Below the pieces are notes generated by a model. It did not search any database. It was not told the DNA's origin and saw nothing but the letters and a program-made list of their open reading frames with translations. A DNA stretch of 60,781 bases from a virus, in the IMG/VR virus record IMGVR_UViG_3300044638_003487, positions 1 to 60,781 of that record. One strand, written 5' to 3'. The position numbers and the translations under genes were made by a program. Shown here piece by piece: positions 1 to 60,781 of this stretch (the stretch's first letter is position 1; each line of letters starts with the position of its first letter).

Positions 1-17
1 AAAAACATAAATATAGC

Positions 18-1733
18 ATGTCAGAAATTGCTGCTAGAAATGCTGGTTTAGAAAGAGCAGCAGCATTACGTAATGCAGGAGAAAGAAAGAACAAACTTGA
101 TGAGTATGGTTTAAAGATTGGTACACATTACCGTGATGAAAAAACAGGAGAAGTAAGACCGGTTTCTGCATTAAATGAAATTTATACTGAGTTTAATGAT
201 AAAGGTATTAGTACTGATAAGTATAATATGAAAACAGCTAGTGATCATATTAATAATATACAATCAGAAAATGTTGCAAAACCTTTCTTAAAAAATACTT
301 TGACTTTAATGCAAGATCTTGTAAATAAAGGTCAAATGACTCAAGAAGAAGCAAGTAAAATTTTAAGTTATGGAAAAAATCCAAAAATTTCTATAAATAA
401 GTTTAATGATAAACTTGATAAATATGGTGCTCAGTGGTTACGTACTGAAGTGGGACCTGATGATTTAAAAAATATTCAAAAAAGAATGGATACTTGGATA
501 AGTCAAAATGGTGAATTGTCCGGACTATCTGGAGAAGATTATAAAAGTTATCAAACGTCAGCTCTTAAGTTTGATGACTATGCTAATTATTTAAAAGCAG
601 ATATTAAATGGAGAAAAGAAAGTTCTAAAGTTGTTGTTCAAGATTTGTATAGACAAGGTTACAAAAATGCTGAGTTTTTATATGATGAAAAAGGAAACAA
701 AAGAAGTGAAAAAGAATTTACTGCAGCTTTAATAAAAGCTAATAAAATTAAAAAAAGTGACAAGTATAGTCAACCAGATAAAATAAATTTTGCTCCTTTA
801 ATGTCATCACAGGCGGTTAATGAAAAAGCTCCAACTAAAGCACAAGTAGATTACAATGAATTAGTAAATGCGGCTGCTGGTGTTTATTCATCTGGTAAAG
901 TTAAAGCTCCAGAAGGTTTTGGTAGACTTGGTAAAATGACAGGTAGTGGATTATCAACAGGTAATGTAATACCTGGTGCAAATACTACATGGGTAAATCC
1001 AAAAGCACATGGTACTAAAAGTACTGTATGGGCTGCTGAAAACTTTAGAACTTTAGCTAATATAGATTGGTCAGATGATACAAAAAATAGAGGTTCTCTT
1101 ACAGGTATTAATAAAGAAAGTTGGAACAATCATGATGCAGAAACAAATGCAAAAGTAAAATCTGTATTTGACTTAATAAAAGCTGAGCTTACAAAACCTA
1201 ATACTAAGATGGCAAACTTTAGAATGACTGTGTCACCTATTGCTGCAGGTTCATTAAGTAAATCAGCTATTACTGTTTATCCTGATGCTGCGTGGTTAAA
1301 AACTTATGTTAAATCTGGTGAAAAAAATACAGGACCCGGAGTTCTTACTACTCAAGATTATAACAATGCTATAAAAAATGGATTCTCTTATATAGTAGAC
1401 TCAAAAACTTTAGCAACTAATTCAATGTATATGGCTGCATTTCAATCTCCTTTAGAAGCTCATATTAAAGCTAATAAAAAATATGAATATGTAGATCCAA
1501 GAAACCCTAATTATAAACTTTCTATAGCTCCAAATAAATTAGGAACTAGTGACTACACAGTTATTATGGGCTACCCTCTTTATAACCCTAACTTAGGTAA
1601 ATATGAATACAGAAGTGAAAGCTTTAGTACTTCAACATTAGGAGGTAATTTAGAAACAGCTAGAGAAATGGGTGTAAGCGCGCTTGATAGTATGTGGTTG
1701 TCAAATAAAAATTTAAATAATGGCAGATATTAA
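18..1733 (+). CDS. Putative virion cargo protein upstream of the RNA polymerase genes (571 aa)
   Basis: I do not recognise a catalytic domain. The protein is soluble. Its N-terminal half is charged and helix-rich, and its C-terminal half (from about residue 270) is rich in G, S, T, N and Y and looks beta-rich. It is the first of four co-directional late genes, and its last codons overlap the start of the next gene by 14 bp, so the two are probably translated together. In crAss-like phages the position just before the giant transcription proteins is held by virion or cargo proteins; that role is inferred from position alone. The start is preceded by an A-rich leader without a Shine-Dalgarno site, as expected for a Bacteroidota host. 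Confidence 0.7.
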   Translation: MSEIAARNAGLERAAALRNAGERKNKLDEYGLKIGTHYRDEKTGEVRPVSALNEIYTEFNDKGISTDKYNMKTASDHINNIQSENVAKPFLKNTLTLMQDLVNKGQMTQEEASKILSYGKNPKISINKFNDKLDKYGAQWLRTEVGPDDLKNIQKRMDTWISQNGELSGLSGEDYKSYQTSALKFDDYANYLKADIKWRKESSKVVVQDLYRQGYKNAEFLYDEKGNKRSEKEFTAALIKANKIKKSDKYSQPDKINFAPLMSSQAVNEKAPTKAQVDYNELVNAAAGVYSSGKVKAPEGFGRLGKMTGSGLSTGNVIPGANTTWVNPKAHGTKSTVWAAENFRTLANIDWSDDTKNRGSLTGINKESWNNHDAETNAKVKSVFDLIKAELTKPNTKMANFRMTVSPIAAGSLSKSAITVYPDAAWLKTYVKSGEKNTGPGVLTTQDYNNAIKNGFSYIVDSKTLATNSMYMAAFQSPLEAHIKANKKYEYVDPRNPNYKLSIAPNKLGTSDYTVIMGYPLYNPNLGKYEYRSESFSTSTLGGNLETAREMGVSALDSMWLSNKNLNNGRY

Positions 1734-4700
1734 TAATGCAGGTTTTAACCCATTAGATTCTTTAGGACCAGAATACGGTAGAATTAATAGACCTATTTTA
1801 GATAATAAAGGTTTAGCTCCTTTTGAAGGTGATAAATTAGAAATGCCTAAAATTAATTTTCCTATTACTCCTTACTCAGATGTTCTTGAGTCACCCCAAA
1901 GAAATGTTAGAGAACAAGTTGTAGGTAATCCGCCTAATAAACCAGGAGCAAGTAAAGAAAAGTTTGATTTTGACTCTTACAAGAAAGGTATAAGTAATAA
2001 ACTTAAAGCTGGTTTTGAAAGTTTACAAGATAATAGTACTTATGCTAAAGTATATTCATATGATGCTGGTCCAGATAGCAATGCATTCTATAAAAGATAT
2101 GCTGCATACGGAGCTGACACATTTGATAAGATTGGATTCTCTCCATTAAGAGATAATGAAGCTTTATTTAATTCTCATACTACATGGTGGGATGATCATA
2201 AAAGAATGATGACTAATTCATTCTGGCCTTTATTTGGTAGAGGATTTGTAGCAGGACCTAAAAGTTTAGGTAGAATGCTTACTGGAGATTTTACTGGTAC
2301 TGACATTGAAGATGCAAGAGCATATAAAGAGGCTGCTGCTATTGGTCAATCTAGTAAAAAAGGATTTGGTGCTTTTGCAAATAATACTATGATGAACTTT
2401 GGTTACTCTGCAGGTATTATGTCAGAAGCAATCTTAGAAGAAATTGGAGGAGTATTATTAGCACCTGAAACTTTAGGTGGTAGTTTTTTTGCTGCTACAG
2501 CTAATGCTTCTAAAAATGTATTAAAAGCTACTAAAGGATTAGATGTTGCAGAAGATGGTTACAAAGCTGTAAATTCAACTTTGAATGCAATTGATAATGT
2601 ATCACAAGCAAGAACTTTTTGGCAAAATGCTAATAAGCTTGGTACTTCTGCATTTAGTCCTGTTGGAAGCACAATAAAAGGTTTTCAAGCTGCCAAAGCT
2701 GCAGATAACTTAAATAACTTAGGTAAAGCATTTAAAACATTTGGAGGTTTCTATAGAGATGTTCAAAGAATTAATATGGCTTTATCTGAAGCTAGGCTTG
2801 AAGGCGGCATGGTTAAAAATGAAGTATATGATAAATTATATAATCAATACTATACTAAGAATAACCGTCCTCCAAGTGATGCTGAACAATATGAAATGAT
2901 TAAACAATCTGAGAAAGCTTCACTTAATACAGTACTTTGGAATACAGCATTAATTTATGGAAGTAATGCAATTACATTCCCTAATATAATGGGATCTAAA
3001 GGAGGTATTAGAAGTTTTATGAAGAACAGTCTTCAAGAATTTGCTACTGTTAAAGGTGGTAAGTTTGGAGATTTAGGAAAGATTGTATATGACAAGGGTC
3101 TTAAAAAAGTTGTTTTTGAAAAAAATAATCTTAAGAACTTAGCAAAAAGTTGGTTAAAACAACCAATTTACAAATCTACTATGGGAACTATAGGATACTT
3201 TAAAGCTAACTTTGCTGAAGGTATTCAAGAAAACTTACAAGAAGTTATCTCAGGTGCTAATGAAAGATACTATGTAGATAGTTTTAAAAGTCCTGCATTA
3301 AGATCACATAATTATTCTAAAGCTGTTGCTAAATATAATGAAGCATCTCAAACTGCTTATTTTGGTGATGAGCTTGGTAAACAATTTACAGCTACGGGTT
3401 TTGAAACATTTGCTTCTGGTTTTGCTATGGGTGCATTAGCAACTCCTGTGAATGCTGTGTTTAATAATTTAAGTGTTGGTTATAATAGAATTTTTGATAA
3501 TAAAGCATATCAAGAGATTAAAGATAAAAAAGAAAAGATTGTAAATTCTTTAGCAGAACAACTTAATTCAATTGATGTTAATGAGTTTTTAAATGCTAGA
3601 CCTTTTAATTATGCTACACAAGATGTTGTTGCTAGCATAAAACAATACGGGGATAAAAAACAAGCTAATGATGCTCACTTAGATGCATTCATGAGTCAAA
3701 TGGAAACAATGATTCAGACGGGCACAGTTGATGTCTTTAAAGATAGACTAATGGATTTAACTCAGTTATCTCCTGAAGAATTTGAAGAAGCTATCCCAAC
3801 AGTACCTAAAGGTGAAGGAGCTGCTTATCAAAATAAAATACCTGACATCATTAAGAAAGCTAAAAAAATAGAAGAAAGATACAAGTACTATAATGAGAAG
3901 TTTCCTAATCCGGTAACTTATAATGAGATGCCTCCTAAAGATTCACCAGAATATGAGGATGCAGCTATATTACATAATGCTTGGAATAAAGGTATAGAGA
4001 ATGCTATATATTTTAATGAAGCATTTGAAGATACTATGAATAGAAAGAAATCTATTATGGAAACATATCTTTCACAAGCTCCATTAAAAGGCATGTCTCA
4101 AAGAGATTCTGAAGTTATATTTGACATTAAGAAACTTAGAAATGAACAGACTATTCTTAAAGATGAAATTTCTATTTTAAAAGAATTAAATGATCCTGCA
4201 TCACAATCTGAACTGCAGTTAAAAGAAAGAAAACTTGAAGCTTTAACTAAGTTAGGAGATAAAACAGCTACCTTAAGTAATTTCTTTAATAGATATGAAA
4301 GAGCAGAAGAAGTTAGAAAACAACTTCAAATTGAAAAAGGTGGAGAACCAGTTACAGATGAGGAAGTTGAAAAAACTTTAGATGAAGTATTTGGAGAGTA
4401 TTCAGAAGAAAATAAAATTAAAACTTTTTCAGAACATGAAGCAGCATATAAAGATTATTTAAAAGCTCTTGCTAATGTAAATGGAGAATATTTATTTGAT
4501 CAAAATATAGATGAGACTTATGAATTACTAGGACATCATTTTAAATTAGATTCAGAGTCTAGAAACTTAATGAAGTATGTAAACTTATTACATGATCCTA
4601 ATGGGTTTATAGAAAGTGTTCAGAGAAACCGTGTATGGATGAAAGATCTTTATAAAAGAAGAAGTGACATTTATAAACAAATGGTTGAAGAACAATTTAA

Positions 4701-7299
4701 TTTAGTTATTGATAATACTTTATTAAATCATTTAGCTGATAGAGGTATTTATATTAGTCTTGATGATTTCCAAGATTGGAGATTAACAGGAACACCTCCT
4801 TCTGAGTTTTTTGATAATGCTAGAAAAATGGTTATTCCAGAAGGTACAGAGTTATATGATGAGTACTATAAGGAATTTGAAAAAGCTGCTTCATTAAAAA
4901 GTCAAGATTCTAGTCTTGTACCAGAATCATTAAATGAAGAACTTAAAAAAGATTTAGAGCAAGCAGATTTAGATATGGAAGCTGAATTAGATTCTATACC
5001 TAAAAAAGAAGTTAAGAATGTAATTAAAAATCTTAAACCTGATAGCGGTAAAACTTTAAGCTTAACTAAAATTAATACTGAACTTAATCCAAATGAATAT
5101 GCCGAAGCTGAATATGGTGGAGACAATCCATTTGTTATTTTTAAGGATGAAGATGGTAATTTAAGATTAGAGAACATTGAGGGTGAGATTATAAAAGATA
5201 CATCTAAAGTAGCAATTAACTTTAGTGAAGTAACTATCTATACTTTAGTTGAAAGAGCTGATCCAGAATTAGCTAAACCAGTTGTAGAAAAGTATGAAGC
5301 CTATAAAAATAAAATTAGAGATGAGTACGCTACTAAGATAGATAATCTTACTAAAGCTGAGGAAGCTCCAATTAATGATTTTGTACCTATTGTTTCAGAA
5401 GTAAGCAGTGTTTTTAAATATCCTGCTTTATACAATACTCTATATACTAGCTTTACTGATAAAGTAATTAGTAAATTAGATCCTGCAGATTTAGATTCAT
5501 TAACTGAAGAACAAGAATTAAACTTATTTAATAAATTCTTACAAACAGATAAAGAAGCTAAAACTGAAATAGAAAACTTTAATAAAAAACAAGTTACAGA
5601 AACTGAAGTAAAAGCTTCTCCTGAAAGATCTGATTTTGAATATATTTATCAAGGTAAGAAAAAAAACACAGCAGACTTAAAAACAATAGCTGATTTAAGA
5701 AAAGCACAAAGAAGATTTAAGGCTTTAGTTGATGATATTACCAGTATGGAAAATCCAAACACTGAGGATATTACAAATAAAAGTAAATACAGTGTTATTG
5801 TTAAAGAATTTGATAAATTAATTCAAGCTAGATCTAAACAAAATTTAACTCCTGAATTAAGAACTGCTTTAGATAAAATAAACAAACTTAAAGAAGCACA
5901 AAGTGAAATACAAGTAGCTGATGCGGGTATGCTTATTGATGATGAAGAATATCAAAATGTTGAAACTGCATTAGGTCTTAAGAAAAATAAGGAGCCTTAT
6001 AAGGTTTATATTGATGCTCAAATTAAAAACTTATTTGAGGGAATTACTCCACCAGTATTTGATACTAATGCTATATCTCAAGAAGCTTTTGATAACTTAT
6101 TTGGTCCAAAAGGATACATCACTTCTATAAAGAATAGAGTAGATAATGGAGAATTATCTGTTATTGCTCAGGATCTTGCAGTATATGATTCAAATACTAA
6201 ATTAGCAACTAATATTGATTTGTTATTAGCTGATACTCAAGGTAACTTACTTATTGTAAATACAATAAATGATTCAAAAAGTAATTGGGATGTATTTACT
6301 AAAAAGGATAATCCAAATTCTAAGTTAAAAGATGTTAAGTTACTAGCAGTAGCTAAGGCTAATCTTTTAAATAATATGATTGGTGTAGATGCTAAAACAT
6401 TAGTATTACCAATTGAGATGAGTGTAAGTACAGCTAATGATAAAATCATGATAGCTAATAAACCTACCTCACCTTCATTAACTGCTGTTGATGCTCTTAT
6501 TACATTAGATAAAAAAGATGTCCAAGATCAGGTGAATAGTATTATTCCAATAGCTAAAAAAGAGACAGTTGAAACAAAAGTTGAAACTGAAAACATTAGC
6601 GTAGTTCCTGCTGATGCTGAATCAAGTGATGATACTCAATCTCCAGCTGTTGAGGCAGGAGAGCAAGAAAGAGAAACTAGATTTATAGATGACAGTGTAA
6701 GATATGGAGCAAAAGAGTTTAAAGAAAGTTTAGCTAAAGCTGATATTACCACCTTTAATGCTGTTATGGCAGAGCTTAATCTTAAAATTCAAGAAGGTGT
6801 TGTAGATGTAAATGATCTTGAGACAATGTCAGAATTAGCAAAAGAAAGATTAGAACAATTAAAACAACCACAAAATGTAAAAATTGTACCTGAATCTTTA
6901 ACTGCAGATAAACAATTTGTTGCAAAAAGCATTATCTTTACAGAGCCCGGTAATCAAAAAAGTGAAATATTTGCTGAAGAAGATGATACAGTAGTTATTA
7001 ACTCTGTTAATACTAAAAATAAAACTGTATCTGTTTCAGCATTAGGTAGTTCAAAACAAATGACTATTGGTTTTAATGATATAAATAAACTCTTTACATT
7101 AAAAGATTCAATAATGGATGCTACAGAAACACAAGATATGAGCCTATCTACAGAAGATAAAATTAAAATTAATGAGTCAATTGACTTAGCTGATGGGTTT
7201 ATAACAAATCCTGATAAACTTGGAAAAGTGGAAGGTGAGTCTTCTAGTAAATCACTAGAAGAATTAGATAATGAATTATTGAATGACATAGATTGTTAA
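1720..7299 (+). CDS. Giant virion protein of the crAss-like transcription/ejection module (1859 aa)
   Basis: This is a very long protein with no catalytic motif I can identify. Residues about 150-290 include hydrophobic, glycine- and alanine-rich stretches that could insert in or cross a membrane. From about residue 600 to the end it becomes long, charged and helical (many E/K/D runs, likely coiled coil), with an acidic segment near residues 1620-1660. It lies between the 571-aa gene (14-bp overlap) and the RNA polymerase gene (4-bp gap). In crAss-like phages such proteins are packaged in the virion and ejected with the polymerase; this role is inferred from gene order and size. Confidence 0.75.
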   Translation: MADINNAGFNPLDSLGPEYGRINRPILDNKGLAPFEGDKLEMPKINFPITPYSDVLESPQRNVREQVVGNPPNKPGASKEKFDFDSYKKGISNKLKAGFESLQDNSTYAKVYSYDAGPDSNAFYKRYAAYGADTFDKIGFSPLRDNEALFNSHTTWWDDHKRMMTNSFWPLFGRGFVAGPKSLGRMLTGDFTGTDIEDARAYKEAAAIGQSSKKGFGAFANNTMMNFGYSAGIMSEAILEEIGGVLLAPETLGGSFFAATANASKNVLKATKGLDVAEDGYKAVNSTLNAIDNVSQARTFWQNANKLGTSAFSPVGSTIKGFQAAKAADNLNNLGKAFKTFGGFYRDVQRINMALSEARLEGGMVKNEVYDKLYNQYYTKNNRPPSDAEQYEMIKQSEKASLNTVLWNTALIYGSNAITFPNIMGSKGGIRSFMKNSLQEFATVKGGKFGDLGKIVYDKGLKKVVFEKNNLKNLAKSWLKQPIYKSTMGTIGYFKANFAEGIQENLQEVISGANERYYVDSFKSPALRSHNYSKAVAKYNEASQTAYFGDELGKQFTATGFETFASGFAMGALATPVNAVFNNLSVGYNRIFDNKAYQEIKDKKEKIVNSLAEQLNSIDVNEFLNARPFNYATQDVVASIKQYGDKKQANDAHLDAFMSQMETMIQTGTVDVFKDRLMDLTQLSPEEFEEAIPTVPKGEGAAYQNKIPDIIKKAKKIEERYKYYNEKFPNPVTYNEMPPKDSPEYEDAAILHNAWNKGIENAIYFNEAFEDTMNRKKSIMETYLSQAPLKGMSQRDSEVIFDIKKLRNEQTILKDEISILKELNDPASQSELQLKERKLEALTKLGDKTATLSNFFNRYERAEEVRKQLQIEKGGEPVTDEEVEKTLDEVFGEYSEENKIKTFSEHEAAYKDYLKALANVNGEYLFDQNIDETYELLGHHFKLDSESRNLMKYVNLLHDPNGFIESVQRNRVWMKDLYKRRSDIYKQMVEEQFNLVIDNTLLNHLADRGIYISLDDFQDWRLTGTPPSEFFDNARKMVIPEGTELYDEYYKEFEKAASLKSQDSSLVPESLNEELKKDLEQADLDMEAELDSIPKKEVKNVIKNLKPDSGKTLSLTKINTELNPNEYAEAEYGGDNPFVIFKDEDGNLRLENIEGEIIKDTSKVAINFSEVTIYTLVERADPELAKPVVEKYEAYKNKIRDEYATKIDNLTKAEEAPINDFVPIVSEVSSVFKYPALYNTLYTSFTDKVISKLDPADLDSLTEEQELNLFNKFLQTDKEAKTEIENFNKKQVTETEVKASPERSDFEYIYQGKKKNTADLKTIADLRKAQRRFKALVDDITSMENPNTEDITNKSKYSVIVKEFDKLIQARSKQNLTPELRTALDKINKLKEAQSEIQVADAGMLIDDEEYQNVETALGLKKNKEPYKVYIDAQIKNLFEGITPPVFDTNAISQEAFDNLFGPKGYITSIKNRVDNGELSVIAQDLAVYDSNTKLATNIDLLLADTQGNLLIVNTINDSKSNWDVFTKKDNPNSKLKDVKLLAVAKANLLNNMIGVDAKTLVLPIEMSVSTANDKIMIANKPTSPSLTAVDALITLDKKDVQDQVNSIIPIAKKETVETKVETENISVVPADAESSDDTQSPAVEAGEQERETRFIDDSVRYGAKEFKESLAKADITTFNAVMAELNLKIQEGVVDVNDLETMSELAKERLEQLKQPQNVKIVPESLTADKQFVAKSIIFTEPGNQKSEIFAEEDDTVVINSVNTKNKTVSVSALGSSKQMTIGFNDINKLFTLKDSIMDATETQDMSLSTEDKIKINESIDLADGFITNPDKLGKVEGESSSKSLEELDNELLNDIDC

Positions 7300-7303
7300 T
7301 ATT

Positions 7304-10300
7304 ATGAAAATAACTTGTGCTTTATCTCAATCTCAAATTGAGAAATTATATGCTAATGTTTATGGTTACATGCTTAATAAAGGTAATGATTTTGAGCCTA
7401 AACAATACATGATAGATTTATTTGATAAGCTTGCTAAAAAGAAAGATGTAGAAACTGCAGCTAAATTTTTGCAACAAGTACCATCTTTAATTGGTACAGC
7501 ATCATTTAGACCAGGTCTTGAACAGTTTGAGATTAGTACTGATATACTTAAACCATTAATAAATCAATTTAAAAGAGATGAGAATGGTTTGGTTAATGTA
7601 GTTAAATATTTTAATCCAGTATTGGATCCTGAAGTAAAAAAAGAATTAGTTGAGAAAAAAGCTAATGATGCTTTTGATATTATTGAAGTAGATACAAATA
7701 GAATTATTACACAAGATTTTGATTTTAAACCTTATTCTGCATTATCTACAACAATGCAACAGTTTATTACTCAAAATCCAAAAGATAAGACAAATGCAAG
7801 TGAAACTTTAGATCCTTCAAGAAAAGTTATTTATAATACACTAGATGCAATAAGATCTGTTGTTAATGATAATACAGCTTTTAAAGAAGTAGTTTACCAA
7901 GGTAAAGTATTAAAACTAAAACCTGTTAGACTAAATGAAATCAATCCTGTATTATTAGATAAAACAACTAATGCTCTATTAAATAAAGCTGGTGCAATTA
8001 ATGCTGGTAAAAAAGGTGTAGAATCTGTTACTCCTATAAATGAAATCTTCTTAATGGTTCTTTCAGATAGTAAAGGAGAATTATTATACTTTACAGAAGA
8101 TGGTAACATTACAACTCAGGATAAAGGTGGTAGATTAGTTTATCAGTTTTTAAGAGATGCTAGAAAAGATGGAAATAATATTATGATAACTGATATGTAT
8201 GGTTATCAAAATTCTATTTTAGATCCTGCTACTATTGCAAATAAAGCTGGAGTACCTGTTGAAGTTATTGAAGAGCAACAAAATAAAGAATTTAAAGAAC
8301 TTTATGACTATAGACAAAAGTTAATCAATAATGAAAAAGTTGATTTACTAGATATAGTAAGTGTAAGTAATGGTATTGCAGAATATGCTCCAGATAAATT
8401 AAATTTATCTAACATCTCTACAATCTTAAATGATAATGATGCAGCTATAAGAAGTATTGATACAGTTAACTCACCGCGTTCTGGATTTATTGAAGGACAA
8501 GCTGTTATAACTATTAAAGGTGTTGAATATGCTGTTGATAGACCTAACATATCTTTAGACCTTATAAATAAAATTGCAACTGTTCTTACAAATAAAGACA
8601 TTACAAATAAAAAGAAATATAGATTTGTTAGTACATTCTTAGCAGATAAAGCTTCTCCTTCAACAAGAAAACATAATATTACTTATTTACCAAATAGTGA
8701 TGTTTTACTATTTGAATATTCTGAAACTACTTTTGATGAAGGATATAGTAAAATGAAATCTGTAAACTTAGATAGTCCTACAGCAAAAAATGATATTGTA
8801 AAAGCTTTACAGTTTGCTTCTGGTAAAAACGGAAAATACTATACAGCTAAAATGACTATCAGTAATGAAGCACTAGATAAAGGTTATCAAGATTATAATT
8901 TGAATACAAATACATTAGATGATAATTATTCAAACTACATTGATCTATTAAAAACATTAGATAATACTAATATTAGTGTAGATCTTAATCCTGCTGGAAG
9001 AACTTTTAATAGTTACTTAAGATTTGCTTTACCAAATGAGTTTACAGAACAATTAGCAAATGCTCAAAAAAATACTGATGAGATTGTTAAGGATGACTTA
9101 TTTGAAACACTTTCTGAACCTGAAGATGAAAAACCTGTTTTTGGAGTTAAAGCAACTAGAGAAAAATTAATCAATGCTTTAGAAAAAAATGAAACAGTTA
9201 GTGGTACTATTTCTTTTGTAACAGGAAGTAAATGGTTATTAACAACACCAGAGGGTCAAGTAGTTGAGTTTTTTAATAAAGAAAACAATATAACTAATGA
9301 AGATGTAATTAGTACAGCAACTCTTAATTTAATTCCAGAGATTACATTAGATAATAAACCTTTTACTAATGTAATTGAAGTTAAAGTTGGTAATAAATTT
9401 ATTGGTTATGTAAGAGAAACTGAAGATTTTTCTAAACCAGTAAAACAAAAATCAATTGAGGAAATTGAAGCTGAGATAAATCAAGTTATTGATGGTAAAG
9501 GTGAAGCTACACCAGAAGATGATGGAGCAGCAAGTGTGTTCTTTCTTAGAAAAGGAAGTTTACCTGCAGATGTAACAGAGAAACAAATCAAGGATGCTAA
9601 GAAATGGTGGACTAATTCTCCATTAAATAAACACATTGGTTTCAAAGAGGTAGCAAATATTGTTAACTCAGATGCTTATGCAAGATTTACTAAATATGGA
9701 GCTGTCCTTAATGGAAACTTAGGTATTATAGAACTTGCTGATAAAGGTTCTATGGTAGATGTGTATCATGAAGCATGGCACGGGTTTTCCCAATTATACT
9801 TAAGTAAAGCTGAGAAAAAAGCTTTGTATAAAGAGGTACAAAAAAAGATGGGTTCTAAAGCTGACTTCTTTGATATAGAAGAAAACTTAGCTGAAGCTTT
9901 CCGTGAATATGTAAGAACAGGGAAAGCTTTGAAAGGTGCTCCTAAGACAAACAGCATTTTCAAAAAGATCCTTAACTTCTTAAGAGAGTTGTTTGGAAAA
10001 GGTAGTGTTACTGATGTTACTGATATTAAAAGAGTTAATGAGTTATTTAATGAGCTATACTTAGGTACTGAACTTAATAAGTACACTCCTTCTATTGCTA
10101 ATGTTATGTTTAATACATTAAATAGAAGCTTGGGTATAATCAAACCAGGTACTGCAGATGAACAAGTTCTTAATAGACAAGACTCTAATAAGTTAAAAGA
10201 TAGTATGGATTCTATCATATCTGACATTGTAGATAATGAAGCTAAAAGAAGTAATAAGAAATCTGGTACTTTAAGTATATTATTAGACTCAAGAAACAGA

Positions 10301-13300
10301 GAACCTTTATACATACTAATTAAACAACAACTTAACAACAAATTAGAATTATCTAAAACACAATTACAGGATACTCCAAATAATTTAGAAAATGCTCTTA
10401 AGAGAGAGATACTAGAAAATAGAATTAGAATTCTACAAACTGGTTTAGATAATTATGGAGACACTAAAGAAGGTTTAATTGGATACCATGTTGAAAATAG
10501 TACATATGACTTAATGAAACAAAAGTATACAGTTCTTGAGTTAGATGAAGAAGGTAATTTATTTGATCCTGCTAATATTAAAAATACAGAAAGATACGGT
10601 GATAAAGAAGAAGGTCAAAAATCTTTGATTGAATTAGCAGGTAAAGAAACATTATACATTCTTAAAAGTTTACATAAAGGAAAAATCAATAAGGATACAA
10701 ACTTAATTGAGTTTACATATGATGATTTAGGTTTTAAACAGTTAGCAGATTTTAGATCTACTTGGAATACTGTAGTTAGAACTATTGGTGGTGTACAAGA
10801 TCCACAAGAAATGTATGATAGATTAGCTAATGAAGGTGAAACAGATTCTCAATTAAGACAATTAGTACAAACTAAATTAGCTAATCCTAAATTAGTTACA
10901 GAAGATATTGCTAAGAATAATCAATATGAATTTAAAGCTACTACTTCTATTTGGCAAGATTTTAGTAAATCTAAGATTCCTTATATTCAGTTAACTATCC
11001 GCAAAACAGAAACTGGAGAAAAAGAAGTATATGATTATAATGGTAATCCAATACCAAATAAAAGCTATAAAACTTATGATTATTCAAGTGCTGTTACTGA
11101 TGCTTCAATTGAAGCATATAATATCATTAGAAAATTTGAAGATAAATTTAAATCTAATCTGGATAATCCATATGTAGAAAGACTTGGTATTGACAATATA
11201 CCTACATTAAACATTCAACAAGTTGTTAAAGACTTTGGTGTTAATGGTAAACTTAATACTGAAAAATCATTTGCTTTTGCAAGAGCTCTTGGATTTGCAT
11301 TAGATGATCTTAGTATTATTAAAGGTGTGCTTAATAAAAAAGATAATAAAACTATAGAACAGTTTGGTTTATCATATATATTTGATGTAGTTAAAAAGCT
11401 TAGTGATAAGGAAAACTTAGAAAATGTAAGCAGTGCAACTAAAAAAGCTATCTTAAACTTTAGAACTAATCCAATAAATACATTAATGAATGATATCCCA
11501 GCAGGGGTAATTGGAAACAGTAAAGTAAATCAAAAAAATAAAGTACTAGAAATAGCAAAATTACAAAGTAGATATGGTTTAGATACTTCTAACAACATGG
11601 TATTAAATGCTGAAAGAAATAGAGTATCTGAATTTATTGAGAATAACTCTATATCTAAACAAGTGTCTGCTTTAAATAATGCTTCAAAGCTTTCTGATTT
11701 ATGGACATCTGATAAGTATCAACATATGGCTTATTTAGATCCTAGAATTAATGCTTATACAAAAAGATTAGGTATAATCAGATCATTATATGATATGTCA
11801 AGTGCAGAGCAATTAAAAAGATCTAATAAATCTTTAACATTGTTTATGGACTCAGGAACTCAAATTGCTGATGAAGATGGTGGTTTAAATACTGCTAATT
11901 TAGATATTGCTTCTAAAAGACTTCAAGAAATGAATACTATGTTAAAAAGCGGTGTTCAAGAATTCTTAAGACATGCATCTAAATCATCTGCATTTGGTGT
12001 TAAGATAGATAGTGGTATTATTGGTTCTCCAGATAAATCAGGATTTGATAATTATCTTTGGGTTGACAGTGATATGTTTGTTGATGGTACTGCTTATGAT
12101 TATGCATTCTTAACTCACTTTTTACCTTACATTGAAGGGGAAGCAGAAAGAATTTATAAATTTAGAAAGAACAAGACTGAGTATTCTAAATATGCAGGAT
12201 ACAATAGAAAAGTTGAAGGAGGTTTTATGGCTGGAGAAATCTTTACTGCATTTGATGATATTATTGAAGATGATACAAAAAAATTAATTTATAAAGCAAT
12301 TGATGCTGCTATAGCAAACAATGAATCATTTGACTTAAGAACATACATAAGAACTCAAAATAATCCTTTAGCAACTACATTAAGAAACCAGGTAAGAAGT
12401 TATTTTGATAATCAAAGTAAAGTCAATTATAATAATTTACAAGAGTTAAAGTTTATTGATCCGGAGTTGATTGATAAAATGAAAAGTCTTAATACTCCAG
12501 AAGATCAGATTGAGAAAAAACTTGTAGAAGTATATACTTATAATTCATGGATTCAAAACTTTGAAACAGCTGTTTTATTTTATGGAGATATAGCACAATA
12601 TAATCATGCTAAACAAGAACTACATAAAAGAAATACAGGTTCAACTTCTGGAGGACGCGCTTTTAGAACAGATGTTGCTGCAAGAAATTTTGTAAATTCT
12701 TTCTTAAGTGAAACTTCTTATGCAAAAAAATATAACAAGCCTACTATAAATTATAATGGTACATACAATACAGCAATTGTACAAGACATAAAAAGAACTT
12801 CAGAGTATTTAGGTGAAATTGAAAAAGGATTAACAGATGAGTATACTAAAAGATATGCTACTTCTAAAGATCCTAATAAAGAAGCTGAGATAAAACGTAG
12901 AGTTGCAATTGAGATTGCTAAGTATGTAGATATGGAAGAAGGAGATGGTCAAGGTTATATTAGTTTTGATGCATATAGAAATTTAAAATATCTAGAAAAT
13001 TCATGGTCAAATGATCAAGAGATCTTATTCCAAAAAATTAAAAATGGAGAAGAAGTAAAAGCATCTGACATAAAAGAATTTTTCCCAGTATATAAATTAC
13101 AAAACTATGGACCTTTAGCAAATAAGGAAATAGGTTTACCTATTACAGCTATGCATAAGTTTGCTTTATTTCCATTAATCCCTAATGTTATTGCAGGATC
13201 AGATCTTGAGTCTTTACATTTGCAAATGATTGATAAAAACATTCAATATGTAACATTCCAAACGGGTTCTAAAGTAGGTAGTGTAACTTCTGCAGTTAAT

Positions 13301-16300
13301 AAAGATGGTGATCCTGTAGCTGATGAAATATATGTTGGTGATCAGAAAAAATTAAAAGCTGATATAACTTTTACTCCTAATACAATTTACTTAGAGTATC
13401 TTAAAAATGTAACTAATGTACCTAATGCATATAAAAATAAGACTGTATTCTCAACTCAGTTAAGAAAACTTATCTTAAAAGATATGTATAAGGATAAAAA
13501 AATCATTAATGATGCTAATGAATCTGCAGTTAAAAGATATGAAAAAGCTGTAGACTCTTATAGCCAGTTATTGAAAATGGAGTTACTACAAGAAGTTGAT
13601 TATGAATATGATATAGAAACTGGTACTTATAAAGGAAACATCAGTAAGTTTTTAGAAGTAGTAGAAAGAGAATTAGGTAGAAGAAATATACCTGAGCACT
13701 TAATTGAATTTATAGGTTTAAATAGAGATACTACAATTAAAACAGATTTATCTTTACACTTAGTAGCAGATCAAATTGAAGCTATCATTACAGGTTTAAT
13801 TGAAAAAAGATTAATCAAACAAAAAGTTAAAGGTGAGGCTCTAGTACAAGTTGCTAGTTCAATGTCAAATGGGCTTTGGGATACTAAACTTAAAAAAGGT
13901 ACTAAAGAAGAGATTATGAAGTACTTAGGTACTAATAACTTACCTTTTTATAATAAAGATGCAAACACAGGTAAAACAAATGCAATGAAAGTTGCTATTG
14001 CTTTACAAGGTGATTTCTCTAACTTGCTTAAACTTAATGCTTTAGATGGTCAACCGATTGCTACAAGAGCAAGATTAAATGATATGATTAAAGAAGATGC
14101 ATGGTTAGATATAGCTGATAACAGAAAGTCAGTTACTTTAGCTGCTGTACGTATTCCAGTACAAGGATTAAACTCTATGGAATTTATGGAAGTTTATGAA
14201 TTCTTAGATCCATCTGCTGGAAATATTATCATTCCTCCAACTGAGATTGTTGCTAAATCAGGAGCTGATTTTGACGTTGATAAATTGACTACATTCATGC
14301 CTGCAATTGATTCTTATGGAAATTTTGTAAAAACAGGATTAAGTAATGATGAATTGTCAATGAAGTTAGATGGTGTTGAAAATGAAAATGTAGGTAAAGG
14401 CTTAATTAAAAATCAAAAAGCTGCATTAGAAAATGAACTTATCATGGCTATTTCTGGTATCTTAGAATTATCTGATAATTATGCATCACTGGTAAGACCA
14501 AATGATACATACTTAATGAAAGATGATATTGCTGATGAATTAGAAAAGTATGTTACTAGTTATGATAGATTCAGTAACTTCAATAGAAAAACTCCAGGTT
14601 TCAGTCCAACAAAAACTCTTGAGGTAGGTTATAACTTACATAACCATGAGGTAAACATGATTGGTAAAAGAGTATTAGGTATGTTAGCAATAGAAAATTC
14701 ATTACATCCAGTTATGAATTCAATTGGTTTATCATTACCTAAAACATATAAAAACTTAGAGTTTGACCAAGATTTAAACAGAAATAAAGAAGGGACTACT
14801 GATTTTGAAATGAGATTATTTTTACCTCATAACAAAACAGAAGATGGTAGAATTTCTTTATCAGGTGTAGATACTGTTGATGGACTTGACAACATAGGTG
14901 AAATGTTTTCACAAATGATGAATGGTGCTGTGGATGTTGAAAAAAATCCATGGATATTCTTTATACAAGGGAATTATGAAATGATTCCAATGATTACTTT
15001 TTTATTAAAAGCCGGAGTCCCAAGAAAACAAGCTATATATTTTGTTTCTAATCCAATTGTAAGAGAGTATGCTAAAGAACAACGTAAACTTAAAAGTGCT
15101 TATGCTAAAATTACAGGAACTGTAGAAGAAAATTTTGGTAAAAGTTTTGTTAAATATACAGCTGCAACAAATGCTCTTACTAAATTTGGAGTTTCTCAAG
15201 CAGGTAAAAAAATAACTAATAAAACATATTTTAAATCTGTTAATGATGCTGTAGCTAAACAAGGAGTATTAAATGATGAAGGTTTATTTGATGAGACTTC
15301 AATGAGAATGCTTATAGAAAATCCCGAAGCTCCTGAATATAAAGATCAAGCAATAGCAATGTTCTTACACTTTTTAGAATTAGAAAAATCTACAAGAGGT
15401 TACAATGCATTAAAGTTTGTAGCTAATCCAGATACTAAGACATCTAAAACTTTACAAGAGATTATAAGAAGAAATGTAGCTTTTGATGAAGCTGCTGCAT
15501 TATCTACTTTAGAGAAAGGTTCTGTAAATGAATTATTAAACTCTGTATTAGGTTCTTTCTATAATAATAAAATCATAGGAGATTTAGTAGCCCCGGTGTT
15601 TAAATTAAGAAACAATGATGTAGTTACTGATTATATCTTAGATAGACTTAAAAATAATTCTTCTAGTATAACAAAAGCATTTGGTACAGATCAAGATGGT
15701 ACAAGAAAGTTTATTACTTCTTTTAAAAATGCTATTCCTAATTATATCTTCCAAAATTACATGTCTAATTTTATAGATGAGTCAGGAGAAATAACTAGTA
15801 TGCCTAAATACTATAAAGGAATTGAAGTTATTAATAAAGCTGGTGCTAAAGAGGGTGCTGAAATAATTGATAATAAACTTTATATTGATAAGGCAAGATT
15901 AGAAAAAGAATATGCTGAAGAGTTATATGCTGCTTCTAATACAAATCCTGGTAACTATAATAGTGAAGGCTTAAGAGGTTTTGGTAATACTATAAACTTA
16001 TTCAATACAGAATCAGCTTATTTTAAATATGTATTTGAAAGAGCTATTCAAAAAGATTTATACAGTCCAGAATCAGTTAAAGAAGATAAAGACTATTTAA
16101 GATTTAATGAGTTTCTTAAAGATGATAAACAAGCTTACTTAGCTTATATTAATCAAAGAGCACTTGTGTATGCATTTAATAGAAAGATTATTACAGGAAT
16201 GGATAATGATTCTTATACTAACATGCTATTAAACATGATAAATGATTATCCTATTTTAGCAAGTAAATATAATATCATATCTCAATTTACTAAACCTAAT

Positions 16301-18115
16301 GTTAAAGAAAGTGTACTTTCATTAAATGATGTTAGTTCATTAAAAGATGGAGATACTGCTGAAATCTATTATCAAAATCTAAAAGACTTGGCGGATGAGA
16401 CTGTTAAGAAAGTTTCTGATCCTATAGAAAATAGAAAGATAAGCAAGATGTTTGAAATGTTGCCATTAATTGCAATATATCAACATGGTATTGGTTATAG
16501 TAAAAATGGATTTAATGAAGCATTACCTTATGATAATTTCATAGAAGTTATGCAAACAGCTTCTGAAATTTTTATGAATAAGCAATTAAATGAAGCAACA
16601 TTAAATACTATATTTGATAAACTACTTGCTCAGAACTTTAAAACTTTTAAAGATTATACATCATCTCCGGAGGCATACAATAAACCTACTACACCAACAC
16701 CAGTAGATATTATGTCTCAAGAAGAAGCAGCGGCTATGTTAGAAGGAAAAGGTCTTAAAGTTACTGAAGAAGTTTCTACTACTCAACCTTCTACTAGTGT
16801 TAAAGAAGGTGTGTCAGTATTATTTGAATCTAACCCAGAATTAGCTAATGTTGGAACACCTCAGCAATACTCACAATATCTTGATGGTATATTTCCGGAT
16901 AGTAAAGTTAAAGATATTGTTTATCACTGGTCTGCAGGTTCACAAATATCTGAACAATTTGGAGATGACTTAGGTAGGGTAAAAGGTATTTGGATAAGTA
17001 AAGATCCTAATCAATGGAAAGACATTATTAAAAATAAAAGTAAAAGGCTAGGTATAAATCAAATTAAAAAACATGTTTTAATAATAAATGCAAATAATAT
17101 TTGGGTTGACTCAACCCTATCTAGTCCTGAAGGAAGTAATTTTCCTAAAGGTTATGATACCATAGCAGCATATGAAGAAGCTGATTTAGCTTATTCTGGA
17201 GATTTAAAACCAGAATTTAAAAATATAGAAGGTTTTGAAGCAGTTATAAAATTAAAAAATCAAACTTATGAATTAGGTACTAAACAAGATATAGAAGGAT
17301 TTAAAAACTTTGTAGCTAATTCTATTCAACCAAGTCAAATTAGTACACAAGGTATTGTTAATAGACCAGATGTAAACTTGAGAGAAAAATACTTTAAAAA
17401 CTCAGAAGTTAAAAAATTGTCTGAAGTATTAGGAGCTATTAGTAAATCTAATCATCCTCTAAGTACATTAGCTAAACACTTAAATCAGTTTTCTAATATA
17501 AATAATGCTGACATAGCTTTAGAAGATGTTGATAATTTTGAAGTAACTGATGGTTTTACTAGTAATGCATACTATGATATCTATTCCAATAGAGTTAGAA
17601 TAGCAGAGTTTGCTAATGTAAACAATGGTAGTGCAGAAACATTATTGTTACATGAAATCTTACATGCATTATCATATAAAGCTTTAAGAAAAGGTGGTAA
17701 CTATAATAAAGATTTCCAAAAGTTATATGAACATAGTATTCAACAATTAGGAGCTTTTGATGTATCTGCAAAAACAGGACCTTATGCTAATTATACAATT
17801 GATGAATTTTTTGTAGCTTTGTTTACAGATGCTAAGTTCATTAAACAACTTTCAGAACTAGCACCTATTGATGTTAAAAAGTATAGCAACTTATTACAAG
17901 AGATTGTTGACCACATCTTAAATTTACTTAAAATAAATAAAGGAGATTCAGTTTATGATCAAGCTTTTGCAGTAGCTACTAACATACTTCAAGAAGAAAG
18001 TGACTATGTAAACGCTATGAATATGGCAGCACAAGAGCAAGATAATATAAATTTTGAAATAAATGCTCCTGAAGGTTTGCCTGGAATACCAAGAACATCA
18101 ACAGATTGTCAATAA
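7304..18115 (+). CDS. Virion-packaged DNA-dependent RNA polymerase polyprotein with zincin and ART-like domains (3603 aa)
   Basis: Residues 2322-2326 read DFDVD inside SGADFDVDKL, preceded by RIPVQG and a hydrophobic strand. This matches the metal-binding double-psi beta-barrel signature of the crAss-phage virion RNA polymerase (family of phi14:2 gp66), which transcribes early genes right after infection. Other parts are fused to it. A zincin-like site HEAWH lies at residues 822-826, followed by a downstream glutamate in ENLAEAF. A possible ADP-ribosyltransferase-like fold lies near residues 3190-3345 (VYHWS, then GIWIS). A second zincin site HEILH lies at 3450-3454, followed by DEFFVALF. The peptidase sites may process virion polyproteins. 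The gene is 10.8 kb with no in-frame stop, so no codon reassignment is needed. The polymerase call is strong; the ART call is tentative. Confidence 0.9.
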   Translation: MKITCALSQSQIEKLYANVYGYMLNKGNDFEPKQYMIDLFDKLAKKKDVETAAKFLQQVPSLIGTASFRPGLEQFEISTDILKPLINQFKRDENGLVNVVKYFNPVLDPEVKKELVEKKANDAFDIIEVDTNRIITQDFDFKPYSALSTTMQQFITQNPKDKTNASETLDPSRKVIYNTLDAIRSVVNDNTAFKEVVYQGKVLKLKPVRLNEINPVLLDKTTNALLNKAGAINAGKKGVESVTPINEIFLMVLSDSKGELLYFTEDGNITTQDKGGRLVYQFLRDARKDGNNIMITDMYGYQNSILDPATIANKAGVPVEVIEEQQNKEFKELYDYRQKLINNEKVDLLDIVSVSNGIAEYAPDKLNLSNISTILNDNDAAIRSIDTVNSPRSGFIEGQAVITIKGVEYAVDRPNISLDLINKIATVLTNKDITNKKKYRFVSTFLADKASPSTRKHNITYLPNSDVLLFEYSETTFDEGYSKMKSVNLDSPTAKNDIVKALQFASGKNGKYYTAKMTISNEALDKGYQDYNLNTNTLDDNYSNYIDLLKTLDNTNISVDLNPAGRTFNSYLRFALPNEFTEQLANAQKNTDEIVKDDLFETLSEPEDEKPVFGVKATREKLINALEKNETVSGTISFVTGSKWLLTTPEGQVVEFFNKENNITNEDVISTATLNLIPEITLDNKPFTNVIEVKVGNKFIGYVRETEDFSKPVKQKSIEEIEAEINQVIDGKGEATPEDDGAASVFFLRKGSLPADVTEKQIKDAKKWWTNSPLNKHIGFKEVANIVNSDAYARFTKYGAVLNGNLGIIELADKGSMVDVYHEAWHGFSQLYLSKAEKKALYKEVQKKMGSKADFFDIEENLAEAFREYVRTGKALKGAPKTNSIFKKILNFLRELFGKGSVTDVTDIKRVNELFNELYLGTELNKYTPSIANVMFNTLNRSLGIIKPGTADEQVLNRQDSNKLKDSMDSIISDIVDNEAKRSNKKSGTLSILLDSRNREPLYILIKQQLNNKLELSKTQLQDTPNNLENALKREILENRIRILQTGLDNYGDTKEGLIGYHVENSTYDLMKQKYTVLELDEEGNLFDPANIKNTERYGDKEEGQKSLIELAGKETLYILKSLHKGKINKDTNLIEFTYDDLGFKQLADFRSTWNTVVRTIGGVQDPQEMYDRLANEGETDSQLRQLVQTKLANPKLVTEDIAKNNQYEFKATTSIWQDFSKSKIPYIQLTIRKTETGEKEVYDYNGNPIPNKSYKTYDYSSAVTDASIEAYNIIRKFEDKFKSNLDNPYVERLGIDNIPTLNIQQVVKDFGVNGKLNTEKSFAFARALGFALDDLSIIKGVLNKKDNKTIEQFGLSYIFDVVKKLSDKENLENVSSATKKAILNFRTNPINTLMNDIPAGVIGNSKVNQKNKVLEIAKLQSRYGLDTSNNMVLNAERNRVSEFIENNSISKQVSALNNASKLSDLWTSDKYQHMAYLDPRINAYTKRLGIIRSLYDMSSAEQLKRSNKSLTLFMDSGTQIADEDGGLNTANLDIASKRLQEMNTMLKSGVQEFLRHASKSSAFGVKIDSGIIGSPDKSGFDNYLWVDSDMFVDGTAYDYAFLTHFLPYIEGEAERIYKFRKNKTEYSKYAGYNRKVEGGFMAGEIFTAFDDIIEDDTKKLIYKAIDAAIANNESFDLRTYIRTQNNPLATTLRNQVRSYFDNQSKVNYNNLQELKFIDPELIDKMKSLNTPEDQIEKKLVEVYTYNSWIQNFETAVLFYGDIAQYNHAKQELHKRNTGSTSGGRAFRTDVAARNFVNSFLSETSYAKKYNKPTINYNGTYNTAIVQDIKRTSEYLGEIEKGLTDEYTKRYATSKDPNKEAEIKRRVAIEIAKYVDMEEGDGQGYISFDAYRNLKYLENSWSNDQEILFQKIKNGEEVKASDIKEFFPVYKLQNYGPLANKEIGLPITAMHKFALFPLIPNVIAGSDLESLHLQMIDKNIQYVTFQTGSKVGSVTSAVNKDGDPVADEIYVGDQKKLKADITFTPNTIYLEYLKNVTNVPNAYKNKTVFSTQLRKLILKDMYKDKKIINDANESAVKRYEKAVDSYSQLLKMELLQEVDYEYDIETGTYKGNISKFLEVVERELGRRNIPEHLIEFIGLNRDTTIKTDLSLHLVADQIEAIITGLIEKRLIKQKVKGEALVQVASSMSNGLWDTKLKKGTKEEIMKYLGTNNLPFYNKDANTGKTNAMKVAIALQGDFSNLLKLNALDGQPIATRARLNDMIKEDAWLDIADNRKSVTLAAVRIPVQGLNSMEFMEVYEFLDPSAGNIIIPPTEIVAKSGADFDVDKLTTFMPAIDSYGNFVKTGLSNDELSMKLDGVENENVGKGLIKNQKAALENELIMAISGILELSDNYASLVRPNDTYLMKDDIADELEKYVTSYDRFSNFNRKTPGFSPTKTLEVGYNLHNHEVNMIGKRVLGMLAIENSLHPVMNSIGLSLPKTYKNLEFDQDLNRNKEGTTDFEMRLFLPHNKTEDGRISLSGVDTVDGLDNIGEMFSQMMNGAVDVEKNPWIFFIQGNYEMIPMITFLLKAGVPRKQAIYFVSNPIVREYAKEQRKLKSAYAKITGTVEENFGKSFVKYTAATNALTKFGVSQAGKKITNKTYFKSVNDAVAKQGVLNDEGLFDETSMRMLIENPEAPEYKDQAIAMFLHFLELEKSTRGYNALKFVANPDTKTSKTLQEIIRRNVAFDEAAALSTLEKGSVNELLNSVLGSFYNNKIIGDLVAPVFKLRNNDVVTDYILDRLKNNSSSITKAFGTDQDGTRKFITSFKNAIPNYIFQNYMSNFIDESGEITSMPKYYKGIEVINKAGAKEGAEIIDNKLYIDKARLEKEYAEELYAASNTNPGNYNSEGLRGFGNTINLFNTESAYFKYVFERAIQKDLYSPESVKEDKDYLRFNEFLKDDKQAYLAYINQRALVYAFNRKIITGMDNDSYTNMLLNMINDYPILASKYNIISQFTKPNVKESVLSLNDVSSLKDGDTAEIYYQNLKDLADETVKKVSDPIENRKISKMFEMLPLIAIYQHGIGYSKNGFNEALPYDNFIEVMQTASEIFMNKQLNEATLNTIFDKLLAQNFKTFKDYTSSPEAYNKPTTPTPVDIMSQEEAAAMLEGKGLKVTEEVSTTQPSTSVKEGVSVLFESNPELANVGTPQQYSQYLDGIFPDSKVKDIVYHWSAGSQISEQFGDDLGRVKGIWISKDPNQWKDIIKNKSKRLGINQIKKHVLIINANNIWVDSTLSSPEGSNFPKGYDTIAAYEEADLAYSGDLKPEFKNIEGFEAVIKLKNQTYELGTKQDIEGFKNFVANSIQPSQISTQGIVNRPDVNLREKYFKNSEVKKLSEVLGAISKSNHPLSTLAKHLNQFSNINNADIALEDVDNFEVTDGFTSNAYYDIYSNRVRIAEFANVNNGSAETLLLHEILHALSYKALRKGGNYNKDFQKLYEHSIQQLGAFDVSAKTGPYANYTIDEFFVALFTDAKFIKQLSELAPIDVKKYSNLLQEIVDHILNLLKINKGDSVYDQAFAVATNILQEESDYVNAMNMAAQEQDNINFEINAPEGLPGIPRTSTDCQ

Positions 18116-18151
18116 AAATTAGTATATTTAAGTATAATTATAATTAGTATT

Positions 18152-21100
18152 ATGCCTTGTGTAAATAAAATAACTCAGTTCATTAACGAACTTATATTTA
18201 ATGAAGCTAGCCCAGCAATGAATATGTCATTAGCTAATGCTAAAACTCTCATTAAAAATGTTAATAGGAAGTATGGATATGAAGCAGCTAGACTTATCAT
18301 TGGTGATACTCTAGATGTTACAACATATGCTAGTAAAGATTTGATTGATAAGTTTTATGCTAATGAGCTTGCTTTAGAAATGGCTGAAGCAAGTAAGACT
18401 GAAAATGAAGCTAGATCTGCTGAAATAAATAATATTGATTCAGAAGAAGACTTTATTAAAAGACAGTTTGAACAAGCTAGAGATTATGAAATTGCTTCAA
18501 AACTAGGAGATAAATATCAAAAAGCATTTGGTATTGACTATAGTATAGTTACACCTGCAGAAGCAGCTTTAATACTAGAGCTTACACCTACACCATATGA
18601 TCCATCTGTATCTGCATTCTTTTATGCTAATAGAGTTTATTTTATTGAAGGTAATTTTAAGTCTAATACAGTAGTTCATGAGTTTGCTCACCCATTAATT
18701 AAAGCAATTGCTTTTCAAAATCCTAAGTTATTTGATAGTTTATATGCTAGATTAACAGGTACTGTGACAGGAAGAGAAGCATTGAATAGAGTTAATGAAA
18801 GGTATCCTGAATTAGAAGAAGGTTCTGATAGATACAGAGAAGAAGCTTTAGTGACTGCAATTGAACTAGATGCTGAAATAAAATTATCAGGTATCAAAAC
18901 TTCAGATACTGCTTTTGATAAGTTTATGGAAAATCTTTTGTTTGCAATTAAAAAAGTTATTCAAGCTCTTACAAAGAAAGTAACCTTAAAAAATTTAAGT
19001 AGTCAGACAACAAGAGATCAGTTGGTAGACATGATGCTTAATGAAGACTTTGTTATTCAAGATATAAATTATCAAACAAATATGTTTGCTGAGTTTAGTA
19101 AAGATACAGATCAGTTCTTAAAAGAACTTAAAGCTGTTGAACCTAAACAAATCATTAATATCATTAACAAGTTTCATACTGAAATGTCTTTCCAGTTAAA
19201 TGAGTTAAGAAATTCTCCTAAGAAATTTAAAGAAAGCTTAGGTAAAGATGCTGCAGCAAATATTAGATTGATCAGAGATTATGTTAAAGGATATAAAACT
19301 GTAGATGAAGATATAACAGATGATGAATTAAAAGATTTGCTTGATTCATTAGTAGTAGATGAGGCAGATTTAAATGTAAGATCTTTAGCATTCATTAATA
19401 GTTTATCTGAGTTAATGTTGTTTGCAAGAAAAATTGAAAAAATATTTAATGATATCAAAGCATCCAAAGAATACTTAACAGAAGAAGGTAATCAAAAAAT
19501 CCAATACTTTAAACAGTATATGGAAAGAGAGTCTAAGTTCTTAAAAGATGTATTGAATGAGTTAGATATGGACTCTTCTAATAAATTAAGTAAAGAGATT
19601 CTATCTATTAAAGAACTTATGGATAGAAATATAGATAAAGCAAAAGTATTATCTTTTAATTATGTTAAAGACTTTATTCTTGCTAATGGTATTTCTATGC
19701 AAGAAAATGTAAAGAAAGATTTATCTGATAAAATTGATCTTATACTTAAAGCAGATGGGTTTACTGAAGATGAGATAAATGTATTTAAGGATGATCTATT
19801 TCAAAAATTAGATGTAGATAACATTAGAGCTATTTCTGAATCTGATTTTAATTTACCAAGAAAACCAACCAAGTTTGCTAAAAATATAATCAATGAGATT
19901 AAACAATACAATAACAATAAAATTACAGAGCAAACAGTAGATGAATATCTAAGAGGGCATGTAAGAGATCTTAGTTTAGCAGGTGCTACATTTACACCAA
20001 CAGGAAATATTAATGACTTGTTTGGTACATTTGTTAAAGCAATGAAAAATAAAATTTCAGATGCTGAGGTTCTTAGTCAACAAGAACAAATGAAGTTTGT
20101 AGAGAACTTAAAACCTTTATTAACTGCTGTTAACTGGAATCCTAATAATACAAATCAACTTGCAGACATGTTATTGTTTGAAGATGAGAAAGGTATTATT
20201 GATGAACAAGGTAATGTTACTTCATATCAAGCTTATAGTTATATTGATAAATTTAAGAATTGGGAATTTGCTCAAGCTCAATTAATGGGTAATCTCAAAA
20301 AAGCTAAACTGAAAGGTGATAAAGCAGAAATTAAAGCTGCTATGCAAGCAATGAGAGATTTTGAAAGAGATTATAAAATAAGAAGATTTACTGATGAAGT
20401 ATATGAAGTACAGGATATATGGTTACAATCTAATACAGTATATGATCCTACAACTAAGAAAAATATTACCATTTCTGCAGATATATCTTTAGAAGCATTT
20501 AATGAAAGAAAAGCTGCACTAGATGATCTTGCTACTTATAGTAATTCTTCTGAGTTTACTTCATTAGATGACTTACTTGAGTTTACACCTTCAGCAGAGG
20601 CAAAAGTAAAGTATAATAACTTATATAATTTGTATGATGCAGATGGTAATTATAAACAAGGAGTTGAATTACAAAAAGTATTAGTTAGAAGATTTTATAG
20701 ACAAGAGTCAAGAAAGTTTTATGAATCTAATCCTGATACAAAGAAGTTTCAAAATGATTTTGATCACTTTGTAAACAGTGAGTTAGCAAGTTTAGGTATT
20801 ACTAAAGATGATAATCCTGAAAGATATGAAGCTGAGATTAAAAAATTCTTAGCTAAGAATACAAGAGTGGCTTATACTGATGAGTACTATCAAGAAAAAA
20901 CTGAGACTTTAGCAGAAATTAATGCTATTAATGAAAAAGCTAAAGGTGCAGAAATATCTAAAAAACTAGCTAGCTTATATGAGCAAAGATACAGTATTAC
21001 AAATAGAGTAACTGACAAAGACGGTGAACCTAATGGTGCTGAACTTGGTAATGAATCTCTTAATAGATTAAAAGATATTGAAGAAGAGATTATAAAATAC

Positions 21101-23962
21101 AATGCTGAGTTTGATAGAGCTACAGGTTTATCTAAAGATGAAGCTAAAAAATTAAGATATTATGAAGATGAGATAATTGCTTTAGGAAAAGCTTCAGAAA
21201 TGACTGATGCTCAAAAAGCTGAATATCAATCATTTATAAGTAATAAAACTGCATTTGGTTTATCTGAACAACAAATTGTTTATTTAAGAAGTAGATTTAA
21301 AAAATTAGCTGAATTAACATATACAGAACCTACTGATTACTATATTACTACATTTAATGCAATGTTAGGTGACACTGATATAGAACTTATAACTAAAGAA
21401 ACTGCAGATAGTTGGGTAAATTCAGAAAACCTTAGAGTTGCAAAAGAAGCAAATCCAAAGTTTGCAGAATGGTTTGATAGAAATCATGTTGAGAAAGAAG
21501 TATTTAATGAAGGTAAAGCTGTTTATGAAACAGCTAACATTAGAACTAAAGCATGGACAGTATCTAAACCAACTAATCCAAGTCATTATAAAAAAACAAC
21601 ATTAACTGATCCTAGTACAGGTTTAGAAATAGCAGTTGATGGTATTCCTATTGGGAAATATTCATATTCAACAATTAAAAATGAATATAAGACAGGATAT
21701 GATCCAAAAACTGGTAAAGTTAAATTAGAAGTAGGTAAGCATATTGATAACCGTGGTAACTTTTTACCAAAGGAACAACCATTAGGAGGCCCATTCAGTA
21801 AATATATGAATGAGAAGTACTATGAGATGAAGAAAGCTAACTCTGCTGAATTTAAATTATTAGAAGCTATTAAAAAACAAAGATTAATTAACCAAGAAAA
21901 GTCTCCATATGCATCAAGATTATATCTTGATTATGCAAGATTTAGAATTAATACTAACCTTGAATATGGTCAATCTGGTAAATTAGCAAGTGATGCAAAA
22001 GATAAAGTTGGTGCAGTAAGTGATGCTTTAAAAGCTTCTGTTACTAGAGCAGCTGATGATGTTGAAATTGGACAAGCTAATTTTGATCCTAAGTTTTTAT
22101 ATGTACCAACAGATTTACAAGGTAAGGCTTTACCAAAAGTTCCAGTAGCTGGTTTATATAAAATGAATCTTAATTCTGTTTCTAAAGATGTAATTACTTC
22201 AGAGTTAAATTATATGAACTCTTTAGATCTTCAAAAAGTATTGCTTGATACACAATCAACAGCTAATGCAGTAGTTGATGTATTAGGAGATCCTGATAAT
22301 GCATTAGATAGATTAGATAGAGTAAGTAGTAAATTATCTAGAGCTCAAGACAAAGCTGCAGTATTCTTAAAAAGAGATACTAATAATAAGTTACAATTTG
22401 CTAAAGATTTTATTGCCCGTACATGGTATGGTGAAAATGTTAGTGAGTACCAACAAGAAAACCCTATTATTTCTAAGTTAGTTAGAAAATCTATGGGTGC
22501 TGCTAGTTTTGCTTTCTATAATTTAAATCCAACATCTACTATTAAGAATAAGGGTGGGATGACCTTTCAAAAATTAATTTTTACTGCTGGAGGCAAACAC
22601 ATTAGTTTTGCGTCAATGGCAAGAGGACAAATTAAAGCTACTAAAGCTGTATTTGAATATGCTACATCTGGTAATTATACAACAGGTATTAAAAGTTTAG
22701 ATATGCAGTTAATGGATGCATTTGATATGTCTCCAGGTAAAACTAAAAAGGATGCTAAAAAATCTCATACTAATACAGCAATTAAACAATTACTTGATGG
22801 AGCATGGATGTATTCAGATAGAAAATTAACTGAGGTACAAGGAGCTCTAGAAATAGGATTCAGTTTAATGGATTGGCAAATGGTAGACCAAGTTCAACCA
22901 GACGGTACTGTTAAACAAATAAGATATGTTGATGCATTTGAAACAGGTGATGATGGTATTGCTAAATTAAAAGATGGTATCAATCCTGAGTGGGGAATGA
23001 ACTATATTGATCATGTTGTAGAAACTGGTGAGACTCTAGAGTCTATTGCTAAAAAATACAATATGACTGTAGAAGAGTTAAAATTAAAAAATAAAATTAC
23101 TAAAGCAGATACTGTTGAAGAAGGTAAATCTTTAATCATTTCTAGAAACACTAAGTTTAATATGATGAAACTTAGAATGGCTAGTGCTAACAAAAAACTT
23201 AATGGTAGTATGTCAGCAATAGATTCTCCAACAGCAGAAAAAAATCTATGGTATGATGTTGTATCATTCTCTAGAAAGTTTGCTACAGGTATGTTCTTAT
23301 CAAGATTTCAAATGGATACATCTAAAGGAAACTTTGGAGGTAAAGTATGGGATTGGGATTTAGATGAAGCTACTAGAGGTTCTTATATTACTTTCTTACA
23401 AAATGGTTATCAGTTAACAAAAAGTGTTGGTAAGTATTGGTCAGTAATGACTAAAGATGAAAAAGCTGCTTTTTATAAAATCATGATGGAAGGAATGCTA
23501 TTGACTTTATCTACTATAGCAATTACAATGTTATTTGGTTTTGAAGGAGATGATGAAGACAGGTTTAAAAAGTTAAAAGAAAGAGAAGAGAAATATGGTA
23601 ATGTAGGTTGGTTAGCTAATCATATGCTTTATCAAATCATCATGGTACAAAAAGAAAATAGTACAATGATACCTCTTCCTGGATTAGGAGCTGCAGACTG
23701 GTTAGATTTTAGTAGTACTAGTAGTATTGTTATGGGTCCAACATTAGAGTTGTATCAAAAAATATTTATGGATTTAGCTTATATAGTAACAGGTAATGAT
23801 AAAGCTATTTATAAACAAGAAGTAGGACCTTACTCATGGCAAGAAGAAGGTAATTACAAATTGTGGAATCATTTAGCAAGTATATTTGGAGTATCTGGTA
23901 AAAACTACAGTCCAATATGGGCAATTAAGAAAAATGAAGTTTTCACAAATCTTAGAAGTTAA
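18152..23962 (+). CDS. Giant virion protein with zincin site, LysM domain and membrane segment (1936 aa)
   Basis: HEFAH at residues 176-180, with EEAL downstream, is a zincin metallopeptidase-like site. The middle is long and helical, with probable coiled coil. Residues about 1620-1665 form a LysM repeat (GETLESIAKKYNMTVEEL, then a second half ending in GKSLIIS), a fold that binds peptidoglycan-type sugars. Near residue 1780 a hydrophobic helix (LLTLSTIAITMLFGF) could enter a membrane. It is the last giant gene of the late operon, 36 bp after the polymerase gene. I infer a virion cargo protein that helps pass the cell envelope during ejection. The LysM call is firm; the overall role is inferred. 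Confidence 0.8.
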   Translation: MPCVNKITQFINELIFNEASPAMNMSLANAKTLIKNVNRKYGYEAARLIIGDTLDVTTYASKDLIDKFYANELALEMAEASKTENEARSAEINNIDSEEDFIKRQFEQARDYEIASKLGDKYQKAFGIDYSIVTPAEAALILELTPTPYDPSVSAFFYANRVYFIEGNFKSNTVVHEFAHPLIKAIAFQNPKLFDSLYARLTGTVTGREALNRVNERYPELEEGSDRYREEALVTAIELDAEIKLSGIKTSDTAFDKFMENLLFAIKKVIQALTKKVTLKNLSSQTTRDQLVDMMLNEDFVIQDINYQTNMFAEFSKDTDQFLKELKAVEPKQIINIINKFHTEMSFQLNELRNSPKKFKESLGKDAAANIRLIRDYVKGYKTVDEDITDDELKDLLDSLVVDEADLNVRSLAFINSLSELMLFARKIEKIFNDIKASKEYLTEEGNQKIQYFKQYMERESKFLKDVLNELDMDSSNKLSKEILSIKELMDRNIDKAKVLSFNYVKDFILANGISMQENVKKDLSDKIDLILKADGFTEDEINVFKDDLFQKLDVDNIRAISESDFNLPRKPTKFAKNIINEIKQYNNNKITEQTVDEYLRGHVRDLSLAGATFTPTGNINDLFGTFVKAMKNKISDAEVLSQQEQMKFVENLKPLLTAVNWNPNNTNQLADMLLFEDEKGIIDEQGNVTSYQAYSYIDKFKNWEFAQAQLMGNLKKAKLKGDKAEIKAAMQAMRDFERDYKIRRFTDEVYEVQDIWLQSNTVYDPTTKKNITISADISLEAFNERKAALDDLATYSNSSEFTSLDDLLEFTPSAEAKVKYNNLYNLYDADGNYKQGVELQKVLVRRFYRQESRKFYESNPDTKKFQNDFDHFVNSELASLGITKDDNPERYEAEIKKFLAKNTRVAYTDEYYQEKTETLAEINAINEKAKGAEISKKLASLYEQRYSITNRVTDKDGEPNGAELGNESLNRLKDIEEEIIKYNAEFDRATGLSKDEAKKLRYYEDEIIALGKASEMTDAQKAEYQSFISNKTAFGLSEQQIVYLRSRFKKLAELTYTEPTDYYITTFNAMLGDTDIELITKETADSWVNSENLRVAKEANPKFAEWFDRNHVEKEVFNEGKAVYETANIRTKAWTVSKPTNPSHYKKTTLTDPSTGLEIAVDGIPIGKYSYSTIKNEYKTGYDPKTGKVKLEVGKHIDNRGNFLPKEQPLGGPFSKYMNEKYYEMKKANSAEFKLLEAIKKQRLINQEKSPYASRLYLDYARFRINTNLEYGQSGKLASDAKDKVGAVSDALKASVTRAADDVEIGQANFDPKFLYVPTDLQGKALPKVPVAGLYKMNLNSVSKDVITSELNYMNSLDLQKVLLDTQSTANAVVDVLGDPDNALDRLDRVSSKLSRAQDKAAVFLKRDTNNKLQFAKDFIARTWYGENVSEYQQENPIISKLVRKSMGAASFAFYNLNPTSTIKNKGGMTFQKLIFTAGGKHISFASMARGQIKATKAVFEYATSGNYTTGIKSLDMQLMDAFDMSPGKTKKDAKKSHTNTAIKQLLDGAWMYSDRKLTEVQGALEIGFSLMDWQMVDQVQPDGTVKQIRYVDAFETGDDGIAKLKDGINPEWGMNYIDHVVETGETLESIAKKYNMTVEELKLKNKITKADTVEEGKSLIISRNTKFNMMKLRMASANKKLNGSMSAIDSPTAEKNLWYDVVSFSRKFATGMFLSRFQMDTSKGNFGGKVWDWDLDEATRGSYITFLQNGYQLTKSVGKYWSVMTKDEKAAFYKIMMEGMLLTLSTIAITMLFGFEGDDEDRFKKLKEREEKYGNVGWLANHMLYQIIMVQKENSTMIPLPGLGAADWLDFSSTSSIVMGPTLELYQKIFMDLAYIVTGNDKAIYKQEVGPYSWQEEGNYKLWNHLASIFGVSGKNYSPIWAIKKNEVFTNLRS

Positions 23963-23979
23963 ACAATAAATAGTAAACA

Positions 23980-24117
23980 ATGGCAAAGGCAACAACAACA
24001 ATCAAAATTTACACTAAGCCTAAAGTATCTAGGCCGGGTGTACATGCTAAAACTAAATCTTCTAAAATGAAGAGCTCTAAGAATTATCAAAAGAAATATA
24101 ATTCACAAGGGAGGTAA
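23980..24117 (+). CDS. Small highly basic protein ending the late operon (45 aa)
   Basis: The ORF starts ATGGCAAAGGC, 17 bp after the 1936-aa gene, and ends GGGAGGTAA. The product holds 13 lysines or arginines and almost no acid, with a C-terminal KNYQKKYNSQGR segment. A short basic protein of this type follows the giant genes in related Bacteroidota phages as I recall them. It may bind DNA or RNA in the virion, but no function is shown here. It is followed at once by a hairpin that ends the converging minus-strand transcript. Confidence 0.75.
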   Translation: MAKATTTIKIYTKPKVSRPGVHAKTKSSKMKSSKNYQKKYNSQGR

Positions 24118-24148
24118 GAAAAAAAAAGGGGAACCATTACAGTTCCCC
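24118..24148 (-). terminator. Rho-independent terminator between converging operons
   Basis: On the minus strand the stem GGGGAAC (24148-24142) and GTTCCCC (24134-24128) is followed by about ten T residues. The stop codon of the minus gene (24137-24139) lies in the loop. On the plus strand only a weak TAATT follows, so it mainly serves the minus strand but may also slow late transcripts. Confidence 0.85.
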
Positions 24149-24484
24149 TAATTCTATGTCAAGTAATTGACAAAATAATTTTTTTGTTTCAGCTTCTACA
24201 GCTTCTTTTGGCCACTTTTCAATACTGTCATTGTAGTGACTAGTATCAAAACCAATCACCCACCAATCTTTTGGTGCATTAACACCATCTCCAAAATCAA
24301 AATATGTAATTCCTCCGTGTACATCTATATCATATAACATATTATGATAATCCATTTTACATGCAGGATGTGTTGGTGGTACAGCTACATAACCATTACC
24401 CCAACCTCTACTAACAAATACATTTCCTCTTACTAAATTTGGATAAATATTTTTGTTTTCTTTTTCAATTATATACCAAATCAT
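24137..24484 (-). CDS. Conserved phage protein of unknown function (115 aa)
   Basis: It is a soluble small protein rich in W, Y and G, with the central pattern GNGYVAVPPTHP followed by DVHGGITYFDFGDG. I recall this pattern from many phage-encoded small proteins without a known role. It is the last gene of the minus-strand unit. Its final codons form half of the terminator stem, so translation and termination overlap physically. Confidence 0.75.
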   Translation of the reverse strand: MIWYIIEKENKNIYPNLVRGNVFVSRGWGNGYVAVPPTHPACKMDYHNMLYDIDVHGGITYFDFGDGVNAPKDWWVIGFDTSHYNDSIEKWPKEAVEAETKKLFCQLLDIELGEL

Positions 24485-24487
24485 AGT

Positions 24488-24679
24488 TTATTCATCTTCT
24501 TCACAACATTCACAATCTTCTATCTCTTCAATACCAAAATAGTCATCATGCCAAGTTCTAGCATCATCTTTTGTAGGTCTTTCATAACACCCACAATACA
24601 TTGATTCAGCACCAGCCATGTATGCTTCTATTAATAGTTTTTTAAGAGTTGCTTTGTTCATGTTTTTCTTGTGTTTCAA
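24488..24679 (-). CDS. Small acidic cysteine-containing protein (63 aa)
   Basis: The N-terminal part is basic (MKHKKNMNKATLKKLL). The C-terminus is very acidic and ends EDCECCEEDE, with another CGC pair at about residues 29-31; the cysteines could bind a metal. It overlaps the thioesterase gene upstream by 38 bp and lies 3 bp before the 115-aa gene. I do not recognise a family. Confidence 0.65.
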   Translation of the reverse strand: MKHKKNMNKATLKKLLIEAYMAGAESMYCGCYERPTKDDARTWHDDYFGIEEIEDCECCEEDE

Positions 24680-25073
24680 CTAAATTTTGTATTCTTTTTC
24701 TACCCTTTTCTGCAATTGGAATAGGATTACCTTCTTCATCTATATGTACAAAAGTAATTTGTGTTTTTAATACTAAAACCTGCTTCCCTGTATATACATT
24801 GTGAGCACGGGCCTCCATATATAAAGTTACAGATGCATTACCTAATCTAGTTGGATAACCATAGATTTTAAGTAATTGACTCTCTCTTGCAGGTTTTTCA
24901 AAATTACACTTATCAATAGACACAGTAACCATTCTTGGGGTATCACATAATTGCATAGAGTATCCTGCAGCTGCAGCATCTATCCATGCTAAAAGTTTAC
25001 CTCCAAATAAATTTCCATGAAAACCTAAATCAGATTTCTTAATTGGGTGTGTATTCAGCAGTTCCATCTTCAA
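24642..25073 (-). CDS. Acyl-CoA thioesterase, hotdog fold (YciA/BACH-like, 143 aa)
   Basis: The pattern GFHGNLFGGKLLAWIDAAAA at residues about 17-36 is the core of hotdog-fold acyl-CoA thioesterases. It holds the GG turn and the acidic residue in WID that orients the catalytic water. The later segment SVTLYMEARAHN and the strand QITFVHID fit the second half of the fold. The reaction would be hydrolysis of acyl-CoA to fatty acid and CoA in the cytoplasm. Length is typical for a single-domain tetramer subunit. It overlaps the 122-aa gene upstream by 35 bp; start could also be the third codon. This is an auxiliary metabolic gene, unusual in a replication/host-takeover block. Confidence 0.85.
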   Translation of the reverse strand: MKMELLNTHPIKKSDLGFHGNLFGGKLLAWIDAAAAGYSMQLCDTPRMVTVSIDKCNFEKPARESQLLKIYGYPTRLGNASVTLYMEARAHNVYTGKQVLVLKTQITFVHIDEEGNPIPIAEKGRKRIQNLVETQEKHEQSNS

Positions 25074-25407
25074 TTTCTACTAGTTTATATTTAGATAAAT
25101 CTATTCCTTGTCTTGTTAATGTTGTAATATTTGCTAAAGCTGTACCGTCACCTTTTGCTAATTGTTCTCCTATGATAACAATAGCTTGCATAAAAGTTGG
25201 TGCTGTTTCAGGATCATTATCCCACATCTGTCTTTTTCTCTTATCATTAACTTGAGTCAGTGCATTAATAGCTTCTCTAATTTTAACTTTGACTTTACCT
25301 TGTTGATAAACAGTACCTTCTAATTCAAGAGCACAATTTTGTACAACCTGCATTGCAGACAGTAAAGTAACATAAGTTATTAAATCTTGTGAGATTTCTT
25401 CAGACAT
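25039..25407 (-). CDS. Hypothetical helical protein (122 aa)
   Basis: It is a soluble, mainly alpha-helical protein with no motif I can name. The helices at residues about 10-55 are amphipathic (TYVTLLSAMQVVQN). It is packed between the MazG-like gene and the thioesterase gene with 2-bp spacing on one side and a 35-bp overlap on the other, so it belongs to the same operon. Confidence 0.65.
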   Translation of the reverse strand: MSEEISQDLITYVTLLSAMQVVQNCALELEGTVYQQGKVKVKIREAINALTQVNDKRKRQMWDNDPETAPTFMQAIVIIGEQLAKGDGTALANITTLTRQGIDLSKYKLVEIEDGTAEYTPN

Positions 25408-25409
25408 AA

Positions 25410-25796
25410 TTAATCAACTTTAATAAATTTAGTTAAGTCTGGTTTAAAGTAATTGGGACCTTTTAGAATTTTAAGATCATCTCTTAATACAGGTTTACCA
25501 TCTTCTCCTAACTTACTCATATTACTTGCTTGGATTTCATCAAATACATCTTCTATAATATGTTGCATACCATGTCTTAGGATTGTACCACATAAGATAT
25601 ACAACTGATCTCCCAAAGCATCTGCAATTTCTATTAAAGAATTAGATTCACATCCTTCTAAGTATTCATAGTTTTCTTCAGCCATTAACTTATATCTAAG
25701 ATCATACTCATCTTTTGTTAAAGGTCTTGGATATGTACCATTATCTTGTCCAAATGCATTATGGAACTTTTCTACTGCTTCAATTTGTTTTTTCAT
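25410..25796 (-). CDS. MazG-like nucleotide pyrophosphohydrolase (128 aa)
   Basis: The helical EExxE metal-binding pattern appears as LMAEENYEYLEG (about residues 33-44), and the second acidic pair as EIADALGDQLYIL (about 56-68). This is the arrangement in MazG and phosphoribosyl-ATP pyrophosphatase-like enzymes, which hydrolyse nucleoside triphosphates to monophosphates. In phages such enzymes may clean the nucleotide pool or lower alarmone signals. The length fits a single-domain MazG. It overlaps the coiled-coil gene upstream by 4 bp (ATGA). Confidence 0.8.
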   Translation of the reverse strand: MKKQIEAVEKFHNAFGQDNGTYPRPLTKDEYDLRYKLMAEENYEYLEGCESNSLIEIADALGDQLYILCGTILRHGMQHIIEDVFDEIQASNMSKLGEDGKPVLRDDLKILKGPNYFKPDLTKFIKVD

Positions 25797-26098
25797 GGGC
25801 GTGTTTGTTTTAATAACTGCATTAATTGTTTGTGTAGTAACTCATTTCTTTTTGTTAAGTCTACTATCTTATTAAGATTATCTTTATTTATTAACTTTAA
25901 TTTTTCAGTTTCTTTACTTAATAAACTGTTTTTATAGTTCATTTTCATAATCACTGCATCTTTTTCAGATTGTTTTAACTTAACAGCTTCTTCTAACTCA
26001 ACAATATATGCATTCTGTTTACCTAATTCAATTCTTAATGTTTGAATTAATAATTCATCTGGAACTTTTTCTAATCCTGACCATTCTTTATCTTTCAT
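25793..26098 (-). CDS. Coiled-coil protein, possibly from a leaderless start (101 aa)
   Basis: Residues about 15-95 form heptad-like runs of I, L, K and E, indicating one long coiled coil. No catalytic motif is seen. It is the first gene after a terminator and has a TAACTTTG box only 4 bp before its ATG, so its mRNA may start at or near the start codon. Its last bases overlap the MazG-like gene. Confidence 0.7.
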   Translation of the reverse strand: MKDKEWSGLEKVPDELLIQTLRIELGKQNAYIVELEEAVKLKQSEKDAVIMKMNYKNSLLSKETEKLKLINKDNLNKIVDLTKRNELLHKQLMQLLKQTRP

Positions 26099-26102
26099 AT
26101 AA

Positions 26103-26110
26103 CAAAGTTA
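26103..26110 (-). promoter_or_regulatory. Bacteroidota-type -7 promoter box (TAACTTTG)
   Basis: On the minus strand TAACTTTG matches the Bacteroidota TAnnTTTG element. It directly follows the T-tract of a terminator and lies 4 bp upstream of the ATG at 26098. Transcription normally starts a few bases after this box, so the message would be nearly leaderless. A clear TTTG -33 box is not seen because the terminator hairpin occupies that region. Confidence 0.55.
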
Positions 26111-26138
26111 AAAAAAAAGAGGTAACATATGCTACCCC
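26111..26138 (-). terminator. Rho-independent terminator after the 402-aa gene
   Basis: On the minus strand GGGGTA pairs with TACCTC (one G-T wobble) around a loop of about eight bases, followed by eight or more T residues. Confidence 0.85.
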
Positions 26139-26153
26139 TTTTATTAGTAAATA

Positions 26154-27362
26154 TTAAAATTCAAATGCTACATCATCATCTTCATCTTCAACAGAAGTAA
26201 AGTCTAAATCAAAATTAGCTTCTTCCATTTCTATAACCGGTTCTATAACAGGTTGAATAAGATCTAGATTAGCTTCTTCATATTCTTCTGGTGTTGGTTC
26301 TAAGCTTGGTTGAGGATCTACTTCTTCAAAGAAGTTTTCTACTTCAGTTAGTAATATTTCTTCTTCCAAATCTTTCACAGTCTCAGCATCATGTCCAGCA
26401 CAAGGAGGAACTACTGGTGCTTCAAAAGTATTACCTGCAGCATCAGTATATTGCATTACTTCATCTATCGTAATATTACGATCAATGACCTCTTGTTCAT
26501 CATTTGCAGCATATCTGATATCTTCATCTATGATATCAGCTTCCATATCAGCAATCTGATCTAACAAACTAACTTGATTAGGATCTGAATAGACAACCGG
26601 TACAACTACCTCTTCTACTACAGGAACAACAACAACTGCTGGAGCCTGTGCAAAGTTATTAATACTAGAAATAAAGTAGTGTAATATTCTTTGATCTTCC
26701 ATCCAAGTCTTAGGATGAGAAATCTGTAAAGCTAAAGTTACATAGTTATAGAATGCCCATAAGGAACCACTCTCTTCAAATACATGAGTAGGCTTATCCA
26801 TTTGTTGTCTAATTACACTAGCTTGTTCTGTAGTAAGAATTTGATACTCAGCAAATAAAATACCAAGCATTTGAGCTTGTTTTCTTTTAGTCATTGGTAC
26901 TTGTTTCATTGCTTCTTTATCACTAACTAATTGATCATAATACATTTGAGCATTAGCAATTTGATCAGTAATAGTATTCAATGTTTCTTCATCTGCAGTT
27001 CCGGTGTGTTTTCTAGACCAGTTACCCATATCTCCACAAACCATTACGGTTCCTGTTTTATTGATAAAAGCACCAACACCACATTTAAATCTTACTTGTT
27101 TGTTATAACTGTTTGTCCAAGCAAACATCATTGATAACTCAGGATCATTATTATAGGTTAATCTATAAATTGCTTGAGCAATATTTCCATCGGCAGTAGC
27201 TCTGTACTCCTCATCAGCAATACTAAATCCTGCATTAGTAAGAGCAGTAGCTGACATATCCATAACTGATTCATGACTAATAACAGTATAGCTGTCCCCA
27301 TGTACGGGAAGAGCTATATCTATTAAACTTGCTTTTGTGCAATCTTGAATTTTCTTTGGCAT
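26154..27362 (-). CDS. DUF932-like phage protein with acidic C-terminal tail (402 aa)
   Basis: Residues 1-235 resemble the phage/plasmid DUF932-type family: beta-rich start, a GDMGNWSRKHTG segment, then helices. The function of that family is unknown. Residues 240-402 are a low-complexity, very acidic tail rich in E, D, V and P, ending DDDVAFEF. The gene lies between the DNA polymerase (1-bp gap) and a strong terminator, so it closes the polymerase unit. The family assignment is by pattern only. Confidence 0.6.
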   Translation of the reverse strand: MPKKIQDCTKASLIDIALPVHGDSYTVISHESVMDMSATALTNAGFSIADEEYRATADGNIAQAIYRLTYNNDPELSMMFAWTNSYNKQVRFKCGVGAFINKTGTVMVCGDMGNWSRKHTGTADEETLNTITDQIANAQMYYDQLVSDKEAMKQVPMTKRKQAQMLGILFAEYQILTTEQASVIRQQMDKPTHVFEESGSLWAFYNYVTLALQISHPKTWMEDQRILHYFISSINNFAQAPAVVVVPVVEEVVVPVVYSDPNQVSLLDQIADMEADIIDEDIRYAANDEQEVIDRNITIDEVMQYTDAAGNTFEAPVVPPCAGHDAETVKDLEEEILLTEVENFFEEVDPQPSLEPTPEEYEEANLDLIQPVIEPVIEMEEANFDLDFTSVEDEDDDVAFEF

Positions 27363-27363
27363 T

Positions 27364-29271
27364 TTAAAATAATTTTAATTGGTTATTAATAGGTTCTAAA
27401 GACCTAATTTCTTTATAAATATTTTCTAAATAATATTTTTGATTGATTCTATATTCAGAAAATACTTTCTCTTCATAGTCAATCATAATAGTTTGCATCC
27501 ATTTCCCGGCCTCTACCTGGATTTCTCTGCCATCACTATTATTAGTTTTAATTATTTTAGATCCATTGTCTGATACAAAATATCTTATTGTATGTTGTAA
27601 AGGAGTATTAGTATAAGTTCCATCAACAACAGTATGCTGATGAAATGTCCAATCACCTTTAATTTTTACACCACCACAATAATCAAATATGTTTTGGTTC
27701 TCAGCTAAATAATCTTCAGGTTTAACACCTTCTACAAAGTATGCATGTATAGCTTTAGGTATAATTAAGAAACTCTTGTTTTTATGAAGAGCTAAATCTT
27801 TATACTCAAATCTACCTTTACACTTAGATTTTCCATCTTCAGTAACAGCAATATAGTTATTAACGTCACCTAAGATTATTTTACTATAAGTGTCATGCTC
27901 AAGCTGCAGTAATGTTTGTTTTTCCCAGCGCGCACATATCTCCATATACTTATCTACATATTCTCTTGGGATTAAAGTCTCAAGACCATCTGTATTTTGC
28001 ATAATCGGCATAGCACCCGGAATCTCTTCACAAATCATTTCATATAACATGCTTAGACATAACTGACCATTAATAGTAATTCTCATAGTAAACTCAGGAT
28101 CATATAGAAAACTATGTTCATCATTACTTAAACCATAAGTTGAATTTAAGATAATCTTATACACATAATTTCTTGGATCAGATTTAGGAATCTTTTTTCT
28201 TTCTTCAAAGAACCACTCATATAAATCACAAAAATCTTTTTGTGGTAAGTGTCCTGGTGCCCATTTATTTCTAATAGCTAGATTAGGATAGAAACTGGTA
28301 ACATCAGAAGTCATAATAACCATGTCTTTATCAGATTCATAAACCTTAGAAGATCTAGCACCATGTATACCACCTAAGCCATAATCTGTTTTCACTCCTT
28401 TGTACTGAATAGAATACTTAAATCCTCCTTTAGTCTCACCTGGATAGATGTCTACTTCATTAAACTTCTTTAAAAGATTTTGAAATGTAGCTGTCTTAAA
28501 TTCAATATAAGGTAGTATAATATCTTTTACTACAATCTTAGGCCTATGAGTTCTCATTTGCTTAAGATGGTATTTTTTAATTCCTGTCTGATTACTTAAG
28601 AAATGTAAAAATAATTCTTTAGAAATTCTAGGCTCAGAGGCAGAGAATAAATCAATGTTGTATTCTTCAGTTAAAGTTCTTCTCAAAGCAATCTGATCTT
28701 TACTAAACTTCATTATCTGTTTAGTAGACTTAACATCATTAATACAATATGTAATTATCATTGGAATTTGTGAACTCTCAATTTTAGTAGTATGGTGTAT
28801 GGGCATATCAATGATATTCTTCCAATCCATAGTATACTGAATCCACTTTAATGAACTTCTCTTAGCTGGATTATCCCAGTGATTAAGTTTAAATACATCT
28901 ACCTGTCTAATTTGGATATCACGGGGTCTAAACTCTAAAAATTCTCCATTGTTTTGTCTATAAATTACTTCTTGTGCTTTTCCATAAATAAATTTAGCTA
29001 CATCTTCAGCTGTCATATTTAACAGTTCATATGCATTATTTAAGATATATTGTGTTATTTGACTATCAAAGCCTAGACCATTGAAACTTACATGCCATTC
29101 ATCTTGTACAATATTAGTATCAAGAAAGTTTAGGAATTCTTTTAGATCATTTCTACTTTCATGTATAACAAATACTTCTTGATGTTCAGACTTAATATCC
29201 TCAAAGCAGGCTATAAAACAGTTGGATAAGGTCTCGAAATCCATCACCCAATGTGTGCGGTCTCTATTCAT
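27364..29271 (-). CDS. DNA polymerase, family B (635 aa)
   Basis: The exonuclease domain shows ExoI DFET at residues 11-14, ExoII FNGLGFDS at 63-70 and ExoIII YCINDVKS at 175-182, giving 3'-5' proofreading. The polymerase domain shows motif A SDVTSFYPN (322-330), motif B KIILNSTYG (372-380) and motif C NTDG (426-429). In motif C the first Asp of the usual DTDS is Asn, while the metal-binding Asp is kept. At 635 aa it is short for the family. The start overlaps the stop of the HNH gene by 8 bp (ATGAATAG). The N-terminal codons are a second, synonymously recoded copy of a stretch left upstream of the HNH gene. Some crAss-like phages carry PolA instead of PolB. Confidence 0.95.
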   Translation of the reverse strand: MNRDRTHWVMDFETLSNCFIACFEDIKSEHQEVFVIHESRNDLKEFLNFLDTNIVQDEWHVSFNGLGFDSQITQYILNNAYELLNMTAEDVAKFIYGKAQEVIYRQNNGEFLEFRPRDIQIRQVDVFKLNHWDNPAKRSSLKWIQYTMDWKNIIDMPIHHTTKIESSQIPMIITYCINDVKSTKQIMKFSKDQIALRRTLTEEYNIDLFSASEPRISKELFLHFLSNQTGIKKYHLKQMRTHRPKIVVKDIILPYIEFKTATFQNLLKKFNEVDIYPGETKGGFKYSIQYKGVKTDYGLGGIHGARSSKVYESDKDMVIMTSDVTSFYPNLAIRNKWAPGHLPQKDFCDLYEWFFEERKKIPKSDPRNYVYKIILNSTYGLSNDEHSFLYDPEFTMRITINGQLCLSMLYEMICEEIPGAMPIMQNTDGLETLIPREYVDKYMEICARWEKQTLLQLEHDTYSKIILGDVNNYIAVTEDGKSKCKGRFEYKDLALHKNKSFLIIPKAIHAYFVEGVKPEDYLAENQNIFDYCGGVKIKGDWTFHQHTVVDGTYTNTPLQHTIRYFVSDNGSKIIKTNNSDGREIQVEAGKWMQTIMIDYEEKVFSEYRINQKYYLENIYKEIRSLEPINNQLKLF

Positions 29272-29728
29272 TTTTTAAATATTTAATTGCATTTTCTAAA
29301 CTATGGATGTTGTCTTTAAAATTACCCAAAGCAAGATTGCAGTTATTACATAACAGTCCTCTTACTTTTCCTGTAGTATGACAATGATCAACTGATAATA
29401 ACTTATCAAGGTCTGTGTCAAGAGTTAAACAAATAGCACACCTATGACCTTGTTCTTCTAACATTTGTAAATAAATATCATGAGTAATATCAATACCATA
29501 GGTTTTATTCCATGAGTATACTTTTCTTCTCAAGATATGTTTATGTTTATTTTTTACATAAGCCTTATTAGCAATTGCCTTACATTTATCAGGATTTTTT
29601 GCATAATAATCAAGCATATGCTTATTAGAACAGGTTTTACAATGTGAATGTAAACCATCTTTTCTACTTCTATCAGTCCTAAAACACTCATTAGGCTGAG
29701 CAATTTTGCATTTTGTACATGTTTTCAT
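29264..29728 (-). CDS. Free-standing HNH homing endonuclease, endonuclease VII-like (154 aa)
   Basis: An N-terminal zinc finger (CTKCK, then CKTC at about residues 4-33) precedes a C-terminal HNH/endonuclease VII fold: CAIC, VDHCHTTGKVRGLLCNNCN and LGNFKDN. The family cuts DNA at the empty target and drives its own spread. I start it at the ATG at 29728, because upstream codons belong to the 76-aa gene region and are not nuclease-like. It sits exactly inside the start of the DNA polymerase gene, between an abandoned first copy of the polymerase start (29758-29790) and the working one (29271). Its stop overlaps the polymerase ATG. Confidence 0.88.
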   Translation of the reverse strand: MKTCTKCKIAQPNECFRTDRSRKDGLHSHCKTCSNKHMLDYYAKNPDKCKAIANKAYVKNKHKHILRRKVYSWNKTYGIDITHDIYLQMLEEQGHRCAICLTLDTDLDKLLSVDHCHTTGKVRGLLCNNCNLALGNFKDNIHSLENAIKYLKNE

Positions 29729-29757
29729 GACTATAAAAATACTAATAATTTTTATAA

Positions 29758-29790
29758 TCACAAATAATCCATTACCCAGTGAGTTCTCAT
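29758..29790 (-). pseudogene. Remnant of the original DNA polymerase start
   Basis: Reading from 29790 the codons give MRTHWVMDYL then a stop. The polymerase now starts MNRDRTHWVMDFETL, so RTHWVMD is shared. The codons differ at synonymous positions (AGA/CGC, ACT/ACA, CAC/CAT, GTA/GTG). The remnant ATG overlaps the stop of the 76-aa gene as ATGA, the usual junction here, so this was probably the native polymerase start before the HNH gene arrived. Confidence 0.75.
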
Positions 29791-30017
29791 GGTACTTTTT
29801 TAAATAGTTCTTCAAGTATAGGATCAAGTAATTTCTTAGTATCAATCCAGATTTTTGTTTCAGAAGGCATTTTAGCCTCACAGTTATTACAGTGCTCAAC
29901 TCTTTCTGAATGTGTAGGACTACAACAAGAACAAGTAATAGGAAATCTAAAATAAGTTATTAATACTGGACCTTCCTTTTTACAATAGCGACACATTCCC
30001 CATGGTGCATTTCCCAT
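29787..30017 (-). CDS. Small zinc-ribbon protein upstream of the polymerase (76 aa)
   Basis: Three cysteine pairs are visible: CRYC (residues 9-12), CSCC (about 29-32) and CNNC (about 43-46), which suggests a zinc-bound mini domain. The C-terminal third is helical. It overlaps the former polymerase start as ATGA. It starts about 40 bp after a terminator hairpin, but I see no clear TAnnTTTG promoter before it. Confidence 0.75.
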   Translation of the reverse strand: MGNAPWGMCRYCKKEGPVLITYFRFPITCSCCSPTHSERVEHCNNCEAKMPSETKIWIDTKKLLDPILEELFKKVP

Positions 30018-30058
30018 AATATTGATGTTCAGTTAAGCTGTTCCCCCATTTAGTTAAA

Positions 30059-30085
30059 TAAAAAAAGGAGCAGTTAAACCACTCC
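30059..30085 (-). terminator. Rho-independent terminator after the 123-aa gene
   Basis: On the minus strand GGAGTGGT pairs with a matching GCTCC arm through two G-T wobbles, with a short loop, followed by seven or more T residues. Confidence 0.75.
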
Positions 30086-30108
30086 TTCTTTATATAGTTG
30101 TAGTTTAA

Positions 30109-30480
30109 TTACTTTGTTTTTTCTGCAGGAACTTCTGTTCCTAAAAATTGATTATAGTCAAAAGTCTTTGCATTAATAGCAAATAACTCTACTAAATCTT
30201 TAATAGCATCTGCATGCTCAATATAGAATTCTTGAAATACATCAACTTTATGTCTTTCTTCTTTACGGCCTTTTGCACCCATTGCTGGTTGACCATACTC
30301 ATCTAACTTAGGAAGCATCTGTAAAGAAGTTCTTCTAATTTTAGAAATAATTACAAATACTTTTGTACCTGGATCAAAGATACATTCCACATATGGACAT
30401 GTTGCATCAATAGGAACCATTCTAAAAGTTTGACTTTCTTGCCATGTAGCTTGTACAAGCATCATTGTTTTTTCACTCAT
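30109..30480 (-). CDS. Conserved hypothetical protein (123 aa)
   Basis: It is a soluble protein with a beta-rich first half (FRMVPIDATCPYVECIFDPG, then KVFVIISK) and a helical second half. I do not recognise a fold. It stands as a near-isolated unit between a 32-bp gap upstream and its own terminator downstream, which suggests strong or separately controlled expression. Confidence 0.7.
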   Translation of the reverse strand: MSEKTMMLVQATWQESQTFRMVPIDATCPYVECIFDPGTKVFVIISKIRRTSLQMLPKLDEYGQPAMGAKGRKEERHKVDVFQEFYIEHADAIKDLVELFAINAKTFDYNQFLGTEVPAEKTK

Positions 30481-30512
30481 TTTGTTAGTTTTTTTTATAA
30501 ATATAGTGCAAA

Positions 30513-31079
30513 TTAATCTAGAATTTTTATATTTTCCAAATTTGTTACTTTAATAAGTAGATTTTCTTTTACTGCATCAGGCTTTTCACATAGTTCACTA
30601 ACTTCTATTAGCAAACTAACCTCTACATTTAATAAAAGAGCATAATCTCCATAGTATTTTTCAGGAAATAAATAACTATTTACATAAACATGATTTGCAC
30701 TATTATCATTAAAATAATTTAGAATTTTGCGCTTAATTTTTTCATTCATTTTACTATATCTGCCATTAATAAAATGGTCCCAATCAGTTTTTAAATCAGA
30801 AAAATCAAATATAAATACACTTGTTGTACTATCAACTTCAATATAATCACAAAGTCTAGTATTTTTCATAAGTACATTGTTTTCAAATTGAATATACTCA
30901 GGAGAATTACTAGTATGATATACACAAACAAGTTTAGCATCCTCAGAGGAATACTTATTATCCCAGCTAACATAAGTTTCACTTGGAACTGCATAAGAAC
31001 CTCTTTTAATATCTAAGAGCGGATACATAAATATCTTAGACTTTTGGAAATATTTCCGGTAAAGCGCATTTAACCCCAT
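30513..31079 (-). CDS. Hypothetical protein (188 aa)
   Basis: I see no known motif. The protein is mixed alpha/beta with many aromatic residues (YRKYFQKSKIFMYPLL at the N-terminus) and a hydrophobic patch around LLLNVEVSLLIEV near residues 148-160. It lies 4 bp downstream of the exonuclease gene and is likely co-transcribed with it. Confidence 0.65.
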   Translation of the reverse strand: MGLNALYRKYFQKSKIFMYPLLDIKRGSYAVPSETYVSWDNKYSSEDAKLVCVYHTSNSPEYIQFENNVLMKNTRLCDYIEVDSTTSVFIFDFSDLKTDWDHFINGRYSKMNEKIKRKILNYFNDNSANHVYVNSYLFPEKYYGDYALLLNVEVSLLIEVSELCEKPDAVKENLLIKVTNLENIKILD

Positions 31080-31083
31080 AATT

Positions 31084-32091
31084 TTACAATTTTACATTAC
31101 CCAATGCTAGGTCATATGGAAGATCATATCTTTTGTTATTATAATGCCATGTAACTTTTTCTATTACATGATCAAAATCAATCTTCCACTTCACTAGTGT
31201 TTCTTGAGACACTTGATAAGGATAAACTTGATTGTACTTATCAATTACTATAAAAGTAACTTCAAAGTTGTAGTCCTTAAATGCTGAGAAGTAATGCTTT
31301 GCCAGCTGTATATAAATAATGGCTTGAATCCAGTATCTATAATACTCCACAGAATCAGGAAAATCTTGTATAGACTTACCCAGAGTCTTTAAATCATTTA
31401 TAAAGATAGTTTTTGTATTGTGATCTATAACAACATTGTCAAGCATTCCATGATAGCCAAATGTTTGTTCACTTGGTTCGGCCTTAATAAATAACTCATT
31501 AAAAACTTCAATGGTTTTGTCATCTTCATCTTTGTCTAATTGTAACAGTGTTCTAATGTCCTGATTAGCTCTAAGCACTTCTACAGAAATTCTGCATGCT
31601 GCTAATGTTGGCTCATCAACTACTGTTTTATCTAAACTAGCTTTGAGGAATTCAAAATAATCAATGTTTTCTTGAGTTAAGATCTTGTCAATTCTTTGTT
31701 GATCAGTTTTAAGAGCTTGGTATAAGTTAACTGTAAGAAGTTGTGTAAGTATTTCTTGAGAGTAATCAGACAAATTTAATGAATTATTTCCTAATGTCAA
31801 GTGATATCTGAAAATATTATCAATAATTTTTTTTTGGCTATCCGTAGGGATCTTGCCAGGCATTGTTAAAAATTGTTTATCATAGTTCTCTTCCTCAAGT
31901 AACAAACAGTGCAGAACACGCCCTGCTACCAGGTGCGCGTCTGTACTGTCCTCTCTTTGGTTGAGCACATAATGATTGTAAAACATTACAGGGGAAAATA
32001 ATAACTTATTAATCCCACTGTAACTAAAATAAAACTTTTTCTTGTAGAAAACTTCAAGTTCATCAGAACCAGTCAATATCTGGAGTGCCAT
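31084..32091 (-). CDS. PD-(D/E)XK phage exonuclease, RecB/Cas4-like (335 aa)
   Basis: The nuclease core is visible as AGRVLHCLLLE (residues 56-66), GYHGMLDNVVID (212-223, catalytic Asp 218) and INDLKTL (231-237, Asp 233 and Lys 235), followed by a helix YYRYWIQAIIYIQLA. This order fits RecB/Cas4-type phage exonucleases that resect DNA ends for recombination or replication. The start overlaps the 452-aa gene by 29 bp, so the two are probably translationally coupled. Confidence 0.85.
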   Translation of the reverse strand: MALQILTGSDELEVFYKKKFYFSYSGINKLLFSPVMFYNHYVLNQREDSTDAHLVAGRVLHCLLLEEENYDKQFLTMPGKIPTDSQKKIIDNIFRYHLTLGNNSLNLSDYSQEILTQLLTVNLYQALKTDQQRIDKILTQENIDYFEFLKASLDKTVVDEPTLAACRISVEVLRANQDIRTLLQLDKDEDDKTIEVFNELFIKAEPSEQTFGYHGMLDNVVIDHNTKTIFINDLKTLGKSIQDFPDSVEYYRYWIQAIIYIQLAKHYFSAFKDYNFEVTFIVIDKYNQVYPYQVSQETLVKWKIDFDHVIEKVTWHYNNKRYDLPYDLALGNVKL

Positions 32092-33421
32092 TTGTGTCTA
32101 TTTGATTGTTATTTAATTCAGATTCGGAAATTTCAGAAACAGCTTCTGGTTCTAATACATCTGTGTCATCTTCTTCTTCCTCTTCTAAAGTTAATGAAAC
32201 TTCTATGTCTTCATTATCTACTCCATAAAGTAAATGTGACACTTCTTCCTCACTGGCAACTTCAAAATTGTCTTCAGTTGCAAACTCAGATTCTGGAATT
32301 TCTTCTGTTATGTCTTCAATAACTTCTTCAACAGTTAGAATTTCAGATACTGGGTTTACAAAATCTTCTTGTATTCCATAAGTATAGTTACTATTAAGTT
32401 CAGCTAAAAGATCTGGAACAACAGAAATAGTTTTTACTGTAAAGAATGTGCTATCTCCTCTATTCTGGATATCTTTAGATGCATAAGTCAATAAGATATC
32501 AAGATTATCAGAAGTAAGTTGGCCTTTATCTATTAAAGAGTTTACTACTTTATCAATGTCAGTATCAAGATAGTTTTTATCTTTACCTAAATAACTAATT
32601 AAAGACTTAAAGTTGACATGAGTCTTAGTCTTTGAGCTACTAATATTATAAGCATACTTATAAAACAATAACTCTAGATAAATAAGACTTTCTGTATATT
32701 TAGAATTAGCCATGATTTCCATAGCAAGAACATGATTATCAGTATCAGAACTATCTAACATTTCAGAAAGATGATCAAACATTACTTTGTCAATCTCAGT
32801 AGCATCTTCACCATTCAATACATTAATTACAGAAGATTCATCTAGTATAGTTTTATCTTGTAAAAATTTGTAAAGCTCTTGATACTCTTCTTTGACAATC
32901 ATTAAGTTTTCACTATAACCAAAAGTCTCATCTTTAATAATTGAGTGCTCACTGTTTATCATTTCTTTTAGATTATAATCAACAGCAATGAGGTCTTCAG
33001 TATAAAATTCAAGAGATGTTTCAACCTTTTCTATATCATACTCATCCATTTTTGGTTTAACCAATTCAAAAAATGCTAAAAACTCTTTAATAGGACATTT
33101 ATACAACCAATTTGTACTAGTCATTTCATTAAGACTTTTCTTTGAACCAAAAAATACAGTTGCTTGATTGAAGTCTCTTACATTTTTAACATTGTGTTCA
33201 ACACATACATTTTTAAACTTTACTCTAGGTACATTTACATTTGGTAAAAAGAAAATTTTATCTCCTTTAGTTGGTGTATAAGGTATTTTATTCAAAGATA
33301 ACTCATCTGAAATATCTTGTCCAAAACCTCCTACATGTAATTTAATACTAAATGATACGGTACCAATTTCATTTACATAGTCATATCTTGAGATTCCAGA
33401 CTTTATTTGTAATATATTCAT
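32063..33421 (-). CDS. Acidic-tailed protein coupled to the exonuclease (452 aa)
   Basis: The N-terminal 90 residues look like a small beta barrel (SFSIKLHVGG, then GDKIFFLPNVNVPRVKF). The middle is helical. From about residue 340 the chain is strongly acidic, ending PDIDWF. An acidic, disordered tail ending in a bulky hydrophobic tip is typical of phage and bacterial SSBs and other protein-recruiting factors. I infer a DNA-binding or scaffold role beside the exonuclease; no family was recognised. A terminator hairpin lies just before its start, so it is expressed separately from or by read-through of the MoxR gene unit. Confidence 0.65.
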   Translation of the reverse strand: MNILQIKSGISRYDYVNEIGTVSFSIKLHVGGFGQDISDELSLNKIPYTPTKGDKIFFLPNVNVPRVKFKNVCVEHNVKNVRDFNQATVFFGSKKSLNEMTSTNWLYKCPIKEFLAFFELVKPKMDEYDIEKVETSLEFYTEDLIAVDYNLKEMINSEHSIIKDETFGYSENLMIVKEEYQELYKFLQDKTILDESSVINVLNGEDATEIDKVMFDHLSEMLDSSDTDNHVLAMEIMANSKYTESLIYLELLFYKYAYNISSSKTKTHVNFKSLISYLGKDKNYLDTDIDKVVNSLIDKGQLTSDNLDILLTYASKDIQNRGDSTFFTVKTISVVPDLLAELNSNYTYGIQEDFVNPVSEILTVEEVIEDITEEIPESEFATEDNFEVASEEEVSHLLYGVDNEDIEVSLTLEEEEEDDTDVLEPEAVSEISESELNNNQIDTNGTPDIDWF

Positions 33422-33430
33422 AATTAAAAA

Positions 33431-33455
33431 TTAAAAAGGGGAGTTTTACCTCCCC
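33431..33455 (-). terminator. Rho-independent terminator after the MoxR-like gene
   Basis: On the minus strand GGGGAG (33455-33450) pairs with CTCCCC (33443-33438) around a six-base loop, then TTTTTAA follows. Confidence 0.88.
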
Positions 33456-33466
33456 TGTTAAACAAT

Positions 33467-34636
33467 TTATTGTACAGCCATTTTGACTACATTAGTATTC
33501 ATCATCATTTTAGAGAACTTGTTTTTGTTTCCATTAACAATCTCTTTGACCATATAATATCTTAAGTCATTTGTAAATGCATCACAGTCAGTAGTTAACT
33601 TAACTAATCTATTAATCATTGCATCCGGTACTGGTTTAGTATCAGCATAAGTCAATGAATAATTAATCAATCTGGTAGCAATAACACTAGAGATATCTGC
33701 TCTAAAGTCATCATCTTTACCTACTGCACCTGTTAAAGCTCCCATAACATAAGCTTCATCTTTTGTAAAGGTATCTTCCGGAGATATAATTCTATCTAAT
33801 TTGTTATTAATAAACATAGTAAACATACTAGAGAAATCAACACCAACTGAACCTTCACCAATCATTTGGATTAACGGAAGATCATCTTCAAACTTAGGAA
33901 TAGAACTAATACCATTAAAGAAAGTAGTCACAGATCTTGGATTAACTCTTTGAGTTACAAGTTCTGGATTCATCAACATAAAGTTAATACATCTACCATC
34001 AATCTTAGCTTGTTCTGCCCATTTAGCCCATACATTTACATCATACTTCAACTCAACAGAAATAAATCTTGTTTTCTGAGCTACATCTAGACTAGTAACA
34101 TTATAGTCACCATTGTCTGGATTAGTAGTCAAGATAACATGCCAGTTCTTTGGTAACTTCCAAGAAACATATTCTTGTCTATCTAATATTTCCATAGTTG
34201 CTTGCATAAAGCGGTGATCAGCTCTAGTATAATCATCTAATACTAAGAAACCACCTTCACCTTTACCTTGAATCCATTCCGGAGCAGCATGAGACATGCG
34301 TTTATCTACAATCTTAAAGCCTGCTTTTTGAGCTGCTTGAATCTGTGCTTCATTAATCCATTTAGTTTGCCCTTCAGCATTCTGGATTTGAAATTCTTTT
34401 ACAGGAAAACCTACTAAATCACCTAATTCTTCTAACTGAGATAAATTAAGTTTTACTACTTGCATGTTTAACTCTTTACCCAACTGCATAATAGCTGAAG
34501 TCTTACCAAGACCAGCATCACCTTCAATATTAATAGCCACAGGAACTTTTCCTTCAGTCTGGATATGTTGGTTATTCTTAACCATGTGTTTAATAAAACT
34601 TTTTAATTCTTCTACATTTAATTGAACTTGACTCAT
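33467..34636 (-). CDS. MoxR-type AAA+ ATPase (389 aa)
   Basis: Walker A is GDAGLGKT at residues 39-46 and Walker B is LVLDDY at 131-136. LTTNPDNGDYNVT (about 168-180) fits the sensor 1 region. MoxR ATPases act as chaperones that remodel a partner carrying a VWA domain. The next gene upstream (11-bp gap) encodes exactly such a partner. A terminator follows this gene. The pair is therefore a functional unit, but its target in the phage cycle is unknown. Confidence 0.88.
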   Translation of the reverse strand: MSQVQLNVEELKSFIKHMVKNNQHIQTEGKVPVAINIEGDAGLGKTSAIMQLGKELNMQVVKLNLSQLEELGDLVGFPVKEFQIQNAEGQTKWINEAQIQAAQKAGFKIVDKRMSHAAPEWIQGKGEGGFLVLDDYTRADHRFMQATMEILDRQEYVSWKLPKNWHVILTTNPDNGDYNVTSLDVAQKTRFISVELKYDVNVWAKWAEQAKIDGRCINFMLMNPELVTQRVNPRSVTTFFNGISSIPKFEDDLPLIQMIGEGSVGVDFSSMFTMFINNKLDRIISPEDTFTKDEAYVMGALTGAVGKDDDFRADISSVIATRLINYSLTYADTKPVPDAMINRLVKLTTDCDAFTNDLRYYMVKEIVNGNKNKFSKMMMNTNVVKMAVQ

Positions 34637-34647
34637 AATTCTTTTTT

Positions 34648-35961
34648 TTATAATTCTAACTTAATAACTTTACCCGGAAGATCATTATTCATTTCTGATC
34701 TTTCTGATATAACCCATAGGACATTACCTTTAGGTCTAACTGAAGCATCACATTCACCATCTGTAAAATATACTAGACTGGTAAACTCTCTCTGATGTTC
34801 ATTATAATATTCTAAGACAGGATCAAATTGTGTTCCTCCTCTACCATGAACTTCAAGTTCATTCTTTCCTTTATAAGATTCAATACTACGGATACTAGTA
34901 TCACACTGTATTATAGTAATATCTACTCCTGCTTTATAAATATGATGTATCTCAGACATAAACTCAGTCAATTCATCATTACTTACAGAACCTGAAGTAT
35001 CAATAGCTAATAGCATGTGTTGTTTCATCTTTATCTTAAGACCTGGATTGTCAGAGAATCTTCTATTCTCTTTTCTTCTAATCTTTTTAGTATAAACTTT
35101 TGAACTAACACCGGTAAATCTTCTGATATATCCGCGCCAATCAAATTTAGCTGCAGTAATTTCATCTAATTTAATAACACCATCAATCTCACCAGGTATA
35201 GTACCTCTTTTCTTTATAGTTTGATCTTTAGCATCAGATAAAACTTTTTGCAATTGCTTTTCAATTAACTTTTGCTCAGCTTCAGTAAGATTCTCAAAGT
35301 CTTCCCATGTACTATGATCAGGCATTCCATCATTATCTCCTTGATCCATTTGATCACATAGAGCATCAAAATTAGAATCACCTGAAGTACCAGTTTGATC
35401 TTTCTTATCCTTAGCTTCTCTTAGCTTATCATAATAATAATTAGCACCTGCTTTAATATCTAGATTTAGATCAGCATAATCTTCTAACATTACACCTCTT
35501 GGCGGAAGTTTATCAGCAATTGCTTTTAGTTCCTCTAGTGTAGCATTATTTTCTTTAGCATATTCTAATTCAAGCTGTACAGCTGTTTTAAGAGCATTAA
35601 AACCATCAGCTGATAACTCGGCTCCTGGAAGCCATGTTCTATCAATATACTGATTGATTTCCATATCCATAGCAATGTTTGCTAGTCTCTTATCTGAATA
35701 CTTAAAGTATGTAGTAAGATGACCAAATGCAATATGCAATAATTCATGTTTAAGTAGACCTAGTCTATGTTCTTCACTAAGACTCATCCAAAATGTTTCA
35801 TTTATACATAACTGATAATTGATACCATTTTTACTTACACCAGCTGTTGGGACTCTTTTGTCATCCCATAGCTTGTTTAACATAATGAGAAAGAACCCGT
35901 AATAGGGCTCTTTCAACATTAAATCTTTACATATTTTACTAAGACTTTGTTGTTTAGTCAT
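34648..35961 (-). CDS. VWA-domain metallopeptidase-like protein, DUF2201 type (437 aa)
   Basis: HELLH at residues 72-76 is a zinc-peptidase site (LLKHELLHIAFGHL). A C-terminal VWA domain carries the MIDAS motif DTSGS at 321-325, then GGTQFDP (375-381) and FTDGE (399-403). This domain order is that of the DUF2201 family, usually encoded with a MoxR ATPase, which is the next gene downstream. The middle is acidic and charged. Function of such pairs is mostly unknown; remodelling or cleavage of a host or phage complex is a reasonable inference. Confidence 0.85.
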   Translation of the reverse strand: MTKQQSLSKICKDLMLKEPYYGFFLIMLNKLWDDKRVPTAGVSKNGINYQLCINETFWMSLSEEHRLGLLKHELLHIAFGHLTTYFKYSDKRLANIAMDMEINQYIDRTWLPGAELSADGFNALKTAVQLELEYAKENNATLEELKAIADKLPPRGVMLEDYADLNLDIKAGANYYYDKLREAKDKKDQTGTSGDSNFDALCDQMDQGDNDGMPDHSTWEDFENLTEAEQKLIEKQLQKVLSDAKDQTIKKRGTIPGEIDGVIKLDEITAAKFDWRGYIRRFTGVSSKVYTKKIRRKENRRFSDNPGLKIKMKQHMLLAIDTSGSVSNDELTEFMSEIHHIYKAGVDITIIQCDTSIRSIESYKGKNELEVHGRGGTQFDPVLEYYNEHQREFTSLVYFTDGECDASVRPKGNVLWVISERSEMNNDLPGKVIKLEL

Positions 35962-36364
35962 TTCCTTTTAGTTTAATGGAAACTTCAAATTTCTCAGCTG
36001 GATAACCCATCTGACCTAAGAAGCCAATCATATTTTCAGTAAACAATTCCATGAAAAGTTCAATAGATTGATTACTAGCTTTACCTTCTGTCATTGCTGA
36101 TAGACAAGAACCAGTGCTTAACTCAGCACCTTCTTCTTTAGTAAATTTAGTTACAGCATTTCTAATTGCTATTTCACAAGTAGGACATGCTGTTTCCCAT
36201 TCTTTTATAGATAACTTACCATATTTATATAATACAATAAGTTCACCTAAATATTTTTCTGTGTCAACTCCTTTAAGAGCTTCAAATGCCACCACAGCAT
36301 TTTCATTATCTGTAGAACGTAACATGTTCAACAGGTTCTTTGTTTCTTCTTTGCTAAAAATCAT
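35954..36364 (-). CDS. Hypothetical protein upstream of the VWA gene (136 aa)
   Basis: It is a helical, mildly acidic protein with a CPTCE pair at about residues 60-64 and no recognised domain. It overlaps the VWA gene by 8 bp and so may be a third member of the MoxR-VWA unit. Confidence 0.65.
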   Translation of the reverse strand: MIFSKEETKNLLNMLRSTDNENAVVAFEALKGVDTEKYLGELIVLYKYGKLSIKEWETACPTCEIAIRNAVTKFTKEEGAELSTGSCLSAMTEGKASNQSIELFMELFTENMIGFLGQMGYPAEKFEVSIKLKGND

Positions 36365-36365
36365 A

Positions 36366-36488
36366 TCATTTAATATTTAAAAAGGTAATCAAATCTTGAA
36401 CTTTTTCCATTATCTCATCTTTAAGTTCATCTGTAAGTGTTTGTAATTCTAAATTGTACAACCACTCATTAAATTCATCTTCTGTCAT
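36366..36488 (-). CDS. Small acidic helical protein (40 aa)
   Basis: The product starts MTEDEFNEWL and ends FLNIK, and is one or two amphipathic acidic helices. Its start overlaps the stop of the 113-aa gene (TGATG) and its stop lies 1 bp before the 136-aa gene. The tight packing supports it as real; function is unknown. Confidence 0.6.
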   Translation of the reverse strand: MTEDEFNEWLYNLELQTLTDELKDEIMEKVQDLITFLNIK

Positions 36489-36829
36489 CAGTCTTCAATT
36501 TTAAGTGTTTTAATCATCCATTCTGTGGGTGTATTAATATTATCCACCCATTCTTTTGCACTTGGAATATATCCATTGCAATCTTCTTTTACATGTTGTT
36601 CTCCAACATATCTTATGTAGACTCTTTTGCCTACAGAATTTACAAAATAAGTACCAAAAGTTTTTTCACATTCAAATATACCCTCACTATGATGACGGAA
36701 CATTCTATGTTTACTGTGACCAATCCAGGCCTTTGTAGCATCAAACCATTCATGAATATGCATATATTCTGATGGTTCACCACCCCATTTACGGGCACTG
36801 CTTCTACTATGATCATATGGGTGTGACAT
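36488..36829 (-). CDS. DUF6915-like protein (113 aa)
   Basis: The pattern HPYDHSRSSARKWGG, then HEWFDATKA, HRMFRHHSEGIFECE and GEQHVKED matches, as I recall it, the small phage/bacterial family DUF6915. Several conserved histidines could bind metal. No function is known for the family. Confidence 0.7.
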   Translation of the reverse strand: MSHPYDHSRSSARKWGGEPSEYMHIHEWFDATKAWIGHSKHRMFRHHSEGIFECEKTFGTYFVNSVGKRVYIRYVGEQHVKEDCNGYIPSAKEWVDNINTPTEWMIKTLKIED

Positions 36830-36830
36830 A

Positions 36831-37088
36831 TTACAAATTTTTAAATTCTTTTTCTAGATCTAATATCTCCAAAGTAATACTGTCATATTCTTTTTTAATT
36901 AGATCATCTATACCTTCTTTATCATATAAAGACACTTCATTTTTTCTAGAAAAAGATCCCGTTGAATAATTTACTACTGCTGATATAGAACAAGATTTTA
37001 GAGCATTTTCAAGTCCTCTCTGTCTAAATTTAAGAGTATTAATCTTTTCTTGTAATTCTTTAGCTTCTTTAAATTTTAATTCATCCAT
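36831..37088 (-). CDS. Coiled-coil protein (85 aa)
   Basis: Residues 3-30 and 63-85 are heptad-rich helices, and the middle (ALKSCSISAVVNYSTGSF) may form a short beta hairpin. No family was recognised. It lies 1 bp from the 113-aa gene and overlaps the 143-aa gene by 8 bp. Confidence 0.6.
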   Translation of the reverse strand: MDELKFKEAKELQEKINTLKFRQRGLENALKSCSISAVVNYSTGSFSRKNEVSLYDKEGIDDLIKKEYDSITLEILDLEKEFKNL

Positions 37089-37512
37089 TATAGTCTAAAG
37101 TTTGATTAATTAAATTACCAGCATGAGTATAGTGCTCTGTATTAGTAATATAAACTGAGTTATCAATTGTATATTTACCAGAAGGAACAAGAATAGACAA
37201 CACACCATAACCTCCATCATTGTTCCACCAATCCTCAATATCACCAAGAATTTTATCATTGGCAAAATCTTCAATATCTGAATAAATTCCACTATCAAGA
37301 TCACTTAAATTTGGAGCTGCGTCATGTCCATATGTAGGTAATTCTGAAATATAATCAAATGCTATTTCTTCATCTTTATCTAAAGTTTGAGTAGTATACA
37401 TAATACTGTCAATACATCCTGAATCACCACCACCAGAATATTCTACTCTAATACCGGTCACACCACGGTCAGCCAACTGTAATAGAAGGCCTGTCATATC
37501 AATTTCTGTCAT
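37081..37512 (-). CDS. DUF6878-like protein (143 aa)
   Basis: The pattern GVTGIRVEYSGGGDSGCID near residues 18-36 and WWNNDGGYGVLSI near 90-102 fit a family of small proteins in bacteria and phages (DUF6878-like, by memory). The fold is probably alpha/beta and the function unknown. It overlaps genes on both sides by 4-8 bp. Confidence 0.65.
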   Translation of the reverse strand: MTEIDMTGLLLQLADRGVTGIRVEYSGGGDSGCIDSIMYTTQTLDKDEEIAFDYISELPTYGHDAAPNLSDLDSGIYSDIEDFANDKILGDIEDWWNNDGGYGVLSILVPSGKYTIDNSVYITNTEHYTHAGNLINQTLDYNG

Positions 37513-37793
37513 AATTTTGCTTTTTGTATAAAATATTTTGCTACTTCAGGAATGTGTTTCTTGTAATAAGGTTGATTATCCTTACACCAAGTTTTTACTT
37601 CCTCTTTACTCTTAAATGGCTTTTGCCAAGAGTTATTATTCATAATCATATTAAATGTTGGTTCTAGCTCATCAATAAATGCTTGAACTGTCCAACCTTC
37701 CCTGATATGTCTGTCATTACTCATATTATTTTGTTTTAAAAAAGCGTCCCAAGATATTCCCATTAAGGAATCCTTCTTTTTCAAGCACTTCAT
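37509..37793 (-). CDS. Hypothetical protein (94 aa)
   Basis: This is a basic protein with many K, N and W residues and no recognised motif. It overlaps the GIY-YIG gene upstream by 68 bp. The true start may be the methionine at about residue 25 (MSNDRHIREGW, 37721), just after the GIY-YIG stop, which would remove the overlap. Confidence 0.5.
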   Translation of the reverse strand: MKCLKKKDSLMGISWDAFLKQNNMSNDRHIREGWTVQAFIDELEPTFNMIMNNNSWQKPFKSKEEVKTWCKDNQPYYKKHIPEVAKYFIQKAKL

Positions 37794-38151
37794 ATTTAAA
37801 CTGGTGCTTTACTTCTTGATAAGTCAATTCCATTGCTGAGTAGCAAATCATTAGAATTTCCCTTTTAATTACAACACCTGCTTTGTGAGCATCTTTAAGA
37901 GTTTTATTACTACTATAGTATTTCATAAAGTCAGGTCTAAGTTCCCGGGTGTATTTCTTTAACCTCTTGTCAGTAGACATAGCCAAAGCTTTCTTACCCA
38001 TAGGTTTTTTTATATTAGCAAAGAAGTTCTTCTTGCCAATGTATGCAACAGACTTACCATCAATGATAGCAGTCATAATGTAAATGAATCCAATACCTCC
38101 TTCTGGAATACAGGAATCATCAAACTCTTTACCTTTATATATCCAACTCAT
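37726..38151 (-). CDS. GIY-YIG endonuclease, SegE-like (141 aa)
   Basis: GFIYIMTAIIDGKSVAYIGKK (about residues 21-41) is a GIY-YIG core. It is followed by RPDFMKYYSSNKTLKDA and REILMICYSAMELTYQE, whose Tyr-Ser-Ser and Glu positions match the SegE-type phage GIY-YIG family. Such enzymes are free-standing homing endonucleases or DNA-processing nucleases. It overlaps the coiled-coil gene upstream by 4 bp. Confidence 0.8.
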   Translation of the reverse strand: MSWIYKGKEFDDSCIPEGGIGFIYIMTAIIDGKSVAYIGKKNFFANIKKPMGKKALAMSTDKRLKKYTRELRPDFMKYYSSNKTLKDAHKAGVVIKREILMICYSAMELTYQEVKHQFKYEVLEKEGFLNGNILGRFFKTK

Positions 38152-38423
38152 ACATATTTTATAGTTAAATGATAAACATCTATTCTTAATCTTAACTCCA
38201 TGTTCTCTAACTCAAATATTGCAAGCTTTTTATTTAACTCTTCAACTTGTTCTTCAAGAAGTTCATTTTGTTCTCCAAGAGTTTCAATTTGATCTTTTAA
38301 ATCACCAATTTCAGTATTTACATCTTCTAATTCTCTTTCAATTTTTTCTCTTAGATTATCAAATTCATATCTTGCAGAAGAGATATGATCTTCTAAATCA
38401 TTCATTGATTTTTCTAAACTCAT
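38148..38423 (-). CDS. Coiled-coil protein (91 aa)
   Basis: Nearly the whole chain is one acidic coiled coil with clear heptads (ELEDVNTEIGDLKDQIETLG). It lies directly downstream of the primase with a 4-bp overlap, so it may assemble with replication proteins. Confidence 0.7.
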   Translation of the reverse strand: MSLEKSMNDLEDHISSARYEFDNLREKIERELEDVNTEIGDLKDQIETLGEQNELLEEQVEELNKKLAIFELENMELRLRIDVYHLTIKYV

Positions 38424-39403
38424 AATGCTTGTTTTAATAGTGGAAATAATTTATCTCTTACAGCTTCAACACCATAGTCTTTTACAGAATCTGATAGATC
38501 TTTAGACATGTCAAGTACTACAAAGTTAAAACCATACTTGTCTTTATATCTCTGAGCAGCTTTTATGCCAGGCTCATCATTATCAAACAGTACAATGATT
38601 TTATCATAGTGTGGTATTAGTTTACTCATTACAGATTCTCCAATCATAGTATTTTCACTATCCGGAGCAATACATTCTACATTACTAATACCAAGCTTTC
38701 TAAAACACATAAGATCTTTAAGTGATGATGTAATTACTAAGTACTTACAATTATACTGTAATTGATCTATTCCCTGAACATAATTTTGAACTTTAATAAA
38801 CTTCTTATTTATATTCTTAGGCATGTAGATTTTATACAGTTCACCATCATCTCTAAAATAACCATATAAGAAAGGTTTATTAAATGCAAATGAAGTCATA
38901 GAGCTATCTTCTTCTTTTTTCTCCATAGTAAAATATGCCAAAGGTGCCACATTATATGTTGTCAAAAGTGTAGAGCTAATCTTAAAGCTTGTCCAAAAAA
39001 TAGAATCTAAGTTAGTCCAGTGTCTCATTTCATAATCAACTACTTTGAACTTATCATGGAATTTAAACTCTGTTTTAGGTTGTACATTATGATTTAGAAC
39101 ATAGTCTTGATAATCATTTATTATTTTACTAACAGCATTTCCTCTTTCAGGTAAGTTAAACAATAACTTTACTAATTGTATGTTATCTCCCTGATAACCA
39201 GATGAAAAATCCTTAAACTTATAAATCATATTGTTACTATCCATGTAAATAAACATAGATGGTATCTTATCTTTAGAATTAAATGCAGAAAGTATTTTAA
39301 TATCTTGACCTAAAAGTTTTTCCTTTAAGTTTAAATAATATTCAAAAGGCCATTCTATAGGCACCTGAGAAAGTTTAGATATTATATTCTTAGTTGAAAT
39401 CAT
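38420..39403 (-). CDS. Toprim-domain DNA primase (DnaG-like, 327 aa)
   Basis: A Toprim core is visible at the C-terminal side: IIVLFDNDEPGIKAA with the DND acidic motif at about residues 274-276, and the upstream CIAPDSEN segment. The N-terminal part resembles the phage primase catalytic region but lacks a zinc-binding cluster. I start at the ATG at 39403 (MISTKNIIS). A longer in-frame ATG at 39451 would run through a terminator hairpin and is unlikely. It would make primers for the family B polymerase, together with the DnaB-type helicase encoded 2 kb upstream. Confidence 0.85.
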   Translation of the reverse strand: MISTKNIISKLSQVPIEWPFEYYLNLKEKLLGQDIKILSAFNSKDKIPSMFIYMDSNNMIYKFKDFSSGYQGDNIQLVKLLFNLPERGNAVSKIINDYQDYVLNHNVQPKTEFKFHDKFKVVDYEMRHWTNLDSIFWTSFKISSTLLTTYNVAPLAYFTMEKKEEDSSMTSFAFNKPFLYGYFRDDGELYKIYMPKNINKKFIKVQNYVQGIDQLQYNCKYLVITSSLKDLMCFRKLGISNVECIAPDSENTMIGESVMSKLIPHYDKIIVLFDNDEPGIKAAQRYKDKYGFNFVVLDMSKDLSDSVKDYGVEAVRDKLFPLLKQAL

Positions 39404-39420
39404 AATCAGATAATTAAAAA

Positions 39421-39454
39421 TTAATGGGGACACCTTATCTGACATCCCCATTAA
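39421..39454 (-). terminator. Rho-independent terminator after the SSB-like gene
   Basis: TTAATGGGGA and TCCCCATTAA form a perfect 10-bp stem around a 14-base loop, followed on the minus strand by TTTTTAATTA. It separates the SSB-like gene from the primase start. Confidence 0.85.
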
Positions 39455-39464
39455 TTAATTAAAA

Positions 39465-40151
39465 TTAATCTAGAGAGAAATCAGAAGATGTTTTAGATGG
39501 GATAGATAAATTATCATCATCATCACCAAATTTATTTACTTCTTTTACTTCAGCTTTTTTCAAGTGAAGAGCCTCATTGTAAGTCATTAGTTTATCACCT
39601 TCAGTTTCAGTGTAAACATAAGTACCTCTATCAGCTTTTGGTAAATACATATCATAATTAGTATAACCTGTTTTACCAACATACTCTTTACCTGCAATAC
39701 AGAAATCAAGATAGATATCTTTGTAGACACCACTTTTATTAAATGCACTTACAAAGTCTTCAATAGTATCATGTTTACCATCTTGAGATGTGAACCAATC
39801 ACTTACTCCTAATGCTTTAGATAAGTTTTGTAAGAAGATTAAAACTGATCTATCTCTTTGGATCTTGATACCAGTTTTAGTCTCACCGTCTGCAAATGCA
39901 TACTGACTTGCTTTGATTCTACCAATTTGACCAGCATAATGACCTTTACTTGCATCATCTTTGTCAATCATGAAACCTTCAAATCCTTCTAAAGGTTCTG
40001 TTTCTACATTTAATATCATGTGTTTTGCACCATCAATAAATGTAAAGTCTTCCAAGACAATACTGTTAATTTTTAAAGTGTGATTACCTGGTGCAATTGT
40101 TTTTGCCATTCCTGATCCACCTGTTCCTAAGTCTGTTGTACTTAAAGCCAT
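39465..40151 (-). CDS. Single-stranded DNA-binding-like protein (228 aa)
   Basis: The protein has a beta-rich body (TLKINSIVLEDFTFIDGAKH, then MILNVETEP) and a disordered acidic tail (FGDDDDNLSIPSK, ending SSDFSLD), the usual architecture of phage SSBs. It lies between the Sak4-like ATPase and the primase and has its own terminator, consistent with high expression. The assignment rests on layout and context, not on a diagnostic motif. Confidence 0.65.
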   Translation of the reverse strand: MALSTTDLGTGGSGMAKTIAPGNHTLKINSIVLEDFTFIDGAKHMILNVETEPLEGFEGFMIDKDDASKGHYAGQIGRIKASQYAFADGETKTGIKIQRDRSVLIFLQNLSKALGVSDWFTSQDGKHDTIEDFVSAFNKSGVYKDIYLDFCIAGKEYVGKTGYTNYDMYLPKADRGTYVYTETEGDKLMTYNEALHLKKAEVKEVNKFGDDDDNLSIPSKTSSDFSLD

Positions 40152-40174
40152 TTTGTTTTATTTTTTATTTGTTA

Positions 40175-40897
40175 TTATACATAAATTTTGTCCCAGTGAA
40201 ACTCTAGTTCACCTTTTTCATTCAATTCAGAAACTACAATTTCTTCATTAGTTAAATGCTTTGGTCTTGCACCACAAGTCACTTCTTCACTAGTCTTAAA
40301 TGATAGAATAGTTTTGTTACCTTTTCTATACATATAACCTATTGCATCTGCATTAGCACAGATTAAAGATTTAATTTTACCTGTCAAATCAATGTTTGCA
40401 GCTAATACCATCTCTCCCTTATCATCTATTTGCTTGTCTTTAATGTGACCTGCTAAAATAATATGGGGTGCTAAGGTATCAATAAAATCTAAAACTTGAA
40501 AGAAAGCTTGTCTTAAATATAAATATCCTGCACCATTAGGTAATGATAAGACATTGTCTCCATCATAATTTTTACCCATGCTGGTTTGTTTATATAACTT
40601 TACGGCAAGAGGACCAACCATATCTTCTAAGGCTGTTACAGTATCAATAGTAACATACTTATATGGTTTACCTGCTTCTTTGATAGCTTTACCAGCTTCA
40701 AGTAATTCTTGTAATGAGCTTACTTGAATTTTTAAAGCATCTACATAATTAGAACCTTCTTCTAAATCAATAATAAGATTATTATCTAAACCTGCAAATG
40801 CGGTAGTTTTACCAGTTTTTGGCTTAGAATAAATAATTAATCTTTTAGGATTAGTTGATTCTGATTTTACTTTTGTTGTTGGAAGTACTATACTCAT
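40175..40897 (-). CDS. Sak4/RecA-like ATPase (240 aa)
   Basis: Walker A is SKPKTGKT at residues 24-31. LIIDLEEGS (about 41-49) and YVTIDTVTALED (Walker B-like, about 80-91) fit the phage Sak4/AAA_24 family, a single-strand annealing or recombination ATPase. APHIILAGHIKD is a typical later strand. It sits upstream of the SSB-like gene and downstream of the 219-aa gene (4-bp overlap), within the replication operon. Confidence 0.85.
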   Translation of the reverse strand: MSIVLPTTKVKSESTNPKRLIIYSKPKTGKTTAFAGLDNNLIIDLEEGSNYVDALKIQVSSLQELLEAGKAIKEAGKPYKYVTIDTVTALEDMVGPLAVKLYKQTSMGKNYDGDNVLSLPNGAGYLYLRQAFFQVLDFIDTLAPHIILAGHIKDKQIDDKGEMVLAANIDLTGKIKSLICANADAIGYMYRKGNKTILSFKTSEEVTCGARPKHLTNEEIVVSELNEKGELEFHWDKIYV

Positions 40898-41553
40898 TGT
40901 TTAGATATTAATGAATTTAACCAAAGTTTATTACTTACTGGTTTTTTCCACATAATTGCAGCAAAATCAGTAATAGTCATATCTGACATAGGAGAATCCT
41001 CACCAGTAAGAATATCAGCTATTGAAATAGATGCAGTCTCTTCTTTTTTAGGAAATTCTTCTTCAAAATCAGGGAATAAACTACTCTGTAATTTTGGTAA
41101 TTCTTCTTCTTTTGTTTTTGTTTCAGCATCTGCTTTTCTCTTTTCATAAAGAGCATGTGTAATCTCAGTTCCATCTTTTAGAACTGCACACATTTCAGAT
41201 ACAGGGACTGTATACAATACATAAGGTTCACCCTTATAATTTGTACCAGTTTTAGTTTCATATTCCTCTACATAGAAAGGATTGTACTTGTACTTAAATA
41301 ATTGTCTATCCTCTGAAAATGGTATTACATTTGTAACAACATTATTTGCATCAGTAACATTATCATAGAACTCAACATAGATATCTTCTCCTTTACCCAC
41401 TTCAGATTCAAAAAACTGAACATGTCTACCAAACTTACCTTTTTGGAAAAAGGCTGTTTTGATAATAAAAAATGGGTCCGGGTTACCAATAGCTCTAAAG
41501 GTATCCATGTGTTGGACAAAAAATTCTTTTTCTTTTTCTTTTCTTACATTCAT
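40894..41553 (-). CDS. Conserved replication-operon protein of unknown function (219 aa)
   Basis: The first 130 residues are beta-rich with many aromatic residues. The next 60 are charged and probably flexible (KKEETASISIADIL), and a short hydrophobic C-terminal helix follows (FAAIMWKKPVSNKLWLN). It is packed between helicase and Sak4-like genes. I cannot name a family; an accessory replication or recombination role is inferred. Confidence 0.65.
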   Translation of the reverse strand: MNVRKEKEKEFFVQHMDTFRAIGNPDPFFIIKTAFFQKGKFGRHVQFFESEVGKGEDIYVEFYDNVTDANNVVTNVIPFSEDRQLFKYKYNPFYVEEYETKTGTNYKGEPYVLYTVPVSEMCAVLKDGTEITHALYEKRKADAETKTKEEELPKLQSSLFPDFEEEFPKKEETASISIADILTGEDSPMSDMTITDFAAIMWKKPVSNKLWLNSLISKQ

Positions 41554-41562
41554 AATTGTTTT

Positions 41563-42564
41563 TTAAATTGACATTTTCTTTGTTGCTTGGGCAGGAGTGT
41601 CTATTTCAATAATTCTCATGGTAGTCCTATCTAGTTTAAAGAAACTAATTCTAGTTGTACCATTTCTTGACTTCAAAAAGTGAAACACCAACATGTCCTC
41701 ATCATTGATAAGAAATCTTTCTGGACCATATTGTCTAATTTTTCTAATTGAAGGTTTGTTAATTCCCATAACTACATCAGCATGTTGCAATAAAGCATCT
41801 GAACCATAGATATCTGAATCAAGAATATAATTTCCATATTCACCATCCCGTTGTCTATCTGGTGCATCTATGTTTCTATTTAATTGGCTAAGAACTACAA
41901 AAGCAACTGGATATTTCTTTTTCATCATAGTGAGAGCTTCACCTAAGCTATTTAACATCTCAAATTTATCCTTTTGTCCTTTACCTACTCTAAATAGTGC
42001 AGAATGATCAATGCCAACAAGTAAGTTAGTATAAGTACCATCTTCTCTTTGGTTTTGCTCCATTTCATAATGAATTGTAGCACACATCTCATCTACTGTA
42101 CATGCATCATAAACAACATTAATAAAATCACTATTAGTGGTTTTATTATAATAGTCTACACATTTGTAGAATATTTTTTCATCTACGGGATGTCCCCCCT
42201 TACTCATAAGAGTATTGTAATCAGCACCTGTATTCAGACTTAATTTTCTTACCCCACTGGTTTCATCAACCATCTCCATCTGGAATTTAAGAACTCTAAA
42301 TTCTTGGTCAGCATTGTGTTCAATAATATCACTAATCAACTGTTCCATGAATAAAGTTTTCCCAGTACCGGGTCTAGCACCTACTATGGTGATAGTTCTC
42401 CATTCTAATCCATCACAAAAAGCATCATTAAATTTGGGCCATGCACTTTTAAGAGATTGTAACTCCCCTTTTCTTCTTGCTTTGATTTTTAAGATAGCTT
42501 TTCTTAAAGCATCTCTTTCACTAACAGGCTTTAGCGGCCTGGCTCCATTAAATAAATCTGCCAT
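41563..42564 (-). CDS. Replicative DNA helicase, DnaB-like SF4 (333 aa)
   Basis: Walker A is GARPGTGKT at residues 62-70. LVGIDHSALFRV (Walker B region), FVVLSQLNRN (motif 3) and the later DADVV-like strand QHADVVMGI are classic DnaB/RecA-like SF4 motifs. The N-terminal DnaB helical domain is missing, so it is a short helicase. It would form a ring at the fork with the phage primase and polymerase. Confidence 0.92.
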   Translation of the reverse strand: MADLFNGARPLKPVSERDALRKAILKIKARRKGELQSLKSAWPKFNDAFCDGLEWRTITIVGARPGTGKTLFMEQLISDIIEHNADQEFRVLKFQMEMVDETSGVRKLSLNTGADYNTLMSKGGHPVDEKIFYKCVDYYNKTTNSDFINVVYDACTVDEMCATIHYEMEQNQREDGTYTNLLVGIDHSALFRVGKGQKDKFEMLNSLGEALTMMKKKYPVAFVVLSQLNRNIDAPDRQRDGEYGNYILDSDIYGSDALLQHADVVMGINKPSIRKIRQYGPERFLINDEDMLVFHFLKSRNGTTRISFFKLDRTTMRIIEIDTPAQATKKMSI

Positions 42565-42567
42565 AAT

Positions 42568-42750
42568 TTAATTGTTTAAAGTCTGGACTTTAGCTTTGTT
42601 GTACATATAATGTAGTATACTTATAATAACTTCTATTGCTATATATTGACCTATTGTAACAGTTACAATAAATAAATCAACAATGAAGAAAGCTATAATA
42701 CTACCTATAATTGCCCAAAAAGTTAAAATCACATTTTTGCTGATTCTCAT
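42568..42750 (-). CDS. Small two-span membrane protein (60 aa)
   Basis: Two hydrophobic helices (VILTFWAIIGSIIAFFIVDL and IVTVTIGQYIAIEVIISIL) with a short basic C-terminus make a likely inner-membrane protein. It sits between helicase and the 197-aa gene with 1-4 bp contacts. No function is known. Confidence 0.7.
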   Translation of the reverse strand: MRISKNVILTFWAIIGSIIAFFIVDLFIVTVTIGQYIAIEVIISILHYMYNKAKVQTLNN

Positions 42751-43343
42751 TATACAATTCTCTCTTTAAAATAATTAGTATCCTCATCCAAAGAATTATT
42801 AACTTGATCACAGTATGTTGCTAAATCAGATTCAAAAGATTTATCTATGTTTTGCTTCCTGATAAAATATTGTGCAGTCCTCATAAACTCATAGTTCCTT
42901 ACACTGTATTCATCAACATACTTTTCTGTGGCTGACAAAATTGTTGGCCAATCATAATCAAAATTCTCAAAGAACCATCTAAAACTAACTTCAAGATTCT
43001 TGGCATTTACTCTAGCATATTTTCCAGAGGAGAGTTTCCTATTAGGGAATATTTCTACATACTCCTGGATTTTATCTGTAAAGTCCTGACCTAGTAATAA
43101 TTGAGAAGTTTTTTTCTTGGTTTTTTTGAAGAAACTATTAATTTCATCTATAAAGATAATACTTTTTGTTGTTAATTTCAAATCTTTGTCAAGCCATTTA
43201 TCATTTTTTAACTTTGTAACCTCAAGACTTTTACTAACAAAATTATTTGGTACAGTCTTTTCTTTTATACAATGTAATACATAATATGTATTGGGAGTTA
43301 AACCCTCTTGTATTAATCTGTTAAATATTTCTGTCATTACCAA
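42750..43343 (-). CDS. Hypothetical protein next to the helicase (197 aa)
   Basis: It has a helical N-terminus resembling a winged-helix-like start (LIQEGLTPNTYYVLHCIKE). A basic linker and a C-terminal helical part rich in F, Y and W follow. Its position beside the DnaB-type helicase would suit a helicase loader or replication initiator, but no motif proves this. Confidence 0.6.
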   Translation of the reverse strand: MVMTEIFNRLIQEGLTPNTYYVLHCIKEKTVPNNFVSKSLEVTKLKNDKWLDKDLKLTTKSIIFIDEINSFFKKTKKKTSQLLLGQDFTDKIQEYVEIFPNRKLSSGKYARVNAKNLEVSFRWFFENFDYDWPTILSATEKYVDEYSVRNYEFMRTAQYFIRKQNIDKSFESDLATYCDQVNNSLDEDTNYFKERIV

Positions 43344-44050
43344 ATAATTTTAGTGTTGTGTGTTTTTTCAACAAGATTGTTAACTTCATTGAATACATTT
43401 TGTGAATCCCAAGTTTTAGAACCTGCATATGCAGCACTAGCTGGATGACTCACATAAAATTTGTAGTTGTTTTCATTTACAGCATCAGACCAAGTCTTAG
43501 CTTCTTTACCCATATAAACATAAACTAAGCCGTTTACATTCCAAGTTAAATAATCAAACAAGTAAGCTAAGAAAGGCTGCCATATAGTATAATGTTGTCC
43601 TATTTTACTTACTGTAGTTGATAGAGCTGTATTAAGCATAAGTATACCTTGATTTGACCATCTAGTCAGATCAGGATTTAAAGATCCCGGATGTCCTTTG
43701 TAAACATGCCTGTTAATTTCTTCAAGCATATACTTAAGACTAGTCTCTGCTACATTAGTATTACCACAACTAAATGCAATACCATCAGCTACTTCAAATT
43801 GAGGATAGGGATCTTGTCCAAGAATAACTACTTTAAGTTCATCTATAGGACACTCTTCAAATGCTCTAAACATTTGACTTAACTTAGGTGTAAACCTTTT
43901 ACCTTCTGATGATAATTTTGCTAATTCTTTAATAATATTATCAAAGTCACTACTATATATAAAGCCTCTAAGTTTTATTGCCCAGCCAGATTTTTCTAGC
44001 CTTTGATAAAGTTTATTTTTAATATCTTCAAGATCAAGTTGTTGTTTCAT
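43337..44050 (-). CDS. ung: Uracil-DNA glycosylase (237 aa)
   Basis: GQDPYP at residues 78-83 holds the catalytic Asp, LNPDLTRWSNQGILMLN (124-140) the GVLLLN-type strand, and SHPASAAYAG (201-210) the HPS loop with His 202. It removes uracil from DNA. I start at the ATG at 44050; a longer in-frame ATG at 44155 would read across the divergent promoter and into the opposite gene. It is the first gene of the minus-strand replication operon, and UDG is common in crAss-like phages. Confidence 0.93.
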   Translation of the reverse strand: MKQQLDLEDIKNKLYQRLEKSGWAIKLRGFIYSSDFDNIIKELAKLSSEGKRFTPKLSQMFRAFEECPIDELKVVILGQDPYPQFEVADGIAFSCGNTNVAETSLKYMLEEINRHVYKGHPGSLNPDLTRWSNQGILMLNTALSTTVSKIGQHYTIWQPFLAYLFDYLTWNVNGLVYVYMGKEAKTWSDAVNENNYKFYVSHPASAAYAGSKTWDSQNVFNEVNNLVEKTHNTKIIW

Positions 44051-44059
44051 ATTTTTTAT

Positions 44060-44067
44060 TAATTTTG
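44060..44067 (+). promoter_or_regulatory. Bacteroidota-type -7 promoter box for the plus-strand gene
   Basis: TAATTTTG matches TAnnTTTG and lies 16 bp before the ATG at 44084. An exact TTTG -33 element is not seen; GTTGTT occurs near the right spacing. Confidence 0.55.
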
Positions 44068-44070
44068 TTA

Positions 44071-44078
44071 CAAAGTTA
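44071..44078 (-). promoter_or_regulatory. Bacteroidota-type -7 promoter box for the replication operon
   Basis: On the minus strand TAACTTTG matches TAnnTTTG and lies 20 bp before the UDG start at 44050. It shares the same 33-bp intergenic gap as the plus-strand box, and the two are only 3 bp apart. Confidence 0.6.
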
Positions 44079-44083
44079 TAATT

Positions 44084-44389
44084 ATGGCGGTAAAAGTAAA
44101 AGAAATGAAAGATGATGCTATTCTTAGCATTCAGGTAAATAAAGGATATTACCAAATGGTAAAAGCATTATCATTCTATTTATTTATTCAGTTTAAAGGT
44201 GATAACAAAGAAGCTTATCTAAAAGAAGCAATTGAAAAAGGTTATGCAGATTTAGATGATTTACAAAAATCATTTTATACTGTTGCTTTATTGCTTGGTG
44301 AGATAGAAAAAACTGCAATTGCTGAAGGTTTAGTAGTAGAAAAAGAAATTCTTCAACCGGGAGATGAAGGTTATGTAGAACCTAAGTAA
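44084..44389 (+). CDS. Hypothetical protein, first plus-strand gene after the divergent promoter (101 aa)
   Basis: It is a helical acidic protein (ALSFYLFIQFKGDNKEAYLK) with no recognised family. It starts 16 bp after a TAATTTTG box and diverges from the UDG gene. Its last 8 bp overlap the end of the convergent 125-aa gene. Confidence 0.75.
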   Translation: MAVKVKEMKDDAILSIQVNKGYYQMVKALSFYLFIQFKGDNKEAYLKEAIEKGYADLDDLQKSFYTVALLLGEIEKTAIAEGLVVEKEILQPGDEGYVEPK

Positions 44390-44759
44390 GGTTCATATTA
44401 TAATTATCTCTTCCTATTGCAATACAAGCTTCAATTGCTAAAGCTAACTCATCTTTGCTACAATCAGCAAATGATTTACATATTTGCGCATGTTCTGCCT
44501 CATAGCATAACCCAGATGATTCTTTAATTAATTGTTTCATTTCATTAAAGTTATATCCAGATTCTTTAGCTAATTCTCTTATACATGCATGCACTTTTGC
44601 TAGTTGAGCAACTGATGCATTCTCTGATGTTAAGCCAATAAACATCTCAACTTCTTGGCCTTCAGATAATTTATCTAAAAATAATTGATAATTTAACTTG
44701 GATTTATCATTAGGATAACTTAACTTTCCATCCTGTTTGATTAGTTTTACAGTAAACAT
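44382..44759 (-). CDS. NinB-like or hypothetical protein (125 aa)
   Basis: The segment NASVAQLAKVHACIRELAKESGYNFNEMKQL (about residues 47-77) loosely resembles the NinB-type helical core in phage recombination proteins, but the match is weak. It contains several cysteines. It is an isolated minus-strand gene between two plus-strand genes, with a divergent gap of 41 bp to the metallophosphoesterase. Confidence 0.65.
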   Translation of the reverse strand: MFTVKLIKQDGKLSYPNDKSKLNYQLFLDKLSEGQEVEMFIGLTSENASVAQLAKVHACIRELAKESGYNFNEMKQLIKESSGLCYEAEHAQICKSFADCSKDELALAIEACIAIGRDNYNMNLT

Positions 44760-44800
44760 GTTGATTATTTTTTGTATATTAATAATAGATTGATTAAAAT

Positions 44801-45817
44801 ATGGCAGATAAAAGTAATAGAGATAAAGATACTGATATAATACTAGAGTATCTTTCTAATTTTCCAAATGCACCATCTCTAACCTTAGCTAGAAAAATAT
44901 ATGCGGAACACCCAACCTTTTATTCTTTTGAAAGGGTGTACAATAAAGTTAGGTATTACAGAGGTCAAATGGGACCAAAGCACAGAAAAAGATTAAAAGA
45001 TAAAACACATCAACAAGAACTTAAAGTAGAATTTACTATGAAAGAAAAATTCTTACCTGAGTCTTATGCTAGTAAGCGTGATACTTTTGTATTTCCTACG
45101 GGAACCAAATCAGTAGGCATCATCGGAGATGTTCATATTCCTTACCAAGATAATGATGCTATAGAAGTAGCATTTGCTAAAATGGAAGAAGAAAAGATTG
45201 AATCTTTATTCATCAATGGTGACTTATTAGACTTCTATCAGCTTTCATTTCATGAGAAAGATCCAAGAATGGTTCATTTCAAACAAGAAATAGAAGCAGG
45301 AAGACAGTTCTTAGACTATTGTAGATCTAGATTCCCAAGTATCCCAATTTATCTAATTCCGGGTAACCATGAAAATAGATTTGAAAGATACCTTAGAGTT
45401 AAAGCATCAGAACTAATAGACATGGATGAATTTAGACTTGATGTCTTATTACATGTTGCAGAATATGGTGTACAATATATTCCATTTAGATCTAAAGTTG
45501 TCTTTGGTGACTTCTTAATAGAACATGGAGATAAAATTCCAGGTGCAGGTGGTGTAGTACCAGCCCGTACAGCTCTAATGAAATTAAAAACTAACTGTCT
45601 TATCAATCACTTTCACAAAACTAGTTCTAGTATTCAAAGAGTCTATGGACCAGGAGATTCAACAATTATCCGTGGTTATAGCCTTGGATGTTTATGTGAG
45701 CTTACTCCTGAGTATTTAGAGATTAATGAATGGAACCATGGTTTTGCTATATTAAAGAAAGTAGGTGGTCAAGTTCAAGTTAATAATTATAAGATAGAAG
45801 GTAATCAAATAGTCTAA
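44801..45817 (+). CDS. Calcineurin-like metallophosphoesterase (338 aa)
   Basis: All motifs of the fold are visible: GDVHIP (residues 109-114), NGDLLDF (139-145), GNHENR (188-193), EHGD (241-244) and NHFHKT (269-274). The N-terminal 90 residues form a separate helical basic region that may bind nucleic acid. Such phage enzymes hydrolyse phosphodiesters of DNA, RNA or signalling nucleotides. A divergent AT-rich gap precedes it, with a TATTTTTTG that is one base too long for a standard box. Confidence 0.9.
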   Translation: MADKSNRDKDTDIILEYLSNFPNAPSLTLARKIYAEHPTFYSFERVYNKVRYYRGQMGPKHRKRLKDKTHQQELKVEFTMKEKFLPESYASKRDTFVFPTGTKSVGIIGDVHIPYQDNDAIEVAFAKMEEEKIESLFINGDLLDFYQLSFHEKDPRMVHFKQEIEAGRQFLDYCRSRFPSIPIYLIPGNHENRFERYLRVKASELIDMDEFRLDVLLHVAEYGVQYIPFRSKVVFGDFLIEHGDKIPGAGGVVPARTALMKLKTNCLINHFHKTSSSIQRVYGPGDSTIIRGYSLGCLCELTPEYLEINEWNHGFAILKKVGGQVQVNNYKIEGNQIV

Positions 45818-46107
45818 TGTTTTTAGCAATAGAATTTACAGATAAAGATGGTTCTTATATTGAGCATCTTAATGTTACTCATATAACTAGAATATCATTT
45901 GTTAATGCAATGAATTCTGATGCAGGAACTAAGATCCATTTAAGAACAGGTGAAGTTTTAACAACACCTGCTCCTATGGATTTAATTTCTCAAAAGATTG
46001 ATGAGTGCTGGAAATCAGCAGCTACATTAGTTATCTTTAATATTCTTGCTGAAAAGGCTAAACTGCGTTCTGATGCGGACAATGAAGGATCTCTAGAAAC
46101 TGAATAA
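45817..46107 (+). CDS. Hypothetical small protein after the metallophosphoesterase (96 aa)
   Basis: It is a beta-rich N-terminal half followed by a helix with an acidic end. Its ATG overlaps the last base of the phosphoesterase stop (TAATG), so it is translationally coupled to it. Its 3' end overlaps the convergent 87-aa gene by 50 bp. Confidence 0.7.
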   Translation: MFLAIEFTDKDGSYIEHLNVTHITRISFVNAMNSDAGTKIHLRTGEVLTTPAPMDLISQKIDECWKSAATLVIFNILAEKAKLRSDADNEGSLETE

Positions 46108-46321
46108 CTTGTTCTTTATCAGATATTTTGAAGTTAAGTGGCCAGTCTAGGTTATAAATAAACCACTGGTCATCTTTTACTTCATCACTATCTACGGAAC
46201 TTAATGTTAAATTATCAAATACTTCAAGATTATAATAATGATAATCATATCCATTTTGACTTTCTGAGTCATTGATATCTACTTTGATAAAGCCTAAATC
46301 AATTAAATCTTGTTCTGTCAT
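46058..46321 (-). CDS. Hypothetical protein (87 aa)
   Basis: It is an acidic, aromatic-rich small protein (NGYDYHYYNLEVFDNLTL). I recall similar small proteins in many Bacteroidota phages, without a function. It overlaps the convergent 96-aa gene by 50 bp, an unusually long convergent overlap here. Confidence 0.65.
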   Translation of the reverse strand: MTEQDLIDLGFIKVDINDSESQNGYDYHYYNLEVFDNLTLSSVDSDEVKDDQWFIYNLDWPLNFKISDKEQVIQFLEILHCPHQNAV

Positions 46322-46323
46322 AA

Positions 46324-46908
46324 CTATTTATTAAAAGTTGCTATAAATAATTCTTTAGATAACACAGTATGTGGGTAGTCCTTTACAATTTCACTAAGTC
46401 TTACACTTGCTGGACCTATACCCCATTCTCCATGTTCTTCTATTCTTTTCTTTCTCATATTAACTATAGAAAGATACACAAGGTTTAAATTATCAATATC
46501 TTTAGACTGCATCATGTTAGACATATTACGCGCTTCATCTTCAGTTATATAATCTAATACTTTCAGTAATTGGATCTCTGCTAATAAAATAAAAGGCCGG
46601 TAATCACCAGCCTTTGTACCATGATTATAGAGATGCCATAAATAATGTAAATTTTGATCTACATCTTTAGTCATATAAAAATGTTCTTTAACAATTACAT
46701 TAACTAAATGTTTAATCTCAGGAATTTTAATGTAAATATCTTTATATTCCATATATAATTCAAAATCTTCACTTTCTAAATATCTATAATAACCTTTTTT
46801 ACAAAGCATAGCTGCCTGGTTTTCTGTATAACCAGGATACCATTTTGTTAAAAAAGTTTCTATAGGTCTATTTGATAAATGTCTTTTTACTCCATAATTA
46901 ACTCCCAT
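46324..46908 (-). CDS. Hypothetical helical protein (194 aa)
   Basis: It is mostly alpha-helical with many Y and W and no known motif. It begins the downstream part of the small-gene cluster. The 46 bp before it hold no gene and no clear promoter. Confidence 0.65.
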   Translation of the reverse strand: MGVNYGVKRHLSNRPIETFLTKWYPGYTENQAAMLCKKGYYRYLESEDFELYMEYKDIYIKIPEIKHLVNVIVKEHFYMTKDVDQNLHYLWHLYNHGTKAGDYRPFILLAEIQLLKVLDYITEDEARNMSNMMQSKDIDNLNLVYLSIVNMRKKRIEEHGEWGIGPASVRLSEIVKDYPHTVLSKELFIATFNK

Positions 46909-46954
46909 AAGTTGTTTTAAAATTCTAACTCTTCCTAACCAACTCTTTATCTTA

Positions 46955-47134
46955 TTACTTAAGGAAGTTTATGTATGCTTGAGCTTTTCTTTTAGAATCA
47001 TATACTATTACATTACCTGTGTCATCTTTGACATCACTCCAGAAAAATAAGAAAGCCTTCTTTCTTACTGTGTACTTGATTAATCCATCATTTTGGATTT
47101 CTTCTACTTTGTAGTTTTCTTTTTTTGCATTCAT
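46955..47134 (-). CDS. Small basic protein (59 aa)
   Basis: It starts MNAKKENYKVEE and ends AYINFLK. A beta-like first half with FLFFWSDV in the middle and a basic C-terminal helix are visible. It lies 1 bp from the 72-aa gene. No family was recognised. Confidence 0.65.
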   Translation of the reverse strand: MNAKKENYKVEEIQNDGLIKYTVRKKAFLFFWSDVKDDTGNVIVYDSKRKAQAYINFLK

Positions 47135-47135
47135 T

Positions 47136-47354
47136 TTACTCTAGGTTTAAATTATACTCTTCTAATATATCTCTAAGTTTTTCTCTGACTGTCTCATAAG
47201 CTGCAGGATCTTCATTATCTGGACAATATTTAATTTTGCCTCTTAGATATTGATCTAAATCCCAAGCCAATGTCTTCCATCTACCAGCATCTAAAGCTGT
47301 TCTAGCTTCTTCTGCTTCTTCATTAGAATCAAATGTCAGTGTTATCTTTCCCAT
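47136..47354 (-). CDS. Small phage protein with AEEARTALDAGRWK helix (72 aa)
   Basis: The pattern of a beta strand (KITLTFDS), a helix with DAGRWKTLAWDLDQYLRG, and a C-terminal helix is common in many phage small proteins that I recall, none with known function. It overlaps the cysteine-rich gene upstream by 26 bp. Confidence 0.75.
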   Translation of the reverse strand: MGKITLTFDSNEEAEEARTALDAGRWKTLAWDLDQYLRGKIKYCPDNEDPAAYETVREKLRDILEEYNLNLE

Positions 47355-47553
47355 TAGTTATATCTTTTAGTTGATTCCATATGGCTTCAGCATTATCACC
47401 CCAGTACATTTCACAAGTAAACTTACCATCTTCTATTTTACCAGGAGCTTCTGTAAAATAACTTTGTGCTATAAGACTTTTAGGAGCTGTAAACCTATAA
47501 CATTTTTCTTTAACCGGACAATCTTGTCCTGAACACATGGATATATCAGCCAT
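47329..47553 (-). CDS. Cysteine-rich small protein (74 aa)
   Basis: It begins MADISMCSGQDCPVKEKCYR, with a further Cys in GKFTCEMYW, giving four cysteines that could hold a metal. I recall close patterns in diverse phages, always uncharacterised. Confidence 0.75.
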   Translation of the reverse strand: MADISMCSGQDCPVKEKCYRFTAPKSLIAQSYFTEAPGKIEDGKFTCEMYWGDNAEAIWNQLKDITNGKDNTDI

Positions 47554-47559
47554 AATAAA

Positions 47560-48015
47560 TTATTTTAAAAATTGATAAGCCCTAGTACTTTCATCTAAAC
47601 TAAAGAAGTAAGTATCTCCACTCATATCTATCATCATATAATCAGATGCTAAGAAACTTGTTAAGAATGCAGCATCATCTTTAATATTATTTTTTACAAT
47701 AGCCATTTTAAGACCTTCTGTAACTCTACCATAAGTAGTGTATTCAGTTATTCTATCTCCTTTTTTAAAAGTAATAACAAAAGTAGCATCCCCACTGTTC
47801 CCAAATTGGTAACCTTCTAACAGACTCAAAAATAAAACTATTTTATTATCTGACTTAGCTAATGATATAGCACCATCATTATCTGGATACTTAAATATAA
47901 CAGTTCTAAAATCACCATCTTGTTTAAGATAGATATTATCTCCTATTACTGTTGTTTCTTGTGCAAAAGTTGTTAAACTTAATAACAATGTTAATGCAAA
48001 TATAATCTTTTTCAT
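47560..48015 (-). CDS. Secreted/periplasmic protein with signal peptide (151 aa)
   Basis: The N-terminus MKKIIFALTLLLSLTTFAQE is a classic Sec signal peptide with cleavage likely after FAQ. The mature part is beta-rich (VIFKYPDNDGAISLAKS). It has no lipobox cysteine. Its start overlaps the membrane protein gene by 4 bp. A phage-encoded exported protein could alter the envelope or exclude superinfecting phages; this is inference. Confidence 0.8.
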   Translation of the reverse strand: MKKIIFALTLLLSLTTFAQETTVIGDNIYLKQDGDFRTVIFKYPDNDGAISLAKSDNKIVLFLSLLEGYQFGNSGDATFVITFKKGDRITEYTTYGRVTEGLKMAIVKNNIKDDAAFLTSFLASDYMMIDMSGDTYFFSLDESTRAYQFLK

Positions 48016-48218
48016 AATTCTTTAGTTTTTTCTTGTTTATATTCTTTATAATTAATCCAGAAACCAATTGCTACTATGATATTCATACCAAAGGAAGCAA
48101 TTATTTCCATAACATCTTCATACACAGTGGTCATTAAATGAATATGACCAATAGTCCAGAATGGTATAGCCAAGTTTTGACTAATCCATACTATAGTAAA
48201 TTTAAGAAAATGTTTCAT
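48012..48218 (-). CDS. Small membrane protein (68 aa)
   Basis: Hydrophobic helices around FLKFTIVWISQNLAIPFW and MNIIVAIGFWINY flank a short loop with HIHLMTTVYED, and a basic tail follows. It overlaps both neighbours by 4-17 bp and likely acts at the inner membrane together with the secreted protein downstream. Confidence 0.7.
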   Translation of the reverse strand: MKHFLKFTIVWISQNLAIPFWTIGHIHLMTTVYEDVMEIIASFGMNIIVAIGFWINYKEYKQEKTKEL

Positions 48219-48393
48219 TATAGTATTGTTCCGCTTTTAATCTTTGTAATGGATTATCTTCAGCAATCCAAGCATCAATAATCTGTTGCTTTTCCATTTC
48301 TTTGGCTTGTTGAATTATTTCTATTTGATTTAGAGTTGGATATTTTAACTCAAATAATTGTTCTGCTAACCATTCTACTGCTGTTTGTTTCAT
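48202..48393 (-). CDS. Small helical protein (63 aa)
   Basis: It is a single acidic-basic helical protein (MKQTAVEWLAEQLFELKYP), a pattern I recall from many Bacteroidota phages. Its ATG overlaps the stop of the 20-codon ORF as ATGA within a repeated junction sequence. Confidence 0.7.
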   Translation of the reverse strand: MKQTAVEWLAEQLFELKYPTLNQIEIIQQAKEMEKQQIIDAWIAEDNPLQRLKAEQYYNETFS

Positions 48394-48406
48394 TGTTCTT
48401 GTTGTT
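48390..48406 (-). repeat. Junction repeat A, copy 1
   Basis: Minus-strand AACAACAAGAACAATGA contains both the stop of the upstream frame and the ATG of the downstream one. An identical copy lies at 48449-48465. Confidence 0.85.
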
Positions 48407-48452
48407 TAGTTATACTTTTCTGTTGTTCAATTGTTATACTTTTATGTTTCAT
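48390..48452 (-). CDS. Micro-ORF in a repeated junction (20 aa)
   Basis: The reading frame gives MKHKSITIEQQKSITKQQEQ, with an internal KSIT..QQ repeat. It begins inside the stop of the zinc-ribbon gene and ends inside the start of the 63-aa gene, both as ATGA. It may be a coupling peptide or the product of a tandem duplication of the junction. Whether it makes a stable product is unclear. Confidence 0.45.
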   Translation of the reverse strand: MKHKSITIEQQKSITKQQEQ

Positions 48453-48465
48453 TGTTCTTGTTGTT
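48449..48465 (-). repeat. Junction repeat A, copy 2
   Basis: It is identical to the 17-bp copy at 48390-48406; a third copy with one change (AACAAAAAGAACAATGA) lies at 48607-48623. Confidence 0.85.
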
Positions 48466-48610
48466 GATTATATTTTTTCATAAATTCAGTATCTTCACTA
48501 GGTAATGACATTCCTAATTCTACGTATTGGTCAACAATATAGGATTCTTCATTACACCAAGTACATCCATGGTGACTCATTCTACTTCCACAATTTTCAC
48601 ATTCTTTCAT
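48449..48610 (-). CDS. Zinc-ribbon mini protein (53 aa)
   Basis: Starting at 48610 the frame reads MKECENCGSRMSHHGCTWC, giving two CxxC pairs (residues 4-7 and 16-19) for a small zinc ribbon. An acidic stretch and a QQQEQ end follow. Its start overlaps the stop of the 73-aa gene and its stop overlaps the micro-ORF start, both as ATGA. Confidence 0.75.
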   Translation of the reverse strand: MKECENCGSRMSHHGCTWCNEESYIVDQYVELGMSLPSEDTEFMKKYNQQQEQ

Positions 48611-48828
48611 TGTTCTTTTTGTTTAAAGTAAGTACTCCATTTCTTTTCATGAGATTCTTTGACAACTACAGCATCCAGTATATCCATATTCCCATCTTTT
48701 TCAGTAAGCTTTAATAATGTTGAGTGTATTAAGTCTACTGTAACATAATCTACAGCCAAACCAGCCATGTTTAATGCAACTAACATCAAATGCTGTTTTT
48801 CTTCATAATCAGATATTTCAACTTTCAT
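48607..48828 (-). CDS. Hypothetical small protein (73 aa)
   Basis: It is a short alpha/beta protein (KVEISDYEEKQHLMLVALNMAGLAVDYVTVD) ending FKQKEQ. The final codons are part of the third junction repeat. No family was recognised. Confidence 0.65.
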   Translation of the reverse strand: MKVEISDYEEKQHLMLVALNMAGLAVDYVTVDLIHSTLLKLTEKDGNMDILDAVVVKESHEKKWSTYFKQKEQ

Positions 48829-48829
48829 A

Positions 48830-49060
48830 CTACTCCTTTTTTAATTCTTCTTCAAGTAAAAATTTATAATGTAAAGGCAAATACATGCTAAATGTATCAA
48901 ACATATCCATAACTTCTTTTTTACTATACATTCTTTCAGCTTGATATTTAACACCTTCTATAAAAGCATCAACTTGTTCAAGATCATATATTGAATCACC
49001 ATATCTCCTTTTAGCTTCTTTAATATGTTCTTCCATCTTATTTCTTTTTAAATTGTTCAA
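48830..49060 (-). CDS. Hypothetical helical protein (76 aa)
   Basis: It is a charged, helical protein (EEHIKEAKRRYGDSIYDLEQVD) that lies 1 bp before the 73-aa gene through the junction TAGTATGAAA. The same TAGTATGAAA junction recurs at 50738. Confidence 0.7.
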   Translation of the reverse strand: MNNLKRNKMEEHIKEAKRRYGDSIYDLEQVDAFIEGVKYQAERMYSKKEVMDMFDTFSMYLPLHYKFLLEEELKKE

Positions 49061-49676
49061 GCCATTGTTTAAAATTTTTCCAAGTAAAATAATATTCTTG
49101 ATGAAGCATACTTCCTCTCATATAACCCTTTTTACCTGCTTCAAAAGATAATTTCATATCTTCCTCACTATACACCCTTTCTTCATACCGTATAGTACCA
49201 TAAATAGTTGTTTTTTGTTTAGGCTCTTCTTTTGGAATGATGATTTTGTAATTATCAAACCAATGATTTTGGTATATATTTCCTGATTCATAAGGTAGTT
49301 TATAAGGTTCATTTAAAACATCAACCTTCTCACAACTCGGATTCTTAACAAACCATTCTAAGAAATCATCATCAATAGCCTGTACACTATCTTTGATTAA
49401 ATCTTGGTCTGTTGTTAGGATGATTCTTTTGCAGAAATGTGGATTTGGCTTAAAGGTATGTTTGGTTATAATATGAACATCTCCTACTGGGTCTCTATGA
49501 TAAAAAGCCCCACTATTAAATATAGAACTATCGTAAGGTAATTTTTCATCAGAAGTGATGTAGATATTTTGGGCATGTAATTCATTAGCCTCTTTATCTA
49601 ATACTAATTCACCATTAATAGTGTTTATCCACAATCTACTTGGCTTATCTGTTGGTATTACATGTATGTTTTTCAT
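49038..49676 (-). CDS. Conserved Bacteroidota-phage protein (212 aa)
   Basis: The centre ILTTDQDLIKDSVQAIDDDF followed by LEWFVKNPSCEKVDV is a pattern I recall from many Bacteroidota phages and prophages, without a known role. The C-terminal EDMKLSFEAGKKGYMRG segment is also typical of these small-gene clusters. It overlaps neighbours by 4-23 bp. Confidence 0.75.
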   Translation of the reverse strand: MKNIHVIPTDKPSRLWINTINGELVLDKEANELHAQNIYITSDEKLPYDSSIFNSGAFYHRDPVGDVHIITKHTFKPNPHFCKRIILTTDQDLIKDSVQAIDDDFLEWFVKNPSCEKVDVLNEPYKLPYESGNIYQNHWFDNYKIIIPKEEPKQKTTIYGTIRYEERVYSEEDMKLSFEAGKKGYMRGSMLHQEYYFTWKNFKQWLEQFKKK

Positions 49677-49987
49677 ATCAAATCTTTTAAAAGGTTATGT
49701 TTTCTAGTTCTATGTCTTTTCATAGTTTCATTCCATTCTTTACCTCCTTTATAATAAACTTTAGAACCTCCACGGGCAGCTCTATTCTCTAAATCCCTTT
49801 CTTTTTTCTTAGGGTCTTGTATAAAAGTTATAAGTCTTCTGGAAACTTTAAACATAGCAGCTATTTTTCTTTGACTAAGTCCTTGTTGAGTCCAATATAA
49901 AACCATTTCTCTTTGACAAGGTAATAGTTTAACTCTTTTATCTAAAAAAGGAGAATCAAGCTTTAACTTTTCAGTTTTATAAGGCAT
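49673..49987 (-). CDS. Helix-turn-helix DNA-binding protein (104 aa)
   Basis: Residues about 22-55 (REMVLYWTQQGLSQRKIAAM, then FKVSRRLITFI) form a helix-turn-helix of the sigma-4 or small-terminase type. The rest is strongly basic. It may regulate a phage promoter or bind DNA in another way. Confidence 0.75.
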   Translation of the reverse strand: MPYKTEKLKLDSPFLDKRVKLLPCQREMVLYWTQQGLSQRKIAAMFKVSRRLITFIQDPKKKERDLENRAARGGSKVYYKGGKEWNETMKRHRTRKHNLLKDLI

Positions 49988-50520
49988 TATATCTTTTTAA
50001 GTATTAAACATCCTTCTGAGTCTAGTTTAGGCTTATCTCCAGGTATACAAACACCTTTTTTGTCTATACCATCACAGTTAGGATCAAGACATTCCATCTC
50101 AATCTCAACTTCAATTTCTGTTGGTTGTTGGAGGGATTGGATAATTTGATTTCCTTCTTGAAAATCTAAGTCTTGATGATAAGGATAACCTCTTATAAAA
50201 GAATCTGCTAATTTATGTAAAGATTTTAGAAGATCTTTCTCACTAAACTTTTTATCTTCTAACAACTCTAAAGCTTTTTTGAACCCTTCAATATATGAAG
50301 AACTGAACCCGTAGAAGTTACCTACTTTTGAAGTAAATTCTTTACTTAATTCAGCATTTGCATAATTAACAGCCAACTCTTCCAAGTCATACCCACGTTC
50401 AATTGCTTGACAGTTTTTAATAGATAGCTTTTGAAACCAATCAAGTGATGATGCAATTTTAGAATCATCTTCACCGTATAAATCCCACCTATTTAATCTT
50501 TTTACTAATTTGCCTTTCAT
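49987..50520 (-). CDS. Hypothetical protein with C-terminal cysteine motif (177 aa)
   Basis: The first 120 residues are helical (AVNYANAELSKEFTSKVGNF). The C-terminus carries ECLDPNCDGIDKKGVCIPGD and ends ILKKI, with cysteines that may bind a metal. The family is common in Bacteroidota phages in my memory but has no known function. Confidence 0.65.
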   Translation of the reverse strand: MKGKLVKRLNRWDLYGEDDSKIASSLDWFQKLSIKNCQAIERGYDLEELAVNYANAELSKEFTSKVGNFYGFSSSYIEGFKKALELLEDKKFSEKDLLKSLHKLADSFIRGYPYHQDLDFQEGNQIIQSLQQPTEIEVEIEMECLDPNCDGIDKKGVCIPGDKPKLDSEGCLILKKI

Positions 50521-50531
50521 ATTATTCTAAG

Positions 50532-50738
50532 TTATTTATTAAAATGGATTAAGAAGCTTATTTTCCTTTTAATTGTAGGATACTCACTTAATAACCATAA
50601 AACTAAGTCATCTTGTTCTGAATCATCAATATGGAACTCTCCATAAGTATTTAACTTGTGTCCTTGTAACACTTCATTTTGTTGTAAATGCTCAGGAATC
50701 TCTGATAATTTAATTACTGCTTTTGTTATATATTTCAT
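50532..50738 (-). CDS. Hypothetical small protein (68 aa)
   Basis: It is a small alpha/beta protein, with a beta strand (ITKAVIKLSEIP) at the start and an acidic middle (IDDSEQDDLVLWLL). It starts 1 bp after the zinc-ribbon gene through TAGTATGAAA. Confidence 0.65.
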   Translation of the reverse strand: MKYITKAVIKLSEIPEHLQQNEVLQGHKLNTYGEFHIDDSEQDDLVLWLLSEYPTIKRKISFLIHFNK

Positions 50739-50739
50739 A

Positions 50740-50874
50740 CTACTTCTTTTTTTTAACTAAAGGATTAGCTTTTTCTAAACAATCATTACATACCCAAACT
50801 CCAATCTCTTGCATTTCAGATTTAACTTTATCTAAATGACAATAGTAACAATTCTTTTTTACTTCTTTTTCCAT
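50740..50874 (-). CDS. Zinc-ribbon mini protein (44 aa)
   Basis: The frame from 50874 reads MEKEVKKNCYYCHLDKVKS, with CYYC at residues 9-12 and CNDC at 29-32, then a lysine tail. Two CxxC pairs 16 residues apart suggest a zinc ribbon. It is tightly packed (1 bp) between its neighbours. Confidence 0.75.
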   Translation of the reverse strand: MEKEVKKNCYYCHLDKVKSEMQEIGVWVCNDCLEKANPLVKKKK

Positions 50875-50875
50875 C

Positions 50876-51292
50876 TTAGTTTGTTTTTGTTTCAACAAGT
50901 TCAATTAGTTTGTCAAGACATTCAAGTTCTGCTTCTTCATAAGTATCAAAGTCAACTATATGTTCCCAATAATTTACGGACTCAGGGTGTTTTAAAAAAC
51001 CTATTTTATTATTACCGTATGAATATCTGTGAACTACTTTACCTTTAAATCTATCATATCTAGATTGTATGAAAGAAGGGATCTCATACTCCTCTCTAAA
51101 CCATCTAAATGCTTGTTGGAATGTTGGTCTTGATGTCCAATTTAAAAATGAAGTATTATAGTCCCAACCCTCTATTGTTAAAACATCAGAAAGCATAGGC
51201 TTATTTTCGCCATAATAAGTTAAGCATCTTTCTTTAAATCCAAGTGCTTTGAGCTTTGAAGCCTGCTCATAAGGTATAAATTCTTTTTCCAT
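50876..51292 (-). CDS. Conserved Bacteroidota-phage protein (138 aa)
   Basis: The start EFIPYEQASKLKALGF, the middle TFQQAFRWFREEY and the end FDTYEEAELECLDKLIELVE form a pattern I recall in many Bacteroidota phages and integrative elements; no function is known. Its start is part of a 17-bp junction repeat. Confidence 0.75.
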   Translation of the reverse strand: MEKEFIPYEQASKLKALGFKERCLTYYGENKPMLSDVLTIEGWDYNTSFLNWTSRPTFQQAFRWFREEYEIPSFIQSRYDRFKGKVVHRYSYGNNKIGFLKHPESVNYWEHIVDFDTYEEAELECLDKLIELVETKTN

Positions 51293-51306
51293 TTTATTTT
51301 GATTTA
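51290..51306 (-). repeat. Junction repeat B, copy 1
   Basis: Minus-strand TAAATCAAAATAAAATG. It is one of four copies of a 17-bp gene junction; here the stop of the upstream gene is the second TAA. Confidence 0.8.
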
Positions 51307-51380
51307 TTTATTCTTTTACCTACATTATATCCTGCCCAAAACCAAAGTATAAAGCCTATATGTGATAATATTAATACCAT
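51294..51380 (-). CDS. Micro membrane protein (28 aa)
   Basis: The frame reads MVLILSHIGFILWFWAGYNV and ends GKRINKSK, one membrane helix with a basic tail. Its start and stop both lie in junction repeats. The location and packing support it. Confidence 0.6.
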   Translation of the reverse strand: MVLILSHIGFILWFWAGYNVGKRINKSK

Positions 51381-51394
51381 CTTATTCTGATTTA
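51378..51394 (-). repeat. Junction repeat B, copy 2
   Basis: Minus-strand TAAATCAGAATAAGATG, identical to the copy at 51664-51680. The first TAA is the stop of the upstream gene and the final ATG is the next start. Confidence 0.85.
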
Positions 51395-51484
51395 AGATTT
51401 ATATACTCTGTACAGCGCATAGATTCCAAAAAGAGTAAGACATATTATTGCTACTAATTTGGTCATTTGAATTATATCTTCCAT
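51392..51484 (-). CDS. Micro membrane protein (30 aa)
   Basis: The frame reads MEDIIQMTKLVAIICLTLFG and ends RVYKS. It is one membrane helix with a short acidic head and basic tail. Both ends lie in junction repeats. Confidence 0.6.
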   Translation of the reverse strand: MEDIIQMTKLVAIICLTLFGIYALYRVYKS

Positions 51485-51498
51485 TTTATTCTGATTTA
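51482..51498 (-). repeat. Junction repeat B, copy 3
   Basis: Minus-strand TAAATCAGAATAAAATG, one base different from copies 2 and 4. The first TAA is the stop of the 56-aa gene. Confidence 0.85.
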
Positions 51499-51666
51499 TA
51501 GATTAATTTTTCTAATATAAACAACTCTACCTCTACCTACATTTAACTTTTGTAAAACATCCTCTTCACTGTGTGCCCATAATGTAGTTGTTGTGTACTC
51601 TACTTCTATAGGCATTGTGTATGATAACCCTCCAAGTGATGTCCAATATTTTATTTCATACTTCAT
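51496..51666 (-). CDS. Hypothetical small protein (56 aa)
   Basis: It starts MKYEIKYWTSLGGLSYTMPI and is beta-rich (EVEYTTTTLWA), with an acidic helix HSEEDVLQKL and a basic end. Both ends lie in junction repeats. No family was recognised. Confidence 0.7.
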   Translation of the reverse strand: MKYEIKYWTSLGGLSYTMPIEVEYTTTTLWAHSEEDVLQKLNVGRGRVVYIRKINL

Positions 51667-51680
51667 CTTATTCTGATTTA
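51664..51680 (-). repeat. Junction repeat B, copy 4
   Basis: Minus-strand TAAATCAGAATAAGATG, identical to copy 2. Here the repeat is read in another frame as codons for K-S-E and the second TAA is the stop of the 71-aa gene. Confidence 0.85.
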
Positions 51681-51883
51681 GTTTTGTTGTATAAATGTTC
51701 TAGATACTCTTTCTTTTCTGGATTATCTACATTACTCCAATCAACTAATTGTTCTTCTGTAGTTGCTTTAGCCGTTTGAATATATCCAGGTAAACTGTTA
51801 TTCTCTTCTACTGCAGTAGCTACAATCATAGCAATTATAATAACACCAAAGTACCATTTGTATAATTCAATCTCCTTCTTCAT
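51668..51883 (-). CDS. Single-span membrane protein (71 aa)
   Basis: A hydrophobic helix WYFGVIIIAMIVATAVEE at residues 9-26 follows a charged start (MKKEIELYK). The rest is soluble and acidic, ending NKTKSE. It lies 2 bp from the 93-aa gene. Confidence 0.7.
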   Translation of the reverse strand: MKKEIELYKWYFGVIIIAMIVATAVEENNSLPGYIQTAKATTEEQLVDWSNVDNPEKKEYLEHLYNKTKSE

Positions 51884-51885
51884 TA

Positions 51886-52167
51886 TTAGTTCCTGTAAAG
51901 TTTGGCAATTCTTTTTTGTTCTTGCTCTCTCTTCTCAAAATCCTCTCTAAGACAATTTTTGAAGTTTCTTTCAGTGAGCTCAATCTTTTTGATCTCTTCT
52001 GGATCCTCAATATCAAGTAAGATATTTTTTCTTTTTTCTTTTTCATACAATTCCCAGTTATAAATTTCCATTTGTTTCATTTCAGACATTTCTCCAATAG
52101 TTAAACCTTCTGGTATGCCATCATTAGCTTCCATGACCTGCATGTAGACTTCTTTCATTCTTCCCAT
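51886..52167 (-). CDS. Charged helical protein (93 aa)
   Basis: It is almost entirely helical and rich in E, K and R (ELYEKEKRKNILLDIEDPEE); no motif was recognised. It overlaps the HTH gene upstream by 13 bp. Confidence 0.65.
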   Translation of the reverse strand: MGRMKEVYMQVMEANDGIPEGLTIGEMSEMKQMEIYNWELYEKEKRKNILLDIEDPEEIKKIELTERNFKNCLREDFEKREQEQKRIAKLYRN

Positions 52168-52595
52168 TCTAAACCTTTTTTAATTAATTCTCTAATTGCA
52201 GTATGCATATACATATCATTTTTATCAGCATACATCTTTACTTGGCCATATAACATTTGATCCAAACTTAACATGACTTTGCTTCTTTGCTTAAGCTTAG
52301 ATTTTATATTAGGTTCAGGAAAAGTAAATGGAAATAACTTTTGTACTTCTGTAGTATTCTTAATGAATGTACCATCTTGCAATAACAACAAGAAATAAGG
52401 AATCTTTTTAGATATGTTTATTGTACTTCTATCAATTTTAAATATAAAACCTAACTCATCTTCAGTTAAATTAAACTTATAAAACATTAAGGCTAGTAAA
52501 TAGTTTCTATTATCTAAGTAGTTTCTTTTTCTTGTTTTCTTGATTATAAACACATTGGTTAAATAATCCCGGACATCTGTTTCTGTATAACTCAT
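52155..52595 (-). CDS. HTH and ribbon-helix-helix-like DNA-binding protein (146 aa)
   Basis: Residues about 20-62 (YLLALMFYKFNLTEDELGFI, then FKIDRSTINIS) resemble the helix-turn-helix of DnaA domain IV or a sigma-like HTH. The C-terminal 45 residues (VMLSLDQMLYGQVKMYADKN and the following helix) resemble a ribbon-helix-helix. It may act as a phage transcription regulator or origin binder. Confidence 0.65.
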   Translation of the reverse strand: MSYTETDVRDYLTNVFIIKKTRKRNYLDNRNYLLALMFYKFNLTEDELGFIFKIDRSTINISKKIPYFLLLLQDGTFIKNTTEVQKLFPFTFPEPNIKSKLKQRSKVMLSLDQMLYGQVKMYADKNDMYMHTAIRELIKKGLEWEE

Positions 52596-52759
52596 AAGAA
52601 AAACGGAAATAATAGCCCTTTAAATTCAGATACTAAGGCCCCAATAGTAATTGTATTTAAGAAGCTATGATCATGAGACCATAACCACATAAAATACAAT
52701 GTCATTATTTGAGACAGCACAACATATAGCCATACTGCTCCTATAAACATTTTTTCCAT
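52592..52759 (-). CDS. Small membrane protein (55 aa)
   Basis: The frame from 52759 reads MEKMFIGAVWLYVVLSQIMT and continues LYFMWLW, then HDHSF and a second hydrophobic stretch ending LLFPFFL. Two membrane helices with a histidine-containing loop are likely. Its stop overlaps the HTH gene start as ATGA. Confidence 0.65.
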   Translation of the reverse strand: MEKMFIGAVWLYVVLSQIMTLYFMWLWSHDHSFLNTITIGALVSEFKGLLFPFFL

Positions 52760-52775
52760 AAAATTTGATTTTTAA

Positions 52776-53048
52776 TTAGACAGCTAGTTCTTCTTCAATT
52801 AACTCTTCTTCCTCTACTGCATTTTCTAATGATTGATCTATTAAGATACCAAATCTATCAGCATCATAATACTCATAAGGAAAAGAATTTTTAGATAAAG
52901 ATACTTCTTTAAGAAGATATCCAAACTTACCTGCTTGGATACCCATTTTTACTGTTTCAGTAACAGTATAGATAGTGCCTTCCTTAATCCACTCATTTTG
53001 AGGAATCTTAACTGGCTTTTTAGTATCATTAATGCATATGACTTTCAT
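52776..53048 (-). CDS. Hypothetical small phage protein (90 aa)
   Basis: A beta-rich body (KVICINDTKKPVKIPQNEWI, then GTIYTVTET) and an acidic end (EEEELIEEELAV) are typical of a phage small-protein family I recall without function. It overlaps the ClpS-like gene by 20 bp. Confidence 0.7.
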   Translation of the reverse strand: MKVICINDTKKPVKIPQNEWIKEGTIYTVTETVKMGIQAGKFGYLLKEVSLSKNSFPYEYYDADRFGILIDQSLENAVEEEELIEEELAV

Positions 53049-53283
53049 GTTCTTCTACAGTAACTTTAAGTCCCAAAGATACTAAATCTTCACTTATAGT
53101 TTGCATATCATACCATGAACCATTTTTTATATGACATTTACCGTTACTATGTGTAATTAATGCACACTGCTCAGCTTGAATAGGATCATGATTACATAAT
53201 TTAATCAAGCAAGCCATAACATAAGGAAAATCATTTATGTCATCATTGTGCATTATAAGTTTGTGTGTATCAGATATATCCAT
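53029..53283 (-). CDS. clpS: ClpS-like adaptor protein (84 aa)
   Basis: HKLIMHNDDINDFPYVMACL (about residues 7-26) and QAEQCALITHSNGKCHIKNG (about 36-55) follow the ClpS pattern, including the HND acidic loop that binds N-degron residues. ClpS hands substrates with destabilising N-termini to ClpAP. The long N-terminal tail used to engage ClpA is short here, so a phage copy may instead bind the host protease as a competitor. The fold call is good; the role is inferred. Confidence 0.85.
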   Translation of the reverse strand: MDISDTHKLIMHNDDINDFPYVMACLIKLCNHDPIQAEQCALITHSNGKCHIKNGSWYDMQTISEDLVSLGLKVTVEEHESHMH

Positions 53284-53300
53284 ATAACTAATATAATAAA

Positions 53301-54392
53301 TTATAATGTAATGTTAAAGTTTTTCCAGAGTATTTTACTTTGGTCAAATCCTTCTAGAGCATCTTTTACCCATTTTTCATCTACAGTGTCTTTATAACAT
53401 AAAATGTGGATAATAGCTTTATCATCAGGATTTAATCTGAGAAGCCGCCCGATGCGCTGACTGGCCTTACGCTCATTACCATAAGCATGCATGATAATAC
53501 CTTGTTTTAAATCTGGTATGTTTATACCTTCATTTAACTGCAGAACAGTTGAAAGTTTATTAATCTTACCATTTTTAAATAAATCTAAGTTTACCTCAGA
53601 TTGGGTATTATTACTATGATAACTATAATTACATAGTTTATCAGCTTGATCTTGAGTATTAGCAAACAGAATACATTTACTTTGGATGTCTTCAAATAAT
53701 TTTTTAGCATAGTGCTCTTTACTTGGATACTCCATCATAGCTTTCATTCTCATAACTCTCATAATATGTACTGGACCAGAACCTGTTTCTAGTCTATTAC
53801 ACCAGTAACTATAGTTCTGAACTTCAGATGTCATAAATGATCTGTTCTTCATATTAACTGGAAAGTTCTTCTGATTACTTAAGTAAAGCTCATGTACAAT
53901 GATTTGATAATCATTTAAGATACCGTTCTCAATAGCTTCATCTGCTTTAAAAGTATATGCTACAGGACAGAATTCATGTACTAACTTACCTTTTTCTGAA
54001 TCTTTATATCTAGGTGGAGTACCCGTTAAACCTAGTACTTTACCTTTATATAATTGCAAAAATCCCCGGTGACTATCAAGTAATGAATGACATTCATCTA
54101 GACATACAATATCAAAGTCTTTTGGATCTTTCTTATTCAGACTTAAGTAAGTAGTAAATACTATTCTACCTAATAAATGATGCATATTAAACTTTTCAGC
54201 ATCATCTTTCCATGACTGAAATATTGCTTTTTTAGGAGCAACTACCAGTATTCTCATTAGTGGTGTACTGTTTCTCTCAATATAGTTTAGGCCAACAAGG
54301 GTCTTACCGACCCCTGTGCCTAAACAGATTGAACTTCTTTGTTTACTATCAGTAGCAGCTAATGCTTCTAGTTGTATGTCTTGTCTGTCCAT
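53301..54392 (-). CDS. SF2 DNA/RNA helicase (363 aa)
   Basis: Walker A is GTGVGKT at residues 25-31, DECH at 99-102 (motif II), GLTGTPP (motif III region), and QRIGRLLRL near residue 315 (motif VI). This is a compact DEAD/DEAH-like SF2 helicase of the phage UvsW/RAD25 type. Likely roles are remodelling of replication or recombination intermediates. It lies 1 bp before the ParB-like gene's stop, so the two are one operon. Confidence 0.92.
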   Translation of the reverse strand: MDRQDIQLEALAATDSKQRSSICLGTGVGKTLVGLNYIERNSTPLMRILVVAPKKAIFQSWKDDAEKFNMHHLLGRIVFTTYLSLNKKDPKDFDIVCLDECHSLLDSHRGFLQLYKGKVLGLTGTPPRYKDSEKGKLVHEFCPVAYTFKADEAIENGILNDYQIIVHELYLSNQKNFPVNMKNRSFMTSEVQNYSYWCNRLETGSGPVHIMRVMRMKAMMEYPSKEHYAKKLFEDIQSKCILFANTQDQADKLCNYSYHSNNTQSEVNLDLFKNGKINKLSTVLQLNEGINIPDLKQGIIMHAYGNERKASQRIGRLLRLNPDDKAIIHILCYKDTVDEKWVKDALEGFDQSKILWKNFNITL

Positions 54393-54393
54393 G

Positions 54394-55131
54394 TTAAATT
54401 AAATTGAATACATTCTTTTGAATAAATTTATTAGCATAAGAAGGATCTGACATAACTTTAATTGTTTTAATGTGCTCCTCAATATTTGCTAATGTTTTCT
54501 TATGATCATATGTAGGATAAGCTTGAATAAATACAGTTAAGAATTGTTTCTTAACCCATCTATCAGCAACTCCAATCTTAATAAATAGATCACTAAATGC
54601 TTTACACATTTCTTGAGCTTTAGGATTAGTTACTCTAAACTCTCCATTTTTAATCTTAGCACTAGCAGCAGAAACACTATTATATGAATTATTATTATTA
54701 CAAATTGCTGCAATCATTAAAGATTCTAAATTATATAACCCCATATACTCACTAAGTTTAACATAATCAGGACTATAAAATGAAAATGCATGAATGTAAT
54801 CTTTTAACTGCCAAGACTTAGATGAATTGTTATAATAAGCCATTTTTCTAATAAGGTCTTCTTTGTCAATTACTTCAACATACTCATATCTTACCGGAAT
54901 TTGTTCTCTTCTACAACAATCTAATAAATGATCACCATCTATTACATATGTTAATTTTGATCCTGTAAAGAAATCTACTTTACAACAAATAACTTGTCTT
55001 GTGTTCCCTAATACGCGAACACTTTCTACTAATTCTTGTGTATGCTTAGACAATGTTGGTCTTTGCATTGGTAATCTGTTAAACATATTATAATTTGTTG
55101 TAACAGGAATTTTAATAAAATCATTTTTCAT
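54394..55131 (-). CDS. ParB-like nuclease-domain protein (245 aa)
   Basis: The N-terminal 90 residues follow the ParB fold: a start with LPMQRPTLSKHTQELVESVR, then VIDGDHLLDCCRREQIPVRY. The rest is helical. ParB-like proteins bind DNA or nucleotides (CTP in true ParB). Similar small proteins occur in phages next to helicases; the function is uncertain. Confidence 0.7.
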   Translation of the reverse strand: MKNDFIKIPVTTNYNMFNRLPMQRPTLSKHTQELVESVRVLGNTRQVICCKVDFFTGSKLTYVIDGDHLLDCCRREQIPVRYEYVEVIDKEDLIRKMAYYNNSSKSWQLKDYIHAFSFYSPDYVKLSEYMGLYNLESLMIAAICNNNNSYNSVSAASAKIKNGEFRVTNPKAQEMCKAFSDLFIKIGVADRWVKKQFLTVFIQAYPTYDHKKTLANIEEHIKTIKVMSDPSYANKFIQKNVFNLI

Positions 55132-55158
55132 AATCAGAATTTTTAATCAGTTAATAAA

Positions 55159-55572
55159 TTATTTTAACCAGCCCAATGTTCTGGCTTCTGCAGGATTATT
55201 GTGAATATGGTTATGACAGCTCCTGCAAACTGCTAACCATGTACTTTGAATCAAATAAAAGGCTTCTCTGTTTGAACCGGCATATTTATGATGCACATCA
55301 CTGGCACCATTCATACAACCGGTTACAGAGACCTGACATACTGGATTTTCATTTAGAAATCTTTCTCTTAATTTAAGATACTCAACATCTTTCTTTTTTC
55401 TTTTAGAAGAAACCAGAGGGATTTTATAATCAGTTGGTTTCTGTGAACTGTCTGTATCAATGGCTTTTTGGCAACTCCAACAATACTTGCAATACTTGAA
55501 TCCCTCATGGTTCTTCCAGATCATAGATGGTTTTTGACATCCATCACACATTTTAAGTTTACTTTTTATCAT
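55159..55572 (-). CDS. HNH nuclease with zinc ribbons (137 aa)
   Basis: The N-terminus has CDGC and CKYCWSC pairs (about residues 9-34). The C-terminal HNH core is DVHHKYAGSNREAFYL, then WLAVCRSCHNHIHNNP. The layout is similar to NinG/Rap-like phage nucleases, which act on branched DNA in recombination. It overlaps the 161-aa gene by 14 bp. Confidence 0.8.
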   Translation of the reverse strand: MIKSKLKMCDGCQKPSMIWKNHEGFKYCKYCWSCQKAIDTDSSQKPTDYKIPLVSSKRKKKDVEYLKLRERFLNENPVCQVSVTGCMNGASDVHHKYAGSNREAFYLIQSTWLAVCRSCHNHIHNNPAEARTLGWLK

Positions 55573-56044
55573 TTCTCAATCTTGGTAACTGGTTTTGAGG
55601 TCCATCTAAACTTAAAAAGTTTTTAGGTAACACTCCTTCAGCAATAAAGATAGTAATAATTTGAGACTTTTCAATACCTAAATCTTTAAAGTTTAATTTA
55701 TTGATTAAAGCATCATCTGTCTCAGTTTCAGCAAGTAAAGCTTGAGTAATAGGACTCTTTGGAAACAAAGTTTCAAATATAAAGTTAGTATAACTTATAG
55801 TTGTTTGTTGTTTAAGTTTATTGATAACTACTTGAGCTTTCTTATAAACATTAATAACTCTTTGTTTCTTTTTACTACACATGGTAGTTAATTCATCTTG
55901 TGTAAGAGCACTTAGTCCATACAATGCTCTCTTATACAAATAGTTTTGATACTGATTGTATCTGTCTTGTTGATAGCTAGTCACAGTTTGTGACCGCATC
56001 TGATAATTTCTTATCTCTTCTTTTAACTTTTCCATAATATACAA
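55559..56044 (-). CDS. Hypothetical helical protein (161 aa)
   Basis: It is a helical basic protein with no known motif (RYNQYQNYLYKRALYGLSAL). A methionine at residue 4 is an alternative start. It is the first gene after a terminator; the 19 bp between hold no clear promoter box. Confidence 0.65.
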   Translation of the reverse strand: MYIMEKLKEEIRNYQMRSQTVTSYQQDRYNQYQNYLYKRALYGLSALTQDELTTMCSKKKQRVINVYKKAQVVINKLKQQTTISYTNFIFETLFPKSPITQALLAETETDDALINKLNFKDLGIEKSQIITIFIAEGVLPKNFLSLDGPQNQLPRLRNDKK

Positions 56045-56057
56045 TAAAATAATAAAT

Positions 56058-56087
56058 AAAAAATGAGAGAGATTTACACCCCTCTCA
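56058..56087 (-). terminator. Rho-independent terminator after the 157-aa gene
   Basis: On the minus strand TGAGAG (56087-56082) pairs with CTCTCA (56069-56064) around a 12-base loop, followed by TTTTTTATT. Confidence 0.75.
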
Positions 56088-56101
56088 CTATGTGTTTAGT
56101 C

Positions 56102-56575
56102 TTATAATGTAAAATCATTACTTGGCTTCATAGCAGAAGCAGTAACTTGTTGCGTATTATAAGCATTTCTTAATTCTTCAATATTATCATGTTGAATGGT
56201 AACATCAGCAGCATTAGCAGCACTGTTATATACAGTTTTACGGTAAATTGGTTGATCTTCAAATGTACATACAATACCAGTTTTACCTGCAATTTTTAAA
56301 TCTCTATCAGGATTCTTTGTATTAAATGGAGTCAAAGACTCTTTAATAACAATTTTACCATCAAGCATTTGACCTGCATAATAACCCATTTCTTTTAAGA
56401 TACCAATTGGTGCTTGTATTAAAGAACCTAATGTTTGTCTTCTTAAGAAACCATTATCATCAATAACAGTACGTACTTGTTGTAATCTAACATAACCCCA
56501 TTCAGGATTGTTTGCAGATGGATAAATAACTGCACCAGTAGCAGCATCAGCCGCTATAAATACTTTAGAGTTCAT
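56102..56575 (-). CDS. Conserved protein, beta-rich (157 aa)
   Basis: It is a soluble beta-rich protein with the start MNSKVFIAADAATGAVIYPS and YVRLQQVRTVIDDNGFLRR, which I associate with crAss-like and related phages. Its own terminator and short AT-rich leader suggest strong expression. Function is unknown. Confidence 0.7.
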   Translation of the reverse strand: MNSKVFIAADAATGAVIYPSANNPEWGYVRLQQVRTVIDDNGFLRRQTLGSLIQAPIGILKEMGYYAGQMLDGKIVIKESLTPFNTKNPDRDLKIAGKTGIVCTFEDQPIYRKTVYNSAANAADVTIQHDNIEELRNAYNTQQVTASAMKPSNDFTL

Positions 56576-56669
56576 AACTAAATAAATTAAATAAATAAAT
56601 AAGTGAATTGTGAGCAGATTACTCTACTTTAGTTGCTCAAGCTATAAGTAAGGGATATCCTATAAGGAT

Positions 56670-56939
56670 TTATATTTCAGTTTGATCTGAAAGATCTATA
56701 ATATCATCAAATGGTTCATCATCTGATATAATATTGTCAACATTTTCATCATCAGCTAAATAGTCAAAGTCATAATACTTATCTTTTTTAGTCTTAATGA
56801 TTGCTGAGTCTGTAAAGGGATTAATAATATGGTCGCCAAACTCTTGAGACACCATATATTGTATGTCTTGGTCTGTAAGCTCAAGGAATTGATCTACAGA
56901 TAAGTATATTACTTTTCCGTTTGGTAACTGATATAGCAT
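56670..56939 (-). CDS. Acidic hypothetical protein (89 aa)
   Basis: It is very acidic (DDENVDNIISDDEPFDDIID near the C-terminus). The N-terminal 40 residues look folded (MLYQLPNGKVIYLSVDQFLE). An acidic mini protein could mimic DNA and bind a host DNA-binding factor; that is speculative. The 97 bp upstream of it carry only AT-rich sequence, with a near-miss TATATTTA box. Confidence 0.6.
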   Translation of the reverse strand: MLYQLPNGKVIYLSVDQFLELTDQDIQYMVSQEFGDHIINPFTDSAIIKTKKDKYYDFDYLADDENVDNIISDDEPFDDIIDLSDQTEI

Positions 56940-57032
56940 TGTTTAAAATCCATATTACACTATAAATATATACCTAATATTTTACTTGTGTTAATTAAGA
57001 TTATAAATTCTTGTACTATATAGCTAATACAA

Positions 57033-57056
57033 TAAAAAGGGGACATAAGCCCCCTT
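57033..57056 (-). terminator. Rho-independent terminator after the 139-aa gene
   Basis: On the minus strand AAGGGG (57056-57051) pairs with CCCCTT (57042-57037) around an eight-base loop, then TTTTT follows. Confidence 0.85.
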
Positions 57057-57097
57057 GTTATTTTTGTTAGGAAAAGCATATCCAGAGATATACTGCA

Positions 57098-57517
57098 TTA
57101 AATTTCCTTAATTACTTCTAGTTCATCAGCTTGCACAAAAGAAGTATCTATCTTATCATTACCACTAGCATCTACACTAGTATATTGAATGTGGTAATTG
57201 TTATAATCATGATAACCTCTGAATTCTTTTACAGTTACAACAACATTTCCGTTCTCATCACCATATTTGGCTCTAATAGCATCTTTGTTGCAACTATAAC
57301 CCAAATTATTGACACTGATTTTACAAAGAGTACCTGTTGGAATAATATCAGGTAGTTTATCACCAAGCATTAACTTAAAAAATCTATTTATTGCATTATT
57401 ACTTTGACACAGCATAGGAACTAGTAATTTTACAAACTCTTCTGCGTTAGGATCTTTAATAATCTTGGTTAATGCTTTTGCTATATCAGTTTCATCATAT
57501 GTTACACTTATTCTCAT
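57098..57517 (-). CDS. Hypothetical protein (139 aa)
   Basis: It has a helical first half (DIAKALTKIIKDPNAEEFVK) and a beta-rich second half (TLCKISVNNLGYS, then VVVTVKEFRGY) that might be a small SH3-like barrel. It overlaps the 73-aa gene by 4 bp. No family was recognised. Confidence 0.65.
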   Translation of the reverse strand: MRISVTYDETDIAKALTKIIKDPNAEEFVKLLVPMLCQSNNAINRFFKLMLGDKLPDIIPTGTLCKISVNNLGYSCNKDAIRAKYGDENGNVVVTVKEFRGYHDYNNYHIQYTSVDASGNDKIDTSFVQADELEVIKEI

Positions 57518-57735
57518 GTGTTTAATCTTTTGTAGTCTCTAATTTTAGCTAACAAAGATTCATTAAATGTTGTGAACCATTGTTGACCACCAATTCTATT
57601 ACCAATTATAGGTATTTCATCTGTTTCAGGATGTGTAGTTTTAGCACCTGTTTGTACTAATTCTCCTTCTTGATCAATGATATCAGCACTAAAGTCAAAC
57701 CCTAGTGCTGAATCAATTACATTATCTTTCATCAT
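57514..57735 (-). CDS. Hypothetical protein (73 aa)
   Basis: It is a small protein with acidic and flexible N-terminal parts and a C-terminal helix (WFTTFNESLLAKIRDYKRL). It overlaps genes on both sides by 4 bp. Confidence 0.65.
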   Translation of the reverse strand: MMKDNVIDSALGFDFSADIIDQEGELVQTGAKTTHPETDEIPIIGNRIGGQQWFTTFNESLLAKIRDYKRLNT

Positions 57736-58037
57736 AATCCAATTAAATTAGCTAGTGCAGAAAGTTCTTTTGAATGATTAATCTTTCTTTCAAAAATAAT
57801 TACACACACTATGACTTCATTAACATGTTTACACTTTGCAACAATCTCTTCATAAGATTTAGATAGATTACTATGATTCTTAAAACTAGCTAATGTAAGC
57901 TCAATCAATTCATCTCTTCTTTCATCTGTAATACCAAAATTAGTATACAAGTTGTCTGTGCTATCTTCAATAATAGCTACCTTCAATTCATTAGAAGGCT
58001 TTAATTCTTTTTTTCTCTTGAATAGTTTTCCTAACAT
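57732..58037 (-). CDS. Hypothetical helical protein (101 aa)
   Basis: I start at the ATG at 58037 (MLGKLFKRKKELKPS). A longer in-frame start at 58133 would lie inside the tRNA-like gene and translate its T arm, so it is rejected. The protein is charged and helical with no known family. It is the first protein gene downstream of the tRNA-like gene. Confidence 0.65.
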   Translation of the reverse strand: MLGKLFKRKKELKPSNELKVAIIEDSTDNLYTNFGITDERRDELIELTLASFKNHSNLSKSYEEIVAKCKHVNEVIVCVIIFERKINHSKELSALANLIGL

Positions 58038-58094
58038 AATTCTAAGTTTTAAATAAATAAATAAACAAATGCTGTCTGTTCCAGCTGTCTTAGA

Positions 58095-58194
58095 AGTGCA
58101 GACAGGATTCGAACCTGTAACCAGTTTTAACAACTAGTAAGTTACCTCTGTATTTCTACATTCAACTGCTGTATACCAATTCCGCCACTGCACT
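58095..58194 (-). tRNA. Aberrant tRNA-like gene, isotype uncertain (about 100 nt)
   Basis: On the minus strand a perfect 7-bp acceptor stem AGTGCAG/CTGCACT brackets a D-arm-like TGGCGGAATTGGTA and a perfect T arm ACAGG-TTCGAAT-CCTGT. The middle is about 30 nt too long for a class I tRNA. One model: anticodon stem CAGTT (58168-58164) pairs with AACTG (58126-58122), with loop TTGTTAA giving Asn-GUU, and 30 nt inserted between stem and loop. Another reads ATGTAGA as a Tyr-GUA loop with a long variable arm, but its stem has three mismatches. The D stem is poor in either. It may be a decayed, inserted or decoy tRNA. Confidence 0.7.
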
Positions 58195-58200
58195 ATAATA

Positions 58201-58397
58201 TACCCTGTCACTCCAAGTATGTGAATGTTAGATTTTACTTCCTTTCTACCTATGGCTAAGGCATCTACACTGAAGACTATAGATAACATCTCTCTACAAA
58301 CAACTCCATCTTGGTATAGATTCTAACAATGTGACTAATATTCACCTTTAATACCTATTATACTGAGGATTGCTATTTGTTTGCTTCAAGCAGGGTA
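58201..58397 (-). ncRNA. Candidate structured RNA bounded by an inverted repeat
   Basis: The segment begins and ends with TACCCTG and CAGGGTA, a perfect 7-bp inverted repeat that extends by AT pairs with one bulge. Inside, TGTTAGA pairs with TCTAACA and GTGAAT with ATTCAC, and GGTAT with ATACC. There is no ORF of note. It lies between the 65-aa gene and the tRNA-like gene and would be in the same transcript. I do not recognise a known RNA family. Confidence 0.4.
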
Positions 58398-58402
58398 ATA
58401 TT

Positions 58403-58600
58403 TTACTTACAATTAGCACAAATTACTGGTACACCCGCAGGCTTACCATTCTTTGGCATTGTCATAAGTTTTGCTTCATCTTCTTGAAGATAAACTTTTT
58501 CTCCTGGTTCTAAGTGTGCTCCACATACTGCACATGTTTTACCAAGATTTTTAAATCCATTTGCAATATCATTAGCAAGAGTTTTATGTACATGTGCCAT
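58403..58600 (-). CDS. Zinc-ribbon protein (65 aa)
   Basis: CAVC at residues 23-26 and CANC at 61-64 bracket a beta-rich domain (GEKVYLQEDEAK), as in small zinc ribbons. The N-terminal helix has HVHKT. Its start overlaps the last base of the upstream stop (TAATG). Confidence 0.75.
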   Translation of the reverse strand: MAHVHKTLANDIANGFKNLGKTCAVCGAHLEPGEKVYLQEDEAKLMTMPKNGKPAGVPVICANCK

Positions 58601-58962
58601 TACTCTTCAGTTTCAGAATTAAACTTAGATTCAATTACACGCTCAATCATACTAACATGATATATAGCATCAAGTGCAGTGATTTTACCTGTTGTAACTT
58701 CAACTTGAATTAAATCATTAACAGATGTATCAACTAATTCTTTAACTAAATTAAATAAAGCTTCATTCTTTTTTTGTGCTACTTCAGCTTTTTGGAACAA
58801 TTGTTCATTTCCATGATGCAACTTGAAATTCTTTGCACATAAGCTATCATAAGCTTCTCTAAGTTCTTCAAATGCTTGTTTATAGTAAGCAGCATTTTTT
58901 ACTGTTTTTTTAGGTACTGTTGTAACCACTTTTTTAGGTCTACCTACTTTTCTCTTTTCCAT
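58600..58962 (-). CDS. AT-hook-like, coiled-coil protein (120 aa)
   Basis: The basic start KRKVGRPKKVV is like an AT-hook (GRP core), which binds the minor groove of AT-rich DNA. The rest is a long helix with coiled-coil heptads (QLFQKAEVAQKKNEALFNLV). A role in binding the AT-rich phage or host DNA is possible. Confidence 0.65.
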   Translation of the reverse strand: MEKRKVGRPKKVVTTVPKKTVKNAAYYKQAFEELREAYDSLCAKNFKLHHGNEQLFQKAEVAQKKNEALFNLVKELVDTSVNDLIQVEVTTGKITALDAIYHVSMIERVIESKFNSETEE

Positions 58963-58980
58963 ATGTCTGGTTTTTATAAA

Positions 58981-59235
58981 TTACAAAATTTCTGATATTA
59001 CTATGTAAACTACTAGTAATATTGCTACTGCTACAAATATAACTGCAGCACATCTGATTGGTCTCATTGATCTTTCATAGTTAATTTCATTATCAATGTG
59101 CATAATCTCAACCATAAGATCATTCTTATACATTTCTGCAGTCATAGGATCTGCTCCTATATCATGAACCATACTTAAATCAATCTTTCTCAGCTTCTTT
59201 TTCTCTTCTAGAGCTATAATCTTTTTTCTAAACAT
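58981..59235 (-). CDS. Small membrane protein (84 aa)
   Basis: A soluble helical N-terminal part (MFRKKIIALEEKKKLRKIDL) precedes a C-terminal membrane helix AAVIFVAVAILLVVYIVISE (about residues 63-82), i.e. a tail-anchored layout. Confidence 0.7.
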   Translation of the reverse strand: MFRKKIIALEEKKKLRKIDLSMVHDIGADPMTAEMYKNDLMVEIMHIDNEINYERSMRPIRCAAVIFVAVAILLVVYIVISEIL

Positions 59236-59245
59236 TTAACATAAT

Positions 59246-59470
59246 TTAACAATTAGTAATTTCTTGTTTAACTTCTTCCCAATATTCATATTCTAAAGTT
59301 AATTGATTTAAAACATCTAATATCTCATCAACTACTATTAATGCACATTTTTTTCCAGCTTCATATCCTATTTCACAGGTAGTATATTTTGCACCTGCAT
59401 ATTCTTGATATTGATAGGTTTGTTTACGCATTTTATAAAACAATTCTTTTGCTTTTTCTTTTGGTGTCAT
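59246..59470 (-). CDS. Hypothetical small protein (74 aa)
   Basis: The pattern KAKELFYKMRKQTYQYQEYA followed by a long helix (CALIVVDEILDVLNQL) is one I recall from many phage small proteins of Bacteroidota, uncharacterised. Confidence 0.7.
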   Translation of the reverse strand: MTPKEKAKELFYKMRKQTYQYQEYAGAKYTTCEIGYEAGKKCALIVVDEILDVLNQLTLEYEYWEEVKQEITNC

Positions 59471-59482
59471 AATTATAATAAT

Positions 59483-59641
59483 TTAAGCAAGAAAAGCTCC
59501 AATCGGGAGCCTTTCTATATATCCATTAGGATACTGTACATCATAAGTATAATCAAAGAACACTTTAATAATCTTAACCACTTCAATTCTCTTAGTAATA
59601 CTAAATGAAGGTGTGATAGCTATATACTGTCCTTCTTGCAT
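59483..59641 (-). CDS. Small protein (52 aa)
   Basis: The frame from 59641 starts MQEGQYIAITPSFSITKRIE and ends PIGAFLA. It is a beta-rich protein with hydrophobic strands VVKIIKVFFDYTYDVQY. It lies 1 bp downstream of the lipoprotein-like gene. No family was recognised. Confidence 0.65.
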   Translation of the reverse strand: MQEGQYIAITPSFSITKRIEVVKIIKVFFDYTYDVQYPNGYIERLPIGAFLA

Positions 59642-59642
59642 A

Positions 59643-59825
59643 CTAGTTATATCTATGTGATTTTCTCATCTGTCTTTGATTGTATTTCTGTGCCTTAGCA
59701 TAGTTACAACCGTGTGATGTAGTTCCACAAGATGACATAAATAATGCCATAATAAACACAACAATCATTGTGTATAAATAGTACATACCTACTGATGCAC
59801 CGCGTGTTTGATCTGAATTTCTCAT
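59643..59825 (-). CDS. Small membrane or lipoprotein-like protein (60 aa)
   Basis: A hydrophobic helix MYYLYTMIVVFIMALFMSSC at residues 14-33 ends in a cysteine that resembles a lipobox. The remainder is basic (QKYNQRQMRKSHRYN). It may be anchored in the inner membrane either as a span or as a lipoprotein. Confidence 0.65.
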   Translation of the reverse strand: MRNSDQTRGASVGMYYLYTMIVVFIMALFMSSCGTTSHGCNYAKAQKYNQRQMRKSHRYN

Positions 59826-59896
59826 TTCTTTTGATTTAAAATAGATTGCCCATAGACTAATGCCATAAGCAATCCCGTGATTAATAATGTGTCCAT
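59822..59896 (-). CDS. Micro membrane ORF (24 aa)
   Basis: The frame reads MDTLLITGLLMALVYGQSIL and ends NQKK, one hydrophobic helix with a basic end. It begins at the last base of the upstream stop (TAATG) and ends inside the next ATG (ATGA), supporting translation in a chain. Confidence 0.5.
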   Translation of the reverse strand: MDTLLITGLLMALVYGQSILNQKK

Positions 59897-60060
59897 TACT
59901 TTCTAAATAAAGGATAACGGAGATTTATAACAAATATCATAGATGATAGTAGTAAGCCTACTATTGAGAACACATAAGCCTCAAAAGTCTCAGCTACAAT
60001 AAGTTCAAATGTACATACAGCACACATGATAGTAATTAATAGATTAAATACATGATTCAT
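59896..60060 (-). CDS. Small two-span membrane protein (54 aa)
   Basis: The frame from 60060 starts MNHVFNLLITIMCAVCTFEL and continues with a second hydrophobic helix (FSIVGLLLSSMIFVI) and a basic end. It overlaps the next micro-ORF start by one base. Confidence 0.6.
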   Translation of the reverse strand: MNHVFNLLITIMCAVCTFELIVAETFEAYVFSIVGLLLSSMIFVINLRYPLFRK

Positions 60061-60084
60061 AGTTCATAGTTTTAAGTAGTTTAT

Positions 60085-60339
60085 TTATTTGTACATATAT
60101 CCCCAATAGTGAGCTTTATTGTAGTTAAATTTAGGAACATTATAATTTTGCCAAGTTAATTCTTCTTCAACTTCTTCTGTATATAGTAAATCAAATTCTT
60201 TTGCAATCCATATTAAATAATGTATGTATTCATGACTTCTTTCATTAAGCATTTCTTCAATTGTAATGCCTTTAAATTTACCAAACTTGAATGAGCTTTG
60301 CATACCTAGTATTGGTTTCTTTTTTATTTCTTTATTCAT
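60085..60339 (-). CDS. ExoX C-terminal-like / DUF3820-type small protein (84 aa)
   Basis: The pattern FKFGKFKGITIEEMLNERSH then YIHYLIWIAKEF (residues 17-48) is that of the small domain found at the C-terminus of ExoX-like exonucleases and as separate DUF3820 proteins. It may bind nucleic acid. Function of the free form is unknown. Confidence 0.7.
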   Translation of the reverse strand: MNKEIKKKPILGMQSSFKFGKFKGITIEEMLNERSHEYIHYLIWIAKEFDLLYTEEVEEELTWQNYNVPKFNYNKAHYWGYMYK

Positions 60340-60378
60340 AAGATATAGTTTTAAGAGATTAATAATTTATATTTAGGG

Positions 60379-60483
60379 CTAATGCCTTATTCCGGAAGAT
60401 GGCTTTATGTTACTCTTATAGGATATAACACTAATGATAAGACTAATAGTAATAGTAATACTAACAGTAGTGTATATAGACAT
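60379..60483 (-). CDS. Possible micro membrane ORF (34 aa)
   Basis: The frame from 60483 starts MSIYTTVSITITISLIISVI and ends SSGIRH. It is one hydrophobic helix. Part of it arises from a short ACT/ATT-type repeat, so this may be chance; no overlap with a neighbour supports it. Confidence 0.3.
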   Translation of the reverse strand: MSIYTTVSITITISLIISVISYKSNIKPSSGIRH

Positions 60484-60781
60484 AGTATTAGCTATATACT
60501 AATAAGTATATAAGCATATTAACTAAATCTGTTACTGAGGCTAATGGCATAGATATGAGGATAGTTTTTCACTCAATCATCCTGTAACCCTTATGTACAC
60601 TAGCTTTCAGAAAATCTTACTGCAACCTTAGCACATATTAAACAGATGTTTTACTATCTATTTATATAGTGTGGACATAGTCTTTATATACTCCTTATAT
60701 ACTATTTATCTACAAACATTTGCTGCATATAACAGTAATTGTAGTCTAAACACCTATAATTTTAAACTAGCACATTTTGTA
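60484..60781. other. AT-rich region without a recognisable gene
   Basis: I see no ORF longer than about 20 codons with a plausible product on either strand. A weak AGGAT...ATCCT inverted repeat lies near 60557-60582. It may hold the promoter region for the minus-strand operon or an RNA gene; no exact TAnnTTTG box is visible. Confidence 0.4.

Follow-up and report, generated by a model that had tools for sequence, protein, structure and literature searches.

A phage endonuclease gene very likely entered a DNA polymerase gene together with a replacement for the gene's start

Introduction

How can a homing gene enter an essential gene without breaking it? The question is raised by a virus contig of 60,781 bases, from a virus of bacteria, in which the start of a DNA polymerase gene occurs twice, once on either side of a nuclease gene. 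A reading of this DNA made from the sequence alone had proposed that a free-standing homing gene brought its own polymerase start and left the native one behind as a remnant. Here the locus is compared with its relatives (given as L numbers); the whole 60,781-base stretch is referred to as the window. The features concerned are:

30027..30047, minus strand: conserved element GGGGGAACAGCTTAACTGAAC (also GGGGRACAGCTTAACTGAAC), placed ahead of the 76-aa gene here and ahead of the polymerase start in most relatives that lack the nuclease
30017-29787, minus strand: 76-aa gene, directly upstream of the remnant and ending in a TGA that overlaps the ATG of the remnant
29790-29758, minus strand: remnant of the native polymerase start, MRTHWVMDYL and a stop, 10 codons, matching the single start of the nuclease-free L007 and L053
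29734..29764, minus strand: promoter-like TTTG-N19-TANNTTTA before the nuclease gene, of putative function
29729..29763, minus strand: left end of the cassette, TTGTGATTATAAAAATTATTAGTATTTTTATAGTC, with a junction common to L052, L083 and L086
29728-29264, minus strand: Endonuclease-VII-type (DHHRN) nuclease gene, 154 aa, with Cys pairs N-terminal and the catalytic domain C-terminal
29212..29271, minus strand: replacement 5' end of the polymerase gene, MNRDRTHWVMDFETLSNCFI, common to the L052 and L028 cassettes
27364..29271, minus strand: DNA polymerase, family B type, 635 aa (phrog_1252, E=1e-141)

Results

Two copies of the polymerase start flank the nuclease gene

The 76-aa gene, the remnant, the nuclease gene and the polymerase all lie on the minus strand. 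As the sequence-only reading had noticed, the stop codon of the 76-aa gene overlaps the ATG of a short frame beginning MRTHWVMD, which ends after two further codons (ATG AGA ACT CAC TGG GTA ATG GAT TAT TTG TGA). The native part of this remnant spans 29790-29764, TAT being the last native codon. The polymerase itself starts at 29271 with MNRDRTHWVMDFETL, overlapping the nuclease gene by 8 nt, and its residues 11-13, D-F-E, are what we take to be exonuclease motif I. The synonymous differences described earlier in the shared RTHWVMD block were borne out: the R, T, H and V codons differ between the copies, amounting to four of the five changeable codons, since W and M each have a single codon and the D codon is unchanged. 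The element at 30027-30047 is strongly kept across relatives, upstream of the polymerase operon.

Nuclease-free relatives carry a single start

Eighty polymerase relatives were compared, plus a second eighty from a more distant branch. Among them, 154 nuclease-free loci had a readable start, with 99 distinct start sequences, and none carried a second copy (0/154). Both copies were present in all six independent nuclease-bearing loci open on both sides (window/L082, L052/L086, L083, L084, L028 and L167); L168 shows the left half of the arrangement before its contig ends. With 0/154 nuclease-free against 6/6 nuclease-bearing loci, the duplicated start is not a matter of chance. The single start of the nuclease-free relatives sits at the position of the remnant, as the sequence-only reading had predicted. 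Homologues of the 76-aa gene in L001, L007 and L053 adjoin one single native polymerase start, and in L007 and L053 that start directly overlaps the homologue's stop codon, again as predicted. The two outcomes named beforehand as contrary to the proposal, a nuclease-free locus with both copies and a polymerase with an unrelated N-terminus, did not occur among the 154 loci. A donor form, carrying the nuclease and replacement start and no remnant, was not found among the loci, which counts against the explanation that we favour below.

The left junction, TAT directly followed by TTGTGATTATAAAAAT, is one and the same in the window, L052, L086 and L083. The polymerase cases are metagenome contigs throughout, so that an assembly or binning artefact fusing two phage strains has to be considered. 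We regard it as the least probable of all the explanations weighed here: the identical junction comes from assemblies of different samples (window/L082, L083, L052 and L086), and the same anatomy occurs in two nuclease lineages, in several genes and in a cultured phage (PP438436).

A second insertion is present in the polymerase gene of one relative (L084:5658-6742), before the TVNGQL motif. It carries a GIY-YIG-like ORF (5808-6737), Rfam gave no match, and the insertion is probably an intron.

Near-identical pairs show which copy is native

L052, which carries the cassette, and L057, which is empty, are 98.2% identical in the left flank and 99.0% in the right flank. The left identity spans the native start MRQHYVMDY and ends at the insertion point. 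In the polymerase gene the first 50 nt are 66% identical and the sequence is then 100% identical, identity returning about 48 nt into the gene. It follows that the native copy is the upstream one and that the downstream one was imported with the nuclease gene, which supports the earlier proposal that the homing gene brought its own polymerase start. L028 shows the same sharp right boundary when compared with L035 and L025: the right flank is 93-94% identical and the left flank 95% (L035) or 84% (L025), and the foreign tract relative to L035 is about 60 nt. The remnants match the local type (L052, like L057, has RQHYVMDY), and the replacement starts are common to several cassettes.

Taken alone, the window would also allow a tandem duplication of the polymerase start into which the nuclease gene was later inserted. 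That scenario is already contradicted by the native upstream and foreign downstream copies of L052/L057 and has very little left to recommend it; replacement starts are common to unrelated hosts, and a duplicated start without a nuclease was present in none of the 154 polymerase and 73 terminase loci.

The nuclease belongs to the DHHRN family and moves independently of its host gene

The nuclease gene of the window was previously called an HNH homing gene. The nuclease assignment holds; the label HNH is loose, the Pfam match being Endonuclease_7 (PF02945, 3e-24, residues 74-153 of 154). The protein has the DHHRN catalytic pattern CX2-4C...DHxH...R...CX2C plus N, and C97-x2-C100, D114 H115 x H117, R123, C127-x2-C130 and N131 are invariant across six cassette nucleases. 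Its nearest solved relatives in the PDB are Hpy99I (6.6e-7) and T4 Endo VII (6.3e-4). The Endo VII motif lies at the C-terminus, which places the protein by motif position in the homing, not the resolvase, clade of DHHRN nucleases (criterion from PMC6083498). A second nuclease lineage, 41-49% identical, is found in L028 and L167, where the insertion lies about 12 nt further on.

As expected of a free-standing homing gene, the nuclease gene is present or absent at the same site in close relatives (L052/L057, L028/L035 and, at the terminase gene, L115/L357); on alignment these pairs represent a presence/absence polymorphism. Nuclease and polymerase identities disagree across six loci (87% vs 61% between the window and L083, 89% vs 61% between L083 and L052), and the nuclease gene thus has a history independent of its host gene, as for a mobile gene.

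Differing small cargo genes lie between nuclease and polymerase in L052 (4427-4999), L083, L028 and L167; that of L052 encodes a 3'-5' exonuclease-like protein (PF16473, 3e-10). In L052 (3983-4035) and L086, 53 nt within the N-terminal part of the nuclease gene are inverted in place; the frame stays open, and 52/53 nt match the window when the inversion is turned back. The nuclease of these two loci may be inactive, a point against the explanation that we favour below.

Homing nucleases are often housed in group I introns, inteins or translational bypass elements, and the bypass element of T4 gene 60 adjoins mobA, so that the remnant and the polymerase might be joined in RNA or protein. This is very improbable here: the sequence is duplicated and not split, the polymerase is complete at its N-terminus and begins with an ATG of its own, and cargo genes intervene in L052, L083, L028 and L167. 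A group I intron, with its core between split exons, was also sought as a candidate and rejected, Rfam giving no match in six loci (E<=0.1).

A promoter-like leader, TTTG-N19/20-TANNTTTR, stands at a fixed offset before the nuclease in six of the seven polymerase cassettes and also precedes the nuclease of L279, against a background of 0.5% of 63-nt windows. A sigma-70 promoter scan before the nuclease gene gave nothing beyond chance, and over the window as a whole the frequency of TTTG-N19/20-TANNTTTR is not above chance. The shared offset suggests that the cassette may bring its own promoter for the nuclease.

The same arrangement occurs at other genes

For further cases, Endo VII-type loci were scanned for nucleases flanked left and right by copies of one gene end; this census served case finding and yields no rate, its shuffled null being contaminated by homologous flanks. 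At the terminase large subunit gene (identified by PHROGs), both start copies were found in 9/9 loci with a nuclease directly upstream and in 0/73 without one, where the start was single in all 73. A filled/empty terminase pair, L115/L357, is 96.8% identical upstream and 95.8% downstream; the remnant matches at 46/48 nt, and the replacement start is changed at nearly all synonymous codons.

Duplicated starts also occur at a virion structural protein gene (L144), at a small gene in the neighbourhood of structural genes (L118, L146) and at the nicotinamide phosphoribosyltransferase gene of the cultured Leptolyngbya phage Lbo-JY46 (L279). The architecture is thus found in phages that are not related to one another, and at five genes or more. 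Not all such nucleases show it: 11 of 12 isolates, namely T7-like gene 13.5 nucleases and others, lacked a duplicated gene end; the gene 13.5 nucleases lie between genes, with no duplication.

In L088 and L089 a DNA methylase-like gene has copies of its C-terminal tail to the left and right of the nuclease, which may be a 3'-end mirror of the same mechanism. In L299 and other nuclease-free terminase loci, the second half of the start is of cassette type (IVFSD) and the first half native; these mixed starts may stem from partial conversion in which the nuclease was not transferred.

Recoding of the replacement start

The codons for VMDY, part of the presumed exonuclease motif, differ in each of the six polymerase cassettes (five VMDF, one VHDY), against 11 of the 99 native starts (Fisher 7.7e-6, or 2.8e-4 against close relatives only, relatedness being ignored in both). 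The core ATGGATTTCGARACCTTATCCAAY is common to the window, L052 and L028. VMDF, the replacement type, also occurs in 5 distinct native alleles, which counts against the favoured explanation. So does the synonymous distance between the two polymerase copies, which lies within native variation; for the window, about 21% of natives are equally distant. The recoding of the polymerase start is therefore not used alone as proof of resistance. At the terminase gene, divergence of the cassettes from natives is raised at nt 0-48 only (0.285 vs 0.218), with no excess at nt 90-290 (0.231 vs 0.241).

These patterns bear on a narrower alternative, in which the import is the same and cleavage resistance is irrelevant: the replacement start would differ by divergence acquired in travelling, or because difference protects the cassette from deletion between direct repeats. 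The native-range synonymous distance in the polymerase cassettes agrees with it, and a recoded copy would likewise stop cassette loss between direct repeats. On the other side, the altered codons reach non-duplicated sequence past the insertion point (L052 vs L057, L115 vs L357), where repeat deletion would not select for them, and VMDY is altered in 6/6 cassettes. We consider this alternative possible but rather unlikely. Cleavage resistance, for its part, is consistent with both the VMDY changes in the polymerase cassettes and the local excess recoding in the terminase cassettes, and the imported start presumably resists the nuclease. In an engineered test, PhiKZ gp178 was protected against the homing nuclease gp210 by synonymous recoding (PMC11620839).

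Nuclease-free loci with altered VMDY codons (VHDY or VMDF) are L042, L044, L046, L059, L060, L068, L008, L018 and L058; such phages could carry resistant alleles or scars of lost cassettes.

Discussion

The locus is very likely the product of a free-standing homing cassette that couples a nuclease to a replacement gene start, a natural arrangement resembling a home-and-rescue drive. Such a cassette would consist of a DHHRN-family nuclease gene with a promoter-like leader, optional cargo genes and the replacement 5' end of the target gene. We propose that the nuclease would cut the native polymerase start near the D-Y-E codons of the exonuclease motif. From the junctions, the break would be repaired from a cassette-bearing phage, with native upstream sequence as left homology and the polymerase body as right homology. 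The cassette would thereby be copied in. L052/L057 and L028/L035 show that its start replaces the native sequence as far as a crossover 48-63 nt inside the gene, and that the native start on the upstream side of the insertion is left stranded as the remnant. The open frame shows that the gene stays whole, the start supplied by the cassette being complete as coding sequence; re-cutting would be escaped through the differing target codons.

The nearest described mechanism is that of the mobile endonuclease ORFs (mORFs) of fungal mitochondria, in Allomyces macrogynus atp6 and Glomus atp6, atp9, cox2 and nad3 (PMC3630166). There too a homing endonuclease gene brings along a foreign end for its target and the native end becomes a displaced duplicate, the imported end having diverged far more in DNA than in protein (PMC3630166). 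An imported gene end and a displaced native end likewise flank the nuclease gene here, at the 5' and not the 3' end; the events are alike in kind and affect opposite gene ends. mORFs concern 3' (C-terminal) ends, LAGLIDADG or GIY-YIG nucleases and mitochondria, whereas the present cases concern mostly 5' ends, Endo VII/DHHRN nucleases and phages.

Within the DHHRN family, F-CphI is a proven free-standing homing enzyme of Endo VII type that cuts a conserved phage gene in genomes without F-CphI (PMC6083498). Like the window's nuclease it is encoded by a free-standing phage gene and has a C-terminal Endo VII motif. Its own phage is shielded by a psbA group I intron (collaborative homing), whereas we propose a replacement coding start in that role. 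The seg and mob genes of T4 provide intronless homing with co-conversion of flanking markers and target functionally critical conserved sequence (PMC2988022). The seg genes lie between genes, and mobE (Aeh1 nrdA) and mobA (T4 gene 60) split a gene into two polypeptides (PMC2988022); unlike in the latter two cases, the window's polymerase gene remains one polypeptide. HomeR (PMC7968924) similarly combines a nuclease directed against an essential gene with a recoded end that restores function and evades cutting, evasion being presumed for the phage cassettes. It is a synthetic Cas9 drive of Drosophila acting at a 3' end (PMC7968924) and is unrelated by descent. The open-access literature that we searched, subscription papers being outside the search, contained no 5'-end phage version of gene-end replacement, and a survey of phage homing genes, searched for the relevant terms, reports no duplicated gene starts (PMC10448857).

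We lean towards the broader view that phage DHHRN nucleases often spread as home-and-rescue cassettes with cleavage-resistant gene ends, in many essential genes and with no intron, intein or gene split. The locus shows how a homing gene can enter an essential coding sequence without a self-splicing intron, an intein or a split protein, and from the empty/filled pairs its successive steps can be read off. That the arrangement is found at DNA polymerase, terminase and other genes points to a general route, which also accounts for short foreign patches at gene starts. The cassettes would be a natural counterpart to engineered home-and-rescue drives.
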